Shown here in pieces: positions 1-64,000 of a DNA stretch of 64,000 nucleotides (positions are counted from its first letter, which is position 1; the number at the start of each line of letters is the position of its first letter). This DNA comes from Ichthyobacterium seriolicida (GTDB lineage Bacteria; Bacteroidota; Bacteroidia; Flavobacteriales; Ichthyobacteriaceae), in assembly GCF_002369955.1 (NCBI RefSeq), contig NZ_AP014564.1, forward strand, positions 246,893 to 310,892, given 5' to 3'. The position numbers and the translations under genes were made by a program. The notes below the pieces were generated by a model. The model was not told the DNA's origin and made no database searches. It saw only the letters and a list, made by a program, of their open reading frames with translations.

Positions 1-229
1 ATCCTTTAAGATTAGCGCCAAAGGGAGCGTTGAAATAAATATTATGCTCATCAGCCGCAACTGGAGTTAAATTTCCACCTAATTTTTTACCCGCATTTTT
101 TACATTTTCAAACTCAAAAATATTTATATAGTTCTCTACGATATACGAATTCTCCTTCTTTTTACAAGAGACTAAAAAAATCGCTGTCGATATTAGAAAT
201 ATCGATAAACTTTTAAATAAGTAATTCAT
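1..229 (-). CDS. Lipoprotein, N-terminal part only (runs off left edge)
   Basis: The reading frame starts at an ATG (229-227) and stays open to position 1, so about 76 residues are visible and the C-terminus lies outside the window. The N-terminus MNYLFKSLSIFLISTAIFLV is a hydrophobic signal followed by SCKKK, a typical lipobox cysteine and basic/polar linker for an outer-membrane-anchored Bacteroidota lipoprotein. Further in, HNIYFNAPFGANLKG resembles the NDIYVNIPYNQVLK stretch of the four tandem lipoproteins that follow, so it is probably a distant member of the same surface family. Function unknown. Confidence 0.65.
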   Translation of the reverse strand, partial: MNYLFKSLSIFLISTAIFLVSCKKKENSYIVENYINIFEFENVKNAGKKLGGNLTPVAADEHNIYFNAPFGANLKG

Positions 230-357
230 GTTATTTAAATTTTAAAAATTCAAAAAACTATCAATCCATTAGTATAATTTGATTAAAAAAATATGAAAAG
301 AAAAATCTTTATTGATATTAGACATCACCCAAATAGTGACTTCTTAAACTCAGAATA

Positions 358-393
358 AAGAAGCTGCCTCGGTTTTGAGACAGCTTCTTTTTT
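358..393 (-). terminator. Rho-independent terminator of the tandem lipoprotein run
   Basis: AAGAAGCTG at 358-366 pairs with CAGCTTCTT at 381-389 around a CTCggttttGAG inner stem. T-runs lie on the plus-strand side and a shorter TTTATT on the minus side. It sits 20-60 bases past the stop codon at 416. Nearly the same hairpin recurs at 62627, after the related lipoprotein gene. Confidence 0.65.
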
Positions 394-415
394 CTAAACA
401 AGAGTAAAATATTAT

Positions 416-1624
416 TTAGCTAGTGGTGTTATAAAAAGGAGGAATATATTTATTCTTGAATGTTAATTTATAGAATTTTTGATCTGTTCCATTCTGCGCT
501 ACTACTTTAAAAATTATACTATTATGTTTGGTTGGCATTGGATTAGATATTTTGAACGGTTTTGATGGATCTCTTGGACAGATTCTTTCAGAAAAAGCTT
601 TACCACAATTAGTTCCCTCAAGACCTTCTATACTGAAGAATGCCCCATCTGGAAGAACAGCTCCATCAGCTATAAATGTAAAGTTTGGCATTGATTTACT
701 GTCATCTATTTTATCCATTTCAAGATGAGCAACATCAAATATTGTATCCGTAGAACTGGAATTAAAAGTAGTTGTTTTAGCACTTGCTGATAAAGTTCCC
801 CCGCCAAAGTGAATTTCTATAGCATTTGCTTCTGAAAGCCCATCTTTACTGGATGTATTTGAAAATACAGGGGTAACAACATTCCCTGTTTTAGTTAAGC
901 TAGAACATTTTGCATAATTCTCTTTGGTATTTTCACACACATAGCTATTATTTAATTTTGTTTCTCCAATGGTATAATCTCTAGTAAAAGAAAGTTGAGT
1001 AATAGGGGCATTCGCAGTCGTAGTAGTGAAGAGATCACATTTAGCTGATTTAGTTTCCTTTTTGTCATATTGGAAATGCACAAAATAATCGAAAGCAACA
1101 TTTTTAGATCCTACTTTTTTAGAAAACCTTATGTTTTTGGTAATAATACCATCATCTTTTAAGTTATCATGAGACAACTCACAAGCTCTAATCCTGATTG
1201 GGATGTCAAAAGTAGTAGAAGCAATTTTAGTAGACGAAGAAACTAAAGTAACATCAGTAGGAACCTTTGCAAGAGTTACTGTAGCATTAAGTTTACCAAC
1301 CTCTTTGACTTTTAGCACTTGGTTATAAGGTATATTTACATAAATATCATTTTCCTTAATTTCAATTTTTGAACTAAGTGCGTTTTCTTCAGCAGTAGAG
1401 TATTTTGAAAAATCCGAAGGAGTCTTTTTAATAAACAAGCCTTTGTATAATTCCGTTAACTCTTGTTTGCCCTCAACTTTATTCTTGTCCTTTAAGAAAG
1501 AGACGCTTTTAATCTCTACTTCTCCCCCATTTAAACCTGCAACATCATCTGGATCTTTATCACAGGAAAATACAATAACTCCAGAAGCTAGCATTGCTAA
1601 CAAATTTTTAAATATTTTTTTCAT
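416..1624 (-). CDS. Tandem surface lipoprotein, copy 1
   Basis: A predicted 402-residue lipoprotein. I chose the ATG at 1624 (MKKIFKNLLAML) over an in-frame ATG 42 bases upstream because the three neighbouring copies begin at the equivalent codon with the same upstream TTCTAAAAAAATG sequence. The signal peptide ends in VIVFSC (lipobox), followed by an acidic CDKDPDD linker. Residues 25-200 are nearly constant among the copies and contain IYVNIPYNQVLKVKEVG. Residues about 200-320 vary. The C-terminus is again conserved and ends in FKVVAQNGTDQKFYKL. It is the last gene of a run of four with about 50-base gaps, so probably the promoter-distal member of an operon. Function unknown; surface exposure is inferred. 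Confidence 0.8.
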   Translation of the reverse strand: MKKIFKNLLAMLASGVIVFSCDKDPDDVAGLNGGEVEIKSVSFLKDKNKVEGKQELTELYKGLFIKKTPSDFSKYSTAEENALSSKIEIKENDIYVNIPYNQVLKVKEVGKLNATVTLAKVPTDVTLVSSSTKIASTTFDIPIRIRACELSHDNLKDDGIITKNIRFSKKVGSKNVAFDYFVHFQYDKKETKSAKCDLFTTTTANAPITQLSFTRDYTIGETKLNNSYVCENTKENYAKCSSLTKTGNVVTPVFSNTSSKDGLSEANAIEIHFGGGTLSASAKTTTFNSSSTDTIFDVAHLEMDKIDDSKSMPNFTFIADGAVLPDGAFFSIEGLEGTNCGKAFSERICPRDPSKPFKISNPMPTKHNSIIFKVVAQNGTDQKFYKLTFKNKYIPPFYNTTS

Positions 1625-1675
1625 TTTTTTAGAATTTAATAACTGTTTACTTTTAGATAAGATCAAAACGTTAAA

Positions 1676-2899
1676 TTAGCCAGTAGTCCAATTCGTAGTA
1701 TACTTATTCTTAAATATTAATTTGTAGAACTTTTGGCTTGTTCCATCTTGAGCTACTACTTTAAAAATTATACCGTTATCTGCACCAGGCATTGGATTAG
1801 TTATCTTAAATGGTTTTGATGGGTCTTTTGGACAGATTCTTTTAGAAAAAGCTTTACCACAATCTGTCCCTGTAACGCCTTCAATACTAAAAAACGCTCC
1901 ATCTGGAAGAATAGCCCCATCAGCTATAAATGTAAAGTTTGGCATTGTAAACTTTGCGGTTTTAGCTGCATTATCTGTAGCGTTATAATCATGATCAAGA
2001 ATCGCAATATCAAATGAGTTCCCTATGAAATCATTGAAACTAGTCGCAGAGAAACCAGCACCCAAAGTCCCCCCATTAAAATGCAATTCTATAGCATTTG
2101 TTTCTGAATCTCCAGTTTTAGTAGTCTCACTACGCACAGGAGTAACAGCTGTAGAAGTTTTACTTAAACTCGAACATTTTGCATGACCGTCACTAGCATT
2201 TTCACACACATAGCTGTTATTAGCTTTTAGTGTTGTGCTAATCGCATAATCTCTAGTAAAAGAAAGGTTGGTAATTGCAGCGTTTTGAGCCGTACCAGTA
2301 GGAAAAAGATTACATTCAGTTGATTTAGTTTGCTTTTTGTCGTATTGGAAATGCACAAAGTAATCGAAAGCAACATTTTTAGATCCTACTTTTTTAGAAA
2401 ACCTTATGTTTTTGGTAATAATACCATCATCTTTTAAGTTATCATAAGATAATTCACAAGCTCCAATCCTGATTGGGATATCAAAGGTAGTAGAAGCAAT
2501 TTTAGTAGACGAAGAAACTAAAGTAACATCAGTAGGAACCTTTGAAAGAGTTACTGTAGCATTAAGGTTACCAACTTCTTTCACCTTTAGCACTTGGTTA
2601 TAAGGTATATTTACATAAATATCATTTTCTTTAATTTCAATTTTTGAACTAAGTGCGGTTTCTTCAGCAGTAGAGTATTTTGAAATATCCGAAGGAGTCT
2701 TTTTAATAAACAAGCCTTTGTATAATTCAGTTAACTCTTGTTTGCCCTCAACTTTATTCTTGTCCTTTAAGAAAGAGACGCTTTTAATCTCTACTTCTCC
2801 CCCCTTTAAACCTGTAACATCATCTGGATCTTTATCACAAGAAAATACAATAACTCCAGAAGCTAGCAATGCTAGCATATTTTTAAATATTTTTTTCAT
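1676..2899 (-). CDS. Tandem surface lipoprotein, copy 2
   Basis: A 407-residue paralogue of the flanking genes, with lipobox VIVFSC at residues 16-21. The first 200 residues are almost identical to copy 3 (both have VTGLKGG and PSDISKYSTAEETALSS). The centre has its own block near TGTAQNAAITNLSFTRDYAIS, then a stretch shared with copy 3 (VRSETTKTGDSETNAIE), then unique sequence up to MPNFTFIADGAILPDGAFFS. The end is FKVVAQDGTSQKFYKLIFKN. Conserved cysteines outside the lipobox (ACEL, YVCEN, AKCSS, TDCGK, RICP) could form disulphides. It lies between copies 1 and 3 on the same strand. Function not known. Confidence 0.8.
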   Translation of the reverse strand: MKKIFKNMLALLASGVIVFSCDKDPDDVTGLKGGEVEIKSVSFLKDKNKVEGKQELTELYKGLFIKKTPSDISKYSTAEETALSSKIEIKENDIYVNIPYNQVLKVKEVGNLNATVTLSKVPTDVTLVSSSTKIASTTFDIPIRIGACELSYDNLKDDGIITKNIRFSKKVGSKNVAFDYFVHFQYDKKQTKSTECNLFPTGTAQNAAITNLSFTRDYAISTTLKANNSYVCENASDGHAKCSSLSKTSTAVTPVRSETTKTGDSETNAIELHFNGGTLGAGFSATSFNDFIGNSFDIAILDHDYNATDNAAKTAKFTMPNFTFIADGAILPDGAFFSIEGVTGTDCGKAFSKRICPKDPSKPFKITNPMPGADNGIIFKVVAQDGTSQKFYKLIFKNKYTTNWTTG

Positions 2900-2955
2900 T
2901 TTTTTTAGAATTTAATAAATGTTTCATTTTAAATAAGATTAAAAGGACAAACTAA

Positions 2956-4191
2956 CTATGCAGATAGTGCCTTCCATTGAGTCTCGTTAGGATACTTATT
3001 CTTAAATATTAATTTGTAGAACTTTTGGTTTGTTCCATCCTGAGCTACTACTTTAAAGATTATACCATTATTTGCACCAGGCATTGAATTAGATACTCTA
3101 AATGGTTTTGATGGATCTCTTGGACAGATTCTTTGTTTATATTCACCTTTGCAATCTGTTCCTGTAAGACCTTCGGTGCTAAAAAACGCTCCATCTGGAA
3201 GAACAACTTTATCAGCTATAAATGTAAAGTTTGGCATTGTAAACTTTGCTACGGGTTTCTTCCCGTTAGAAATCGTATAATCCAATTCTATATGAGCAAC
3301 ATCAAATGCTTTACTATTATCACTAATAGTAGTAGTACTATTACTAGTCCTAGCATAGGTCCCTCCTTCGAAATGGATTTCTATAGCATTTGTTTCTGAA
3401 TCTCCAGTTTTAGTAGTCTCACTACGCACAGGAGTAACAGTAGTTCCTGATTTACTAAAGCCGTCACATTTTGCATGACCAGCAATAGCATTTTCACACA
3501 CATAGCTGTTATTAGCTTGTAGTGTTGTACTAATCTGATAATCTCTAGTAAAAGAAAGGTTAGTAATAGCGGTATTCGCAGTCGTTGTAGTAGCGAAGAG
3601 ATCACAGTCAGTTGATTTAGTTTGCTTTTTGTCGTATTGAAAATGCACAAAATAATCGAAAGCAACATCTTTAGATCCTACTTTTTTAGAAAACCTTATG
3701 TTTTTGGTAACAACACCATCATCTTTTAAGTTATCATGAGACAACTCACAAGCTCCAATCCTGATTGGGATATCAAAGGTAGTAGAAGCAATTTTAGTAG
3801 ACGAAGAAACTAAAGTAACATCAGTAGGGACCTTTGAAAGAGTTACTGTAGCATTAAGGTTACCAACTTCTTTCACCTTTAGCACTTGGTTATAAGGTAT
3901 ATTTACATAAATATCATTTTCTTTAATTTCAATTTTTGAACTAAGTGCGGTTTCTTCAGCAGTAGAGTATTTTGAAATATCCGAAGGAGTCTTTTTAATA
4001 AACAAGCCTTTGTATAATTCAGTTAACTCTTGTTTGCCCTCAACTTTATTCTTGTCCTTTAAGAAAGAGACGCTTTTAATCTCTACTTCTCCCCCCTTTA
4101 AACCTGTAACATCATCTGGATCTTTATCACAGGAAAATACAATAACTCCAGAAGCTAGCAATGCTAGCATATTTTTAAATATTCTTTTCAT
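2956..4191 (-). CDS. Tandem surface lipoprotein, copy 3
   Basis: A 411-residue lipoprotein (MKRIFKNMLALLASGVIVFS then CDKD). The N-terminal half matches copy 2 almost exactly. The middle is a patchwork: TTKTGDSETNAIE is shared with copy 2, while RDYQISTTLQANNSYVCEN and AIAGHAKCDGFSKSG are shared with copy 4, with long runs of identical DNA. The block upstream of TMPNFTFIADKVVLPDGAFF is unique. The C-terminus carries the conserved FKVVAQDGTNQKFYKLIFKN. The 56-base gap to copy 2 repeats the gap sequence seen between the other copies, so the duplicated unit includes the ribosome-binding region. Function unknown. Confidence 0.8.
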   Translation of the reverse strand: MKRIFKNMLALLASGVIVFSCDKDPDDVTGLKGGEVEIKSVSFLKDKNKVEGKQELTELYKGLFIKKTPSDISKYSTAEETALSSKIEIKENDIYVNIPYNQVLKVKEVGNLNATVTLSKVPTDVTLVSSSTKIASTTFDIPIRIGACELSHDNLKDDGVVTKNIRFSKKVGSKDVAFDYFVHFQYDKKQTKSTDCDLFATTTTANTAITNLSFTRDYQISTTLQANNSYVCENAIAGHAKCDGFSKSGTTVTPVRSETTKTGDSETNAIEIHFEGGTYARTSNSTTTISDNSKAFDVAHIELDYTISNGKKPVAKFTMPNFTFIADKVVLPDGAFFSTEGLTGTDCKGEYKQRICPRDPSKPFRVSNSMPGANNGIIFKVVAQDGTNQKFYKLIFKNKYPNETQWKALSA

Positions 4192-4238
4192 TTTTTTAGA
4201 ATTTAATAAATGTTTACTTCTATAATAAGATTAAAAGG

Positions 4239-5492
4239 TTAATTTACGGTTGATTGGATACCCCAACCAGGAGCAGTAGTATTATTATACTTATTCTTAA
4301 ATATTAATTTGTAGAACTTTTCGCTTGTTCCATTCTGAGCTACTACTTTAAAAATTATACCATTATTTGCACCAGGTAATGGATTAGATACTCTAAATGG
4401 TTTTGATGGGTCTTTTGGGCAGATTCGTTGTTTATATGCCTTACCACAATTAGTTCCTTCAAGACCTTCGGTGCTAAAAAATGCTCCATCTGGAAGAACA
4501 GCTCCATCAGCTATAAATGTAAAGTTTGGCATTGTAAACTGCGCTTCGTGTTCCTTTCCTTTTTCAGTCTTATAATTCAATTTTATATGAGCAACATCAA
4601 ATCCTTTTTGAGTATCAGCACTATTAAAAGTAGTAGTATTACCACTAGTGGAGGTATAAGTCCCTCCTTCGAAATGCAGTTCTATAGGGTTTTCCTTTGT
4701 ATCGCCCTTCCCACTGGTAACGGAAGTAAGCACGGGGGTAACAATAGTTCCTGATTTACTAAAGCCGTCACATTTTGCATGACCAGCAATAGCATTTTCA
4801 CACACATAGCTGTTATTAGCTTGTAGTGTTGTACTAATCTGATAATCTCTAGTAAAAGAAAGTTGAGTAATAGGGGCATTCGCAGTCGTAGTAGTGAAGA
4901 GATCACATTTAGCTGATTTAGTTTCCTTTTTGTCATATTGGAAATGCACAAAATAATCGAAAGTAACATTTTTAGATCCTACTTTTTTAGAAAACCTTAT
5001 GTTTTTGGTAATAACACCATCATCTTTTAAGTTATCATGAGACAACTCACAAGCTCCAATCCTGATTGGAATATCAAAGGTAGTAGAAGCAATTTTAGTA
5101 GACGAAGAAACTAAAGTAACATCAGTAGGAACCTTTGCAAGAGTTACTGTAGCATTAAGGTTACCAACCTCTTTCACTTTTAGCACTTGGTTATAAGGTA
5201 TATTTACATAAATATCATTTTCTTTTATTTCAATTTTTGAACTAAGTGCTTTCTCTTCAGCAGTAGAGTACTTTGAAAAATCCGAAGGAGTCTTTTTAAT
5301 AAACAAACCTTTATATAATTCAGTTAACTCTTCTTTGCCCTCAACTTTATTCTTGTCCTTTAAAAAAGAGACGCTTTTAATCTCTACTTCTCCCCCATTT
5401 AAACCTGCAACATCATCTGGATCTTTATCACAGGAAAAGACAATAACTCCAGAAGCTAGCATTACCAGCAGATCTTTAAATATTTTTTTCAT
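4239..5492 (-). CDS. Tandem surface lipoprotein, copy 4 (first of the run)
   Basis: A 417-residue lipoprotein with the family signal peptide and CDKDPDD linker. Its N-terminal half resembles copy 1 (VAGLNGG, PSDFSKYSTAEEKALSS). KKETKSAKCDLFTTTTANAP is identical to copy 1, whereas RDYQISTTLQANNSYVCEN onward is identical to copy 3, so it is a mosaic of its neighbours. The end is FKVVAQNGTSEKFYKLIFKN plus a short unique tail. It is the 5'-most gene of the run, so the operon promoter should lie just above 5492. I see no convincing TAnnTTTG box there. An IS-rich region starts about 100 bases upstream. Confidence 0.8.
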   Translation of the reverse strand: MKKIFKDLLVMLASGVIVFSCDKDPDDVAGLNGGEVEIKSVSFLKDKNKVEGKEELTELYKGLFIKKTPSDFSKYSTAEEKALSSKIEIKENDIYVNIPYNQVLKVKEVGNLNATVTLAKVPTDVTLVSSSTKIASTTFDIPIRIGACELSHDNLKDDGVITKNIRFSKKVGSKNVTFDYFVHFQYDKKETKSAKCDLFTTTTANAPITQLSFTRDYQISTTLQANNSYVCENAIAGHAKCDGFSKSGTIVTPVLTSVTSGKGDTKENPIELHFEGGTYTSTSGNTTTFNSADTQKGFDVAHIKLNYKTEKGKEHEAQFTMPNFTFIADGAVLPDGAFFSTEGLEGTNCGKAYKQRICPKDPSKPFRVSNPLPGANNGIIFKVVAQNGTSEKFYKLIFKNKYNNTTAPGWGIQSTVN

Positions 5493-5662
5493 TTTTTTAG
5501 AATTTTAAATTCAATAATTAACAAACTACTCATTTACTACATCAGTAGCCAGCTAAGTTAGTGTATTTTTTTAAACTGAACTCTTTATAACCTGAGTTAG
5601 ATTGGTAATTATTTGGAAATACTGGATAAAAACGATAGATCTAACCTGAAAAATTTATATGA

Positions 5663-5682
5663 CTATGAATAATCTGGGTTAA
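5663..5682. repeat. Solo IS1380-type end
   Basis: CTATGAATAATCTGGGTTAA is the IS1380 terminal sequence with its TTAA, here without an element attached. The intact IS1380 copy starts only 75 bases to the right, so this is probably the scar of an older insertion. Confidence 0.55.
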
Positions 5683-5756
5683 TGGAATCTTGACACTTTT
5701 GGACAAAAACATTCTAGTTATCACAAATAGGAGTTTCTTTAATCATAGTTAATTAA

Positions 5757-7360
5757 CCCAGATTATTCATAGATATATTGTTAATATTAGGCATAAAGTG
5801 TTAATTTTAGAAGGTTTTAACCAAAAATTCACCACTTTAGATATAGCCCAAAAATGAGGAATAAAAACACATTATTTTATAGAGGGAGAAAATCTGTTGA
5901 GTTAAATTTTTCATCATCAGAAATTAGCTCTGATGGATCTTTAATCATGCTTGAAAAACTAGAACGAGATCATAGATTGATTCATTATTACAGTAAACTT
6001 TTGCCTGATACTCGAGACTCTAGATTTATTATTTATACCAGAGAGCATCAGTTAAAGCAGAGGGTTTATATGATCATGTTGGGCTATGAAGACGCCAATG
6101 ATGTTAATCATTTACAGAACGATCCTTTATTCAAAGATGTTCTTCAAGGTGATTTGGCCTCTCAACCTACTATATCAAGATTTGAGAATAGCTTTGACAA
6201 ACAGGCTGTTTTTAAGTTTTGTTACGCGTGGTTATACAAATATGTTTCAAGTTTATCTGATCGCAAGAAAATAGTTATTGACGTAGATTCAACCGATGAT
6301 CCAACTCATGGCAGTCAACAATTGTCAATGTTTAATGGTTATTATGGTCAATTCATGTACAATGAACTATTTTTTTCATGATGGAGACACCACGACAGAT
6401 TATTCTTCCTGTACTCCGCCCAGGAAACAGTCATTCCAATAAATGGTATGTGAGTATTTTAAAGCGAATAATTATCAAAATACGTGAGAGTTACCCAGAG
6501 ATGGAAATAATTATTAGAAGTGATAGTGGCTTTAGCTGCGCCGCTTTTTACCAATTAGTAGATGATTTTGATTTACTATATGTTACAGGCATAGCGAGCA
6601 ATAAAGTTTTAAAAAGAAAGGTGTCTCGGTCAAAAAATGCTGTAAAAAAAATGTATTTAGATCAGGGAGAGAAGCACCAACATTTTATGAGTTTTACGTA
6701 CAAAGCCAAGAGTTGGCACAAGCCTCAACAGTGCTATTCTAAAGTTGAGAGTACTGGATTAGGGATGAACATAAGGCATTTTTCTAGTAATATTCCCCAA
6801 AAGGATGCTAGAAAAATTTACTTTGACTTTTATGTTAAAAGAGGTGATTCAAGTGAAAATAGAATAAAAGAAGTTAAAAATATGTGTTTTTCTGATCGTT
6901 TGTCAAATCATAGTTTTCTTGCTAATTTTTTTCGACTTATGATGAGTAGTCTTGCCTATGAAATGTTTTTATTACTGAAACAGAAGATAAAGAAAACAAG
7001 ATTTGAAGTAGCAAAAAAATGGTTAATCAGTTCGATTAGAACCTATCTTCTCAAGGTAGGAGCAACGATTAAAATTACCAAAAGGCGAATCTATTACCAG
7101 CTATCTAAATCTTTTGTTTACAAGGGTTTATTTCGGGAAATTATTACCCAGTAACGGTTGTTTATTTGTGAAATGAACAAGCTTGGGATAGTTACGCCTT
7201 GTCGTTAAAAAACCATGTAAAAACACTAAAAAAGAGCATTGTCATCCTAAAAAAAGGTGCAAAAAAACGACAAAGAAGATGAGTTCTCTTCGATTAGTAA
7301 AAAAGTTAAGGAAAAAATATCACGTCTAATCTATTTTAATATGACTATGAATAATGCGGG
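5757..7360 (+). mobile_element. IS1380-family element, copy 1
   Basis: A 1604-bp element. The left end CCCAGATTATTCATAG (5757) and the right end, read inward, CCCGCATTATTCATAG (7360) agree at 14 of 16 positions. TTAA flanks both sides (5753-5756 and 7361-7364), a 4-bp target duplication. It carries a frameshifted transposase and is about 97% similar by eye to the copy at 27236-28838. Confidence 0.8.
5854..7154 (+). pseudogene. IS1380-family transposase, frameshifted
   Basis: Two overlapping frames (5854-6381 and about 6370-7154) together give a DDE transposase of about 433 residues. IS1380 features are visible: DVDSTDDPTHG (first Asp), IIRSDSGF (second Asp) and SENRIKEVKN (Glu). The break is a T-run at 6370-6376. 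It holds seven Ts here and six in the other copy, where the frame reads straight through as NELFFHDG. The product is therefore cut after 175 residues unless slippage on the T7 run restores it. The start ATG follows AGCCCAAAA and encodes MRNKNTLFYRG, the same as in copy 2. Confidence 0.8.
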
Positions 7361-7460
7361 TTAAAGGGGTTAAAGCATTTTTATCAAAACAATTTATTAA
7401 TCGAACTCAGCTTATGAGATAGGGTCTTATAGATAATGATTTCCTGATTGTGTAGGTAAG

Positions 7461-7576
7461 GGTTGCACGGTTTGCACGGTTTGCTCAGTTTGCACGGTTT
7501 GCAGTTTGCAGTTTGCAGTTTGCAGTTTGCAGTTTGCAACTTTGCAGTTTGCACAGTTTACAAAGTTGCAAGTTTC
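7461..7576. repeat. Short tandem repeat, 9-bp then 7-bp units
   Basis: Four 9-bp units of TTGCACGGT type (one variant, TTGCTCAGT) run into at least five perfect GTTTGCA heptamers (7504-7538) and then degenerate GTTTGCA units up to about 7576. No open frame crosses it, so it is a noncoding satellite beside the element A boundary. Confidence 0.75.
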
Positions 7577-8284
7577 AGAATATGTAGGCTTGTTATTGTT
7601 TATTTGTAAGCTCTACTTGCACACGCATGAAAGCAATACTTAGTAGAGTTTTTTTCTTCTTTATTAAAAGACTCACTTTTTTCTGTATTTTGATTCTGCA
7701 TCAACAATAGCATTTACATCTAAAAGCCTAAAAACAGATTCAGGCGTTAGTTTGTTATTTGTATTTTCATTTAACATTTTGTTATGCATTATCTATACTT
7801 TGAGATATACCTCAAGGATACTTATTAAAAAAGGGGGTTGTTATATATCTTGGGAACTAAAAAGGTAGCCATCTCTCAAAAGCATTAATCTAAAAGAAAC
7901 CCATTTTTGTAATCTTCTGAATCGTGTATTATCATTTAGATACAGGGTATTTTTTGTGAAAAAAATGAATCTTTTTAACACTTCCTTAGAACCTCTTCTT
8001 TTATTCCCCACCCTCCTTTTTTTTTTGGATTCTCCCCAAATATGAATAATCTGGGTTAATTTGAGGACTAAAACAAAGAAAAAAGGTTTATACTAGCTTA
8101 TCAATTAGTTCTAAGCTCTCTACACTTACTTGTTTTTATTATCTCTTATTTTATAGACTTTTGTTGCCTATTTGTTGCCCAAATGCCGTAACTAACTGAT
8201 AATCAATACTGCATTACATTCCTAACCATGAAAGTAATTATACTTCTTTTATTTTCTGCCCGCTTGTTTTTATTGACTTTTATA
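7577..8284. other. Noncoding stretch with decayed sequence
   Basis: No credible gene was found in these 700 bases. A 38-codon minus-strand frame begins at the ATG whose complement is near 7785 (MHNKMLNENTNNKLTPESVF), but it lacks any recognisable relative. TATGAATAATCTGGGTTAA at 8041-8059 is another solo IS1380-type end. The rest is AT-rich and featureless by eye. Confidence 0.5.
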
Positions 8285-8514
8285 ACCTGAGTTCGATTAA
8301 TAATTTACTTAATTAAAGTACTTGAAACCCTTTAATTAACTGAGATTAAAGAGGTTTGTGTTTGTGATAAATAGAATGTTTTAGTGCAAGAATTGTTAGA
8401 TTTCGACTAAGTCGGCCTCATAAGCATACAAAAAGAGCCCAAAATTAAAGGGCTATTTCCTTAAATCCGAATAAAATCAAAGGATTTAAGCGTCTTTATT
8501 AATCGAACTCAGGT
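8285..8514. mobile_element. IS982-type miniature element B (about 230 bp)
   Basis: Inverted ends ACCTGAGTTCGATTAATAA (8285) and TTATTAATCGAACTCAGGT (8514) enclose a noncoding core. The reverse complement of that core aligns with the element at 35220-35442, sharing CTTTTTGTATGCTTATGAGG. The ends match those of the IS982 deletion derivative at 38134-38518, so the miniature elements probably move using an IS982 transposase. Confidence 0.7.
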
Positions 8515-8538
8515 TTTAAAAATAAGTTTTAAAAATAA

Positions 8539-9278
8539 GGTTCAAGACAACTTAAGGGGATTTTTTCTTATCCATTTTAACATACAAAAATACAAATTTT
8601 CATTTCGATAATTAAACCTCAATTCACACTCTTTTAGATGATAATAAAACTTGTGCTTATGGACTCCTCTAAACCTGGATAATCGAACTTTACATAGTCC
8701 CCAAAAATTCTCAATTCCATTAATGTGATTTACTCCTTTAGCAAATTCATTTTCACTATGTTTTACTCTATAATGCCTCTTATAACCATAGTTTACCAAG
8801 CCGTCATAAGACTTAAATCCATCAGTATAAATTGTACTTTCTTTACTTGCTCTGCTCTCTATAATAGGCATTATTACTGATGATGAGCAGTTTTTTACAA
8901 TTTGTGTATAAACTTTACCCTCTCTCTTTAACATACCAAATACTGGAACTTTTCCTCCTGATCCTCGTCCCCTTTTTCCCCTAACTCGTTTAGCTCCAAA
9001 ATAACTCTCATCTAATTCTATTTCCCCTTGATTAAAGGGACTTTCTTCTTCGCATTTTTGAACAATTAACAAACGTAATTTGTCAAAAATTTTGTTGATA
9101 GTATAACGACTTACATTAGTCGGTTTACTAACTTTTTTCGCTTCAATATCTAGGCAAAATAACCGTAAAATAGACCTGAATTTTGCCTCAGAAATTCTTG
9201 AACGAATTATATACTTGTTTTTCATAGATAACATAAGGGGTTACACGCATGTAAATTTACCTTAAGTTGTCTTGAACC
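8539..9278 (-). mobile_element. IS1595-family element (IS1016-like)
   Basis: Perfect 19-bp inverted ends GGTTCAAGACAACTTAAGG (8539-8557) and its complement (9260-9278) enclose one transposase gene. The element is 740 bp. The flanks AAAAATAA (8531-8538) and TAAAATAA (9279-9286) match at 7 of 8 bases, consistent with the 8-bp target duplication typical of this family. Confidence 0.85.
8542..9234 (-). CDS. IS1595-family transposase
   Basis: A 230-residue DDE transposase of the ISXO2/IS1016 type. The first catalytic Asp lies in IELDESYFGAKRVRGKRGRG, followed by VFGMLKREGKVYT. The second is in STIYTDGFKSYDGL. The third acidic position falls in HINGIENFWGLCKVRLSRFRG, a signature of this family. 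There is no zinc-ribbon N-terminus, as expected for the short IS1016 group. The C-terminus KNPLKLS runs into the inverted end, so the stop codon at 8542 lies inside it. Frame and ends are intact, so the element may still be active, and it is the only transposase in this window without an obvious defect. Confidence 0.85.
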   Translation of the reverse strand: MLSMKNKYIIRSRISEAKFRSILRLFCLDIEAKKVSKPTNVSRYTINKIFDKLRLLIVQKCEEESPFNQGEIELDESYFGAKRVRGKRGRGSGGKVPVFGMLKREGKVYTQIVKNCSSSVIMPIIESRASKESTIYTDGFKSYDGLVNYGYKRHYRVKHSENEFAKGVNHINGIENFWGLCKVRLSRFRGVHKHKFYYHLKECELRFNYRNENLYFCMLKWIRKNPLKLS

Positions 9279-9313
9279 TAAAATAATACGTTATGTTCAA
9301 ATTGAAATATAAC

Positions 9314-9332
9314 CATGAATAATCTGGGTTAA
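9314..9332. repeat. Solo IS1380-type end
   Basis: CATGAATAATCTGGGTTAA matches the IS1380 terminal sequence with a TTAA at its outer edge, but no element body is next to it. It lies 35 bases right of the IS1595 element and 100 bases from the end of the next gene. Confidence 0.5.
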
Positions 9333-9431
9333 AACTTTATACACAAAAAGGTAGACACAACAGTCCCAAATAGAATTATTATACTTGAGATTATTCAAAT
9401 AGATAGATAAAAAATAATCAGTTTTTCTTAT

Positions 9432-10145
9432 CTAGAAAAACCATCTGTAAGGCAAGAAAAAGCTCACATTATATTGAAAATGAAGGTTTAGTCCGTCGTT
9501 GTGCATTCCTAATCCAGGAATGTATATGGCTTCTGCTGCTCCTTTGTCATCAGGAGCCCTCCCGTGAATAATATGACCTATATTCAAAGACCATCCAAAA
9601 TAAATCATAGATGTAATCTCTACTTCTATACCGAAACAAAACTCCATAAAATGTGGATTTATCTCAACTAAACCTAAAGATTTACTGAATTCCATTTTAG
9701 GGTCATTGTCTTTTATCACATAATTCATTTTTTGCTTTACAAAAGCAGAACCATAGCGAAGGCCTATATAAACCATATTGTTTTCATCGTCAGTCCTTTT
9801 AAATAGATCGTAATTAACTCCTATTTTGAAAAATTTTCCCTCTTCAACAGCCTCTATAAAATCATTTTTAAAATTAGATTTTCCAATACCAAATTGCCCA
9901 TTGATAAAATAACGATCATAAACCCTAGTATCTATAGTTGATCCATATGATTCTCTCCCATTGTACATACTCCAAATTGGAGAAAAGATATCTGCCCCTA
10001 TCCTGAGACCATCGCTAGGGGGACTATAAGGAATGGTGTCTACCTCTATTTGAACTTCTTCATTAGAAGAAGTACTCTGAGCCTCTACATAAAGACTGCA
10101 AAACAGTAATAATACACTAATAATATATCTTAACATGCGTCTCAT
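9432..10145 (-). CDS. DUF6048-type outer membrane protein
   Basis: A 237-residue protein with signal peptide MRRMLRYIISVLLLFCSLYV ending near VEAQ. The body matches the DUF6048 pattern as I remember it: PYSPPSDGLRIGADIFSPIW, then RYFINGQFGIGKSNF, FFKIGVNYDLFKRTDDENNM, VYIGLRYGSAF, and an aromatic C-terminus ending in YRWFF. Alternating hydrophobic segments and the terminal Phe suggest a small beta-barrel. Its first 29 bases overlap the end of the DUF6452 gene, its usual partner in Bacteroidota, so the two are probably translated together. Function unknown. Confidence 0.75.
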   Translation of the reverse strand: MRRMLRYIISVLLLFCSLYVEAQSTSSNEEVQIEVDTIPYSPPSDGLRIGADIFSPIWSMYNGRESYGSTIDTRVYDRYFINGQFGIGKSNFKNDFIEAVEEGKFFKIGVNYDLFKRTDDENNMVYIGLRYGSAFVKQKMNYVIKDNDPKMEFSKSLGLVEINPHFMEFCFGIEVEITSMIYFGWSLNIGHIIHGRAPDDKGAAEAIYIPGLGMHNDGLNLHFQYNVSFFLPYRWFF

Positions 10146-10590
10146 CGTCTACGGTAATATTCATTCCTGTCTCAACTAATTTTATCTCTTTTATGAGATT
10201 TTTACTGTATTCAAACTTAGGGTTGTTAAAAGTTATTTTATAACCACAAGCCTTAGATACAAAAACAGGCTTCCTATTGTATTTGACCTTGATAGTATCT
10301 TTGTTTTCTCCTGTAATAAATACAAATTCTGTGTGATTCTTTGTAAAATCCAATTTTAAATCTACGCTTTGAACATTTTTAGAATCTTTAATTATCGTAT
10401 CTGTCGTGTCTTTCCATATGACAGTGAGATCTGTTAAGTGCTTCTTCTGATCTATATCCCTCCCTTTACTAGTCTTTTTTTTGGTAAAAAACTCCACTTT
10501 TAATTTTGGAGTGACGCCATCTATACAAACGTCATCTTTCTCACAGGATAAAAAGAGAAAAAATACTGATATTAAAACTATTTTTTTCAT
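10117..10590 (-). CDS. DUF6452-type lipoprotein
   Basis: A 157-residue lipoprotein with signal MKKIVLISVFFLFLSC followed by EKDDVCIDGVTPKLKVEFF. The CEKDD...C-x(6)-P-x-L-x-V-x-F pattern fits DUF6452. The rest is beta-rich (TDLTVIWKDTTDTIIK, VQSVDLKLDF, KDTIKVKYNRKP) and reads like an Ig-like fold. The start overlaps the purL stop by 4 bases (ATGA), and the end overlaps the DUF6048 gene by 29 bases, so these three genes probably share one transcript. A link to purine synthesis is not implied. Function unknown. Confidence 0.75.
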   Translation of the reverse strand: MKKIVLISVFFLFLSCEKDDVCIDGVTPKLKVEFFTKKKTSKGRDIDQKKHLTDLTVIWKDTTDTIIKDSKNVQSVDLKLDFTKNHTEFVFITGENKDTIKVKYNRKPVFVSKACGYKITFNNPKFEYSKNLIKEIKLVETGMNITVDDETHVKIYY

Positions 10591-13500
10591 ACTCCATTAT
10601 TTTCTATCCATTTCCTTGCATTTATAAAGGCTTCTATCCAAGGAGATACTTGGTCATCTCTGTCGGGGTAATGCGCCCAATTCCAAGGAAAAATAGAACG
10701 ATCTAAATGAGGCATCATAGCTATATGCCTCCCATCTTGAGTGGATAAAGCCATTGTCTCATAATCCGATCCGTTAGGATTAGCTGGATATTCAGAATAA
10801 GCATACTTGCCGACTATATTGTATTTGTCCTCTTCATAAGGCAAATTGAACTTGCCTTCACCATGAGCTGTCCAAATACCTAACCTCGTGTCGGACAAAG
10901 TGTGTAACATTACTGAATCGTTCCTTGGGATGTAAATGTTTATAAAAGCAGATTCAAACTTATTAGAATCGTTGTGTGACATTTTAGGCTTCTCACTGTG
11001 AGAAGGAGTTATAAGTCCTAATTCTATGAATAATTGACAACCATTGCAGACCCCTATAGATAAAGTGTCATTCCTGTCAAAAAAGTTATAAAGAGCCTTT
11101 TTAGCGTTGTTATTATACTTGAAAGAACCAGCCCATCCCTTAGCAGAGTTTAACACATCCGAGTTAGAAAAACCACCTATGGCTGCTATAAAATTCACAT
11201 CTTTTAAATCTTCTCGGCCACTCATCAAATCAGTCATGTGCACATCTAATACATCAAAACCTGCTAGATAAAGAGCATAAGCCATCTCTCTTTCAGTATT
11301 ACTTCCTTTCTCCCTTATAACAGCAGCCTTTATCTTAGGGCCTTGTTTTCTATCTGGTGAAATACCTAAATCTCTAAACTTTCCAGTGAAGTATTTAGGA
11401 AAAGAAAAATATAACGGCTGTTTTTTGTAATTCTCAAATCTCTCTCTGGCTTTATCTTTTCCACTCTGTCTACTATCTAATAGATAAGAAGTTTCATACC
11501 ATTCATCCCTCAATTTTTGTATATCGAAATTGTAAACATTATCCATATTTACAATCTTCAAAATAGGCTTGTCAGTAACCTTTCCTATTTTTTTATAGTT
11601 AATATTTTTAGACTCTAATATCTCTTCTACATCATCCTTAGCTTGAAATATTATTCCAGCATTTTCTGAAAATAATAACTTTATAATATCGTTCTCTCCT
11701 ATTTGCCCCAGAGATATCTCTGCTCCCAAATCGTTCTCTGCAAAACACATCTCTAACAATGTAGTTATAATACCTCCAGCAGATATATCGTGTCCTGCTA
11801 AGATCTTATCTTCTAATATCAGATCTTGAACAGTGTTAAATGCACATTTGAAGGCCTTAACATCTCTAATCGTAGGAGCTATATCCCCTATTTTATTTAC
11901 TATCTGTGCAAAACTACTTCCCCCTAAACTATAAGCATCTCCCGAGAGATCTATATAATAGATATTACTTTTTTTATCTCTATTAAATACTGGCTTTATT
12001 ACTTTTTTAACGTCTTGGCATTTACCTATAGCAGAGATGATAACCGTCCCTGGAGAATAGACAGGATCACCGTCAGGGTATTTTTGGGTCATAGACAATG
12101 AATCTTTACCCGTTGGGATATTTATTCCCAACTCTACAGCGAAATCTCTAAGACCTTTAACTGCCTCATACAACCTGTGATCTTCACCCTCATTTCCACA
12201 AGACCACATCCAATTAGCACTTAATGAAACACCATCTAATCTATCAGATAACGGAGCCCATATTAAATTTGTCAATGCTTCTGCTATAGAATTACGAGAT
12301 CCCCCTACGGGGTCTATCAAAGCCGTTACAGGAGAATGACCTATAGAGGTAGCTATACCTTTATTCCCTCTGTAATCCAGAGCTACCACACCCACATCAC
12401 TAAGAGGCAATTGCAGAGATCCAACTGTTTGCTGTCTAGCTACTCGACCTGTGACACATCTATCTACTTTGTTTGTAAGCCAATCTTTACAAGCTACAGC
12501 CTCTAGTTTCAAAACATCTGATAAGTATTCATCTAGTTTTTCTACATCATAATTTATACTAGAGAATTTTCTATCTACAGATTTGTCTATCACAGATCCT
12601 TGAGGAGTATTCTCGAATATATCTTCAATATTTAAATCTATAGGCTTTTCTCCTGTAATAGAACATTCTATTCTGAAGACCTTATCTCCTCTTACCTCTC
12701 CCACCACATACAAAGGCGCTTTCTCCCTCTTTGCTATCCTCTGTAAAATAGGCAGATCTTTAGGTTTTACTATAAGCCCCATACGCTCCTGAGACTCATT
12801 GCCGATTAACTCTTTGGCTGACAAGGTTTTATCGCCTATTGGCAATTTATTCAAATCTATGTAGGCTCCAGTCTTTTCAACTAATTCAGAAAGACAGTTT
12901 AGATGTCCTCCAGCTCCGTGATCATGAATTGAAACTATGATATTATCATCTGATTCTACCATAGACCTGATGACATTAGCCACCCTTTTCTGCATTTCAG
13001 GATTAGATCTCTGTATAGCGCTTAACTCTATAGTCTTTCTAAAATCTCCGGTATCTACCGAAGAAACAGAACTACCTCCCATGCCTATCCTATAATTATC
13101 TCCTCCTATAATAACAATTACATCTCCTTCTTCTGGGTTACTTTTAAAACTATCTTCTTTTTTTGCATATCCCACTCCACCTGCCAACATAACTACTTTA
13201 TCAAAACCGTATTTCTCATCGTTTTCGAAGTGTTCGAATGAAAGTACAGATCCACATATAAGAGGTTGCCCAAATTTATTTCCAAAATCACTCGCACCAT
13301 TAGAAGCCTTTATCAATATATCCGAAGGAGTCTGATATAACCAATCTCTAGGCTCTGTCGCCTTTTCCCAAAACCTACTACTAAGCGAACTATCGACGCT
13401 CTCCTTTAACCTAGAATAAGAAGTCATATATACGGCTGTCCCTATTAAAGGGAGACTGCCTTTACCTCCTGCTAGTCGGTCTCTTATCTCTCCTCCAGAT

Positions 13501-14291
13501 CCAGTAGCCGCTCCATTAAAAGGTTCTACAGTAGTGGGGAAATTATGAGTTTCTGCCTTTAAGGATAAAACAGCATCTATATTTTTAGTTTTAAAGCTAC
13601 TTGGTTGATCTCCTTTTTCAGGAGCAAATTGCTCTATTATATCTCCTTTTACAAAAGCCACATTGTCTTTGTAAGCAGAAACTATGTTGTCTGGAGATTT
13701 TTTAGACGTGTCTTTTATCAATTCAAAAAGGGTATGATCCTTTTCCTGACCGTCTATAATGTATTTACTATTAAAAATCTTATGCCTGCAGTGCTCTGAG
13801 TTTATCTGCGAAAAACCAAATACTTCAGAATCTGTCAATTTTCTATTTAAACGCAGACTTAGTTGATTTAAATAGTTAATCTCATTTTGATTCAAGGCTA
13901 AGCCCTCTTGTATATTATAAGAATCTATATCATCGATAAAGATGATATCTTCTCTTTTTATCTTTGTCTCTAAACTGTTTTCACATATGTTTTTATACAA
14001 CTTCTGTAACATAGAATCGTATTCTACTTCTTCGCTGTACACTTCTTGAAACTCTTCTATTCGCTGTATGCCCTCTATACCCATACTTACAGTTATATCC
14101 ACAGCGTTAGTACTCCAAGGAGAAATCATCTCAGGACTAGGCCCCAAGTAATATCCCTTTAAAGATTCACTATCTACCTTTTGAGCCTCGCCAAATAACC
14201 ACTCTAATTTCTGTTGGGTTTGAGAATCTATATCTTTGGAACTAACCACAAAATAAACCTTACCAGATGGATTCTTATAAAACTGTACCAT
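10587..14291 (-). CDS. purL: Phosphoribosylformylglycinamidine synthase, single-chain
   Basis: A 1234-residue enzyme for the fourth step of purine synthesis (FGAR + glutamine + ATP to FGAM), cytoplasmic. It is the large form fusing PurS-, PurL- and PurQ-like parts. Visible motifs include SEHCRHKIFN, LKAETHNFPT near residue 245 and GVGYAKKED. A glutaminase domain runs from about residue 986 with catalytic Cys1082 in GVCNGCQ and His1195 in MPHLDRS. The usual Glu after that His is Asp here, a conservative change. Length is slightly below the E. coli enzyme (about 1295). It is followed immediately by DUF6452 with a 4-base overlap. The 135 bases upstream show no clear promoter. Confidence 0.97.
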   Translation of the reverse strand: MVQFYKNPSGKVYFVVSSKDIDSQTQQKLEWLFGEAQKVDSESLKGYYLGPSPEMISPWSTNAVDITVSMGIEGIQRIEEFQEVYSEEVEYDSMLQKLYKNICENSLETKIKREDIIFIDDIDSYNIQEGLALNQNEINYLNQLSLRLNRKLTDSEVFGFSQINSEHCRHKIFNSKYIIDGQEKDHTLFELIKDTSKKSPDNIVSAYKDNVAFVKGDIIEQFAPEKGDQPSSFKTKNIDAVLSLKAETHNFPTTVEPFNGAATGSGGEIRDRLAGGKGSLPLIGTAVYMTSYSRLKESVDSSLSSRFWEKATEPRDWLYQTPSDILIKASNGASDFGNKFGQPLICGSVLSFEHFENDEKYGFDKVVMLAGGVGYAKKEDSFKSNPEEGDVIVIIGGDNYRIGMGGSSVSSVDTGDFRKTIELSAIQRSNPEMQKRVANVIRSMVESDDNIIVSIHDHGAGGHLNCLSELVEKTGAYIDLNKLPIGDKTLSAKELIGNESQERMGLIVKPKDLPILQRIAKREKAPLYVVGEVRGDKVFRIECSITGEKPIDLNIEDIFENTPQGSVIDKSVDRKFSSINYDVEKLDEYLSDVLKLEAVACKDWLTNKVDRCVTGRVARQQTVGSLQLPLSDVGVVALDYRGNKGIATSIGHSPVTALIDPVGGSRNSIAEALTNLIWAPLSDRLDGVSLSANWMWSCGNEGEDHRLYEAVKGLRDFAVELGINIPTGKDSLSMTQKYPDGDPVYSPGTVIISAIGKCQDVKKVIKPVFNRDKKSNIYYIDLSGDAYSLGGSSFAQIVNKIGDIAPTIRDVKAFKCAFNTVQDLILEDKILAGHDISAGGIITTLLEMCFAENDLGAEISLGQIGENDIIKLLFSENAGIIFQAKDDVEEILESKNINYKKIGKVTDKPILKIVNMDNVYNFDIQKLRDEWYETSYLLDSRQSGKDKARERFENYKKQPLYFSFPKYFTGKFRDLGISPDRKQGPKIKAAVIREKGSNTEREMAYALYLAGFDVLDVHMTDLMSGREDLKDVNFIAAIGGFSNSDVLNSAKGWAGSFKYNNNAKKALYNFFDRNDTLSIGVCNGCQLFIELGLITPSHSEKPKMSHNDSNKFESAFINIYIPRNDSVMLHTLSDTRLGIWTAHGEGKFNLPYEEDKYNIVGKYAYSEYPANPNGSDYETMALSTQDGRHIAMMPHLDRSIFPWNWAHYPDRDDQVSPWIEAFINARKWIENNGV

Positions 14292-14426
14292 AAACCTTTA
14301 ACATTAATTCTATTCACTAAATAATAAAGTGAAATTTTTCACACATGAAAAGACAAAACATCCCAATCATTATCCCTCTTCCCCAATAGGGAAGCCTTAA
14401 AAATCAGACCTGTAATATTTTAGACA

Positions 14427-15158
14427 TCACATCATTTTTAGAATATTTATTTCCTTATTTTCTAAAAATCTCCATTCCCCTCTTTTTAGATTTTTTTTTG
14501 TAAAACCAGCGAAAAATACCCTGTCTAACTTAATGACACTATAACCTAGATGTTCAAAGATTCTTCTTACTATTCTGTTTTTTCCAATATGTATCTCTAT
14601 GCCTACCTCCGTTTTTGGAGCGTCTTTTATATAAGATATCTTATCTACCACAGCAAGGCCATCTTCTAATTTTATCCCCTTGTAAACCTTTTCTAAATCA
14701 GACATACTGAACTTTTTGTCCAATGAAACGTGATATATCTTTTTTACTCTATGAGATGGATGAGTCAACTTTTTAGAAATATCTCCATCATTTGTAATTA
14801 ATAGAACTCCTGTTGTCATTCTATCCAAACGACCCACGGGGTAAACCCTAGATGGAGTAGCATTTTTCACAAGGTCTAAAACCGTTTTTCTATCTCTTGG
14901 ATCTTTAGTAGTGGTTATGAAATTCTTAGGCTTGTTCAACAATATATAAACTAACTTATCAAAAGTTATAGGCTTATCCCCAAAATGAACTTTATCAGTA
15001 GGATTTACTTTATAACCCATTTCACTTATGACCTTGCCATTTACCTTGACCTGACCTATTTTGATATGCATATCAGCCTCCCGCCTGGAACAAACCCCCG
15101 AGTGGGCTATAAATTTATTTAAACGAATCTTCCCCTTATCACTACTATTATCTTTCAT
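14427..15158 (-). CDS. rluB: rRNA pseudouridine synthase, RsuA/RluB family
   Basis: A 243-residue enzyme with an N-terminal S4 RNA-binding domain (RLNKFIAHSGVCSRREADMHIKIGQVKVNG split across residues 12-45). The catalytic domain holds the family motif VGRLDRMTTGVLLITNDGD, where the Asp in GRLD is the nucleophile, and IGKNRIVRRIFEHLGYSV, the conserved C-terminal RsuA/RluB/E/F block. It isomerises a uridine in ribosomal RNA. The assignment to RluB rather than RsuA/RluE/RluF is by analogy with Bacteroidota annotations. It lies 33 bases after apbE on the same strand and may be cotranscribed. Confidence 0.9.
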   Translation of the reverse strand: MKDNSSDKGKIRLNKFIAHSGVCSRREADMHIKIGQVKVNGKVISEMGYKVNPTDKVHFGDKPITFDKLVYILLNKPKNFITTTKDPRDRKTVLDLVKNATPSRVYPVGRLDRMTTGVLLITNDGDISKKLTHPSHRVKKIYHVSLDKKFSMSDLEKVYKGIKLEDGLAVVDKISYIKDAPKTEVGIEIHIGKNRIVRRIFEHLGYSVIKLDRVFFAGFTKKNLKRGEWRFLENKEINILKMM

Positions 15159-15191
15159 ATAATCTATAAAATATTGTAAGTATTCCTCTTA

Positions 15192-16253
15192 TTATAAGAA
15201 TCTTATTATTTGTTTTTTTAAGTTTTCACTTATGTAGGTTTTCTCATTACCCTCGCTGTCTATGTAGATAAAATAAACACTTATATCCTCACGAGACTCT
15301 TTTAAATGAGATATAGATTTATCAAAACCCATAGCCATAAACGCTGTAGCATAAGCATCTGCTATCATACAACTCTTAGATACCACCGAGGCACTTATAA
15401 TATCGCTCTCTTGGTCTTCTCCTGAAATAGGATTTATTATGTGAACGCGTTTCTTATTAGTCTGTTTATCTATTGTGTATTTTCTATAGTTTCCAGAAGT
15501 GGCTACGGCTTGATCTTCCATAACTAAATATTCAGCTATTTGTCTGTCTAAATCCATTCTTGGAGACTCTATGCCTACCATCCATTTTTTACCATCTATC
15601 TTTTTGCCCTTTACTAATATCTCTCCTCCTATCTCTATCAAATAGTTTTGAGAGCCTTTTTTATCTAAAAGCCTACCCACAAGGTCTATAGCATACCCTT
15701 TGGCTATAGCATTAAAAGTAAAAATTACATCTGGATCGTCTTTATAGATATATCCATCTATCAATTTTAATTTACCAAAGCCCACTAAATTTCTAAGCTC
15801 TTGTAAATCCTTCTCGGAATCAGCATTGCCCATTTTTTCTAAAACATATACAGTAGGATCAAAATAACCCTCTGTCTTATTGTATATTTCTTTAGATTTA
15901 AAAAAAACCTCTTCAAACATCTCATCTATATACACAACCTTCCCATCATTTATCTTTGATATATCAGAATCTGCTGAATAAGTAGACATGGATTTGTTTA
16001 TAACCTTAAACAGACTATCTATATCGGTTTTATAGTCCTGGTCTTCTCGAGCCGTATATTTAATGCTGTAAGTAGTGCCGAATACATCTCCTTCATATAA
16101 ATGCATTATATCTATATTTTCCTCACATGCAGATAATATAAAAGAGATCACCAATAGAGACAAAACCCTTCCCAAGGAAAATGAAATCGATAACTTATTG
16201 AAGTTGCAAACAATATATTTTACCATAAAAGAATTATCTAAGTGTTGCTCCAA
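15192..16253 (-). CDS. apbE: FAD:protein FMN transferase (ApbE), lipoprotein
   Basis: A periplasmic enzyme that attaches FMN from FAD to threonine residues of respiratory subunits such as those of Na+-NQR or Rnf. The core shows VFGTTYSIKYTA, IGGEILVKGKK, ESPR, VATSGNYRKYT, HIINPISG and SKSCMIADAYATAFMAMG, the last holding the Mg2+-binding Asp. A hydrophobic stretch ending in FILSAC is a lipobox. The long form starts at 16253 and overlaps pheT by 20 bases. A second ATG at 16226 (MVKYIVCNFNK) would remove the overlap and leave a more normal signal peptide, so the true start is uncertain. It probably lies in an operon with pheT and rluB. Confidence 0.9.
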   Translation of the reverse strand: MEQHLDNSFMVKYIVCNFNKLSISFSLGRVLSLLVISFILSACEENIDIMHLYEGDVFGTTYSIKYTAREDQDYKTDIDSLFKVINKSMSTYSADSDISKINDGKVVYIDEMFEEVFFKSKEIYNKTEGYFDPTVYVLEKMGNADSEKDLQELRNLVGFGKLKLIDGYIYKDDPDVIFTFNAIAKGYAIDLVGRLLDKKGSQNYLIEIGGEILVKGKKIDGKKWMVGIESPRMDLDRQIAEYLVMEDQAVATSGNYRKYTIDKQTNKKRVHIINPISGEDQESDIISASVVSKSCMIADAYATAFMAMGFDKSISHLKESREDISVYFIYIDSEGNEKTYISENLKKQIIRFL

Positions 16254-18669
16254 ATTGGAGTTCTAAAGCGGATTGTATTTTATTCATGGTCTTTTCTATT
16301 CTCTTATCAGTAAGAGTTTTGTCTTGGTCTTGTAATACAAAACTTATAGAATAAGACTTCTTGCCTTTAGGTAGATTTTCTCCTTGATACACATCGAATA
16401 AATCTACTTCTTTTAGGATTTTTAACTCAGCACGAGTGCTAGCTTTGAGTATTTGCTGATACGACACCCCCTCATCTAAAAGCAATGAAAGGTCTCTTCT
16501 CACCTTAGGATATTTTGCCATATCCTCGTGTTTTATATTATCTTCTCTCAAAGATTCTAATATTTCATCCCAATAAAAATCAATGAAAATAACTCCTTGC
16601 TTTACATTAGCCCTTTTTAGGATATTAGAACTTACCCATCCCATAGAAGCTATTGTTTTACCATCTAATTCAATACCTAAACCCTCTGAGAAAAGATCGT
16701 TTTTTACAGGCACATATTCTGTGTCTTTAATCCCCAACTTATTTAGAATATTTTCCAATATTCCCTTTGAATAAAACAAATCTACATCTTGGTATTTCTT
16801 TATCCAATTATCTGAGCCTCTCTTTCCAGTTACAAATAGACTAAGTTGTTTTTTCTCTATATAATCTTCGCCTACTTGACGGTATACATTTCCAAATTCA
16901 AATAATTTGAGATCTGTCTCTTTTCTATTTATATTAAAACTAATCACTTCCAAGCCTCCAAATAACATGGTTTGCCTCATTAGGGATAAATCACTACTCA
17001 AAGGGTTTAATATTTTAACGTATTCATTCTCTTTCAAGGAGTTTGATGCAGTAGTGTAGGATTCCTTAGTTAAAGAATTTGTCATGATTTCATTAAAGCC
17101 ATTATAAGAGATATAATCTGCTATAATTCCTGTGATTTTTTCTGGACAGTTCTTTTTATCATTACTGATAATAGGAATACTGACTTTCTCAGATGGCTCT
17201 ATATTGTCATAACCGTAAATTCTCAATACGTCTTCTATTACATCTATTTCCCTTTCTACATCAACCCTATAGGCTGGCACCTGTATGTTAAGGGAATTTT
17301 TGTTCTCAGAAATTATCTCTATCTCTAGGCTCTTTAGTATTGATTTTATCTCAGACGACGACATCTCTTTTCCTATAATGCGTTGGGCTCTATCTATAGA
17401 AAAATCTATAACAGAAGCCTTTATAGGGTTGGGATAGTTGTCAAAAATATCTGAAGATATTTCTCCTCCTGCAATTTCACATATTAAAAGAGCAGCTTTT
17501 TTGAGTGCATAAAGACATAGATTTGGATCTATACCTCTTTCGAATTTAAAAGATGATTGAGTATTTATACTGTGCCTCTTAGATGTTTTTCTTATAGATA
17601 CAGGATTGAAATAAGCGCTCTCTAAAAATATTTTATCAGTATTGTTAGAGACTCCTGAGAGTTTTCCTCCTAAAACGCCAGCTATACACATGGGCTTTTC
17701 AGAATCGCAAATAACTAAATCATCAGTATGCAGTTCTCTTTCTATTTCATCTAAAGTTGTGATCTTTTCGCCTTTAGAAGCCCTCCTTACAACTATTCCT
17801 CCTCTTATCTGATCTAAGTCGAAAGCGTGAAGTGGTTGGCCTAAATCGTGTGAAATATAATTTGTTATGTCTACAACATTGTTTACAGGAGAGACTCCTA
17901 TACTAATCAATCTGTCTTGAAGCCATTTTGGAGAAGGCATTATTTTTAAATTAGATATACTCAGGCCTGCATAACGAGGTGCTAATACTTCATCTTCTAC
18001 CTTTACAGAAATACAGTCTTTATCTTTAGAACTAATACTAAAATTGTCTATCGCCTTATTAGAATTCCAAATAAAGTTTTTATTCAAACGTTCATATGCA
18101 GCTTTAATATCACGTGCCACCCCAAAGTGACTCATGGCATCAGCCCTGTTAGGAGTTAGGCCTATCTCTATTATATAATCACTCTTTACATTGAAAACTT
18201 CTGAAGCAGGCATTCCAACGGGAAGGTCTTTATCTAAGACCATAATGCCATGAGATTTTTCACTACTAATACCTATTTCATCTTCAGCACAGATCATGCC
18301 ATTGGAATCCAAACCCCTTATCTTTCTTCTCTTTATTTCGAATTCTTCTCCATTGTCACCGTAGAGAACAGTCCCAACTAAAGCGACTGGAACCTTTTGC
18401 CCCGCCTCTACATTAGCAGCTCCACACACGATTTCTAAAACACTCTCATTACCTACATCTACACTTGTGATATTTAGTTTTTCAGCATTGGGATGCTTCC
18501 GACAACTTAAAACCTCTCCGACTACTACACCTCTCAATCCACCCTTTACAGTTTCAAATACTTCTGTTGCCTCTACCTCTAAACCTATATCTGTAAGTAA
18601 TTTACATACATGTTCTATAGTATCATCTATCTCTAGATAATCTCTCAACCAATCATATGATATTTTCAT
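16234..18669 (-). CDS. pheT: Phenylalanyl-tRNA synthetase beta subunit
   Basis: An 811-residue cytoplasmic subunit that, with PheS (not in this window), charges tRNA-Phe. Domains in order: MKISYDWLRDYL start, a tRNA-binding OB fold (about 40-155, GVVVGEVLSCRKHPNAEKL), a B3/4 editing domain (about 215-390, with DITNYI), B5 (about 405-475), a core domain with FEFGNVYR, and a C-terminal FDX-ACB anticodon-binding domain (KYPKVRRDLSLLLDE onward). Length is normal for the bacterial beta chain. A CAAATATA box 26 bases upstream (minus strand TATATTTG) is a good -7 promoter element. It is followed by apbE with a small overlap. Confidence 0.97.
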   Translation of the reverse strand: MKISYDWLRDYLEIDDTIEHVCKLLTDIGLEVEATEVFETVKGGLRGVVVGEVLSCRKHPNAEKLNITSVDVGNESVLEIVCGAANVEAGQKVPVALVGTVLYGDNGEEFEIKRRKIRGLDSNGMICAEDEIGISSEKSHGIMVLDKDLPVGMPASEVFNVKSDYIIEIGLTPNRADAMSHFGVARDIKAAYERLNKNFIWNSNKAIDNFSISSKDKDCISVKVEDEVLAPRYAGLSISNLKIMPSPKWLQDRLISIGVSPVNNVVDITNYISHDLGQPLHAFDLDQIRGGIVVRRASKGEKITTLDEIERELHTDDLVICDSEKPMCIAGVLGGKLSGVSNNTDKIFLESAYFNPVSIRKTSKRHSINTQSSFKFERGIDPNLCLYALKKAALLICEIAGGEISSDIFDNYPNPIKASVIDFSIDRAQRIIGKEMSSSEIKSILKSLEIEIISENKNSLNIQVPAYRVDVEREIDVIEDVLRIYGYDNIEPSEKVSIPIISNDKKNCPEKITGIIADYISYNGFNEIMTNSLTKESYTTASNSLKENEYVKILNPLSSDLSLMRQTMLFGGLEVISFNINRKETDLKLFEFGNVYRQVGEDYIEKKQLSLFVTGKRGSDNWIKKYQDVDLFYSKGILENILNKLGIKDTEYVPVKNDLFSEGLGIELDGKTIASMGWVSSNILKRANVKQGVIFIDFYWDEILESLREDNIKHEDMAKYPKVRRDLSLLLDEGVSYQQILKASTRAELKILKEVDLFDVYQGENLPKGKKSYSISFVLQDQDKTLTDKRIEKTMNKIQSALELQFGATLR

Positions 18670-18694
18670 CTTTAAGAGTAAAAAAAAAGGGTTA

Positions 18695-18702
18695 CAAATA
18701 TA
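18695..18702 (-). promoter_or_regulatory. TAnnTTTG promoter element of pheT
   Basis: On the minus strand the box reads TATATTTG, matching the Bacteroidota -7 consensus, 25 bases above the pheT ATG. A clear -33 TTTG at the usual spacing is not seen, so this is moderate support. Confidence 0.45.
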
Positions 18703-18784
18703 TCAAATTGACATACTTTAGAATAAAAACTTACACAATGTATAGCCTCTTATCTTTAAAAAAATGAAAAAACTAAAATATCTG

Positions 18785-20476
18785 TTAATTCATCTTATCT
18801 ATTTCTTCAATGGCTCTTTGCAATGCTGGATCTCTATTGTTTAAAATATCATCTTCGGTAGGTATAACAAAAATATCTGGCCTAACGCCCTTGCCCTCTA
18901 ATACATTGTTGTCTTTATCTTTGAAAGCCATTACTGGCATATAAAAATACAAGTATTCATTTCCCCCTATTAAACCTCCATTAAATAAATCTTTATCACT
19001 AGATAATCCAGCAAATGCTCCACCACTGTAATCTCCTATAACTTTAACTTTACCTTGAGTTTTTAACATAATTGTAAGCACTTCAGACATACTAGCTGAT
19101 CTTTCATCCATTAATATAACTACTGGAATGGGAGATTTAAGTCCAAAAGGATGAGTACTTGTATATACTGGAACCCAAGGAATATAGTTAAATCTGCCAT
19201 TGCCTTCTTTAGTCCTTTCATAACCGTAGAGATTTTTCTTTGTTATTAATCTATCAATAAGGTGCTTCCTATCTGAAGCATCACCTCCGAGATTATCCCT
19301 TAAGTCTATAATGATTTTTTTTATAGAGCCATTTCCCAACTTATTAAAAAATAACTCATAAAGATGACAATCCTTAACCTTGGATGAAATATTAGCATAA
19401 TCATCCCTCATCTTATTTACTTTGTTTATCAATGGATCTAATATATCTGTAAATAAAGCCGAAGGCATCCTCTTACTATAGTATTCCATATACGTGACTA
19501 CTTTGACAAGTATATCTTTGCTCAGTTGCTTGAATAAGGCTTCAAATAAAATCAAATCTCTTTCAACACTCAAACAGTCCATTATTTCTGTTTTAATAAA
19601 TTTTTCTCTGTGATTTAGAATATTTTTATACTCATTAGATTCCCTTATCCTATCTATTCCATTACATATTAGATCATCTATGTCATGTAGCCCTATCTTA
19701 AAATTATCTGCTATAGATTCTGGGAGATTTACAAATCGATCGTCGTACGTTGAATATATTTTTTTTGGCCGAGGTATAATTGGAAAAGCTATGTCGGCAA
19801 ATATTATTGCTTTTTCTGATAATTTAAACTCATTAAGTGCAAAATACAATGTGCTGTCTCTCATATTTTTCAACATGCCTAAAATGTATAAGTCAGTTAT
19901 AGATTTATTGCTACCTGCAGATCCAAATTTAACCTTTCTCTTTACTGAAGTATTTTCTACGAATAGCTTAGATGCTTCATTTATAGCTTTCTCTTTATCT
20001 ATGACGATATTCTTTCTAATTAAAAATTGACTAAATTTACCATCTACACCTATCCTAGCTTTAGTACGTGTGCTAAACTCTCTAGTTACAGTTATATTTG
20101 CATGAGGGAAAGGAAAAGTCACCCTGATGTAGAGGTGATTGTCTAACATTTTCGATAAAATATCAGAGAAATATTTGGATGCTAAATTCATCTCTCTTAT
20201 AGCTAAATCCTTATCAGCAAATCTTTTGTTAAATGTTTTTAAATCTCTAAATCTATCTATATATCTCTTGTGAATATCATTCCAATTAATTTTTTCTTCA
20301 TTGAAATAATTATAGTTTCTATCTATGGTAGTCCAAAATGAATTAAATAAATCTTCGTAACTACTGATAATGTGATTTTCAGTTAAAATCAATTCCTGTT
20401 GCTCCTTACGACAAGAAAATAACACTATTATAAAGAACAAAAATACTGGAATATAATTTTTAATTACTGAGAACAT
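18785..20476 (-). CDS. S41-family (C-terminal processing-like) peptidase, lipoprotein
   Basis: A 563-residue protein. The signal MFSVIKNYIPVFLFFIIVLF ends in SCRKEQQE, a lipobox. An N-terminal helical region begins YEDLFNSFWTTIDRNYNYFN, the tricorn-like start common in Bacteroidota S41 lipoproteins. The catalytic region contains IIDLRDNLGGDASDRKHLI, then PVVILMDERSASMSEVLTIM, where the Ser after ERSA is the likely nucleophile, and GDYSGGAFAG. No clear PDZ domain was seen by eye; the middle 300 residues are lineage-specific. It is probably an outer-membrane-anchored protease facing the periplasm or surface. It stands alone between pheT and a 450-base gap. Confidence 0.82.
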   Translation of the reverse strand: MFSVIKNYIPVFLFFIIVLFSCRKEQQELILTENHIISSYEDLFNSFWTTIDRNYNYFNEEKINWNDIHKRYIDRFRDLKTFNKRFADKDLAIREMNLASKYFSDILSKMLDNHLYIRVTFPFPHANITVTREFSTRTKARIGVDGKFSQFLIRKNIVIDKEKAINEASKLFVENTSVKRKVKFGSAGSNKSITDLYILGMLKNMRDSTLYFALNEFKLSEKAIIFADIAFPIIPRPKKIYSTYDDRFVNLPESIADNFKIGLHDIDDLICNGIDRIRESNEYKNILNHREKFIKTEIMDCLSVERDLILFEALFKQLSKDILVKVVTYMEYYSKRMPSALFTDILDPLINKVNKMRDDYANISSKVKDCHLYELFFNKLGNGSIKKIIIDLRDNLGGDASDRKHLIDRLITKKNLYGYERTKEGNGRFNYIPWVPVYTSTHPFGLKSPIPVVILMDERSASMSEVLTIMLKTQGKVKVIGDYSGGAFAGLSSDKDLFNGGLIGGNEYLYFYMPVMAFKDKDNNVLEGKGVRPDIFVIPTEDDILNNRDPALQRAIEEIDKMN

Positions 20477-20927
20477 TAATCTCTTGCACTTTTTATTTAG
20501 AGATTTTAAAATAAAACACTAGTTATTCAAATTCTTTTATACACTTAATATGCGTTCAAAAAAAGTTTATTTTGAACGTTAAATGTGTAAACAAACAAAT
20601 CGGAACAGCAATCACGAACCTTGTAGGTTAAGCAACAATGATTATTAGAAAGTTTCTTTATATAATCATAACTGTTGTTATGAAACCCCATACAACTAAT
20701 CATATTTGATGAGGACACTTAAACCTTTTGAATCTTTTCGATACTTGGCATGATTTCTAGATTGATCCTAATCTGCTGTCAAAGCTACTAAATCTATGTG
20801 TTTTGAGTTAAAATAATTTTTAACGGAGATGGAGTAATATTCACTTAAAATAAGTTCTTCTAAAGTGAGTTAATTAAATTGTCTTGTTCCAATAAATTAA
20901 TCTTCTTTGCCAGCCCCTATATAAAAT
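20477..20927. other. Intergenic region with one hairpin
   Basis: No gene is visible. CGTTCAAAA (20553-20561) pairs with TTTTGAACG (20570-20578) around an 8-base loop. This is a possible terminator for the minus-strand lipoprotein ending at 20928 or simply a palindrome, since no strong T-run follows. The rest is AT-rich with no repeats that I recognise. Confidence 0.4.
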
Positions 20928-23576
20928 TTAAGGTTTTAGTGATTTATTCACACTAACTGTATATGTTTTGGTAAAATTTGAATCATTAGAATGCATCACG
21001 GTATAAGTAGTTTCTGAACTAAAATCCTTTGATTCAGAATCTGTAGGAGAAACTGTCCCATTAGAAACAGTAATATCAGGCTTTAGTGATGTTAAAGTAA
21101 CGGTATTATCAATTGTGACTGTTATAGTTCCAGCTGTCAAACTGTTATCAGTGACAATGCCTGTATATTCAGTTGTTCCACTAGGAAAACTAGCTGATCC
21201 ATTAGCACTACTAGTAAACTTAAATTCTGTTATAGCTGGAGCTTTAAAAACTTTCACATTATATGTTTTTCTGCCTCCAGCAGGATCTACTGCGCTGTAT
21301 TTCTTAGGAGAGCTGTCAGAACTAGAAAAGTCATTGCTAGAATTAGCGTTCTGAGTGCCAGTACTTTCTTTATATACTTCAATGCCAGAAGGTGTAGTCG
21401 CTGCAACCACTTCAGGAGTTAAATCACTAATCTCTGCATCATGAGGAACTTTAAGAATTATCTCTCCTGGTGTATCTCCAGAATTATGATTAATGACACC
21501 TATGATATCCTCCCCTCCAAGTTTTTTGCCAGAGTTAGTAGTAGCACTAAATTTAAACGTCTCTATTCGAGGTTCAGCATAGTTACTAACATTTACGGTA
21601 TAATCAGTAGTGCTTTTTCCATCTTGAGCAGTAACTGTATAAGTTTTTTGACTACTAAAATCTTGCGCTGTATTAGCAGATCCTCCTCCTGTTTTAAGTG
21701 TAACTGTAGAGCCCTTATTCCCTAATACTTCAGGAGTTAAAGCATTGAGCTCTGCATTATGTGGGACCTTCACCGTTACTGTTTTAGTAGTGTGATTTAT
21801 AACCCCTGATATATCTTTTACAATTTTACCAGTGCCACTATTATTTCCAGTTGTAGTTTTAAACCCAAAAGATTTTAATTTAGAATTAGAAGATTTTACA
21901 GTTATACTATATGCTCTGGTGCTACCGTTTTCAGCTGTTACAGTGTAAGTTTGAGCTGTACCATATGTAAACTCCATCCCTGTTCCAGAAGTAGGATCTA
22001 CTGAAGCGCCTGCAGATAATGTTATTTCAGGTTTTAGGGTTACACTAGCGTCATCATCTCCATCTAATATTATATCTACTTTATAAGTATCACCAGTATT
22101 TGATATATCACCTTCTACCTCTGTCACTCCTGGAGCAAACCTCACCTTAGAATCACTACTATGATCTGACTGTTTAATTTTTAAAGAAGTAATCTCTACT
22201 CCTGTTTGTAATACAGGAATAGTTATATCGTAATTTTTAGTAGTTCCATCTTGTGCTGTTACCACATATCTCTTTGCTGTACCTCTAATGAAATCTTGTG
22301 GCGTTTCACTTTCTGGATTTACTATAGCATCATGACTTAGTGCTATAGTAGGTTTTAGACCATTTAAATTTGAAACCGTATATGGAAGATTAATATTTAT
22401 ATCTACATCACTATCTGGAGTAGAATTTATAGTTCCTGCTGAATAATCCTTACTATTAAGGCTCTTTTCTGTATTTTTAGCATGCTCAAATATAAAAGAA
22501 GTCATATTCTTGTCATTAGAAAGACTTTTAGAAACAGATACAGTATAATCTCTTGTTTGACCATCCTGAGCTGTTACAGTATAAACCTTAGAATTGCTAT
22601 AATCATAAGCTGAAATAGCTGGACTTATGGTAGCTCTTTCATGCTTTGTTATGTTAGGAAGCAGTTCTGTTATAGTTGCTGTACTTGATGCTTTTACTGC
22701 TATAGTTCCTGTTCTGCCATCACTACTATCACTAATTATAACGTCACTAGCCCTAGTCCCAGTTGAAGACCTACTTAATTTTAATCCAGTATTATTGGCG
22801 TTATCTTTTGTAAATGCAAATTCAGAAATTTTATTATTAGAAGATAAAGACTGAATTACTGTAACCTTATATATTTTCTCTTGACCATCCCCAGAAGTCA
22901 CTTTGTAATCTGTAGCAGAATTATTAGTAAAAGAAACAGCTACCTCATTGTCTGGGCTAACACTATTCCCTGATTTAACTATTGTAGGTTTTAGATCAGT
23001 TAAAGTTGCAGCATCAGAAACTTGCAAGATTATAGTTGGAGGAGTAGCATTTTCATCTATAAGTCCGATTCTATCTGAAAAAATCTTGCCCACATTCTTA
23101 GATTTTTCTAATACAAAACTTGTAATCGAACGGTCACTAAATAAGGATTTAGTTATATTAACTGCATAATCTTGAACGCTACCGTCTTGGGCTGTTACCT
23201 TAAATACTTTTGTATAAACTTCAGGATTAGAACCGCTTACTAGATCAAAAGTAACTTCTGATCCATTTTCTGGAGAAATACTAGCATTTTCTGAAACGAC
23301 TACCTTGACTTTTAATCCTTCAAAAATTGCATCTGAGGGAACTTTTAACGATACTGTAAAATCACTATCTACAACGATACCAGGAATATCTGCTCTAAGA
23401 TTTTTATCTTCATTATCAGAATTAATCAATTCGAATGATATAATCTTATTCTCTGAACTCAGATTTGAGTTAAGGTCGGGATCTACCTTTTTTTCCTTGA
23501 AACAAGAAGAAAAAAACACAGATAACAATACAAAAGAAAAAATACTCCTTATAAAAATGAAAGAAAATGTCTTCAT
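20928..23576 (-). CDS. Surface lipoprotein with eight beta-sandwich repeats
   Basis: An 882-residue lipoprotein. The signal MKTFSFIFIRSIFSFVLLSV ends in FFSSCFKEKK (lipobox). The rest is eight repeats of 85-100 residues, each ending in a version of YTVTAQDGxxxxYTVSVxKSL and followed by a SFxFxxxxN start of the next unit. Within units the pattern V-x-V-P-x(4)-L-x-x-L-x-P recurs (for example VKVPHNAELNALTPEV). These resemble cadherin-like/DUF5018-type beta-sandwich modules; the exact Pfam family cannot be decided by eye. The four tandem lipoproteins at 416-5492 and the gene at 61560 end in the related VVAQDGTxxKFYKL. Likely an extended cell-surface stalk or adhesin. Confidence 0.75.
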   Translation of the reverse strand: MKTFSFIFIRSIFSFVLLSVFFSSCFKEKKVDPDLNSNLSSENKIISFELINSDNEDKNLRADIPGIVVDSDFTVSLKVPSDAIFEGLKVKVVVSENASISPENGSEVTFDLVSGSNPEVYTKVFKVTAQDGSVQDYAVNITKSLFSDRSITSFVLEKSKNVGKIFSDRIGLIDENATPPTIILQVSDAATLTDLKPTIVKSGNSVSPDNEVAVSFTNNSATDYKVTSGDGQEKIYKVTVIQSLSSNNKISEFAFTKDNANNTGLKLSRSSTGTRASDVIISDSSDGRTGTIAVKASSTATITELLPNITKHERATISPAISAYDYSNSKVYTVTAQDGQTRDYTVSVSKSLSNDKNMTSFIFEHAKNTEKSLNSKDYSAGTINSTPDSDVDININLPYTVSNLNGLKPTIALSHDAIVNPESETPQDFIRGTAKRYVVTAQDGTTKNYDITIPVLQTGVEITSLKIKQSDHSSDSKVRFAPGVTEVEGDISNTGDTYKVDIILDGDDDASVTLKPEITLSAGASVDPTSGTGMEFTYGTAQTYTVTAENGSTRAYSITVKSSNSKLKSFGFKTTTGNNSGTGKIVKDISGVINHTTKTVTVKVPHNAELNALTPEVLGNKGSTVTLKTGGGSANTAQDFSSQKTYTVTAQDGKSTTDYTVNVSNYAEPRIETFKFSATTNSGKKLGGEDIIGVINHNSGDTPGEIILKVPHDAEISDLTPEVVAATTPSGIEVYKESTGTQNANSSNDFSSSDSSPKKYSAVDPAGGRKTYNVKVFKAPAITEFKFTSSANGSASFPSGTTEYTGIVTDNSLTAGTITVTIDNTVTLTSLKPDITVSNGTVSPTDSESKDFSSETTYTVMHSNDSNFTKTYTVSVNKSLKP

Positions 23577-23967
23577 AACTCTAATAATCGATAATTAATT
23601 ACAATAAATGTCAATCGTTTGAACCACACAGTACCAAAACTATTAACCCTAAATTTCAGTCTAATTCTCCTGCCATTTGCAGGAAAAATGAATATCTCAG
23701 CTAAGATAATAGTAATTTTTTAATTTGAGTTTTGGCAAACAATCTAAATATGATTAGTAATTACTTAAAATGCTGAAAAATTAGGCTTTTAAACTAATGT
23801 TATTGTATCTGACATGTCTCATCAACTAGAGTATTCTAAAAAAAACTGTATATTTGTCGGGTTTTTACTTTTTACTATCTAGTAGTTTAATCGGCTTATT
23901 TCGTAGTCAAACATAACTCAAACAGAACTAGACAGCTTAGTTTTTTAATCCTAAACATCAACCTTAT
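23577..23967. other. Divergent intergenic region
   Basis: It separates two surface-protein genes read in opposite directions. On the plus strand TATATTTG at 23849-23856 fits the Bacteroidota -7 box, about 110 bases above the ATG at 23968, although no TTTG lies at the -33 distance. No box was found for the minus-strand gene. Nothing else is recognisable. Confidence 0.4.
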
Positions 23968-26900
23968 ATGAAGAAAAATATTTTTTTTACGTCATTTTTT
24001 TTGTCACTATTAGCTAGTGTATCATTGCTTTCTCAAACCTTTCCTGATAGGTTAAGTTACCAGACCTTGATAAGAGATAATGAAGGAAATTTATTAAGGG
24101 AGGCCCCTGTAAATGTGCGTATATCCTTATTTGTTAATGATGTTTCAGGTAATGAGAAAGTCACATATAGCGAATCTCATAGAGTAAAAACTAATAAAGA
24201 AGGTGTGGCATCTTTAAAAATAGGAGAAGGGAATAAACTTTCCGAATATAAAGATATTAAATTGACAGATCTAGATTGGGAAGTCCCTCATAAGGTTAAG
24301 GTAGATTTAGATCTTAATAATAATGGACAATACGATGTGCACAAAAAAAGTGAGTTACTTAGTGTTCCTTATGCTATATATGCTTACACTGCTAGGGAAA
24401 CCTCGGCCGAAAATAATTTAAATCCTAATAAAACAGAAATAGTCAATACGTTAGATTCGAGTTTTAGAGTAGAAGTATTAGACGACTTAACCTCTATTGA
24501 TGCGAGTAAAGCATTATCAGCTAATAAAGGAAGAGAGTTAGCTGAAGGTTTGGAAAAGAGGATTAATGAAAACAAGATAGCGGATGATTTAATCACAGAT
24601 GATGCTAAAAAGGTATTATCGGCAGCGCAAGGAAAAGCCCTTAAGGAAGAAATAGACAATAAGTTAGATTCCAGTTTTAAAGTAGAGGTATTAGATGAAT
24701 TAACGTCTATTGATGAGAAAAAAGCATTATCAGCTAATAAGGGAAGAGAGTTAGCTGAAGGTTTGGAAAAGAGGATTCATGAGAACAAGATAGCGGATGA
24801 TTTAATCACTGATGATGCTACAAAGGTATTATCGGCAGCGCAAGGGAAAGCCCTTAAAGAAGAAATAGACAATAAGTTAGATTCCAGTTTTAAAGTAGAG
24901 GTATTAGATGAATTAACGTCTATTGATAAGAAAAAAGCATTATCAGCTAATAAGGGAAGAGAGTTAGCTGAAGGTTTGGAAAAGAGGATTAATGAAAACA
25001 AAATAGCAGATAATTTAATCACTGATGATGCTAAAAAGGTATTATCGGCAGCGCAAGGAAAAGCCCTTAAAGAAGAAATAGACAATAAGTTAGATTCCAG
25101 TTTTAAAGTAGAGGTATTAGATGAATTAACGTCTATTGATAAGAAAAAAGCATTATCAGCTAATAAGGGAAGAGAGTTAGCTGAAGGTCTGGAAAAGAGG
25201 ATTCATGAGAACAAAATAGCAGATGATTTAAGGACTGATAATCCTAATAAAGTATTGTCAGCTAAAATGGGTAAAAAGCTTGATGAAAAAATAAATAAGA
25301 CTAATACTCTCATCAAGGTAGAGGATAAAAAAAACAATCTCATAACTAAATGGTCAGGAAAGGGCAGTAATGGAACTAGCGCAGGCACTGGTAAAGAAAA
25401 TATTTTATTAGGTATAAGCTCTGGTAATGCCATAACCACTGGCGCTCAGAATACGGCTTTTGGCTTTGAAAGTTTTAGAGATAATACTAAAGGTTCTAGA
25501 AACACCTCTATTGGCGCATATTCTCTGGCTTATAACACTACAGGTGAAAGGAATACTTCAATTGGATACGCTTCTTTATACAAATTAGTAGATGGAACAA
25601 AAAATGTAGGAATAGGCTCACATCCTCTATATAGTATAACTACAGGGAATAAAAATATAGCTATAGGATCATTTACTTTACATAAAATAACTACAGGAAG
25701 TGAAAATACAGCTATAGGAGCAAATGCTTTATATAATGTGACTACAGGGAGTAAAAATATAGCTATGGGAAGTGATGCTGGTTATTATATTGCTAACGGA
25801 TCAACAGCTCTCAAGAAATCAAATAATTCTATTTTCATAGGAGATAACGTTAAAGCGAAAGCAAATAACAGCCTTAATGAGATAGTTATAGGTAATGGCG
25901 CTACAGGAAAAGGAAACAATACGGTAGTCATAGGTAAGGAAGGTAGTATTACATCTACTCATTTAGGAGGCATATTGCACAGTGCAGGTTTTAACAAAAG
26001 AAGTAAAATGATGATAGGGTTTACTTATAATATAGGTGATGTAGTTCTTTACGATGGGGTTTTTTATAAGAGAACTAGATCTGCTATCACTATCACTAGC
26101 ACCACCCCTACCCCACCTTCTGATCCTAATTGGGAAGATATTGGTTTTGATACCCTGCGAAAAGTAGGGAATAATAATCTAATAACTAAATGGTCAGGAA
26201 AGGGCAGTAATGGAACTAGTGGAGGTACTGTTAGTGCTAGTCTCTATAGTGGTATAGAAAACAGTTTTTTAGGTATAAACTCTGGTGATGCCATAACCAC
26301 TGGCTATCGGAATACGGCTTTTGGCTTTAAAAGTTTGGAAAATAATACTATAGGTAATGATAATACTTCTATTGGCGCATATTCTCTCGCTAATAACACT
26401 GCAGGTTCTATGAATACTTCTATTGGAAAATCTTCTTTACGCAATTTAGTACGTGGAATAAAAAATATAGGAATAGGTGTACATCCTTTACATGATATGA
26501 CTACAGGGGATTATAATATAGCTATAGGGCTAGGGACTTTACATACTGTGATTACAGGTAGTCGTAATATAGGTATAGGATTTGAGGCTGGTATTATTAG
26601 CAAAGGGCCAAGACTCCAGACATCAAATAATTCTATTTTCATAGGAAACTATGCTAGAGCGAAAGCAGATAACAGCTTTAATGAGATAGTTATAGGTAAT
26701 GACGTTATAGGACATGGGGATAATACTATAACCATTGGCAATACTAATAATGACGGTATTTTCTTACTAGGAACTGTTTATGCAAATGGCGTAAAACTCA
26801 CTTCTGATAAACGTATCAAGAGCATAATAGGCATTTCAGATAAAGAATCAGATCTTAAAAAACTTTTAGATATAGAAATCACGGATTACACTATGAGAGA

Positions 26901-27270
26901 TACTAATAAAATGGGTAATCAGCATTTTAAAAAAGTAATAGCTCAGCAGATAGAAGGTATAGTTCCAAATATTGTAGGAAAGAACAGTGGTGTAATTCCT
27001 AGCGTCTATGAATCATCGAGTTCGGTAGAAACTATTAATAACATGACATTAATTACTACAAAGAAATCTCACGGTTTTTCTAAGGGAGACATGGTAAAAT
27101 TAGTTTTAGATGATAACAAAGAGAGTTTAGTTAAAGTAAAAGAGATAAAAAACGATAATACTTTTGTGGTAGATTTAGGAAGTGATTCATCTTTAAATAA
27201 AGTATTTGTATACGGTAAGCAAGTAGATGATTTAACCCGCATTATTCATAGTCATACTAAAATAGATTAG
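23968..27270 (+). CDS. Long adhesin-like S74 protein, 3' end cut by IS1380
   Basis: The 1100-codon frame is a truncated gene whose last 11 codons (TRIIHSHTKID) come from the IS1380 end. Real coding stops at 27235. Domains: signal peptide (to about SLLSQ); a flavobacterial N-terminal domain (PDRLSYQTLIRDNEGNLL ... SELLSVPYAIYAYTA, about 22-140); four 71-residue repeats (162-445); a YadA-head-like roll (about 455-665) with NTAFGFESF / NTSIGAYSL repeats; a short module YNIGDVVLYDGVFYKRT resembling a carbohydrate-binding module; a second head-like roll from about 735; and the start of an S74 chaperone-of-endosialidase domain at TSDKRIKSI (about 945), whose Ser is the usual autocleavage site. The native protein was probably 1174 residues, ending with the fragment at 28839-29099. 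Confidence 0.85.
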   Translation: MKKNIFFTSFFLSLLASVSLLSQTFPDRLSYQTLIRDNEGNLLREAPVNVRISLFVNDVSGNEKVTYSESHRVKTNKEGVASLKIGEGNKLSEYKDIKLTDLDWEVPHKVKVDLDLNNNGQYDVHKKSELLSVPYAIYAYTARETSAENNLNPNKTEIVNTLDSSFRVEVLDDLTSIDASKALSANKGRELAEGLEKRINENKIADDLITDDAKKVLSAAQGKALKEEIDNKLDSSFKVEVLDELTSIDEKKALSANKGRELAEGLEKRIHENKIADDLITDDATKVLSAAQGKALKEEIDNKLDSSFKVEVLDELTSIDKKKALSANKGRELAEGLEKRINENKIADNLITDDAKKVLSAAQGKALKEEIDNKLDSSFKVEVLDELTSIDKKKALSANKGRELAEGLEKRIHENKIADDLRTDNPNKVLSAKMGKKLDEKINKTNTLIKVEDKKNNLITKWSGKGSNGTSAGTGKENILLGISSGNAITTGAQNTAFGFESFRDNTKGSRNTSIGAYSLAYNTTGERNTSIGYASLYKLVDGTKNVGIGSHPLYSITTGNKNIAIGSFTLHKITTGSENTAIGANALYNVTTGSKNIAMGSDAGYYIANGSTALKKSNNSIFIGDNVKAKANNSLNEIVIGNGATGKGNNTVVIGKEGSITSTHLGGILHSAGFNKRSKMMIGFTYNIGDVVLYDGVFYKRTRSAITITSTTPTPPSDPNWEDIGFDTLRKVGNNNLITKWSGKGSNGTSGGTVSASLYSGIENSFLGINSGDAITTGYRNTAFGFKSLENNTIGNDNTSIGAYSLANNTAGSMNTSIGKSSLRNLVRGIKNIGIGVHPLHDMTTGDYNIAIGLGTLHTVITGSRNIGIGFEAGIISKGPRLQTSNNSIFIGNYARAKADNSFNEIVIGNDVIGHGDNTITIGNTNNDGIFLLGTVYANGVKLTSDKRIKSIIGISDKESDLKKLLDIEITDYTMRDTNKMGNQHFKKVIAQQIEGIVPNIVGKNSGVIPSVYESSSSVETINNMTLITTKKSHGFSKGDMVKLVLDDNKESLVKVKEIKNDNTFVVDLGSDSSLNKVFVYGKQVDDLTRIIHSHTKID
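24451..25302 (+). repeat. Four 213-bp in-frame tandem repeats
   Basis: Units start at 24451, 24664, 24877 and 25090, exactly 213 bases (71 codons) apart. Each encodes LDSSFKVEVLDELTSID, then ALSANKGRELAEGLEKRI, then VLSAAQGKALKEEIDNK. Units 2 and 3 are almost identical at DNA level. Unit 4 diverges in its second half (VLSAKMGKKLDEKINK). Confidence 0.9.
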
Positions 27271-28838
27271 ACGTGATATTTTTTCCTTAACTTTTTTACT
27301 AATCGAAGAGAACTCATCTTCTTTGTCGTTTTTTTGCACCTTTTTTTAGGATGACAATGCTCTTTTTTAGTGTTTTTACATGGTTTTTTAACGACAAGGC
27401 GTAACTATCCCAAGGTTGTTCATTTCACAAATAAACAACCGTTACTGGGTAATAATTTCCCGAAATAAACCCTTGTAAACAAAAGATTTAGATAGCTGAT
27501 AATAGATTCGCCTTTTGGTAATTTTAATCGTTGCTCCTACCTTGAGAAGATAGGTTCTAATCGAACTGATTAACCATTTTTTTGCTACTTCAAATCTTGT
27601 TTTCTTTATCTTCTGTTTCAGTAATAAAAACATTTCATAGGCAAGACTACTCATCATAAGTCGAAAAAAATTAGCAAGAAAACTATGATTTGACAAACGA
27701 TCAGAAAAACACATATTTTTAACTTCTTTTATTCTATTTTCACTTGAATCACCTCTTTTCACATAAAAGTCAAAGTAAATTTCTCTAGCATCCTTTTGGG
27801 GAAGATTACTAGAAAAATGCCTTATGTTCATCCCTAATCCTGTACTCTCAACTTTAGAATAGCACTGTTGAGGCTTGTGCCAACTCTTGGCTTTGTACGT
27901 AAAACTCATAAAATGTTGGTGCTTCTCTCCCTGATCTAAATACATTTTTTTTACAGCATTTTTTGACCAAGATACCTTTCTTTTTAAAACTTCATTGCTC
28001 GCTATGCCTGTCACATATAGTAAATCAAAATCATCTACTAATTGGTAAAAAGGAGCGCAACTAAAGCCGCTATCACTTCTAATAATTATTTCCATCTCTG
28101 GGTGACTCTCACGTATTTTGATAATTATTCGCTTTAAAATACTCACATACCATTTATTAGAATGACTATTTCCTGGGCGGAGTACAGGAAGGATAATCTG
28201 TCCTGTTTTTCCATCATGAAAAAATAGTTCATTGTACATGAATTGACTATAATAACCGTTAAACATTGACAATTGTTGACTGCCATGAGTTGGATCATCA
28301 GTTGAATCTACGTCAATAACTATTCTCTTACGATCAGATAAACTTGAAACATATTTGTATAACCACGCATCACAAAACTTAAAAAACAGGCTTGTTTGTC
28401 AAAGCTATTCTCAAATCTTGATATAGTAGGTTGAGAAGCCAAATCACCTTGAAGAACATCTTTGAATAAAGGATCGTTATGTAAATGATTAACATCATTG
28501 GCGTCTTCATAGCCTAACATGATCATATAAACCCTTTGTTTTAACTGTTGCTTTCTGGTATAAGTAATAAATCTAGAGTCTCGAGTATCAGGCAAAAGTT
28601 TACTGTAATAATGAATCAATCTATGATCTCTTTCTAGTTTTTCAAGCATGATTAAAGATCCATCAGAGCTAATTTCTGATGATGAAAAAGTTAACTCAAC
28701 AGAAGTTTTCCCTCTATAAAATAATGTGTTTTTATTCCTCATTTTTGGGCTATATTAAAGTATGTTTCTTTGGACTTTAATGCCTTAAAATTAACACTTT
28801 ATGCGCAATATTTAAAGGGTAACTATGAATAATCTGGG
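27236..28838 (-). mobile_element. IS1380-family element, copy 2
   Basis: A 1603-bp element. The left end CCCGCATTATTCATAG starts at 27236 and the right end CTATGAATAATCTGGG finishes at 28838. TTAA at 27232-27235 and 28839-28842 is the target duplication. It lies in the S74 gene, in antisense orientation. Removing the element plus one TTAA restores an open frame through the junction. Confidence 0.9.
27442..28742 (-). pseudogene. IS1380-family transposase, frameshifted (different site)
   Basis: It starts at 28742 (MRNKNTLFYRG) and reads well to FENSFDKQA. There the sequence GCCTGTTTTTTAAG (around 28380-28394) carries two more bases than GCTGTTTTTAAG of copy 1, so the first frame ends at 28320. 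The second frame, open from about 28390 to 27442, holds the catalytic region (VDSTDDPTHG, IIRSDSGF, SENRIKEVKN) and reads through the T6 run where copy 1 is broken. Each IS copy is thus defective at a different point, and a recombinant of the two would be intact. Confidence 0.8.
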
Positions 28839-29099
28839 TTAAGATCAGTAGACTATGATGGGCTCACTACATTGAATATCTCAGCCACACAAGCTATTTA
28901 CGATAGTGTGGTAGAATTAAAAAAACACAATGATGCTCTAATAGACGAAAATATTATTCTTAAGGAAAAGCTTTCTGCTAATGAAGAAAAGTTAGATGTC
29001 CTAATTGAGATGTTAAGTAAATCAAATATTCTAACCAAAGGCGATAAGAAGATTTTGGCAAAACAACAAAAACTTAGAAAATCCAACAGAGCTTTTTAA
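28839..29099 (+). pseudogene. Detached C-terminus of the S74 adhesin-like protein
   Basis: Read in the frame of the upstream gene after removal of the IS, this gives LRSVDYDGLTTLNISATQAI, a textbook end of a chaperone-of-endosialidase (peptidase S74) domain. A coiled-coil tail follows (VELKKHNDALIDENIILKEK) and the protein stops at 29099. An internal ATG at 28872 gives a 75-codon frame, but it has no reason to be an independent gene. The autochaperone needs both halves, so the disrupted protein should lack self-cleavage and trimer release. Confidence 0.9.
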
Positions 29100-29104
29100 G
29101 CTCT
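29088..29104 (+). terminator. Hairpin over the S74 stop codon
   Basis: AGAGCTT-TTT-AAGCTCT is a perfect 7-bp stem with a 3-base loop overlapping the stop codon. Only a weak AT tail (TATTAAATT) follows, so termination here is tentative. Confidence 0.4.
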
Positions 29105-29452
29105 TATTAAATTAGTTTATTATTAAAGTCAACTAGGTTTATTTTGTGGCTGCATTTTAGAAGCTCCCATAAAACGTATTCTCTGTGTTTTGGCAACCAT
29201 TATATTAAGAGTTTTTTAAAGTTCAAGATAACTCTTGAGGGGATTTTTTTGATTCATTTAAGGAAATAAGACACTATCGCTTAGAGTGTGTAAATGAAGC
29301 CGTCTCATTAATTAAACGAGGCGGTTTTTTAATTCTTGGTATTTAGTCACTACATTTTAGTTTCCTTTTAAAGACACCATCCCTTAAAGTGTGTAAATAA
29401 AAAATGACATATTTTAAAACCTTACACGTTTTTCAGGATAGTGTTTAGAAAC
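29100..29452. other. Intergenic region packed with IS ends and a terminator
   Basis: It holds a decayed IS1595-type end (29221-29250, TTCAAGATAACTCTTGAGG). Two IS256-type ends also lie here (29270-29294, GACACTATCGCTTAGAGTGTGTAAAT; 29370-29394, GACACCATCCCTTAAAGTGT). A strong terminator lies between them. There is no gene. Confidence 0.5.
29299..29330 (+). terminator. Rho-independent terminator downstream of the S74 gene
   Basis: GCCGTCTC (29299-29306) pairs with GAGGCGG (29319-29325; its G-G pairing is slightly imperfect) and is followed by TTTTTT. The same hairpin, with one or two changes, occurs at 62686-62716 behind the DUF285 gene. Confidence 0.65.
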
Positions 29453-30157
29453 TTAACTTGCAAATGCAATTGTGAGTACACTTATTTTTACCTCCTTAAC
29501 GTCACTTTTAATGGCTTTTATACAAGCCTCTATTGTGGCTCCTGTAGTTATCACGTCGTCTACTATCAATATGTGTTTATTTTCTACTTCCTGTGGTTTT
29601 GATAAATAAAACACATTCTTTACACCTTCCCAACGATCGAAACGACTTTTTTCTGTCTGAGTATCTTTTTGATATTTCATCACTAGATTGTAAAGAGACA
29701 AGTCGATTTTTAAATTTTCTGATATGGCCTTAGCAAAGAGGTGAATTTGATTATACCCTCTTTTTCTCTGCTTCTTTTTATGTAGAGGAACGGGTATAAC
29801 TATGTCACATTCATCGAAAAAATCTGTTTTGCCTAGCTCTCTATATGCCCAATTACCTAGGATATAAGCGATTTCAGGGTGATTTTTATATTTTAATTGA
29901 TGAAGTAAGTTTTGCACTAAGCCCTTTTTCTTAAATAACAGAAAAGAAGTAGCTCTTTCTATTTTAACTCTGCCGTAGAAAATAGATTCAACGAGATTAT
30001 ATTTCATAAGGTGAAAGTTAGTTTGAGGAATATCATTCCTACAAAACACACAAATAACGCTCTCATTATCAGTTAATAATCTTTCACAACACAAACAAAC
30101 GGAAGGATAAAATAAATAGAATAAATCCTTTAATACAGCTAACACAAAAAAACACAA
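29453..30157 (-). CDS. comF: ComF-family phosphoribosyltransferase-like protein
   Basis: A 234-residue protein. The N-terminal zinc-binding cysteines CLCC and CVFC (residues about 21-39) precede the ComF body (VKIERATSFLLFKKKGLVQN, LLHQLKYKNHPEIAYILG, VIPVPLHKKKQRKRGYNQ). The PRPP-binding loop ILIVDDVITTGAT is near the C-terminus. In naturally competent bacteria ComF helps import or process DNA; in Bacteroidota its role is less clear. It follows the SPFH gene by 77 bases on the same strand, and its 3' end faces the IS-rich region. Confidence 0.9.
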   Translation of the reverse strand: MCFFVLAVLKDLFYLFYPSVCLCCERLLTDNESVICVFCRNDIPQTNFHLMKYNLVESIFYGRVKIERATSFLLFKKKGLVQNLLHQLKYKNHPEIAYILGNWAYRELGKTDFFDECDIVIPVPLHKKKQRKRGYNQIHLFAKAISENLKIDLSLYNLVMKYQKDTQTEKSRFDRWEGVKNVFYLSKPQEVENKHILIVDDVITTGATIEACIKAIKSDVKEVKISVLTIAFAS

Positions 30158-30234
30158 TTCAGATTTGAACCGACAAGTTAAAAATTAACTATAATAAATT
30201 TACAAGAAATAACTAAGGCTTAAAAAGAACAATG

Positions 30235-31161
30235 TTATTCTTTTTCTATTTCATTTCTGTTTTTTTTCATCGCTTCACCAATCTGATTGCTAGCGGTAAA
30301 ACTAGCGACCATATCATTTAGCATATTACTTCCTGCTTGTGGAGAATTAGGCAATAGTATTAAATTGCTGTTGGTATCATGGCCTATAGACTGTAATGTA
30401 TCATAGTGTTGTGTCACCACAATAAGCGCAGAAGCCTCTTGAGAGTTAATGCCAACCCTATTCAATACCTCAACAGACTCTTCTAGACCTCTAGCTATTT
30501 CACGACGTTGATCTGCAATACCCTTGCCTTGTAAACGCTTGCTCTCGGCTTCAGCTTTTGCCTTTTCTACTATTAAAATACGCTGCGCATCTCCTTCGTA
30601 TTGAGCTGCAGTCTTTTCTCTATCAGCAGCATTAATCCTATTCATCGCTGCTTTTACTTGCGCATCTGGATCTATATCCGTTACTAGAGTTTTAATTATA
30701 TCATAACCGTATTCCATCATAGAATCATTCAATTCAGACTTTACAGCGATAGCAATATTATCTTTACGTAAGAATACATCGTCTAGAATCATTTTTGGAA
30801 CCTCGGCACGCACCACATCAAAAACATAAGAAGTAATCTGATCTTGTGGATAATCCAGTTTATAAAAAGCATCTTCGACCTTGTCTTTAATTACTTTGTA
30901 CTGCACAGATACTTTTATGCTAATAAACACATCGTCTTTTGTTTTAGTCTCTACTACGACATCCAATTGTTGAATCTTTAAACTCACCCTCCCTACAATT
31001 TGATCTATTAAAGGTATTCTCATACGTAATCCAGATTGATATACATTGTTAAAACGTCCAAAACGTTCTATGACGACAGCAGTCTGCTGTTTAACTATGA
31101 AAAATATTAAGGATAAAATAGCAATTACGAAAACACATGTTGAGATGGCATAATACAGCAT
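30235..31161 (-). CDS. SPFH/Band 7 membrane protein (stomatin-like, QmcA type)
   Basis: 308 residues. One N-terminal transmembrane segment (YYAISTCVFVIAILSLIFFI) is followed by the SPFH domain: QQTAVVIERFGRFNNVYQSG, LRMRIPLIDQIVGRVSLKIQ, KDDVFISIKVSVQYKV, TDIDPDAQVKAAMNRINAA. A helical coiled-coil comes next (REKTAAQYEGDAQRILIVEK, AEAESKRLQGKGIADQRREI) and a C-terminus with LIVVTQHYDTLQSIG. Such proteins form large membrane-bound cages, often with a partner protease, and support membrane protein quality control. No NfeD or FtsH partner gene is adjacent. Confidence 0.92.
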   Translation of the reverse strand: MLYYAISTCVFVIAILSLIFFIVKQQTAVVIERFGRFNNVYQSGLRMRIPLIDQIVGRVSLKIQQLDVVVETKTKDDVFISIKVSVQYKVIKDKVEDAFYKLDYPQDQITSYVFDVVRAEVPKMILDDVFLRKDNIAIAVKSELNDSMMEYGYDIIKTLVTDIDPDAQVKAAMNRINAADREKTAAQYEGDAQRILIVEKAKAEAESKRLQGKGIADQRREIARGLEESVEVLNRVGINSQEASALIVVTQHYDTLQSIGHDTNSNLILLPNSPQAGSNMLNDMVASFTASNQIGEAMKKNRNEIEKE

Positions 31162-31301
31162 AGTTAGTTTTATTTGATTGTTAATGTTATTTAAATGTTG
31201 TTATCTCTAATCTATTTTAGAGAACGGTCAAGTTAGAAAAATATTTTAAACATAAAATAAATACATAGCTCAAGGCACAAAACTCTGTATTTAAAAAATA
31301 G

Positions 31302-31309
31302 TACTTTTG
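31302..31309 (+). promoter_or_regulatory. TAnnTTTG promoter element of the 31334 gene
   Basis: TACTTTTG lies 25 bases above the ATG at 31334, at the distance expected for a Bacteroidota -7 box. No good -33 TTTG is seen. Confidence 0.4.
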
Positions 31310-31333
31310 GCATAAAAAACAAGTGATAATAGT

Positions 31334-31840
31334 ATGAAGTATAGGCTACTAAAAACATTACTATCACTATTGATATTAGGATTTTATAATTGTGTGAAAT
31401 CTTATCCTGATGAACCTGAAATATCTTTTTTGTCTGGAGAGGTTATAAAAGGTCAAAAAGATGCACTTGGCAATGATATATACATATACAGAGTGAATAT
31501 AGAATTTGTAGATGGAGATGGAGGGTTTGAAAAAAATGATAATAAACCTCCCTTTGACAAGTCTAGTGTGTATTATCACAATTTACTTATAGATTATTTT
31601 ATTAAAAAAGACGGAAAATTTCAAGAGGAAAAGGGTGATAAAAAAAAGAGATTTTACGCTCGTATTCACCACGTAAAAGGCAAACATAACACACAAATAG
31701 GGACTGTAATACACGATATAGTTATACCTGTTACAGATTTTCCTCTACCAGCGCAAATAAAGTTTAGAATTCAGCTTCTAGATAAGAACCACAACAGAAG
31801 TAATATAGTTGAAAGTCCTATCATCTCTATAGGGCAATAA
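31334..31840 (+). CDS. Small lipoprotein, conserved Bacteroidota type
   Basis: 168 residues: signal MKYRLLKTLLSLLILGFYNC with a lipobox-like GFYNC, then SYPDEPEISFLSGEVIKGQ and a beta-rich body with VNIEFVDGDGGFEKND and PLPAQIKFRIQLLDKNHNRSN. The pattern (YPxEPxIxFxS... DGDGxF/xGL) recalls short flavobacterial lipoproteins with an Ig-like fold, but no named family is certain. It starts a plus-strand run with a polyprenyl synthase, holB and lptB (gaps of 26, 3 and 18 bases), so it may be cotranscribed with them. Function unknown. Confidence 0.75.
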   Translation: MKYRLLKTLLSLLILGFYNCVKSYPDEPEISFLSGEVIKGQKDALGNDIYIYRVNIEFVDGDGGFEKNDNKPPFDKSSVYYHNLLIDYFIKKDGKFQEEKGDKKKRFYARIHHVKGKHNTQIGTVIHDIVIPVTDFPLPAQIKFRIQLLDKNHNRSNIVESPIISIGQ

Positions 31841-31866
31841 TCTTCCAAAAGACAAAATGACTTTAT

Positions 31867-32844
31867 ATGCCTTATAACTCAAAGAAAATATCTATTCCTA
31901 TAAGAGAGGAAATGAGAGTTTTTGAAAAAAAATTCAGAGAGGTTATGAGCAGTAAAGTTCCTCTATTGGATAAAATCATGCACTTTATAATTAGACGAAA
32001 GGGTAAACAGATGCGCCCCATGTTGGTTTTCCTTTCGGCAAAGATGTTTGGAGAGATAAACGAAAAAACCTATAGAGCTGCTTGCTTGGTAGAGATTTTA
32101 CACACAGCCACTTTGATACACGATGACGTAATAGACAACAGTAATATGCGGCGAGGTTGTTTTTCTATAAATTCCCTGTGGAAGAATAAGATAGCAATAT
32201 TAGTGGGCGATTATTTATTGTCCAAAGGATTAGTCACAGCTATAGATTTCAAAGATTATGAAATTTTAGGTTTTATATCTAAAGCAGTGAAAGATATGAG
32301 CGAAGGAGAACTCCTTCAAATGGATAAATCCAAGAGATTCGACACTTCTGAAGGTACTTATTACGATGTTATCAAACAAAAAACAGCTTCACTTATAAGT
32401 GCCTGTTGTGCCATGGGAGCCAGTTCGGCAAGGTGTAATGAAACAGACTTGGAAAAGATAAAACTATTTGGAGAATACGTAGGGATAGCTTTTCAAATGA
32501 AAGACGATCTTTTCGATTATAAAAAAACTGGCATTACAGGGAAACCTATAGGAATAGATATCAAAGAACAGAAGATGACCCTACCTCTTATTTACACTCT
32601 AAATAACTGCGAAAAGGATAAGAGAAAATGGCTGAGCGATATTATCAAAAAGCACAATAAAGATAAAAATAAAGTCAACCAAGCCATAGAATTTATAAAG
32701 GGAAATGGAGGTGTGGAATACACAATTTCCAAAATGGAAGAATACAGAGATAAATCTTTGAAAATATTAAATCAGTTTGATAAAAATGATTCTAGAGATT
32801 CTTTAGAACTAATGGTAAATTACGTCATAGAGAGAAGCCATTGA
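31867..32844 (+). CDS. Polyprenyl diphosphate synthase, long-chain type
   Basis: 325 residues. Both Asp-rich motifs are present: LIHDDVIDNSNMRRG (first, DDxxD) and FQMKDDLFDYKKTG (second, DDxxD), with GKPIGIDIKEQKMTLPLIYT after it and the conserved KGKQMRPMLVFL near the N-terminus. It condenses isopentenyl units on an allylic diphosphate in the cytoplasm, most likely to make the side chain of menaquinone. Chain length cannot be read securely, though small residues before the first motif (VEILHTATL) suggest a long product. It sits between a lipoprotein gene and holB. Confidence 0.92.
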   Translation: MPYNSKKISIPIREEMRVFEKKFREVMSSKVPLLDKIMHFIIRRKGKQMRPMLVFLSAKMFGEINEKTYRAACLVEILHTATLIHDDVIDNSNMRRGCFSINSLWKNKIAILVGDYLLSKGLVTAIDFKDYEILGFISKAVKDMSEGELLQMDKSKRFDTSEGTYYDVIKQKTASLISACCAMGASSARCNETDLEKIKLFGEYVGIAFQMKDDLFDYKKTGITGKPIGIDIKEQKMTLPLIYTLNNCEKDKRKWLSDIIKKHNKDKNKVNQAIEFIKGNGGVEYTISKMEEYRDKSLKILNQFDKNDSRDSLELMVNYVIERSH

Positions 32845-32847
32845 TAA

Positions 32848-33987
32848 ATGATGAATACAGCTTTTTCAAATATTGTAGGTCAAAAAGAGATAATCGAGTC
32901 TCTACAAAAAACTATAGATAATAATAGGATTAGTCATTCTCAATTATTTATAGGTAAACAAGGGGTTGGAACCCTCCCAATGGCCGTAGCCTATGCTAAC
33001 GCGGTCTTGCTTTCTAGGTATACACAAGAGGATAAAATAAAATCTTGTAAAGAGAGACTAAATAAGTTGACACATCCTGATTTACACTTTGTGTTCCCCA
33101 CAGCAAAAACTACCAAAATTAAAAATCCTATCAGCGATTTGTTTTTGGAAGATTGGAGAATATTTCTAAGAAAGAATACGTATGGGAGTTTATTAGATTG
33201 GTATGAGCACATATGTATAGAAAACGTGCAAGGACAGATAAATGTAGATGATGTAAAGAGATTAATAGATATATCTAGTTTAAAATCTTTCGAGGGAGGT
33301 TATAAAGTTATCATAGTGTGGATGGCTGAAAAAATAAATTTAGTAGCGTCGAATAAATTGCTGAAAATAATAGAGGAGCCGACTCCAAAGACACTTTTCA
33401 TATTTGTAACAGAAAATGAAAATAATATCATCCCCACTTTGCGTTCTAGGTTGCAAAGCGTTTATTTTAAACCTATACCACAGCAACTCATATCTAAGAA
33501 ATTATCAGATGAATACAATTTAGATCTAAATAGCTCCACACATATTGCCCATCAATCCGAGGGCAATTGGAATAAAGCTATGAAACTATTAGATGTAAAT
33601 GCCATTAATGGAGAATTTGAAGATTTATTTATCACTATGGTTCGATCAGCTATCAAAACTGATATTTACGCTTTGATAACTTTAACCAACAAAATTTGTG
33701 ATTACAACCGAGAAGTCATCAAGAGTTTTTTATCGTTTTGCATAGAGGTATTCAGACAAGCTATGTTAAATAACTACAATGTCAAAGATTTTGTGCTGAT
33801 TAGACTAGAGAGAAAAAGTTTTAATTTTAGCAACTTTTGCAAGTTTATAACTTCTGATAATATAGAAGACTTTTTAAAATATTTCAGTGAAAGTATATAT
33901 CATATAGAGAGAAATGCTAACCCTAAGATTGTTTTTTTAGACACGGCTATAAGAGTAACACGTCTGTTACATAAGGGGAATAAGTAA
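32848..33987 (+). CDS. holB: DNA polymerase III delta' subunit-like AAA protein
   Basis: 379 residues. The N-terminal clamp-loader ATPase fold shows FSNIVGQKEIIESLQKTIDN, SHSQLFIGKQGVGTLPMAVA (degenerate P-loop, as in delta'), GQINVDDVKRLIDI, EGGYKVIIVWMAEKINL, ASNKLLKIIEEPTPKTLFIF and LRSRLQSVYFKP, the SRC-like region in a degenerate form. These are the marks of the delta' subunit that helps DnaX load the sliding clamp. The C-terminal helical domain is less conserved. The annotated start MMN allows either of two adjacent ATGs. It lies 3 bases after the polyprenyl synthase gene and 18 bases before lptB. Confidence 0.88.
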   Translation: MMNTAFSNIVGQKEIIESLQKTIDNNRISHSQLFIGKQGVGTLPMAVAYANAVLLSRYTQEDKIKSCKERLNKLTHPDLHFVFPTAKTTKIKNPISDLFLEDWRIFLRKNTYGSLLDWYEHICIENVQGQINVDDVKRLIDISSLKSFEGGYKVIIVWMAEKINLVASNKLLKIIEEPTPKTLFIFVTENENNIIPTLRSRLQSVYFKPIPQQLISKKLSDEYNLDLNSSTHIAHQSEGNWNKAMKLLDVNAINGEFEDLFITMVRSAIKTDIYALITLTNKICDYNREVIKSFLSFCIEVFRQAMLNNYNVKDFVLIRLERKSFNFSNFCKFITSDNIEDFLKYFSESIYHIERNANPKIVFLDTAIRVTRLLHKGNK

Positions 33988-34005
33988 TTTTTAAACTAGA
34001 GAAAT

Positions 34006-34734
34006 ATGATTTTAAGAGCCAACGATATAATAAAGTTTTATGGAGATAAACAAGTAGTCAGAGGGGTTTCTATAGAGGTACGACAAGGTGAAATAGTGGG
34101 ATTATTAGGGCCTAATGGAGCGGGCAAGACTACATCTTTTTATATAATAGTAGGCTTTGTAAAACCCAATAAAGGTTCTGTATATCTAGATGATGAAGAT
34201 ATATCTAAATATCCCATGTACAAAAGGGCAAAAAGAGGTATAGGCTATCTACCACAAGAGGCTTCTGTATTTAGAAAACTAAGTGTAGAAGACAATATTT
34301 TATCTGTACTGCAAATGACTAAGCTCTCCAAAAAAGAACAATTGAAAAAAGTAGATGAACTCTTAGAGGAGTTTAATTTATCTCATATAAGAAAGAGCAA
34401 TGGAGATCTCCTATCTGGAGGAGAGAGAAGGAGAACTGAGATAGCTCGTTGTCTAGCTGTGGATCCCAAATTTATTCTTTTAGATGAACCTTTTGCGGGC
34501 GTAGATCCCATAGCTGTAGAAGACATTCAAAATATTATATCCACTCTTAAGAAAAAAAACATAGGGATACTCATAACAGACCACAATGTACAAGAGACTC
34601 TAGCCATAACTGACAGAACCTATCTCTTATTTGATGGAAGTATCCTAAAATACGGAACTGCAAAAGAGTTGGCTGAAGACGAGATGGTTAGAAAAGTCTA
34701 TTTGGGAAGTAAATTTACTCTGAGAGATACTTAA
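34006..34734 (+). CDS. lptB: LPS export ABC transporter ATPase LptB
   Basis: 242 residues, the cytoplasmic ATPase that drives lipopolysaccharide extraction from the inner membrane together with LptF/G and the LptC-A-D bridge. Walker A is [19 protein letters not shown] and the Q-loop is [13 protein letters not shown]. The signature [20 protein letters not shown] is characteristic of LptB. Walker B is [20 protein letters not shown], and the switch His is in [10 protein letters not shown]. The C-terminus [12 protein letters not shown] is also typical. It ends the plus-strand run begun at 31334. An OstA-like/LptA partner is encoded at 47229. Confidence 0.96.
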
Positions 34735-34758
34735 TTATTTAGCCTGATTTTGATTTAA

Positions 34759-34785
34759 TTAACTTTGAGATAAGTTAACCCTTTT
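34759..34785 (+). terminator. Weak terminator after lptB
   Basis: TTAACTT (34759-34765) pairs with AAGTTAA (34772-34778) and is followed by CCCTTTTTC. The stem is AT-rich and weak. Confidence 0.35.
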
Positions 34786-34788
34786 TCA

Positions 34789-35217
34789 ACACTATCCCAC
34801 AAAGTGTGTAAAGTTATATTTTAGATTTTCAATCCTAGATGTATTATTTAAAATACTTTATACATGAAAAAAGAATCATTATTAAGGGGTGTATTTCTAA
34901 AAACAATTCAAAACAGAAGAGGATCTGATTTCGTTTCTAAAAGATATTTATAACGTGGTATTGAGAAGATTTTATAAGGAGAAATTGAAAATCTTAATGG
35001 AGAAATCAGGAAGTATACCAAAAATAAATTATCCTTCCCAACGGATGAATATATTATAAACTCTACTTTTTTTAGTTCTTAGGGAGGTTACAAAAAAATA
35101 GTCTATACCTATACAGAATTCAGGAATAATCCTGAATCAATTTTTAACTATTTTTAACAAAAGAGTTCGATTATGAATAAAAACGAAAAAATATGTCATT
35201 TTTTATTTACACACTTT
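34789..35217 (+). mobile_element. Decayed IS256-family element
   Basis: The left end ACACTATCCCACAAAGTGTG begins at 34789 and the right end TTTACACACTTT (35206-35217) is cut off by the miniature element inserted at 35220. Inside is a transposase relic with its middle deleted. About 430 bp remain of an element that is usually 1.3 kb or more. Confidence 0.65.
34864..35176 (+). pseudogene. IS256-family transposase relic, internally deleted
   Basis: Reading across frames gives the N-terminal start MKKESLL, then QFKTEEDLISFLKDIY and RGIEKIL, as in IS256 transposases. It jumps directly to the C-terminal part ENLNGEIRKYTKNKLSFPTD, then LREVTKK-stop-SIPIQNSGIILNQFLTIF and ends at KRVRL. At least two frameshifts and one in-frame stop (Trp to stop in KKW) are visible. 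The central catalytic part is missing. It is non-functional. Confidence 0.7.
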
Positions 35218-35219
35218 AA

Positions 35220-35442
35220 ACCTGAGTTCGATTAATAAAAAAGCTTGAACCTTTTGAATTTATTGAAGATTAAGAGATTACTGGTATAGTTGTTGGAGTC
35301 TTTTTGTATGCTTATGAGGCGATTTAGTGGAAACTTGACACTTTTTGTACAAAAACATAAAATTTATCACAAATCTTAGTCTCTTCAATCCAAGGTTTTT
35401 TTTAAGCATTTTTATTAGGCAAATTATTAATCGAACTCAGGT
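35220..35442. mobile_element. IS982-type miniature element C (223 bp)
   Basis: Inverted ends ACCTGAGTTCGATTAATAA (35220) and TTATTAATCGAACTCAGGT (35442) enclose a noncoding core that aligns with elements A and B (CTTTTTGTATGCTTATGAGG; CTTGACACTTTTTGTACAAA). It lies in the right end of the IS256 relic, so it inserted later. Confidence 0.7.
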
Positions 35443-35485
35443 TTATAGCAATATTTTAACTCAAGCATCATTAATTTTAAAGTTC

Positions 35486-37906
35486 TTACATAGAAATTCT
35501 CTTTTGTTCTTCTGTATTTTTACTTCTAGCTCTGCTAGAAGTAAAAATATCTCCAAACCTATAGCTTACACCTACCATTATAAACTGGTTGTCTCTATAT
35601 ATCTCATAAGAAGACTCTATACCATCATAAATAGAAACAGAGTTAATTATAGAAGAATTAAATATATCATTTGCATTTAAGCTAAGAGTTAGATTATTAT
35701 CTAATAATAACCATCTTAGGGATAGGTTTAAACTATTATAGGAGTCAATATTTTTTAATTCATAAATACCAGCTGGCACATATACAAAGTTCAGATTGGC
35801 TGATAAAGTCCTATCAGAGGTCAGAATAAAATTGTTAGATAATTTAAAATAACTATTCAACCCATTTAGGTTTTTTGGGAGTAATTCAACTTTAGAATCG
35901 GTATATTGATAATATACATTAGCAGTAGCATTTAAATTCCACCACCCTGTAAGATTGTAAATAAGAGTCTGATTGATGCCAAAATTTTTTTTCTTATAAA
36001 AATTTAAATGTATGTTCTCTATTTTATTGGTAGAGTTATCGGTTTTACCGATTTGTCCAAAGCCATCATCAGTATAAGAGTAGGATAAAGTAGTGATGCT
36101 TATTCCTTTATAAGTATATTCCAGTTCAACATTATCGGTAAAAGAAGGTCGTAAATATTGATTACCTCTAACATATACATTTTTAGTTGTTTCCCAAATA
36201 AAAGGGTTTAAATGCCAATAAGCAGGTCTTTCTATTCTTTTGCCATAATTTATGCTAAAGGTATGGTTGTTATGTAGATTATAGGACAAGTATACGGTAG
36301 GAAATAGTTTTGAATAATTAGTTTTATGAGTTTTATCAAGGGTTTTTGAATAGCCTTTAGTTTGAGTGAATTCATATCGCATCCCTAATTTAACTTGAAA
36401 TTCTTCTGAAATGTTCTTTTGTGCGCTAAAATATATCGCTTGATTGTTCTCTTTATAATTAAACTCATTACTATTGGCATTTAATTTTTTTTCTCCATTT
36501 ATAATATCATAATATTCATTTGGACTATTAGTCTCGGTAAAAACAACTCTCCCTCCATAATTGTAATTAGCAAATTCTGTAGGATGCTCCATATCTAGAT
36601 TCACAGAATAATTATCTACATCTTGAGCCCCATAATTTTTGTCTTTATCGTGTTTATTGAGCACCTTCTTTTTAGATTCCTTACTTGGAATAAACCTTTT
36701 AATACCTAAATTCCGTTCTAGTTTAAGATTGTAATCCAACAAATCAAAATCTAAAGACAATTTTCTACCTATAGTGTCTATATCATATATAATATGATAG
36801 TTTAAGGTATTTTGTCCAATTTTCAGATCACTCTTGGCTATTGTCTCGTGATCAATTGGAGAAGGGGTATTATAGCCTGCGGTGGAATTATTATTTTCAT
36901 CTATAAATAATTTTGCGAAAAAAAAATTATAATTAAAACCAGTTGATAATTTATCATTTATCTTATACTCCAAGCCTAATCTAGGATAAATAAAATTCAT
37001 AGTTCTCTCTCTTTTATTCTTCGTTTTCCATATTGATTCAGTATAATTAATTTGAGAGTTCTCTCCGCGTACAACTACGTCATAAGAATAACCTATACTG
37101 CTAGTTATCTCTAAATCTCCTTTTTTGAAATTAAAACTAGCTCCTCCTCTCCCAGAGGGAGATATTCTCTGTAAATAGGATCCATTTAGTGAAGCATTCC
37201 ATTGATCTATTATAGATTTTTTAGTGACTATATTTATCAGCCCGCTATTTCCTTCTGCACTGTATTTAGCAGGAGGATTTGGTATAACTTCTATTTTCTT
37301 CAAGTCTTCTGAATTAAGTGTCATTAGATAGTTAGACAGCTCTTCTCCAGAGAATTGGACTATTCTGCCATTAATCATAACTGACATGCCTTCTTTTCCT
37401 ATCATAGATATTTTATCGTTTTCTACTTTTAGTCTAGGAGTTATTTTCAGTACTTCTAAGGCATTTCTTCCAGTTGCTGCCACTGAGTTGTCTACATTTA
37501 ATATTAGTCTATCTGGTTTTTTCTCTATTACAGGGTTTTTGGCTTCTAGAACGATTTCTTTAAGAGACACATCTGGATTTACATATATAGTTTTTAGGTC
37601 TAAATCTCTCTCAACTGAAATAATTTGATTGTGAATATTCTCAGAAAAATACCTTATAATCAGTTCATATTCTCCCTTATTTATATCATCTATGATGAAA
37701 TATCCTTTCTTGTCTGTAAGTTTAGATTTTATTGCTACAGAGTCTAAAGTCTGGAGTATTACCTCTGTATATTCCAAAGGTAATTTATCATTATCTTGAA
37801 TTATTCCGTTTATCTTATACTGAGAATAACTAGTAATAGTAATCATCGACACTAATAGCGATAGAAATATTTTTTTAATAGTTGAAAGAGATGTATTATC
37901 ACTCAT
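35486..37906 (-). CDS. Outer-membrane beta-barrel protein, TonB-receptor-like
   Basis: 806 residues. A signal peptide (FLSLLVSMITITSYSQ) follows a short N-terminal lead. An N-terminal carboxypeptidase-regulatory-like domain (INGIIQDNDKLPLEYTEVIL, LTDKKGYFIIDDINKGEYEL; about 30-115) precedes a plug region (LKITPRLKVENDKISMIGKE, GMSVMINGRIVQFSGEELSN, VIPNPPAKYSAEGNSGLINI) and a barrel of the outer_membrane_beta-barrel family with repeated aromatic strands (for example INYGKRIERPAYWHLNPFIW) and the end GVSYRFGDIF. Its substrate is unknown. A perfect palindrome overlaps its last 20 codons. The ATG at 37906 is the only good start in the track, but an ATG 33 bases further in would shorten the lead. 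Confidence 0.85.
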   Translation of the reverse strand: MSDNTSLSTIKKIFLSLLVSMITITSYSQYKINGIIQDNDKLPLEYTEVILQTLDSVAIKSKLTDKKGYFIIDDINKGEYELIIRYFSENIHNQIISVERDLDLKTIYVNPDVSLKEIVLEAKNPVIEKKPDRLILNVDNSVAATGRNALEVLKITPRLKVENDKISMIGKEGMSVMINGRIVQFSGEELSNYLMTLNSEDLKKIEVIPNPPAKYSAEGNSGLINIVTKKSIIDQWNASLNGSYLQRISPSGRGGASFNFKKGDLEITSSIGYSYDVVVRGENSQINYTESIWKTKNKRERTMNFIYPRLGLEYKINDKLSTGFNYNFFFAKLFIDENNNSTAGYNTPSPIDHETIAKSDLKIGQNTLNYHIIYDIDTIGRKLSLDFDLLDYNLKLERNLGIKRFIPSKESKKKVLNKHDKDKNYGAQDVDNYSVNLDMEHPTEFANYNYGGRVVFTETNSPNEYYDIINGEKKLNANSNEFNYKENNQAIYFSAQKNISEEFQVKLGMRYEFTQTKGYSKTLDKTHKTNYSKLFPTVYLSYNLHNNHTFSINYGKRIERPAYWHLNPFIWETTKNVYVRGNQYLRPSFTDNVELEYTYKGISITTLSYSYTDDGFGQIGKTDNSTNKIENIHLNFYKKKNFGINQTLIYNLTGWWNLNATANVYYQYTDSKVELLPKNLNGLNSYFKLSNNFILTSDRTLSANLNFVYVPAGIYELKNIDSYNSLNLSLRWLLLDNNLTLSLNANDIFNSSIINSVSIYDGIESSYEIYRDNQFIMVGVSYRFGDIFTSSRARSKNTEEQKRISM
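35516..35548. other. Perfect 15-bp palindrome inside the 3' coding end
   Basis: ATTTTTACTTCTAGC (35516-35530) and GCTAGAAGTAAAAAT (35534-35548) are exact complements around a 3-base loop. The stem is flanked by A/T runs on both strands, as in a bidirectional terminator, yet it lies within the last codons of the outer membrane protein gene (protein SSRARSKN). It may be a terminator captured by coding sequence or an IS footprint. Confidence 0.6.
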
Positions 37907-38133
37907 ACTTAATTTGTTTTTTTAATAGTTTTTAAAAAGTGGGGAAGACCTATGCCTTAAATAAACTCGAGCAAATTATAAACTTATCCTAATCTTCAAA
38001 GATTTTTTTTGAAAAAATATTAGAATTTAAAAATCAAACACAAAGGAGCTTTTTATTTTTTGGATGACAAATAATAGTTTTTTTATCTAAACCTAGATTT
38101 GATTAATATTCATTTGAAAATAAATAACTCTTA
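37907..38133. other. Intergenic sequence, nothing recognised
   Basis: AT-rich. No open frame, hairpin with T-run or repeat was found apart from the IS982 end that begins at 38134. Confidence 0.4.
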
Positions 38134-38518
38134 ACCTGAGTTCGATTAATAAAACGAATTAAGACGAGCATTACCGACGATTGGGTATTTGACAGAGGTC
38201 TTTTTAGGCGAAAAGCTGTAAGCGATAAGTCCAGAAATAATATTGGTTAAGAAAATTAGCAAAACTTCTATGTATAGAATGTTCTATTTGACAAATATTT
38301 TTAAGCTGATCATTGATGGTTTCTATGATTGATCTCTTTCTGAGTAATAGTTTATCAATCATTGGCATGAGGGCATTTTTCATGTTATTTTTAACTGAGG
38401 TAATCAATTCTACGCCTTTTTCAAATAGATTTTTTCTTAAATCTTTGCTTATATCCTTTTACTCTAATTCCATTGTTTTTATTTAATTACCCTAAGTGAT
38501 TATTAATCGAACTCAGGT
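38134..38518 (-). mobile_element. IS982 deletion derivative (385 bp)
   Basis: Inverted ends ACCTGAGTTCGATTAATAA (38134) and TTATTAATCGAACTCAGGT (38518) are the same as those of the miniature elements. The core keeps the last 85 codons of an IS982 transposase on the minus strand. It links the noncoding miniature elements to a parent family. Confidence 0.75.
38204..38458 (-). pseudogene. IS982-family transposase, C-terminal remnant
   Basis: 85 codons remain, reading [20 protein letters not shown], then [20 protein letters not shown] and [20 protein letters not shown] followed by SIHRSFANF. The block LLxKRSIIETxNDQLKNxxQIEHxxHRSxxNF is the characteristic C-terminal signature of IS982 transposases, containing the last catalytic Glu (IIET). 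The N-terminal two thirds, including the first two catalytic Asp residues, are missing, and an in-frame stop lies just upstream of the remnant. It cannot make an active enzyme. Confidence 0.8.
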
Positions 38519-38549
38519 TTTAAGCGATAGTGTCAAAAAAATATCATTT

Positions 38550-39281
38550 TCACTTAGAAAATAAAAAAGATATAAAGCCATTTTGATATTCTAAAGCGTT
38601 GTCATCTCTGTTAAAACTAGATTTTTTAGCATAAGACAGGGCTGTATCTATTAGGCATTTATCTAGAGTGGTACTCTTTTTTTTATTAAAACTCACTTCG
38701 ATTACCTCTCCCAATCTATCGACTTTTATATCTATGACTACGAACCCTTGTTCTATGCACTTGTATATTGGATTGAGTATTTTTTTCTGATATCTGTCTT
38801 TTAAGCTAAAATTTATAGTGCTCTCTCCCGTGTAATATTGATTTAAATCTTCTGTAGTATCCAAGTCTTGTGTTAGATGTTCATCATTTACTTCCGTGTG
38901 TTCTATATCTCTTTGAATTATTTCATCGTCGAATAAATCTTTATCTCTGTCTTTTATATCGTTCATTCTCTCAATGGTTTTCAATGAGTTTCTAAATTTT
39001 TCTACGGAAAAATCATCTATATCTAAACTAGATGGTCTGTCTGAGTTAGATTCAGATTCAATGCTACTCATATTGTTTAGTTCACTTTTGTCCGTTTTAC
39101 TGTCATCTTGTTTTTCTTGGCTATTTAGTGTATTTTCATCTTTGAACTCTACTGTTAAAAAAGATAATAATTCTTTTCTTTCAGAAGTTATAGAGCATAA
39201 ACCTAAAAACACTAACAATATAATATGAAATCCGACTGTTGAGGCTATAGAAATAAAACGTCTATTTAAAAAATATTTCAC
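38550..39281 (-). CDS. TonB-like energy transducer, divergent
   Basis: 243 residues. One N-terminal transmembrane segment (FISIASTVGFHIILLVFLGL) is followed by a long acidic, Ser/Asp-rich linker (residues about 50-165) in place of the usual Pro-rich spacer. A C-terminal domain resembles TonB: YKCIEQGFVVIDIKVDRLGE, VIEVSFNKKKSTTLDKCLID, TALSYAKKSSF, GFISFLF. TonB links the inner-membrane ExbB/D motor to outer-membrane receptors. No exbB/exbD is in view. Its location directly beside, and divergent from, the TonB-dependent receptor genes supports the call. Confidence 0.65.
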   Translation of the reverse strand: MKYFLNRRFISIASTVGFHIILLVFLGLCSITSERKELLSFLTVEFKDENTLNSQEKQDDSKTDKSELNNMSSIESESNSDRPSSLDIDDFSVEKFRNSLKTIERMNDIKDRDKDLFDDEIIQRDIEHTEVNDEHLTQDLDTTEDLNQYYTGESTINFSLKDRYQKKILNPIYKCIEQGFVVIDIKVDRLGEVIEVSFNKKKSTTLDKCLIDTALSYAKKSSFNRDDNALEYQNGFISFLFSK

Positions 39282-39433
39282 GATTAACTTTATTGGTAGT
39301 ACTGTCTTATTTTAAAGTGATATTTCACATAAGGAACTAACACTCTAACTTTTAACAAAATTCAATATTTTTTTTACATAGAAAAAAAAACTATTTTAGC
39401 CACCTCAGTTCAATAACAAAAACAAGAATATTT

Positions 39434-42262
39434 ATGAAATTACCTTTAAAACATTATCATTTCTGCCTGCTGATTCTCGCTGGCATTTCTTTACTACTTA
39501 ATTCGAATGCGTATTCTCAAAATTCTATTTCTGGTACTGTTACAGACGATTCTGGTGAATTGATATCTGGAGCTTCTGTAAAAGTAGAAGGTGGCACGAT
39601 TGGCACTACTACAGATTTAGACGGTATTTTTTCTCTAAAGGATCTCCCAAATGGAAAGGTCAAACTAGTATTTAGTTATGTAGGGTATAGTAGCCAAGGT
39701 GTTGAGTATGACCTCAATGGCGATTTGAGTGGAGTTAAAATAACCTTAGAAAAAGGCGTAGAATTAGAACAGATGGTTTTGGTTGGAGATAGAGCCAAGC
39801 CTAGAACAGCTTTTAATGCCCCAGTTCCCATAGATAATATATCTCTATCTGGAGTTAGAGAAGTAGCTACGCCATCACTAGATATGCAATTATCTAAAGT
39901 AGTTCCTTCATATACTTCTACACAGACCTTTGTGGCTGATGCAACAGCTTTTCACAATCCAGTAGGACTTAGAGGATTGTTTCAATCAAGAGTGTTAGTA
40001 TTAGTAAATGGAAAGAGAAAAAACCACTCTGCTTTTATAGACGCAATGGAAGGGCCTGGTAGAAGTGAAGTAGGGGTAGACATGAACTCTATAGCTTCAT
40101 CTGCAATAGAAAGGGTAGAAATATTGAGAGATGGAGCTGCTGCACAATATGGTTCTGACGCTATGTCTGGGGTTATTAACATAGTGTTAAAAAAATCTAC
40201 AAAGCCATATATAAAAGCGCAGTACGGGATTACGCAAATGGGAGACGGCCAAACTAGAATGCTTTCTACTGGATTTGGAAAGAGCACAGCAAATATGTAT
40301 GCAAATTTTTCTGTAGCATATTCAAAGCAAGAGTTAACTAATAGAGCTGGAGATGTAGATCCTTATCTTGAATACGATATTTTCGAGACGAACTTTGGTA
40401 ATTTTTATCTTAAAGGGTATAGAGAAAAACTAGCTGAAGAAATTGCCAAATTAGGGGGAGACACTTCAGAAAATAAAGAGCAAGCAATTAAGAATGTAAA
40501 AGAATTTTATACAAAAGACGGAAAATTTGACGAAACAAAAATTACAGATGATGGAAAAGACATGTTTAAAAAGAATCCTAAGGCAGGTTTTAAAGTAGGC
40601 CTTCCTAATCAACAGACAGGGAATTTTGTATTTAATTTTGGATATACTTTGGATAAACCCTCTCAAACTAAGTTATACTCTTTTGGAACGTATATGTACA
40701 GAAGCGGGTCTGCTCCTCAATATGCTAGAACCAGATACTGGAAGGATAACATAATGAGAGCATTTGATAATGCTTATAGAGATCAGTACTATTTTCATCC
40801 TATGATGACTCCAGGCATATCTGATAAAACCATTACGTTAGGACTGTCCTCTACTTATAATAATTGGAATATAGATTTGAGTAGCACTTATGGTGGAAAT
40901 AGGGTAGACTACAACATTGTAGATAGTTATAATATAGGATTAGAAACTCCTTCGGGAAAAGAAGAGATAAGTCCTACTAATTTCTACATAGGCGCTAATG
41001 AATTCAATCATGTTGTAAATAATTTTCTTTTGTCTAGAGTATTTGAAGACGTAATAGGAATGAGTTCTATTTCTGTATCTATGGGGATGGAACAAAGATT
41101 TGAAGAATATTTATCTGAAAAAGGAGAAAAAAAATCTTATATAGCCTCTGGCTCCGAATCTTATAGAGGTATAATGTTGGACTTCAATAAAAAGAGGTCT
41201 AATTTTGGAGTATTCGCTGAATCTACTTTAGATATAACGGATGATTTTCTAATTGGATTTGCGGGAAGATATGAAAATTACTCTGACTTTGGGAATAATT
41301 TCAGCTGGAAGGCAAACACCAGATATAAGCCTATAGATGAGATTTCATTTAGAGGGTCGTTTAGTACTGGTTTTAAGGCTCCTACACTTCATCAGAAATA
41401 CTATCAAGCAGGAACAACTCTAATCTTAGATGGTCAGCTAACCGATGTATTTAGTTTAAATACAGAACATATGTTTTTGGAGAGAATAGGAATTCCAAGA
41501 TTAAATCCTGAAAAATCTATGAATGTATCAGTGGGTGCTGGCTTTAAAGTACCTGATGTGTTTACTCTAACAATCGATGGATATATGATAGATATAGACG
41601 ATAGAATAGTGTTCTCAAATACAATACGTAGTAAAGCTGTGAAAGATGGAACAGATTTAAAAAGATATTTAGAAGAATATGATCTAGCCTCAGCTCAATT
41701 TTTCTTGAATGCTTTGCATACTAGGACTTTTGGTGTAGATTTGGTTATGTCTATGAATAAAAAAAAGTTACCTATAGGTAATATTTATGGTAGATTAGGA
41801 TTTAATTTTAATAGAACTCGAATAGTAAAAGAAAAGCTTCCAGAAGTCATAGAAAATTCAGAAAATAAAATGGAGTTTTTTAGTTTGTCTGACAGAAGTA
41901 GAATAGAGACCTCTGTTCCTAATTTTAAAGGGAATATATCTCTCACATATGAATTATCCCCTTTGAGTTTTACTGTTGATGCTAATTATGTCGGGCCTGT
42001 ATCTTGGGACTACCCAAAAGATAGAGACAAGTTTGACTATACCATGTCCCAAAAGGTATTTTTTGACCTTAATATAGATTGGGAATTGATAGATAATCTG
42101 AACTTATCTGTTGGGGTTGTAAATGTATTAGACACTTATCCAGATGAATTGAAAAAGGATGATAGGTATAGTTTAGCAGGAAGGCTTAAGTATACAAATA
42201 ATACAGGACAGGCTAATATAATGGGTAGACAATTCTTGGCTGGATTAAAGTACAGTTTATAG
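39434..42262 (+). CDS. TonB-dependent receptor
   Basis: 942 residues. After the signal peptide (HFCLLILAGISLLLNSNAYS-Q) comes a CarboxypepD_reg-like domain (ISGTVTDDSGELISGASVKV, DLDGIFSLKDLPNGKVKLVF; about 30-110). The plug domain shows PVGLRGLFQSRVLVLVNGKR, then IERVEILRDGAAAQYGSDAM and SGVINIVLKKS (about 120-250). A 22-strand-type barrel follows with FRGSFSTGFKAPTLHQKYYQ near the middle and the terminal GRQFLAGLKYSL ending in Leu. The plug style (NGKR...AAAQYGSDAxSGVINI) is that of receptors for iron complexes and vitamin-like ligands, but the ligand cannot be read here. A second, 3'-adjacent gene is a duplicate. Confidence 0.9.
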   Translation: MKLPLKHYHFCLLILAGISLLLNSNAYSQNSISGTVTDDSGELISGASVKVEGGTIGTTTDLDGIFSLKDLPNGKVKLVFSYVGYSSQGVEYDLNGDLSGVKITLEKGVELEQMVLVGDRAKPRTAFNAPVPIDNISLSGVREVATPSLDMQLSKVVPSYTSTQTFVADATAFHNPVGLRGLFQSRVLVLVNGKRKNHSAFIDAMEGPGRSEVGVDMNSIASSAIERVEILRDGAAAQYGSDAMSGVINIVLKKSTKPYIKAQYGITQMGDGQTRMLSTGFGKSTANMYANFSVAYSKQELTNRAGDVDPYLEYDIFETNFGNFYLKGYREKLAEEIAKLGGDTSENKEQAIKNVKEFYTKDGKFDETKITDDGKDMFKKNPKAGFKVGLPNQQTGNFVFNFGYTLDKPSQTKLYSFGTYMYRSGSAPQYARTRYWKDNIMRAFDNAYRDQYYFHPMMTPGISDKTITLGLSSTYNNWNIDLSSTYGGNRVDYNIVDSYNIGLETPSGKEEISPTNFYIGANEFNHVVNNFLLSRVFEDVIGMSSISVSMGMEQRFEEYLSEKGEKKSYIASGSESYRGIMLDFNKKRSNFGVFAESTLDITDDFLIGFAGRYENYSDFGNNFSWKANTRYKPIDEISFRGSFSTGFKAPTLHQKYYQAGTTLILDGQLTDVFSLNTEHMFLERIGIPRLNPEKSMNVSVGAGFKVPDVFTLTIDGYMIDIDDRIVFSNTIRSKAVKDGTDLKRYLEEYDLASAQFFLNALHTRTFGVDLVMSMNKKKLPIGNIYGRLGFNFNRTRIVKEKLPEVIENSENKMEFFSLSDRSRIETSVPNFKGNISLTYELSPLSFTVDANYVGPVSWDYPKDRDKFDYTMSQKVFFDLNIDWELIDNLNLSVGVVNVLDTYPDELKKDDRYSLAGRLKYTNNTGQANIMGRQFLAGLKYSL

Positions 42263-42333
42263 GATATAATTAGATTCTCTTAAATCAGCTAAGATTATAA
42301 ATACATCAAACTAATTTTTTTTAAAATTATATA

Positions 42334-45160
42334 ATGATAAAATCATCTTTTAAAAAGGCTTTTGTATCTACGGTTCTAGGTTTAGTAAGCATTGTCTTAT
42401 TTTCCTCGAGTGCGTATTCTCAGAACAGTAAATCTGTCTCTGGAGTTGTGACAGATGACTCTGGAGAATCGATATTAGGGGTTTCCGTATATATAGAAGG
42501 TACTGAAATGGGAACCACCACAGATTTAGATGGAATGTTCTATTTGAAAGATCTCCCAGATGAAAAAACAGTATTAATCTTTAGCCATGAAGAGTACACT
42601 GCGGTATCTAAAGAGCTTGATATGGATAAAAATTTAGATAGTCTTAAAATTATTTTGAATAAAGTGATAGAATTAAACGAGATGGTTTTAACAGGAGATA
42701 GAGTTAAATCCAGAACTTCTTATTAATGCTGCAGTTCCTATAGATAATTTAAAATTGTCTGAAGTTGTAGAATCTGTAACGCCATCTTTAGATTTGCAGT
42801 TATCTAAAATTGTGCCTTCATATCACGCTATACAGCCTTTTGTATCTGATGCGACAGCCTTTTACAACCCAGCTGGATTAAGGGGATTATTCCAATCTAG
42901 AGTACTAGTATTGGTCAATGGAAAGAGAAAGAATCATTCTGCTTTTGTAGATTTTTATGAAGGTTCTAGTAAAAGTGAAGTAGGGGTAGACATGAGTTCT
43001 ATCCCTTCATCTGCTATAGACAGGGTTGAGGTTTTAAGAGATGGCGCTGCAGCTCAATACGGTTCTGATGCTATATCAGGAGTAATTAATATCATATTGA
43101 AAAAGTCTACAAGGCCATATGTAAAAGCCGATTATAGTAATACTACAGAGGGAGATGGTGAAAATCAAACTCTGTCTGCAGGCTTTGGTAAAAGCACAGA
43201 GGATTTCTATACTAATTTTTCCGTTTTTTTGTCGAGACAAGGGGCGACTAATAGGGCTGGAAATGTAGACCCTTATCTAGAGTATGATATTTTTGGAGAA
43301 AATTTCGGCAAATTTTACCTAAAAGACTACGAAGAAAAACTGGAAAATGAAGTAAATAGATTAGGAGCAGATAAGAGAAAAGAGGCTATTGCTAATCTTA
43401 AAGAAGAATATACTAAAAAGGGGAAATTCGATCCAGATAAAATAACCGACAGAGGCGAGAGTATGTTCCATTTTTTTCCTAGAGCGGGAAGTGTAGTGGG
43501 CATGGCGAGTCAAGAGACAGGAAGTTTTGTGTTCAATGGGGGATATGTTTTGGATAAACCCTCCGAAACAAAACTTTATTCCTTTGGAACTTATACTGCT
43601 AGAAGCGGTTCTTCTCCACAGTATACTAGAACTGTATATTGGAATTCTGCCATATCCAAGGCCTTTGAAAATACTTACAAGGGTAAATTCTTTTTTAATC
43701 CCATGATGGAACCTAAAATATCTGATAAAACATTGACACTAGGCTTATCCTCTACTTATAAAGAATGGAATATAGACTTGAGTAGCACTTACGGTGCAAA
43801 CAGAATAGATTATAACATTACTAACAGTTATAATGTAGGACTGGGAGTTGATAATAATAATGATGCTTTAAAAAAGATGAGTCCCACTGATTTCTATATA
43901 GGAGCACATGAGTTTAATCACATTGTTAACAATGCTCTTCTCTCTAGAGTATATGACGATTTAATGGATATCCATTCTATTTCGCTGTTGATTGGAATGG
44001 AACAGAGGTTTGAACAATATTTGTCTGAAAAAGGGGATCCTGAATCGTATTTAGCCTCTGGAGCTGAATCTTTTAAAGGTATTTCATTGGACTATAACAA
44101 ACACCGATCAAATTTTGGGATATTTGCAGAGTCTACGATAGATATAACAGATAATTTATTAATTGGAGCCGCAGGTAGATATGAAGAATATTCAGACTTT
44201 GGAAATAATTTTAGTTGGAAATTTAATACTAGGTATAAACCCATAGATGAGATTGCACTGAGAGGGGCGGTTAGTACTGGTTTTAGAGCACCTACACTTC
44301 ATCAAAAGCATTATCAGACGAGCACAACAGTTCTTCTAGATAAAAAATTATTTGAAATTTCTAAATTGGACTCCGAGCATGAGTTTTTAAGAAAGATAGG
44401 AGTGCCTAAATTAACTGCCGAAAAATCTGTTAACTTATCATTAGGAGTCGGATTCAAAATATTTGATATGTTTGTCCTAACAATAGATGCTTACATGATA
44501 GATCTAAAGGATAGAGTGATAATGTCCAATACTATAGAAAGTGAGAAGGTAGATAATGGCACTGTATTGAAAAATAATTTAATTGAATATAATTTAAAAT
44601 CAGCTCAATTTTTTCTCAATGCTTTGAGGACTAGAACAAAAGGAGTAGATGTAGTACTATCTATAAATAGAAAAACATTTACAATGGGTAGTATTCATGG
44701 AAGGATAGGGTTTAACTTCAATAAAACTGATGTAACAAAAGTAAAATTACCAGAGGTTATAGAAAGTTCTTCACAACAGAATGCACTCTTTGATAATTCT
44801 GATAGAAGTAGAATAGAAAATTCTTTGCCAAACACTAAGGCTAATGCTTCTATTACATACGATTTATACCCCATAAGCCTTACAGCTGATGCTAACTATG
44901 TGGGATCTGTATCTTGGAAACATCCCGATGGCACAACGAGATTTAAATTATCGCCAAAAGTATTTTTTAACTTCAAAGCTAATTTTGAGTTGATAGGCAA
45001 TCTAAATCTAACTTTGGGTGTTGTAAACATATTTGACAACTATCCAGACAAATATGATACGAGCTATAGTGAGACTAATTCTGGACGATTTGTCTATAAT
45101 ATGAATCAGTCTAATTTGATGGGGAGACAGCATTTTATCAGTTTAAAATATAATTTGTAA
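42334..45160 (+). pseudogene. TonB-dependent receptor, tandem duplicate with frameshift
   Basis: A paralogue of the 39434 gene, about 65% identical by eye. Residues 1-130 (signal peptide, CarboxypepD_reg domain ISGVSVYIEGTEMGTTTDLD-like, up to GDRVKSRTS) are read in one frame, which ends with TAT TAA at 42721-42726. The next frame, open from about 42727, continues exactly where the first gene does (NAAVPIDNLKLSEVVESVTP) to the barrel end GRQHFISLKYNL. Alignment of TCTTATTAATGCT here with GCTTTTAATGCC in the intact copy shows one inserted base. There is no homopolymer, so it looks like an ordinary frameshift or a sequencing error. Apart from this the sequence is well preserved. Confidence 0.85.
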
Positions 45161-45187
45161 TACTTACAAAAGTAATTGTTAAATTTG
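45154..45187 (+). promoter_or_regulatory. Bacteroidota-type promoter of the symporter gene
   Basis: A -33 TTTG (45154-45157) and a -7 TAAATTTG (45180-45187) are separated by 22 bases, within the known range, and the ATG follows at 45228. The -33 box lies just within the end of the preceding receptor gene. Confidence 0.55.
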
Positions 45188-45227
45188 CCATAATTATTTA
45201 CAACTAAATTTTCTAGTAATAAAAAAA

Positions 45228-47147
45228 ATGAATAAAACACTCCTCCTTGTCTTAATAGTTGCTTTTTTTTCTTTTGCGCATAACTTTAGCTTAGCACAGA
45301 ATAACGCAGAAGTCTTAGAAGACACTCTCGAACAAAGCGACACCAAATCCATATCATCAGATGATGATAACAATCATGGTTCTCATTCTGAGACACAAAC
45401 CCGTGAAGGATCATTAGACGATGTTACATCTGATACACAACAGAGTAAAGAAGAGGAGTCTTTAGGCGACAAAATAGAATCCGTATTTGCTCCTATAGTA
45501 GAGGTAATGCAGGAGGTGTTTTTTTGGGATCCTCTGAGTTTTTTAGGGTTATACGATCCTATTGTTTACGATGAACATGGAAAAGTAGTAATAGATAATA
45601 TATTCTCAGGCACGGTTAATGCCAATGCTAATTCTCATGAAATAGAAGGTAATGGCACTAACTTTCTAGAGTTAAGCGAGGGTGACAATATAGTTTTAGG
45701 TGGAAATTTATACGAAATTGAAAAAATCTTAAATGATAAATCACTAACACTTAAATCTCCTGTTTTAAGCTCAGTAGAACACGAAAATTTTGGATTTGCA
45801 AAGAAAACTGTTGTGCCTATTATTCTTTTATGGTTGGTATTTGCTGCGGTATTTTTCACTATTAGATTAGGTTTCATAAACTTGCGTGGAATGAGACACG
45901 CTTTAGATTTATTGAGAGGAAAATACGAAAATCCAGATGATAAAGGTGAAGTATCTCCTTTCCAGGCTCTAGCTACTGCCTTATCTGGAACTGTAGGTTT
46001 AGGTAACATAGCTGGGGTTGCAATTGCTGTATCTGTAGGAGGGCCAGGAGCTACATTTTGGATGATAGCAATGGGTATGTTAGGTATGGCATTGAAATTT
46101 GCTGAATGTATGTTAGGTGTAAAATATAGGGTTATTACTGATGGAGTAGTGAATGGAGGGCCGATGTATTACATAAGTAAGGGATTGGAGAATAGAAATT
46201 TCCCTTTAACGGGTAAAGCCATGGCCGTAGTATTTTCTATACTGGCTGTAATAACATCTTTTGGTGGTGGAAATATGTTTCAAGCTAACCAGGCGTTTGC
46301 CCAGTTGGCAAATAAATTTCCTCAAATGGAAGATTATGGAGTAGTTTTTGGAATAGGATTGGCGTTATTAATAGGTGTAGTTATTTTAGGAGGAATAAAG
46401 AGTATAGCAAAAGTTACTGAAAAAATAGTTCCTTTTATGGCTGGTTTCTACATGCTGGTATCTTTTGTAATTATTCTAGCCCACTATGATAATATATGGA
46501 GTTCTTTCATTTTAATATTCGAACAAGCATTCAATGCGGACTCTATGAAAGGAGGGTTTATCGGAGTAATGGTAGTTGGATTTCAAAGGGCAGCTTTTTC
46601 TAACGAAGCAGGGGTAGGGTCTGCTCCTATAGCACATTCCGCTGTAAAGACAGAAGAGCCAGTAAGTGAAGGAGTAGTAGCTTTATTAGAGCCGTTTATA
46701 GATACAGTAATTATATGTACTACAACAGCTTTGGTTATAATCATAACTGGCAGACATGAGGTCGTAGGATTAGAAGGAGTAGAACTCACATCTTCTGCCT
46801 TTGAAAGTGTGTTTCCTTGGTTTTCATATGCTCTGATTATAGTAATATTTTTATTTGCATTCTCTACCGCTATATCTTGGTCGTACTACGGGTTAAAAGC
46901 ATGGACATATCTATTTGGAACTGGTGTTGTTTCTGAATCCATATATAAATCTATATTTTTGATATTTATAGTGATAGGATCATCTTCTTCTATAAAGTAT
47001 GTATTGGCCTTTTCTGATATAGTACAACTTTTAATGAGTGTTCCAAATATTATTGGGTTGCTTATCTTATCCAATGAAATAAATAGGGATAAGATATCTT
47101 ACTTTTTAAGAGTTAAATCAGGAGAAATCAAGAGATTTAAAAAATAA
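45228..47147 (+). CDS. Alanine/glycine:cation symporter (AGCS) with N-terminal extension
   Basis: 639 residues. The C-terminal 440 residues are a standard AGCS sodium/alanine symporter of the inner membrane: VSPFQALATALSGTVGLGNI, AGVAIAVSVGGPGATFWMIA, MALKFAECMLGVKYR, GGPMYYISKGL, FQRAAFSNEAGVGSAPIAHS, and about ten transmembrane segments. The first 200 residues are unusual. A signal peptide (VLIVAFFSFAHNFSLAQ) is followed by an acidic, low-complexity linker (residues about 25-90) and a beta-rich module (FSGTVNANANSHEIEGNGTN, LYEIEKILNDKSLTLKSP) before the first symporter helix at about 195. The family normally starts near that helix, so the extension looks like an added extracytoplasmic domain. 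Amino acid specificity was not determined. Confidence 0.9.
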   Translation: MNKTLLLVLIVAFFSFAHNFSLAQNNAEVLEDTLEQSDTKSISSDDDNNHGSHSETQTREGSLDDVTSDTQQSKEEESLGDKIESVFAPIVEVMQEVFFWDPLSFLGLYDPIVYDEHGKVVIDNIFSGTVNANANSHEIEGNGTNFLELSEGDNIVLGGNLYEIEKILNDKSLTLKSPVLSSVEHENFGFAKKTVVPIILLWLVFAAVFFTIRLGFINLRGMRHALDLLRGKYENPDDKGEVSPFQALATALSGTVGLGNIAGVAIAVSVGGPGATFWMIAMGMLGMALKFAECMLGVKYRVITDGVVNGGPMYYISKGLENRNFPLTGKAMAVVFSILAVITSFGGGNMFQANQAFAQLANKFPQMEDYGVVFGIGLALLIGVVILGGIKSIAKVTEKIVPFMAGFYMLVSFVIILAHYDNIWSSFILIFEQAFNADSMKGGFIGVMVVGFQRAAFSNEAGVGSAPIAHSAVKTEEPVSEGVVALLEPFIDTVIICTTTALVIIITGRHEVVGLEGVELTSSAFESVFPWFSYALIIVIFLFAFSTAISWSYYGLKAWTYLFGTGVVSESIYKSIFLIFIVIGSSSSIKYVLAFSDIVQLLMSVPNIIGLLILSNEINRDKISYFLRVKSGEIKRFKK

Positions 47148-47228
47148 TAAAATAAAAATTCTCATCTGATTTGTATTACAAGGAAATATCATATTTTTTT
47201 CATCCTATGTATTAGCCCTTTTATATTA

Positions 47229-48740
47229 TTGTCACAGAGCAATATTCCTGCAAAGACTAATAATATTTCTGAATCGAAATCACAAATATTATTACTGAAT
47301 GCAGATAGCATGATAGGCAGTAAAGATCTGGATATACAAAGGCTAATAGGTAATGTAAAGTTTTCTCATGAAGGCTCCATTATGGATTGTGATAGTGCTC
47401 ATTTCGACACTAAAAGCAATATAATGAGAGCTTTTTCTAATGTGGTAATAAATCAAGGAGATTCTGTCTTTGCTTACAGCGATTACGCTTTTTACGAGGG
47501 AGACAAATCTTTAGCCAAACTCTATGAAAACGTAAAATTAAAAACTCATACCTTAAGTGAATTAACCACAGACTCTCTCTTTTTTGATAGAAAAAAACAA
47601 GAGGCTTTTTATCTAAATGGCGGTCATTTAAAAGATAGCTTAAACACTTTAGTTAGTAAAGAAGGGTACTACTATATGGAAAGAAAAAAAATAGCGTTTT
47701 TTAAAGATATAGTACTCAAAAATAATGATGGATATACTATGTATTCTGACACAGTATATCACGATATAGCACAAAAGAATATAACTGTTTGTGGTCCATC
47801 GAAAATAGAGAATAAAGACGGAGATATAAATTTTATTTACGGCATTTATAACACTTCTGAAAACACAGCCTTTTTTGATAAAAGGCCAATTTTAAAATAC
47901 GATAATAGAACTCTAGAGGCCGATAGTCTCATCTATAATAGGGAGACGGAACACTCTACTTATATGGGGAATGTAGAAATAATAGACACTATTAATTCTG
48001 TGATAATAAATTCTGAAAGAGTTGATGTATTTAATAAATTAGATTCCTGTGCGGTTACCATCAACCCAATGGTGACGTTTATTCTAAAAGAAGATTCTCT
48101 CTTTATGCATTCGGACAAAATAATAGTAAAAGGAGATAGTATTGGAAATAAGTTATTAAGGGCTTTTAATAATGTTAAATTCTATAAAGATGATCTTCAG
48201 GGTAAATGTGATTCCGTATCTTTTCGAGAGAGTAATAGAACTCTAAACATGGAAGTAGATCCGGTGATATGGGCAGATGAATATCAACTAACCGCAGATA
48301 GAATATCTATTAAAATAGATGAAAAAACAGATAAATTAGATTCAATAAAGATGTTAGAAAATTCATTTATAGTATCTAAACAAGAGGATGATAGATTCAA
48401 TCAAATAAAAGGGAAAAACATGTATGGAAGTTTTAGAGATAATCAATTGTACAAACTATTCATAGATGGAAATAGCCAATCTCTATATTACTTGAAAGAT
48501 GAACAAGAGAATTTATTGGGTGTTGACAAATCTAATTCGGTCTATATAAATATTACTTTTCAGGAGAATAAACTATCGAGTATATCCTATATAAAAGATG
48601 TCGACAGCAAAGTATTCCCAATAGATAAAATTCCTATTAATGCTAGAAAATTGAGGAATTTCATTTGGAAAGAAAATGAGCGACCAAAATCAAAAGTAGA
48701 TATTTTCAAAAAAGACACTTTGCAGTTAAAAAACGAATAA
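47229..48740 (+). CDS. OstA-like/LptA protein for LPS transport
   Basis: The start is set at a TTG (47229), giving 503 residues. The body is a series of OstA/LptA beta-jellyroll motifs (LNADSMIGSKDLDIQRLIGN, VKFSHEGSIMDCDSAHFDTK, ANYSDYAFYEGDKSLAKLYE-type, TLEADSLIYNRETEHSTYMG, NVEIIDTINSVIINSERVDV), as in LptA and the N-terminal part of LptD. It would bridge lipopolysaccharide across the periplasm with LptB (34006). The frame stays open upstream to a stop at 47148 and encodes a signal-like stretch RKYHIFFILCISPFILLSQS without ATG, GTG or TTG, so the true start may be an ATT at 47175 or lie in a damaged start region. Confidence 0.85.
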   Translation: MSQSNIPAKTNNISESKSQILLLNADSMIGSKDLDIQRLIGNVKFSHEGSIMDCDSAHFDTKSNIMRAFSNVVINQGDSVFAYSDYAFYEGDKSLAKLYENVKLKTHTLSELTTDSLFFDRKKQEAFYLNGGHLKDSLNTLVSKEGYYYMERKKIAFFKDIVLKNNDGYTMYSDTVYHDIAQKNITVCGPSKIENKDGDINFIYGIYNTSENTAFFDKRPILKYDNRTLEADSLIYNRETEHSTYMGNVEIIDTINSVIINSERVDVFNKLDSCAVTINPMVTFILKEDSLFMHSDKIIVKGDSIGNKLLRAFNNVKFYKDDLQGKCDSVSFRESNRTLNMEVDPVIWADEYQLTADRISIKIDEKTDKLDSIKMLENSFIVSKQEDDRFNQIKGKNMYGSFRDNQLYKLFIDGNSQSLYYLKDEQENLLGVDKSNSVYINITFQENKLSSISYIKDVDSKVFPIDKIPINARKLRNFIWKENERPKSKVDIFKKDTLQLKNE

Positions 48741-48768
48741 GTATCTCCTTACAGAGATACTATTTTAT
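48740..48768. terminator. Bidirectional terminator between ostA-like and lon
   Basis: AGTATCTC (48740-48747) pairs with GAGATACT (48754-48761) around a 6-base loop, with T/A-rich flanks on both sides. It lies between the two convergent stop codons, which are only 28 bases apart. Confidence 0.6.
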
Positions 48769-51198
48769 CTAAAGCTCCTTGGCGTTTTTAACTTTTCTTT
48801 TCAAGAGGGCTATATCTATGACTTCACTCATTTCATCTACATAGTGAAATTTTAGTCCCTTTAAATAGAATTCTTTTATTCTTTCTATATCTTTTTTATT
48901 GTCTTTGCAAAGTATAATATCTTTTATGCCAGCTCTTTTAGCTGCTAAAATCTTCTCTTTTATACCTCCTACTGGTAAGACCTTACCTCTCAAGGTAATT
49001 TCTCCAGTCATGGCCAATTGTGATTTGACCTTTCTTTGAGAAAATAGAGACATTAAAGATGTCAATAAGGTAATACCTGCTGAAGGGCCCTCTTTAGGAA
49101 TAGCTCCTTCTGGCACATGTATATGTATATCGTATTTGGAAAATAATTCTGAATCTATGCCAAAGTTATCTGAGTTTGATTTGATATATTGAAGAGCTAT
49201 AGTGGCAGATTCTTTCATAACATCGCCTAAATTTCCAGTAATGCTTAGCTTCCCTTTGCCTTTCGATAAACTGGATTCTATAAATAGAATATCTCCTCCG
49301 ACCGAACTCCAAGTCAGCCCTGTGACTACCCCAGCTATTTCATTATCTTGATACTTATCTCTATTTAAACTCGAAGGACCTAAAATTTTATTTATATCCT
49401 CTACAGATACATTCACATTATACTCCTCATCAGAGGCTATGTGTTTTGCAATACTACGAGCTATTTTAGCTATTTTCTTCTCTAGGTTTCTAACTCCAGA
49501 TTCCCTAGTATACCCATCGATAATAGCTTCAAATTCCTTTTCCTTTATATTTAGCTGTCCCTTTTTAAGACCGTGCTCTTTTATCTGTTTTGGAAGTAAA
49601 TGTTTTTTTGCTATCTCTATTTTTTCTTCTACAGTATATCCGTTTACGTCTATGATTTCCATCCTATCTAAAAGGGCAGGGTGGATACTAGATAAATCAT
49701 TAGCCGTAGCGATAAATAAAACCTTAGATAAATCGTAACCTACTTCTAAAAAATTATCGTAAAAATCACTGTTTTGCTCTGGATCTAGAACCTCTAATAA
49801 GGCAGAAGAGGGATCTCCGTTATGGCTAGCGGATAATTTGTCTATCTCGTCTAAAACAAATACAGGGTTTGAAGTCTTAGCCTTTTTTATGGATTGAATT
49901 ATTCTTCCTGGCATAGCTCCTATATAGGTCTTCCTATGTCCTCTTATCTCTGCCTCATCTCTTAGACCACCTAAAGACATTCTGGCATATTTCCTTCCTA
50001 AAGCAGTAGCTACAGATTTACCCAAAGAAGTCTTTCCAACACCTGGAGGACCATATAGACAGAGTATAGGTGATCTCATATCTCCTTTTAATTTTATCAC
50101 TGCCATGTATTCTATAATCCTATCTTTTACATCTTCTAAGCCGTAGTGATTCTTATCTAATATCTTTTGTGATTTAGATAGATTGAAGCTATCTTTTGAG
50201 TATTTCTCCCAAGGGAGATCTAATAGAGTCTCTAAATAATTTCTCTGTATAGAATGTTCACTTATATGTGGATTCATCCTCTGATATTTAGATAATTCTT
50301 TATCGAATAACTCTTCTATTTTTGGGCTCCATTTCTTTTTTTTAGCTCTATTGGATAGTTCTTCTATCTCTAAATCGTAAGAAGGGACCCCCAACTCTTC
50401 TTGAATGGTCTTCATCTCTTGATGAAGTAAGTATTCCTTATGTTGTTGATCTAAATCGACCTTTACTTTTTTCTGAATTTTATTTTTCAGTTTTATCTTT
50501 TGTAATTCAATATCTAAAGTCTTCATTATCTTCATGGCACGAGTCCTTATATTAGACTCTTCCAAGAATTTTTGCTTTTCAGATACAGACATTATTATAC
50601 TAGATGTGATAAAATTTATCAAAAAAGTATCATTCTCTATATTTTTTACTGTCAAGGTGGCTTCAGTAGGGATATTAGGGTCTTCTCTTATAACTTGTAA
50701 GGAGAGATCTTTTATAGCATCTATCATTGCTACAAATTCTTTGGTCCTCTTAAATACTGGCTCTTTTATAATTTCTATATCTGCTCGCAGATAAGGCTTT
50801 TTGCTCAATATTTTTTTTATCCTGAATCTTCTTCTTCCCTGAAGTATAGCTGTGGTATTGCCGTTTGGCATCTTAAAAATTTTGATGATTTTCGCAATAG
50901 CTCCTACTTCATACAAATCTTCAATATTAGGATTTGTTATATCTACACTTCTCTGTGCGACTACACCTATGAATTTTTCACCTTTATTGGCGTCATCTAG
51001 CAACTGAATAGACTTATCTCTCCCTGCAGTTACAGGCGATATAACACTTGGGAATAACACCATATTTCGCAGCGGCAATATAGGTAAACTCTCAGGGAGG
51101 CTATCTATATTAGTGCTCTCATCATCTCCATTACCAATAAGGGGAATAAAACTCACGTCTTCATCAGAAAGACTAAAACTTATTTTATCGAAATTCAT
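48769..51198 (-). CDS. lon: ATP-dependent protease Lon
   Basis: 809 residues. The N-terminal substrate domain (LPILPLRNMVLFPSVISPVT) runs to about 250. A coiled-coil is followed by an AAA+ module with Walker A YGPPGVGKTSLGKSVATALG and Walker B PVFVLDEIDKLSASHNGDPS. The C-terminal Ser/Lys protease domain contains IHVPEGAIPKEGPSAGITLL, where Ser in GPSAG is the nucleophile, and LPVGGIKEKILAAKRAGIKD, with the partner Lys. It degrades misfolded and regulatory proteins in the cytoplasm. Length is normal. A TATCTTTG box 37-44 bases upstream of the ATG is a plausible promoter. Confidence 0.97.
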   Translation of the reverse strand: MNFDKISFSLSDEDVSFIPLIGNGDDESTNIDSLPESLPILPLRNMVLFPSVISPVTAGRDKSIQLLDDANKGEKFIGVVAQRSVDITNPNIEDLYEVGAIAKIIKIFKMPNGNTTAILQGRRRFRIKKILSKKPYLRADIEIIKEPVFKRTKEFVAMIDAIKDLSLQVIREDPNIPTEATLTVKNIENDTFLINFITSSIIMSVSEKQKFLEESNIRTRAMKIMKTLDIELQKIKLKNKIQKKVKVDLDQQHKEYLLHQEMKTIQEELGVPSYDLEIEELSNRAKKKKWSPKIEELFDKELSKYQRMNPHISEHSIQRNYLETLLDLPWEKYSKDSFNLSKSQKILDKNHYGLEDVKDRIIEYMAVIKLKGDMRSPILCLYGPPGVGKTSLGKSVATALGRKYARMSLGGLRDEAEIRGHRKTYIGAMPGRIIQSIKKAKTSNPVFVLDEIDKLSASHNGDPSSALLEVLDPEQNSDFYDNFLEVGYDLSKVLFIATANDLSSIHPALLDRMEIIDVNGYTVEEKIEIAKKHLLPKQIKEHGLKKGQLNIKEKEFEAIIDGYTRESGVRNLEKKIAKIARSIAKHIASDEEYNVNVSVEDINKILGPSSLNRDKYQDNEIAGVVTGLTWSSVGGDILFIESSLSKGKGKLSITGNLGDVMKESATIALQYIKSNSDNFGIDSELFSKYDIHIHVPEGAIPKEGPSAGITLLTSLMSLFSQRKVKSQLAMTGEITLRGKVLPVGGIKEKILAAKRAGIKDIILCKDNKKDIERIKEFYLKGLKFHYVDEMSEVIDIALLKRKVKNAKEL

Positions 51199-51234
51199 AT
51201 TAATTTTTTATGCTGTCACAATCGACATATCTGA

Positions 51235-51242
51235 CAAAGATA
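51235..51242 (-). promoter_or_regulatory. TAnnTTTG promoter element of lon
   Basis: On the minus strand the box reads TATCTTTG, 37 to 44 bases above the lon start. The -33 region is less clear. Confidence 0.45.
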
Positions 51243-51311
51243 CAATCGTTTTGATCATGTTTTAGATGAATATGTGTATAATACACAGCAATTAGTATGC
51301 CAATAATTCAA

Positions 51312-51545
51312 TCACTTGTCGTATTCAGACATTTCTGAATCGTAAAAAGCTTGCGCCTCCTCTATCAAGGAGCTTAACTCTTGGGTGATATTTTCCTTAT
51401 CCTCATCTTCTATATCGTCATCGTCCAAGATGATTTCATCATTAGATATGTCATATATAAATCTAGGATACTCTGTATGTACCACATAGATACTATCTGG
51501 ATAATTAGAGTTATCAGCTAACAAAAACTTTGGCACTTGGTTCAT
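51312..51545 (-). CDS. Small acidic conserved protein
   Basis: 77 residues: MNQVPKFLLADNSNYPDSIY, then VVHTEYPRFIYDISNDEIIL and an acidic tail DDDDIEDEDKENITQELSSL ending FYDSEMSEYDK. The block LADNxxYPxxIxVxHTEYPRF resembles a short hypothetical protein common in Flavobacteriia, as far as I remember it. It has no signal peptide or membrane segment, so it is probably cytoplasmic. The start overlaps the end of the MATE gene by 32 bases, suggesting translational coupling. Function unknown. Confidence 0.75.
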   Translation of the reverse strand: MNQVPKFLLADNSNYPDSIYVVHTEYPRFIYDISNDEIILDDDDIEDEDKENITQELSSLIEEAQAFYDSEMSEYDK

Positions 51546-52866
51546 TTGTTGTCATTTTATAAAATCGGTGTATAAATACAATAGCTAAAATACTTAAGCC
51601 TATGCTAATGGCGATCCAGATACCTTCTATTCCAAAGCCCATAGTAATCCCTAGAATATAGGCCAATGGTATGGTGATAAACCAATAAGCTATGAATGTA
51701 AAACAAGTAGGGATAAAGACATCTTGCATACCTCTTAAAGCTCCTAATGCAACGACTTGTAAGCCATCTGTAATTTGGAATACAGCAACTATTATCAGCA
51801 GTGAAGATGCTATTTTGATAACTTCAATATCAGCTATGTAAAATATAGGCAGAAAATCCCTAAATATAAAAAACACTAAGGCGAAAAAGGTCATTAGAAA
51901 AAATGTCATCAAGAGACAAGACATACCCATAATTCGCATACAATACTTGTTATCCTTTCCTTTTTGATTAGCTACTCTAATGCTAGCTGCTGCAGAAACT
52001 CCTGTTATTACTAAAAAACTTATAGACGCCAAGTTCAAAGCTATTTGGTGTGCGGCTATGTATTTTGCTCCTAAAAATCCCGCTATGAAAGTACAGCTGG
52101 CAAAAGCGCCTACTTCGAATAGCATTTGTAACCCTATGGGGACGCCTACTTTTATTATCCTGATAAATATATCTCTGCTGTATGTGCTAAAGGTTATAAA
52201 AACAGTATATGATCTAAAATGTTTTTGATTGTAGATTATAATCAACATAGATGCCAGGGTGAATATTCTAGCTATTAGGGTGCCATATCCGGCTCCTTCT
52301 ATACCTAATTCAGGCATTCCAAGATTTCCAAAAATCAGACCATAATTAAAAATGATATTTGCCAAATTACCTACCAAACTCGCATTCATAGCCGGTTTAG
52401 TATTTGCTAAACCTTCTGCAAACTGCTTTAAAGTCTGAAAGATCATCATTGGCATAATGGAGATGGATAATATCACCAAATAAGGAATCGTCAGTTCTAT
52501 TACTCTTTCTGGTTGATCGAAATATTTTAACATAGGTACTAAGCACAACAGCACCGAAATCATAAATAGAGCTAAAAAAATATTTAATATTAAACTGTGT
52601 TGAAAGACCTTAGCCCCTTCTTTTAAAGAGCCTCTGCCATCGAATTCTGCTACTATTGGAGTAATTGCCGAGGATACGCCCAGCCCAAATACATATACTG
52701 CTAAAAACACTCCATTAGCCAAGGATGAAGCAGCTAAGTTTTCAGCTCCCAGACGCCCTATCATCAGATTGTCTGTTAGAGATAGGATGACATATCCAAG
52801 TTGCCCTATTATGATTGGATATGCTATTTTGAGATTATTTTTGAATTCAGATGTGTATTTCCTCAT
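51514..52866 (-). CDS. MATE-family multidrug/cation exporter (NorM-like)
   Basis: 450 residues with 12 predicted transmembrane helices. It begins FKNNLKIAYPIIIGQLGYVI LSLTDNLMIGRLGAENLAAS, the NorM-like MATE opening (split here). Further motifs are SLVGNLANIIFNYGLIFGN, FEVGAFASCTFIAGFLGAKY and the second-half repeat AHQIALNLASISFLVITGVS, followed by GALRGMQDVFIP. It exports cationic compounds in exchange for Na+ or H+ in the inner membrane. Substrate not determined. The promoter at 52880-52910 gives a leader of only a few bases. The small acidic gene follows with an overlap. Confidence 0.92.
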   Translation of the reverse strand: MRKYTSEFKNNLKIAYPIIIGQLGYVILSLTDNLMIGRLGAENLAASSLANGVFLAVYVFGLGVSSAITPIVAEFDGRGSLKEGAKVFQHSLILNIFLALFMISVLLCLVPMLKYFDQPERVIELTIPYLVILSISIMPMMIFQTLKQFAEGLANTKPAMNASLVGNLANIIFNYGLIFGNLGMPELGIEGAGYGTLIARIFTLASMLIIIYNQKHFRSYTVFITFSTYSRDIFIRIIKVGVPIGLQMLFEVGAFASCTFIAGFLGAKYIAAHQIALNLASISFLVITGVSAAASIRVANQKGKDNKYCMRIMGMSCLLMTFFLMTFFALVFFIFRDFLPIFYIADIEVIKIASSLLIIVAVFQITDGLQVVALGALRGMQDVFIPTCFTFIAYWFITIPLAYILGITMGFGIEGIWIAISIGLSILAIVFIHRFYKMTTNEPSAKVFVS

Positions 52867-52879
52867 ATTAAAATGAGGG

Positions 52880-52910
52880 CAAATATAATTATTAATTGTT
52901 CTCTTCTCAA
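52880..52910 (-). promoter_or_regulatory. Promoter of the MATE gene
   Basis: The minus strand reads TTG (52910-52908), a 20-base spacer, then TATATTTG (52887-52880), matching both parts of the Bacteroidota consensus. The gene starts at 52866, leaving a very short 5' leader. Confidence 0.55.
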
Positions 52911-52942
52911 GCCCTAAATCTATAATCTACTATTTAAGACTT

Positions 52943-53737
52943 TTAAATAAAAGAGAAATAAATGCTTATTAACAAACTGTGCTGAGCGTATTTTACTGGA
53001 TCGTATTTTATGGGTTTGTTGGAATCATAACTCGTGTAATTCCAAAAATAAGATAGTCCTATTTTATTTCCATTTTCTAGGTTATAAAACAATTCTATTT
53101 CACTTCTAGTTTGAATACTTTCATTTATAAAGGAGAATTTGCTCTGACCTATTATCTTATTTTTATTTGATATTATTCCACTGTAAAGTGGTCTTAACAT
53201 ATGAGTTAATAAACTTATATCCACGGCCCATACAAATGTTAGAGGAGCAGAAAAAAAGGAAAAGTTATACTCAATAAGATTACTTATAGACAAATCTGAA
53301 ATTATAGAATAAGCTATTGAATTGTTAGAATTCTTAAATTTTGTGATAGTGTTGAGATAAAATTTATTATTTGTAGAAGCTCCTAAAAAATAATTTACAT
53401 CACTAAAAGAGCTTATATGCATAACAAATTGGTTCCTGAGATACATTTGATAAAAGTCTATGTCTATTGACCAAATATTGGGAAAAAGTTTTTTTTCATT
53501 ATAGAATCCCTTATCTGCGTAGAATAGAGTTTTGTATTTTGAGACATTAGTTTGATAAAAATATCCTAGTCCGCCAGAGGTGGAAATTCCAGTATATATC
53601 TGAGATGAAAAATTTTTATCTATTAGAGTGTGTAAGCCTGAACCTATGTCTAACTTAAGTATATGAGAGCTCTTTTGAGAAAAAGAGCTTAGGCTAAAAA
53701 CACAAACAAGTAAAGCTGATAAGCAATATCTAATCAT
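52943..53737 (-). CDS. Putative outer-membrane protein
   Basis: 264 residues. The signal peptide MIRYCLSALLVCVFSLSSFS ends at FSQ. The rest has alternating aromatic/hydrophobic strands (LGYFYQTNVSKYKTLFYADK, IGLSYFWNYTSY, HSLLISIYFSFI) and a terminal aromatic pattern ending in Ile, compatible with a small beta-barrel. I do not recognise a named family. It is 22 bases downstream of cvpA on the same strand, so the two may share a transcript. Function unknown. Confidence 0.6.
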   Translation of the reverse strand: MIRYCLSALLVCVFSLSSFSQKSSHILKLDIGSGLHTLIDKNFSSQIYTGISTSGGLGYFYQTNVSKYKTLFYADKGFYNEKKLFPNIWSIDIDFYQMYLRNQFVMHISSFSDVNYFLGASTNNKFYLNTITKFKNSNNSIAYSIISDLSISNLIEYNFSFFSAPLTFVWAVDISLLTHMLRPLYSGIISNKNKIIGQSKFSFINESIQTRSEIELFYNLENGNKIGLSYFWNYTSYDSNKPIKYDPVKYAQHSLLISIYFSFI

Positions 53738-53759
53738 TTACAGTATGATTTCAAAAGAT

Positions 53760-54233
53760 TTAATAAAATTTTGTCATAACCCCATTGCCATAATTCAATA
53801 TTACTTCTGCCAATTTTGATCCTTCAAAAATATTCTTTTCGAAGAAAAAAAAGTTGTCGTTTATATTCTTACAAACGTATAAAATACTAAATGTTATGAC
53901 AGCCATTTTTATAAATCCAAAGATTCCCCCAAATACTCTATTGATAATATTTAAAGAAATAATCTTAATTATTTTATTCAAAATATTACCGAAAATATTC
54001 ACACATAATACAACAGTGACAAAAGTTATGGAAAATGATACTATATCTAAATATGCCTCATCTACTGAAAACTCTTTGAGGATCTCTAGACTGTAATGAG
54101 AAAAATAAATAGATATGTATACACCTAAAAATAAAGCTGCCAAAGATGTCAACTCTAATATCAATCCGTTGTAAAGACCTCTAATAAACCCATAAGAGAG
54201 TACTCCGATAATTACAATATCTATATAGCTCAA
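53760..54233 (-). CDS. CvpA-family membrane protein
   Basis: 157 residues with four hydrophobic segments: YIDIVIIGVLSYGFIRGLYN at the start, LTSLAALFLGVYISIYFSHY, IVSFSITFVTVVLCVNIFGN, and VFGGIFGFIKMAVITFSILY at the end. The opening DIVIIxxLxxGxxRGxxxGL and the ending GxxxGxxK fit the CvpA (colicin V production) family. CvpA homologues affect envelope integrity in other bacteria; the mechanism is not settled. It lies 59 bases after the MerR-type gene. Confidence 0.8.
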   Translation of the reverse strand: MSYIDIVIIGVLSYGFIRGLYNGLILELTSLAALFLGVYISIYFSHYSLEILKEFSVDEAYLDIVSFSITFVTVVLCVNIFGNILNKIIKIISLNIINRVFGGIFGFIKMAVITFSILYVCKNINDNFFFFEKNIFEGSKLAEVILNYGNGVMTKFY

Positions 54234-54292
54234 TTGGTATTTAAGATATTAATAATGTTAATAAATAGGTGTTCCACCTGAAATAATATGAT

Positions 54293-54631
54293 TTATAAAT
54301 CATCTTTTACTGCTTTTAATTTTAACAGTCTACTTTTAATATTTTCTAACTTTTTTATGAGTTGATAATTAGACAAGCTTACCTCTTTTTCATTTTTCAA
54401 TTTCTCCTTTGCCCCTTCTATAGTATAACCTTTGACCTTTAACAAATCATATATAAAAGCTATATTATCTATATCCTTACTGGTGAAATATCTGTTGCCT
54501 TTTTGATTTCTTTTGGGATTTATCTCTTCGAATTCTTTTTCCCAGAATCTAATCAAAGAGATATTCACATTAAAATAATCGGCCACTTCACTTATAGTGT
54601 AATACAGTTTTTTTGGCAATTTCCCTTTCAT
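54293..54631 (-). CDS. MerR-family transcriptional regulator (short)
   Basis: 112 residues. The N-terminal winged helix-turn-helix KLYYTISEVADYFNVNISLI, RFWEKEFEEINPKRNQKGNR and YFTSKDIDNIAFIYDLLKVK is typical of MerR proteins, followed by GYTIEGAKEKL and a short coiled-coil end. The lack of a sensory domain with cysteines or a larger C-terminus means the inducer cannot be guessed. It starts 5 bases after the end of the metal permease gene, so it could be part of the metal operon, but this small MerR type is also common as a stand-alone gene in Flavobacteriia. Confidence 0.85.
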   Translation of the reverse strand: MKGKLPKKLYYTISEVADYFNVNISLIRFWEKEFEEINPKRNQKGNRYFTSKDIDNIAFIYDLLKVKGYTIEGAKEKLKNEKEVSLSNYQLIKKLENIKSRLLKLKAVKDDL

Positions 54632-54636
54632 ATCTA

Positions 54637-55515
54637 TTATTCCCTGTAGGATAAATATTTATTTATGTCTCTCTTTTTCTTTAGGGAAGAAAATATCAGG
54701 GCTAAGGTAAAAAACAATCCAGATACAACGGCCATGCTAGCTGATATAGAAACATTTAACCATATAGATAATGTATATCCCAATACAGAGGACAAAACCC
54801 CTATAACTGCAGAACCTATAAATAGAGGTTTTATTTTATCCGTAACGAGATATGCTGTCGCTGGAGGTACTACTAAAAATGATATAACTAAGATAGCGCC
54901 CACAGATTCAAAGGAAGTGACAGCCACTACAGAGACTTGTGTCATTAAAAAATAATTCCACAACACAACGGGAACACCTATAGATGAAGCATAATTAGGA
55001 TCAAAAGAGGTTATATACAAGGCCTTAAATCCTATTTTTAACAGAATTAATAATGATAATAAAACCATTATAGTAATCCAAAATGAGCGAGGACCTATAT
55101 CAGTATCCATTATGTAAACAGTATCTAAAGGCACATAACCTATTTCTCCATATAGTACACAATCGGTATCTATGTCGACTTTACCTGTAAAAAGAGAAAT
55201 TAAAATTATCCCTAGAGCAAAGAGAAAAGTATAAGAAAAACCTATGGAGACATCATTTTGTAAATTAATCTTAGTGGTAAAATATTCAACCATAAATACC
55301 AATAATAATCCGAATAAGACTGCCCCTAAAATCATAAAAAAAGCATTGCGCTCTCCAAAAAAAAGAAATGCCAAAACTATTCCTGGAAGTATAGAATGAG
55401 ATATAGCATCTCCTATCATCGCCATTTTTCTCAAGATTAGAAAAACACCTAATAGACTACAATTTATAGCTATGATAGATCCTGTAAGTACAATCCATAT
55501 GTCGTTACTATCCAT
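54637..55515 (-). CDS. Metal ABC transporter permease (TroD-like)
   Basis: 292 residues, about 8 transmembrane helices, of the ABC-3 (Zn/Mn/Fe) permease family. Family marks are LRKMAMIGDAISHSILPGIV (residues about 28-47), FDPNYASSIGVPVVLWNYFL, GAILVISFLVVPPATAYLVT and DKIKPLFIGSAVIGVLSSVL. It is the fourth gene of an operon whose order (binding protein, ATPase, permease, permease) mirrors treponemal Tro systems. The metal cannot be named from sequence alone; Mn, Zn or Fe are possible. It starts 5 bases after the preceding permease. Confidence 0.88.
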   Translation of the reverse strand: MDSNDIWIVLTGSIIAINCSLLGVFLILRKMAMIGDAISHSILPGIVLAFLFFGERNAFFMILGAVLFGLLLVFMVEYFTTKINLQNDVSIGFSYTFLFALGIILISLFTGKVDIDTDCVLYGEIGYVPLDTVYIMDTDIGPRSFWITIMVLLSLLILLKIGFKALYITSFDPNYASSIGVPVVLWNYFLMTQVSVVAVTSFESVGAILVISFLVVPPATAYLVTDKIKPLFIGSAVIGVLSSVLGYTLSIWLNVSISASMAVVSGLFFTLALIFSSLKKKRDINKYLSYRE

Positions 55516-55520
55516 GTATA

Positions 55521-56807
55521 TTATGGTATTATTTTTTCGTGTGGATCCGACTTAGGATTAGATAACTCTCTGTATAGCTCAGCTTCTATCTCAGGGGTTA
55601 TAACGTGCTCTATAGACTCTGCTATAGGATGTAAGTGATCTTTTTTAAGTCTCAACTTCACAGATAAATATAACTCCCACAGTCTATGAATCCTCGTTAC
55701 TCTCTTGCCCTCCTCCAAGCCCATCTTAGAAAGTTTCCAAGTGTTTTGTCCAGATGGAATGACGAATTTTTTTTTACATAACCTCTTCATTCCAATATGT
55801 AATTCCCTTTGTGTAAAATGTCTTTTGGACATTATATGAGTATCTTGAATCAGCCTAAAAAAATCACCTCTATCTTCTCCAAGTTTGTAAAGAGTTTTTA
55901 AGATGTTTTCCAAAAGTATCTTTCTCTGATTATTTCTCTTTAATATCATTTTAGTAATAACCCCATTTTTTGTGGCCAACAACATAAATAAAAATGATAT
56001 GATCGATAGAGATATAACTATCCAAGGGCCAGTAGGCATAGAAGGAGCTACAAAAGAAATGTATACTCCAAATAAACTAGATACACCTCCTATTATTGCG
56101 CTCAAAATGATAATTACATACAACTTATCACTTTGATATCTAGCAGTAGCGCAAGGGACTATCAATATAGAAGATATTAATACGACTCCTACTGTCTGTA
56201 TTCCCGAAGCTATAGCCAATATGGTAAGGGTAGATATTAAACTCTCTATCCACACTACTGGCAGACCTATGGTCTTGGCATATTCCCTATTGAAACAGGT
56301 TATTATAAAAGCCTTGTAAAATACTATTACAAAAATGATGATAATCACAGCCACACTAGCTAATATATATATATCGCTTTCACTCATAGATGCAGCTTTT
56401 CCAAATATGAAATTATTTAACCCAGATTTAGAGAGATGACTCTGATTTTGTATCAAGCTAAACAACAAAATTCCAAAGCTGAAGAATATTATTAATACTG
56501 TAGCTAAAACGGTATCGGGTTTTAATTTGGTGGTGTTCTTTATGAAATTTATGAACATAGTAGAGAGCCATCCAGTTATAATAGCTCCCAACAACAGAAG
56601 ATACATGTTTTTTGAATTGGTAATAAAAAAAGCCAAGCCTATACCTGGAAATACAGAATGAGATATTACATCCCCTATCAATGATTTTTTTTGCAACAGA
56701 GGAAATACCCCTATAACAGATAAGGCGATGCCTAAAATAACACATCCAATGGTGACAAGCCTAATATTATAATCGGAAAAAGAAAAAAAATATAAGAGAG
56801 ATTCCAT
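55521..56807 (-). CDS. Metal ABC permease fused to a DtxR/MntR-like domain
   Basis: 428 residues. The first 290 are an ABC-3 permease (LLQKKSLIGDVISHSVFPGI, FNREYAKTIGLPVVWIESLI, GVVLISSILIVPCATARYQS). Residues about 293-428 are cytoplasmic: a winged helix (ENILKTLYKLGEDRG, SKRHFTQRELHIGMKRLCKK, KFVIPSGQNTWKLSKMGLEE) and the DtxR/MntR metal-binding and dimerisation helices TRIHRLWELYLSVKLRLKKD, then HLHPIAESIEHVITPEIEAE. The E-x-x-E-H ligands and the PHEKIIP end are kept. Chlamydial YtgCR is a comparable fusion whose repressor part is released by cleavage. A domain of this type could sense metal beside the transporter, or regulate the operon if cleaved. Third of four Tro-like genes. Confidence 0.88.
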   Translation of the reverse strand: MESLLYFFSFSDYNIRLVTIGCVILGIALSVIGVFPLLQKKSLIGDVISHSVFPGIGLAFFITNSKNMYLLLLGAIITGWLSTMFINFIKNTTKLKPDTVLATVLIIFFSFGILLFSLIQNQSHLSKSGLNNFIFGKAASMSESDIYILASVAVIIIIFVIVFYKAFIITCFNREYAKTIGLPVVWIESLISTLTILAIASGIQTVGVVLISSILIVPCATARYQSDKLYVIIILSAIIGGVSSLFGVYISFVAPSMPTGPWIVISLSIISFLFMLLATKNGVITKMILKRNNQRKILLENILKTLYKLGEDRGDFFRLIQDTHIMSKRHFTQRELHIGMKRLCKKKFVIPSGQNTWKLSKMGLEEGKRVTRIHRLWELYLSVKLRLKKDHLHPIAESIEHVITPEIEAELYRELSNPKSDPHEKIIP

Positions 56808-56816
56808 ATCGGTCGA

Positions 56817-57605
56817 TTATAATACATCTTTTTCTCTTACAGAGAATTCCCCATCTTTTATTAGATCACCCACCTTAGACAATACATTCAATTTACCTCC
56901 ATAGGCTTCTTGTAAAAATTTAGAGGTGAATACATCTTCCTTTTTACCGCAGACCACAAGGCGAGTATTTAGCATGACTAGCCAATTGAAATACTGATAA
57001 GAAGTCTGTAGATCGTGGTGAACTATAATAACTGTTTTTCCCTTGTTTTTTAAATCTGTTAAAAGATTTAGAATGGCCTCTTCAGTAGCAGCATCTATAC
57101 CTACAAAGGGTTCATCCATAATATAAATATCGGCTTGCTGAGCCAGAGACCTAGCTATAAAAACACGTTGTTGTTGACCTCCAGATAGTTTAGAAATCTG
57201 CCTGTCGGCAAAGGGGAGCATATCTACTTGTTCTAAAACTTCTTTAGCTATGGAATAATCTCGCTCTTTTAGAGGTGTCAATAAATTTTTCTTAGTGTAT
57301 CTGCCCATTAAGACCACATCCATAACACTGGCTGGAAAATCCCAATCTACAGACTCTCTCTGTGGGACATAACTGATTCTACTTCTAACTTTATCGAATG
57401 GTTTGTCGAATAATTTTACATAGCCACTGCTTATGGGCACCAAGCCCATAATGGCTTTCAATAAAGTAGTTTTACCCGAACCATTAGGCCCTATGATACC
57501 TATTATCTCTCCTACGGGCAAGGTGAAATCTATATCCCACAATACAGGCCTCTTTTCATAACTCACAGTTAAACTATGAACCTCTATAGATACATCTTCT
57601 AACAT
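56817..57605 (-). CDS. Metal ABC transporter ATPase (TroB-like)
   Basis: 262 residues. Walker A is IIGPNGSGKTTLLKAIMGLV, Q-loop RISYVPQRESVDWDFPASVM, signature KLSGGQQQRVFIARSLAQQA, Walker B IYIMDEPFVGIDAATEEAIL, and switch His in VIIVHHDLQTSYQYFNWLVM. The RESVDWDFP block after the Q-loop is typical of Zn/Mn uptake ATPases such as TroB and MntB. It powers the two permeases encoded downstream. The start overlaps nothing; the gene begins 1 base after the binding-protein stop codon. Confidence 0.93.
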   Translation of the reverse strand: MLEDVSIEVHSLTVSYEKRPVLWDIDFTLPVGEIIGIIGPNGSGKTTLLKAIMGLVPISSGYVKLFDKPFDKVRSRISYVPQRESVDWDFPASVMDVVLMGRYTKKNLLTPLKERDYSIAKEVLEQVDMLPFADRQISKLSGGQQQRVFIARSLAQQADIYIMDEPFVGIDAATEEAILNLLTDLKNKGKTVIIVHHDLQTSYQYFNWLVMLNTRLVVCGKKEDVFTSKFLQEAYGGKLNVLSKVGDLIKDGEFSVREKDVL

Positions 57606-57606
57606 A

Positions 57607-58515
57607 TTATTTCAGAGCTTTAACTATTTGATCGGTGTTGTGAGTTAACATGCCTATATAGGTAGACTCTGGCGTACCTTCCACACCCATAGCGTCGGAA
57701 AATAGGCTTGCTCCTATCTCTACCTCATAGCCTTTACTCTTACATCCATCTACCACTGCTTTTAGTGATTTTGAAGAAACCGAATCCTCCACAAAGATTG
57801 CCTTTATCCCTCTTTCTATAATAAAATCTACCATATTTACTACGTCTTTTAACCCAAATTCCGAGGCGGTAGATATCCCTTGTAGTCCCTTTGTCTCTAA
57901 TCCATAAGCTATGCCGTAATAAGAAAAGGCATCGTGAGAAGTAATCAAGACTCTTCTATTTTGGGGAATACTAGCTATGCTATTTTTTATATACAGGTGT
58001 AAATCTTCTAATTTTTTTACATAAACGCTAGCGTTTTCTATATAAAAATCTTTGTTTTTTTCATCTAATTCAATTAGTATATCCCTTAGGTAATCAGTTG
58101 CCTTTATCCAGTTTGATACATTATTCCATATATGAGGATCTTCAGCTCCTATAAAATCAGTATCATTTATTAAATCTGATTTGTCTAAGGCTTCTGACAC
58201 AGCTACAATTTTTTTTTTATCAGATAGATTTTCTAAGATTCCTGTCATCTTCCCCTCCAAATGCAATCCGTTGTAAAATATTATATCTGCTTTTATTATC
58301 TTTTTAATATCACCTTGAGTAGGTTTGTATAGATGTGGATCTACTCCTGATTTCATTAATGATTCTACAGGTATTTTATCGATTACTATATTTTTAACTA
58401 TATCTTCAACCATACCAGTGGTACACACTATATAAGATATATCTCCTTTTTTAGATCCATCCACACATGATATAAATAGTATAGATGCCATGAATGATTT
58501 GAGTAATTTTTTCAT
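57607..58515 (-). CDS. Metal-binding lipoprotein of the ABC importer (TroA-like)
   Basis: 302 residues when started at the ATG at 58515 (MKKLLKSFMASILFISC). A longer in-frame start at 58665 gives 50 extra residues but no signal peptide at the N-terminus, and the promoter box at 58543-58536 lies between the two, so the short start is preferred. The lipobox is FISC. Metal-ligand regions of cluster A-I binding proteins are visible: DPHLYKPTQGDIKKI, EDPHIWNNVSNW, EFGLKDVVNMVDFI and FSDAMG. It captures the divalent metal in the periplasm and delivers it to the two permeases encoded downstream. Metal identity unknown. Confidence 0.88.
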   Translation of the reverse strand: MKKLLKSFMASILFISCVDGSKKGDISYIVCTTGMVEDIVKNIVIDKIPVESLMKSGVDPHLYKPTQGDIKKIIKADIIFYNGLHLEGKMTGILENLSDKKKIVAVSEALDKSDLINDTDFIGAEDPHIWNNVSNWIKATDYLRDILIELDEKNKDFYIENASVYVKKLEDLHLYIKNSIASIPQNRRVLITSHDAFSYYGIAYGLETKGLQGISTASEFGLKDVVNMVDFIIERGIKAIFVEDSVSSKSLKAVVDGCKSKGYEVEIGASLFSDAMGVEGTPESTYIGMLTHNTDQIVKALK

Positions 58516-58535
58516 AGGAGATATTAAAATGCAGC

Positions 58536-58543
58536 CAAATATA
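58536..58543 (-). promoter_or_regulatory. TAnnTTTG promoter of the metal ABC operon
   Basis: The minus strand reads TATATTTG, 21 to 28 bases above the ATG at 58515. A TTG lies 25 bases further up, a little beyond the ideal spacing. It helps to decide the start of the binding protein. I see no obvious repressor palindrome next to it. Confidence 0.5.
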
Positions 58544-58698
58544 ACCATTAAATCAAGATATCTAAATTCAATGCTCCCCTGCCCTTTTATTCGCCTTTTA
58601 AAATCATATCTATCCTGGCTATCGATAGAACGATTATTAGTATTTAACAAATGAGGCTTTTGCAAATACTCATAAGTGTTTGAATCTCATGATAGAAT

Positions 58699-59946
58699 TT
58701 AATCGAACCTCAATATTTTCATAGGATTCACTTTGGAGATCATATACGTAGGAAAAAACATTAGCAATAAACAAAAAAACATTGTAGATATATTTACTAA
58801 GAATACATGATATAAATTAAAACTTATAGGTATGGTATCCACGTAGTATATATCAGGATTTAGATCTATTACTTCAAAATAACTTTGTGCCAAGAGTAAT
58901 CCAATGCCGATAATATTACCAAATATCAATCCTCTTAATATTATATATGTAGACTTGAAGAAAAATATTCTTCTAAGTGTGGAGTTATTACATCCAATAG
59001 TTTTCATGACTGCTATGAATTTTATTCGTTCTAAAATTAGGATGATTAGAACTGTTACCATATTAACACCAGATACTAATATCATTATTATGAGTATCAC
59101 GGCAATATTAATATCGAAGAGTTTTATCCAATCTATTATAAATCTTTGTTTTTCAGCTATAGTTGTAGAGTTTAAATCAGCTCCTATTCCTTTATATACT
59201 TTTAGTCCTATTTCATCTAGCTTATCAAAATCATCTATGAAAACCTCAAAACCACTAATTTCATTTTGTTTCCACTTATTCAGGCGCTGAACGTGTTTTA
59301 TATCTGCAAATACAAATGTCTTATCATAATCTGAAAAATCAGTTTTAAATATGCCAGAAACTTTAAAAATTCTTACTATAGGAGTCTTATTTTTTCTTAA
59401 AAAAAACATGTTGAATTTATCTCCTAATTTCAATTCTAAATTCTTGGCGATATAACTAGATATTAATACGCTGTCGTTATATTCTTCTGTATATCTAGGT
59501 ATGTGACCTTCTTGTAAATATTTTTCTAAAAAACTGAAATTATAAATACTATCTACCCCCTTTAGAATGACCCCTTCAAAAGTTTTATCATTTTTAATGA
59601 TGCCAGCTTTATAACAATAAGCTTGTATACTTGTAACTCCCTCTACATTTAGTTTTTTTATATCAGGGTAAAATACCTGATCTTTTGAGATAGAAGAAGT
59701 GGTATAAGTATCTATATTTTCATATGCTGTAATCTGTATATGACCGAATAGTTCACTTACTTTCTCCCTTATTTTATCTTGTATACCGACCCCTACAGAT
59801 ATACTTATTATCATTATAGTTACACTTAAAGCTATAGAGATAATAGCTATTTTTACTATAAAGGGTGTGAGTGTGAAATCACATTTTTCCGTATCATCGT
59901 GGGTTAGCCTTTTGGCTACAAATTGCTCAAAATTAAACATTAACAA
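58699..59946 (-). CDS. FtsX-like ABC permease, LolC/LolE type
   Basis: 415 residues with one N-terminal helix (FIVKIAIISIALSVTIMIIS), a large periplasmic domain (about 60-275) and three C-terminal helices (NIAVILIIMILVSGVNMVTV, GLIFGNIIGIGLLLAQSYFE, VFLVNISTMFFCLLLMFFPT) ending YMISKVNPMKILRFD. The helix topology, the initial FAKR-type motif (FVAKRLTHD), the IVDWIKLFDINIAVI stretch and the final P-A/M-x-x-L-R are typical of LolC/E, which release lipoproteins from the inner membrane. The LolD ATPase is not in view. Its ATG is only 19 bases from the divergent gene at 59966, and a TACATTTG box (59970-59963) lies in that gap. Confidence 0.85.
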   Translation of the reverse strand: MLMFNFEQFVAKRLTHDDTEKCDFTLTPFIVKIAIISIALSVTIMIISISVGVGIQDKIREKVSELFGHIQITAYENIDTYTTSSISKDQVFYPDIKKLNVEGVTSIQAYCYKAGIIKNDKTFEGVILKGVDSIYNFSFLEKYLQEGHIPRYTEEYNDSVLISSYIAKNLELKLGDKFNMFFLRKNKTPIVRIFKVSGIFKTDFSDYDKTFVFADIKHVQRLNKWKQNEISGFEVFIDDFDKLDEIGLKVYKGIGADLNSTTIAEKQRFIIDWIKLFDINIAVILIIMILVSGVNMVTVLIILILERIKFIAVMKTIGCNNSTLRRIFFFKSTYIILRGLIFGNIIGIGLLLAQSYFEVIDLNPDIYYVDTIPISFNLYHVFLVNISTMFFCLLLMFFPTYMISKVNPMKILRFD

Positions 59947-59965
59947 TTTTTAAAAAACGCCCCAA

Positions 59966-61147
59966 ATGTACCTAAATAGAACAACATTATATATAATGTT
60001 TTTGGTTTCAACAACTGTGTATTCACAAAGAGACAATAGAATAACAGAAAGTCAAAAAATAATACCAGGAGCAAATAGAACAAATTTATATCTAAATCTT
60101 CTAAGTGACAAGAATGTAGCTGTAGTAACTAATCACACTGGTATGATAGAAAATACTCATATAGTGGATTCTCTTTTATCTCTTGGGATTAACATAACTA
60201 AAATATTCTCTCCTGAACATGGATTCCGAGGAGATCACAGTGCAGGGGAAGAAGTAAAAAATAAAACGGAATCTAAAAGTGAACTACTCATAATTTCTCT
60301 TTATGGTAAGAGTAAAAAATTAGATCCAAATGATATAAGGGATATAGATGTAGTGCTATTTGACATACAAGATGTAGGGGTGCGTTTTTTTACATATATA
60401 TCTACTCTTAGCTATGTTATAGATGCTTGTGCTAAAGCTAATAAACTATTGATAGTTTTAGATAGGCCTAATCCTAATATCCATTATATAGATGGGCCTA
60501 TATTGCAAAAAGACTGTGAATCATTTGTCGGAATGCATCCCATACCTGTAGTCTATGGAATGACAATAGGAGAGTACGCCAATATGGTAAATGGTGAAAA
60601 CTGGATGAATAATGAACAAAAATGTGCTATAAGAGTCATAGCCTGTGATAATTACAGTCGGAATAAAGAATATAGTTTGCCCATAAAGCCATCTCCTAAT
60701 CTGCCTAATGATAAATCAGTGAATTTATATCCCAGTTTGGCACTTTTTGAAGGGACAAGTGTAAGTGTTGGGAGAGGAACAGATATGCCATTTCAGATGT
60801 TTGGGTCTCCTTTTTTTAAAACAAGTGAAAACTATTTTATTCCTAAAACAGTATTGGGAGCCAAAAAACCTAAACACGAAGGGCTCAAATGTTTTAAAGG
60901 AACTTTTAATTACGATAAAAAATTAAACTGTTTGAATTTAGATTGGATCATATGGGCTTATAACAACACTTTAATTGAAAGAGATAATTTTTTCACAAAT
61001 TATTTTAGGCTTTTAATCGGCACTGACAAAACAGTACAACAGATAAAAAAAGGGATGAGTCAAGATGAGATAAAAGCTACTTGGAAAAACGGAATAGAAC
61101 AATTTAAAGAGATAAGAAAGAAGTACTTATTGTATGATTACAAATAA
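59966..61147 (+). CDS. NamZ-type exo-beta-N-acetylmuramidase (DUF1343)
   Basis: 393 residues with a signal peptide (NRTTLYIMFLVSTTVYSQ). The DUF1343 signatures are clear: NVAVVTNHTGMIENTHIVDS, KIFSPEHGFRGDHSAGEEVK, LFDIQDVGVRFFTYISTLSY, VLDRPNPNIHYIDGPILQKD, MHPIPVVYGMTIGEYANMVN, NLPNDKSVNLYPSLALFEGT, and SVGRGTDMPFQMFGSPFF. NamZ enzymes cut terminal MurNAc from peptidoglycan fragments, so a cell-wall recycling role in the periplasm or at the surface is likely. A further ATG at 59996 would leave too short a signal peptide. The gene is divergent from the LolC/E gene. Confidence 0.9.
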   Translation: MYLNRTTLYIMFLVSTTVYSQRDNRITESQKIIPGANRTNLYLNLLSDKNVAVVTNHTGMIENTHIVDSLLSLGINITKIFSPEHGFRGDHSAGEEVKNKTESKSELLIISLYGKSKKLDPNDIRDIDVVLFDIQDVGVRFFTYISTLSYVIDACAKANKLLIVLDRPNPNIHYIDGPILQKDCESFVGMHPIPVVYGMTIGEYANMVNGENWMNNEQKCAIRVIACDNYSRNKEYSLPIKPSPNLPNDKSVNLYPSLALFEGTSVSVGRGTDMPFQMFGSPFFKTSENYFIPKTVLGAKKPKHEGLKCFKGTFNYDKKLNCLNLDWIIWAYNNTLIERDNFFTNYFRLLIGTDKTVQQIKKGMSQDEIKATWKNGIEQFKEIRKKYLLYDYK

Positions 61148-61559
61148 TTCGAGATAACTTAAGAAGATTTTATAAAGGATTTTTAAAAAACTATTTTATT
61201 CGAATTTTTTCATACATTTGCATTCCGTTTAAAGGTAACTATATTAAAAGTTACAGATCTTATCTGTACAGATAACTCCTGTTAATTTTTTTTTATAGCT
61301 TTTACTTTTTTTGTGATACGGTTCAAACTGCTAAGTTTTTTGCTTTGGCAGTTGCTGAAGTGCAAGCTGCAGAAAAGGCTCTTGCTAAGTTGGTATAGAA
61401 CAGAAGGTTCTCTAATTAATGCCTAAGAGAAAGAGAGGTTCTATTTTCAAATCGATAGCAGTTTTAAAGAATAAATATTCAATTTCAAAAAACCCTTTTT
61501 AGGTTTAAGAGAAAAAATATCCTCAATAATTTTATGATTTAATTTAAAAACTTTAAAAA
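61148..61559. other. Intergenic region with promoter box and decayed IS end
   Basis: TTCGAGATAACTTAAGAAG (about 61149) is a decayed IS1595-type end. TACATTTG at 61213-61220 fits a -7 promoter box for the lipoprotein gene at 61560, implying a leader of about 330 bases. Bases 61303-61398 encode an Ala-rich frame (TAKFFALAVAEVQAAEKALA) ending at TAG, but it has no start codon, so it is at most a remnant. Confidence 0.45.
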
Positions 61560-62570
61560 ATGAAAAATTTATTAAAAACAATATTAGCATCTCTAGCTCT
61601 TATTTTACTTACATTTTCTTGTTCTAAAGAAGACAATCAAGAAAATGGAAAAAAATCTCAACAATCTTCTATTGCCATTAAACAATTTTCCTTCAAAAAG
61701 TTGAGAAATACTACTGGTACTGGTGGTGGCGCTTCCGCTTCTACTGCTTACAAATCTCTTTTCATAAAAAAGACTCCTGCTGACACATATGCCACACTAG
61801 GTGAAAAGCTCGATGCCGTTATTCAAGATGATGTTATTAAAGTGATTGTGCCTTTTAACACAGAGTTAAATGAATCTTCTGTTACACTTGAGGCTGAGGT
61901 TACCTTAAACAAATCTGAAACAGGTATTTCTCTAGGAACCACTAAGGTTGATGACAATTCTAGTGTTTTTAATTATTCTGTTACCACTAGTTTGGTTCAT
62001 GATGAGTTAAAAAAAAACGAAGGCATTAGTCAGGGTTTAAATCTTGTTAAAAAAGACAAAAGTGATGAGGTTCTCGTTAAAAAAACATATAAATTAATAT
62101 TCGTTCATGATACTCCATCAACTAAATGCGCTTTAACTGCTAACAGTCAGTATGAGAATGCCACAGGACTTGTAATTAGTTGCAGAAAACCTGATAACAC
62201 ATCTGTAGGGACTGCTTACCCTAGAATTGATAGTGGAAATAATACCAACGCTGGCTCTTCTAATACAAACCCAATTGTACTAACTTTAACCAAAGGATAT
62301 GACTTAACTGCTGATGTAGAAGCGGGATGGATATTTTGGGCTAATAAAGCTACTACTCTTCCCAATGGAGCTTATTTTGATACGACCAATGCTTCTGGCG
62401 GAGCTAATGCTAATAACTTCCCAGCTCATAATCCTACAGAAGAATTTACTTTAGAGGCTGATTTTTATAACAAAAAAGGCTATTCTTTTAAAATAGTAGC
62501 TCAGGATGGACGTACGGCTAAATTTTATAGACTAAAATTTGTTGATTTAGCAGCAGTTCCTGTATCTTAA
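61560..62570 (+). CDS. Surface lipoprotein related to the tandem family
   Basis: 336 residues. The signal MKNLLKTILASLALILLTFS ends in CSKEDNQENG (lipobox). Internal blocks match the 416-5492 family: YKSLFIKKTPADTYATLGEK aligns with YKGLFIKKTPSDFSKYSTAE, then a VIVPFNTELNESS stretch like VNIPYNQVLK, FVHDTPSTKCALTANSQYEN like FVHFQYDKK...C, and the C-terminal FKIVAQDGRTAKFYRLKFVD. It is shorter than the tandem copies and has few of their cysteines. It is followed by a terminator almost the same as the one after the tandem run. Function unknown. Confidence 0.78.
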   Translation: MKNLLKTILASLALILLTFSCSKEDNQENGKKSQQSSIAIKQFSFKKLRNTTGTGGGASASTAYKSLFIKKTPADTYATLGEKLDAVIQDDVIKVIVPFNTELNESSVTLEAEVTLNKSETGISLGTTKVDDNSSVFNYSVTTSLVHDELKKNEGISQGLNLVKKDKSDEVLVKKTYKLIFVHDTPSTKCALTANSQYENATGLVISCRKPDNTSVGTAYPRIDSGNNTNAGSSNTNPIVLTLTKGYDLTADVEAGWIFWANKATTLPNGAYFDTTNASGGANANNFPAHNPTEEFTLEADFYNKKGYSFKIVAQDGRTAKFYRLKFVDLAAVPVS

Positions 62571-62626
62571 TTAGTTACTTTATAAACAACACAACTTGAG
62601 AGAGATACTCTTTACAAAAATTCACG

Positions 62627-62657
62627 AAGCTGTCTCAAAACCAAGGCAGCTTTTTTT
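62627..62657 (+). terminator. Rho-independent terminator of the 61560 lipoprotein gene
   Basis: AAGCTG (62627-62632) pairs with CAGCTT (62647-62652), with partial pairing inside, followed by TTTTTTT. It is nearly the same sequence as the hairpin at 358-393. Confidence 0.7.
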
Positions 62658-62659
62658 AT

Positions 62660-62684
62660 TTACACACTTTATGAGATAATGTCT
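62660..62684. repeat. IS256-type end sequence
   Basis: TTACACACTTTATGAGATAA lies between two terminators. Its reverse complement matches the ends seen at 29270, 29370 and 34789 (AxACACTATC...AAGTGTGTAAAT). Confidence 0.5.
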
Positions 62685-62685
62685 A

Positions 62686-62716
62686 AAAACCGCCTCATTT
62701 AATTAATGAGACGGCT
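62686..62716 (-). terminator. Rho-independent terminator of the DUF285 gene
   Basis: The minus strand reads GCCGTCTCATTAATTAAATG followed by AGGCGG and TTTTT. It is 25-50 bases beyond the stop codon at 62740, and the same hairpin occurs at 29299-29330. Confidence 0.65.
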
Positions 62717-62739
62717 GTTAAATAATAACAATAATTATA

Positions 62740-64000
62740 CTAATAATCAGATGTTTTATGTGTAGGATGCTCGCTCTTATCAGAGCCACTATAAGGCATT
62801 CCTGAATTTTCAAACATATGTATCATGCTAGTTCCTCTTGGCACTTTCCATTTGCTTAAGTCTTGTTTGAAAGATGTAGCACCGCTAAACATTAATCCCA
62901 TCGAATACATAGACTTACATAAGTCCCATTTACTTATATTTTGATTGAAAGATACAGCATCTTTAAACATCTGGTCCATCTTCATAACATTAGAAACATT
63001 CCAAGAACTTATATCTTGATTAAAAGCTGTAGCACTGGTAAACATCCATTCCATATCCTCAACATTAGAAACATTCCAGTTGCCTATATTTTGATTGAAA
63101 TTTATAGCACCCCTAAACATCTCAGACATACTAGAAACCCTAGAAACATTCCAACTACCTATATTTTGATTGAAAGATGTAGCTCCTTCAAACATCCGTC
63201 TCATATACTTAACATTAGATACATTCCAAGAACTTAAATCTTTATTAAAAGCTGTAGCACCTGAAAACATCGCTTCCATAATTTGAACATTAGAAACATT
63301 CCAAGAACTTAAATCTTGATTAAAATCTGTAGCACCTGCAAACATGTATTCCATATCTTTAACATTAGAAACGTTCCAGTTATTTAAGTTTTGATTGAAA
63401 AATCTAGCAAGTAAAAACATTGAGTTCATCATTTGAACATTAGAAACATTCCAGTTATTTAAGTTTTGATTGAAAAATGTAGCACCCATAAACATTCGAT
63501 ACATACTAGTAACATTAGAAACATTCCAGTTGCCTATATTTTGATTGAAATTTATAGCACCCCTAAACATCGAATTCATATTAGTAACCCCTTCTAAATT
63601 AGGCGCTTCTAGAGGTAAGAAAGTTAAGTTTTTGCACCCGTCAAAATACCCTCCGCGATTACCAAATTTTAACTCTCCCCAAGATGAAATACCTATTATC
63701 TTTTCTGCATCAGCACAACCTATGATGCTAGAATTATATGCATTACATTTGAAAACTTCTCCGAAGTTAAAACCTTCTATTTTTCCTGTGATAGTGATGG
63801 TTTTTTCTCCTGAGTGTAAATACATATGTGAAGCATCGACTATATTGTCGTTCGTGATGCGTTTAGGTTCTGTACCATCTCCCCAGTCTACTATAAAGTC
63901 ATAGTCTCCTCCATCGTATATAGGCAATTGTATTTTTTCATATGTTCGGTTGGTCCTCCATTTAGAGATAAATTCCTTCTTTAAGGTATAAACCGTTACA
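62740..64000 (-). CDS. BspA-like/DUF285 repeat surface protein, partial
   Basis: The stop codon is at 62740, while the frame stays open to the right edge, so the N-terminus is outside the window. A TTG near 63927 is only an internal codon, because the preceding codons (EFISKWRTNRTYEKIQLPIY) align with the usual WxT...I-x-L-P start of this family. The first part DYDFIVDWGDGTEPKRI is the common VDWGDG/HxY motif. About nine repeats of 25 residues of the DUF285 type follow (NVSNVxxMxxMFxGAxxFNQNIxxW), which form a solenoid. Such proteins are surface adhesins or internalin-like factors in oral Bacteroidota and Mollicutes. Function inferred only from architecture. Confidence 0.85.
   Translation of the reverse strand, partial: VTVYTLKKEFISKWRTNRTYEKIQLPIYDGGDYDFIVDWGDGTEPKRITNDNIVDASHMYLHSGEKTITITGKIEGFNFGEVFKCNAYNSSIIGCADAEKIIGISSWGELKFGNRGGYFDGCKNLTFLPLEAPNLEGVTNMNSMFRGAINFNQNIGNWNVSNVTSMYRMFMGATFFNQNLNNWNVSNVQMMNSMFLLARFFNQNLNNWNVSNVKDMEYMFAGATDFNQDLSSWNVSNVQIMEAMFSGATAFNKDLSSWNVSNVKYMRRMFEGATSFNQNIGSWNVSRVSSMSEMFRGAINFNQNIGNWNVSNVEDMEWMFTSATAFNQDISSWNVSNVMKMDQMFKDAVSFNQNISKWDLCKSMYSMGLMFSGATSFKQDLSKWKVPRGTSMIHMFENSGMPYSGSDKSEHPTHKTSDY
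62960..63590. repeat. 75-bp tandem repeats encoding the DUF285 units
   Basis: Related units recur about every 75 bases (for example ACATTAGAAACATTCCA and TTTTGATTGAAA on the plus strand). They are imperfect, but several share more than 40 identical bases, enough to allow unequal crossing over. Confidence 0.7.

Follow-up and report, generated by a model that had tools for sequence, protein, structure and literature searches.

Why should the permease of a metal importer end in what looks like a metal-dependent repressor? The question is raised by a gene in a 64,000-nucleotide stretch (hereafter the window) of the Ichthyobacterium seriolicida genome (1.92 Mb, one contig), which a sequence-only reading had described as a metal-uptake permease running without a stop into a DtxR/MntR-like winged helix and metal-binding core. 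ORF reading placed all three parts in a single unbroken frame of 428 residues, and Pfam and AlphaFold2 bore out this composition. The gene belongs to a minus-strand operon encoding a lipoprotein, an ATPase, the fusion and a second permease, after which comes a MerR-type gene, with gaps of a few bases between all of them (Table 1). Residues 14-276 matched ABC-3 (Pfam, 8e-59) and the permease part aligned with PsaBC (7kyp/7kyo) at TM-scores of 0.86-0.91 by target length (Foldseek), which, with an SBP and an ATPase in the operon, identifies it as an ABC-3 (TroC/ZnuB) metal permease. In permease fold and operon content it resembles the PsaBC, TroBCD and ZnuBC importers (PDB 7kyp), whose permeases, however, stop after the last membrane helix, whereas the fusion adds 146 residues.

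Table 1. Position of the fusion gene, its parts and its neighbours in the window.
Feature	Position	Strand	Basis or remark
MerR-type regulator gene	54293..54631	(-)	few bases after second permease
Second ABC-3 permease (TroD-like), unfused	54637..55515	(-)	Pfam 2e-48
Permease–DtxR-like fusion gene	55521..56807	(-)	428 codons + stop; full-length homologues
Metal-binding and dimerisation core, residues 361-428	55524..55727	(-)	PF02742; conservation in 84 proteins
Winged-helix part (residues 297-360), with its recognition helix (333-345) at 55773-55811	55728..55919	(-)	predicted fold
Linker and DtxR helix 1 as one continuous helix (283-313), with invariant N301 and K304	55869..55961	(-)	AlphaFold2 model; spacing
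ABC-3 (TroC/ZnuB/PsaC-type) permease part, residues 1-282	55962..56807	(-)	Pfam and Foldseek
ATPase subunit (TroB/MntA-like)	56817..57605	(-)	Pfam ABC_tran 8e-31; best NCBIfam match, manganese/iron ABC ATPase
Metal-binding lipoprotein (ZnuA/TroA-like), operon's first gene	57607..58515	(-)	Pfam ZnuA 4e-76
Upstream region	58516..58698	(-)	-7-like TATATTTG at 58536-58543; without relatives' MntR box

Evaluating the C-terminal domain, we found that residues 362-428 matched Fe_dep_repr_C (PF02742, the DtxR metal-binding and dimerisation domain; Pfam, 2e-17). An AlphaFold2 model of the whole fusion, built with 54 homologues, placed after the all-helical permease a five-residue turn, a helix spanning 283-313, helices 322-328 and 333-345, a two-strand wing, and then helices 361-383, 389-402 and 405-414. 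Modelled by itself, the C-terminal domain reached a mean pLDDT of 92 and, in Foldseek, best matched promoter DNA-bound DR2539 (8pw0; TM-score 0.84 by target length), with SloR, IdeR and DtxR also matching over ~130 residues, such that both the winged helix and the core of the DtxR/MntR family are present in the predicted fold. This domain has the AESIEH motif (396-401) and the HEKIIP ending that the sequence-only reading had described, and the core offers putative metal ligands H374, E378, H393, E397, E400, H401, D421 and H423, which appear to make up a set of the H77, E99, E102, H103 type with ancillary His/Glu; H391 is a fusion-specific addition to it. In fold and ligand set the domain is therefore like MntR, DtxR, IdeR and DR2539. 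It differs from them in being tethered to a permease, in its poorly conserved recognition helix and wing, in having no FeoA/SH3 tail, and in extra residues that are invariant in the fusions (H391, P405, E408 and R329, with R369 in 83/84). A DtxR-type DNA-binding sequence is likewise missing, as the PF01325 profile (DtxR DNA-binding) found no match in the fusion itself (Pfam), and the winged-helix region 297-360 is basic, with a net charge of +7. A Pfam profile search of the whole genome matched PF02742 once, in the fusion, and PF01325 nowhere, even at E <= 1; the fusion is thus the sole DtxR-family protein of this genome, and the earlier remark that the operon has no separate DtxR/MntR gene extends to the genome as a whole.

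This layout, an ABC-3 permease and then a DtxR-like domain in one frame within a four-gene metal ABC operon, is that of YtgCR (CT069) of Chlamydia trachomatis, and at the level of layout the resemblance drawn by the sequence-only reading holds. The combination is already known from Chlamydia and visible from Pfam models. There, the repressor YtgR is reportedly cleaved free and binds DNA, and the fusion is like YtgR as reported in being, in the window genome, the organism's DtxR-type protein (PMC5599777, PMC7755916). Two meanings had been offered for the locus, a cleaved autoregulator of the operon and a cytoplasmic metal sensor of transport. On balance, and with some reserve, we favour the second, in which the fusion would be a TroC-type Mn/Fe/Zn importer permease with an MntR-derived metal sensor acting on transport (trans-inhibition). 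The competing model holds that the C-terminal domain, cleaved or active while tethered, represses its own operon when metal-bound; the YtgCR-like domain order, with cleavage and DNA binding reported there (PMC5599777, PMC7755916), the complete DtxR fold found by structure matching, and its position as the genome's sole DtxR-family protein all speak for it, and the comparisons with relatives given below lead us to consider it rather unlikely.

To place the fusion among its relatives, we scanned genome contigs, which returned 320 stretches, and the best 80 of the 320 were all full-length Bacteroidota-type fusions (41-48% identical), so that the gene is encoded full length on at least 80 Bacteroidota contigs. 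The design is not peculiar to this lineage and is widespread in Bacteroidota, and a merger by frameshift or assembly was rejected on the strength of these relatives. A sequencing or assembly error joining two genes, or a decaying remnant, might have been suspected in a small genome that is missing its stand-alone MntR and whose fused domain forms the longest end branch within the fusion group in our tree, yet given at least 80 full-length fusions that are independent of one another, and with all 23 C-terminal positions and all 44 permease positions that are invariant (84-protein comparison) retained in the window protein, we regard this as highly improbable. Between them, the relatives and the predicted fold with its ligands settle, for the observation, both doubts that had been raised about it, namely a frameshift and a domain lacking winged helix and metal ligands. 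No relatives of the fusion were found on viral contigs.

A survey of 296 complete Bacteroidota genomes revealed the full fusion, aligned as far as residue 428, in 20 and, in a further 22, a relative whose match stops between residues 309 and 373. We read 18 such shorter proteins (17 from the 296-genome list plus G003; L201-L210, L212-L218 and L148), all of which are TroC-type permeases that continue into a C-terminal winged helix and then end within ~10-40 residues; the metal core was found in none of the 18, and the one C-terminal domain tested received no Pfam name. Their winged helix nonetheless has its own conserved motif, [HY][PA]H, in 18/18, and its persistence on a permease without the core means that it is retained even where DtxR-type metal-dependent repression is impossible. 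That core-less permeases with a winged helix are widespread across the phylum, and that in at least one relative (G020) the permease of an operon of this sort is unfused, would also fit a structural or assembly appendage, serving for example in ATPase docking or in dimerising two transporters, with a metal site that merely stabilises the domain. We think this improbable, as the whole DtxR ligand set, ancillary-type and primary-type, is invariant or nearly so in the fusion group together with N301/K304, and the N301/K304 pattern is likewise missing from the proteins that lack the core; this joint disappearance suggests that N301/K304 and the core form a switch that the fusions have kept.

Most fusions have company. 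Within the best 80 of the 320, a second, stand-alone DtxR-family gene lay within 5 kb in 68 loci, and in 67 of those 68 it was upstream on the same strand, as the operon's first gene. Four of the 12 loci without such a neighbour have a curtailed flank, and for 7 of the 8 others the genome carries a stand-alone DtxR gene elsewhere. A separate DtxR regulator, recognised by at least one further PF02742 match, is present in 17 of the 20 complete fusion genomes, yet there is none in the window genome, which at 1.9 Mb forms with G237 (2.4 Mb) and G252 (2.3 Mb) the fusion-only group; these three are the smallest genomes among the 20. In G237 (L188) and G252 (L189) the metal ABC genes are scattered around the genome, and the fusion stands alone beside genes that we read as encoding a putative acyltransferase and a lon-like protease. 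Both these genomes have a DUF1343/NamZ-like gene near the fusion, as does the window, where it lies at 59966-61147 (+), near the operon.

In the relatives (L004-L083) a dyad, TTTTTAGA-N4-TCTAAAAA, recurs ahead of mntR or SBP genes and is a candidate Bacteroidota MntR operator. At <= 4 mismatches this box precedes 53 of 67 operons, about ten times the ~5 expected by shuffling, and in 7 of the 8 loci without a neighbouring mntR, which were excluded from building the box matrix, it precedes the lipoprotein gene with scores of 14-26. From its position and co-occurrence we infer that MntR is the protein that binds it. No MntR box was found upstream of the window operon (best score 3.0), nor close to any metal-ABC gene in G237 and G252, such that a missing stand-alone MntR coincides with a missing box in all 3 fusion-only complete genomes. 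This joint loss would be hard to explain had the fused domain read that box, and autorepression is opposed both by the MntR and conserved box that fusion-bearing relatives also possess and by the box being gone wherever the fusion alone remains. One metagenome-assembled genome, G327 (L012/L193), counts against the sensor reading, as it holds the fusion and an MntR box while a second DtxR was not found in it; it is either incomplete or an example of the fused copy reading the box.

The upstream region of the window operon itself also argues against autorepression, since it contained no dyad beyond chance (148 of 200 shuffles did equally well). The sequence-only reading had proposed a promoter here as a candidate target of the fused domain. 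TATATTTG at 58543-58536 (-) fits the Bacteroidota -7 consensus, TAnnTTTG. As an operator it was rejected, being a promoter-like single 8-mer in an AT-rich stretch. A possible vestigial MntR box at 58568-58549 (AATTTAGATATCTTGATTTA) had 7 mismatches, which is chance level, and a search for boxes elsewhere in the genome was uninformative, with ~94 sites at <= 1 mismatch in 1.9 Mb of AT-rich DNA.

Because 68 loci carry both kinds of DtxR domain, we could compare their conservation, taken as mean pairwise identity, between fused and stand-alone copies. The recognition helix differed most plainly (0.36 fused versus 0.73 stand-alone), and the helix before it (0.29 versus 0.59) and the wing (0.32 versus 0.53) followed suit, whereas the metal core (0.65 versus 0.73) and hinge helix (0.70 versus 0.72) did not; since both copies come from the same genomes, the contrast is not a sampling effect. 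Consistent with this, PF01325 was matched by both stand-alone MntRs scanned and by none of the three fusions scanned. The stand-alone recognition helix reads x-A-S-V-T-D-M-L-K-K-L, and its nearly invariant positions, variable in the fusion, match by hand alignment the DNA-contacting residues Pro39, Thr40 and Gln43 of IdeR (PMC8464063). A recognition helix and wing less conserved than MntR's thus weigh against an autoregulator. The low conservation of the helix is no proof of lost DNA binding, because IdeR reads DNA largely indirectly, partly by shape, and tolerates lost base contacts (PMC8464063). That indirect readout, together with the intact winged-helix fold and the basic domain, counts against the sensor reading, as does, by analogy, the same-layout chlamydial YtgR that is reportedly released and DNA-binding (PMC5599777, PMC7755916), and it is for these reasons that we leave the repressor model some probability.

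The metal site tells a different story, with the putative ligands listed above, apart from the fusion-specific H391, common to fused and stand-alone kinds (E397 is replaced by D in 12/84 fusions). Both kinds also have Asn where MntR has Asp8 and Lys where it has Glu11, the fusion resembling Bacteroidota stand-alone MntRs in the Asn (MntR Asp8 / DtxR Met10) and DR2539 in the Lys that replaces Glu11 (PMC3327659). We considered whether N301/K304 might betray a dead metal site and rejected this, because the stand-alone MntRs of the same genomes carry those residues too and because DR2539 functions as a Mn/Fe repressor although Lys takes the place of Glu11 in it (PMC3327659). In the tree a very long branch leads to a single cluster of fused domains, in keeping with one ancient origin. 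With the metal residues kept and recognition-helix conservation lost, the fused domain probably throttles the pump rather than, or besides, the pump's genes.

How such throttling could work is suggested by the linker, in which all proteins compared (84/84) share a P261-to-N301 spacing of 41 residues and the predicted connecting helix, starting just past the final membrane helix, takes in DtxR helix 1. A linker of fixed length that is helical in the model, one helix without a flexible stretch, argues against proteolytic release of a repressor, and here the Bacteroidota fusion is unlike YtgCR, for which cleavage is reported; it also differs from YtgCR as published in that a stand-alone MntR and an MntR box usually accompany it. 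Of the two meanings first offered, the cleaved autoregulator is thus left unsupported and the sensor of transport is favoured, because of the MntR and operator in relatives, the lost helix and wing conservation, the invariant linker, and the operator missing exactly where MntR is missing. In this sensor, plentiful cytoplasmic metal would bind the core, and the metal-loaded core would lock against helix 1 via N301/K304, as in classical DtxR activation. Because helix 1 doubles as the connecting helix, its movement could be relayed to the permease or its ATPase and so slow import (trans-inhibition). In most relatives the fused sensor would form a fast second layer beneath MntR repression, and it is probably all that the reduced window genome retains of DtxR-type control.

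The proposed logic, in which import slows once substrate in the cytoplasm has bound to an appended domain, is that of MetNI and ModBC, whose trans-inhibition domains sit on the ATPase subunit and have unrelated folds, unlike the permease-borne and repressor-derived domain described here. Trans-inhibition domains are known on ATPase subunits and none is known on a permease, and this counts against the sensor reading. Extending that reading to the phylum, a duplicated MntR-type repressor may have become fused to the permease, lost conserved DNA reading and turned into an allosteric metal gauge. Feedback would then act at two levels, with MntR controlling the genes and the fused copy the pump, and reduced genomes would have dropped the transcriptional level and kept the pump-level sensor; we find this broader scenario evenly poised between right and wrong. 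Our literature search found no study of a permease–DtxR fusion in Bacteroidota, and what it did find concerned Chlamydia only, where the fusion is treated only as a repressor source. New here are the evidence, from sequence comparison, of a fused domain that, next to a stand-alone MntR, would act as a second and diverged sensor, and the observations that forms without the core are widespread and that small genomes retain the fused form only. The comparison suggests another job for the fused domain, metal sensing on the pump itself, and if true this would be a new kind of ABC importer feedback, its sensor derived from a transcription factor. It would also bear on Chlamydia, since metal sensing in the tethered state may have come first, with DNA binding retained or regained there. 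As MntR and the fused copy adjoin in many culturable Bacteroidota, the two roles should be genetically separable.

A further DtxR-like protein linked to a transporter also occurs in Bacteroidota (L192:2280-3299 (+), L190:1295-2209 (-) and L191:1437-2420 (-)), in which a FeoA domain comes after the winged helix and metal core, both DtxR-like; PF01325 was unmatched in the two of these tested, and the protein may be a parallel repressor-turned-transporter-sensor. The copy in L192 has an N-terminal membrane helix, and the genes adjoin one for a FeoB-like G-protein, with those of L192 and L191 also adjoining a stand-alone mntR.
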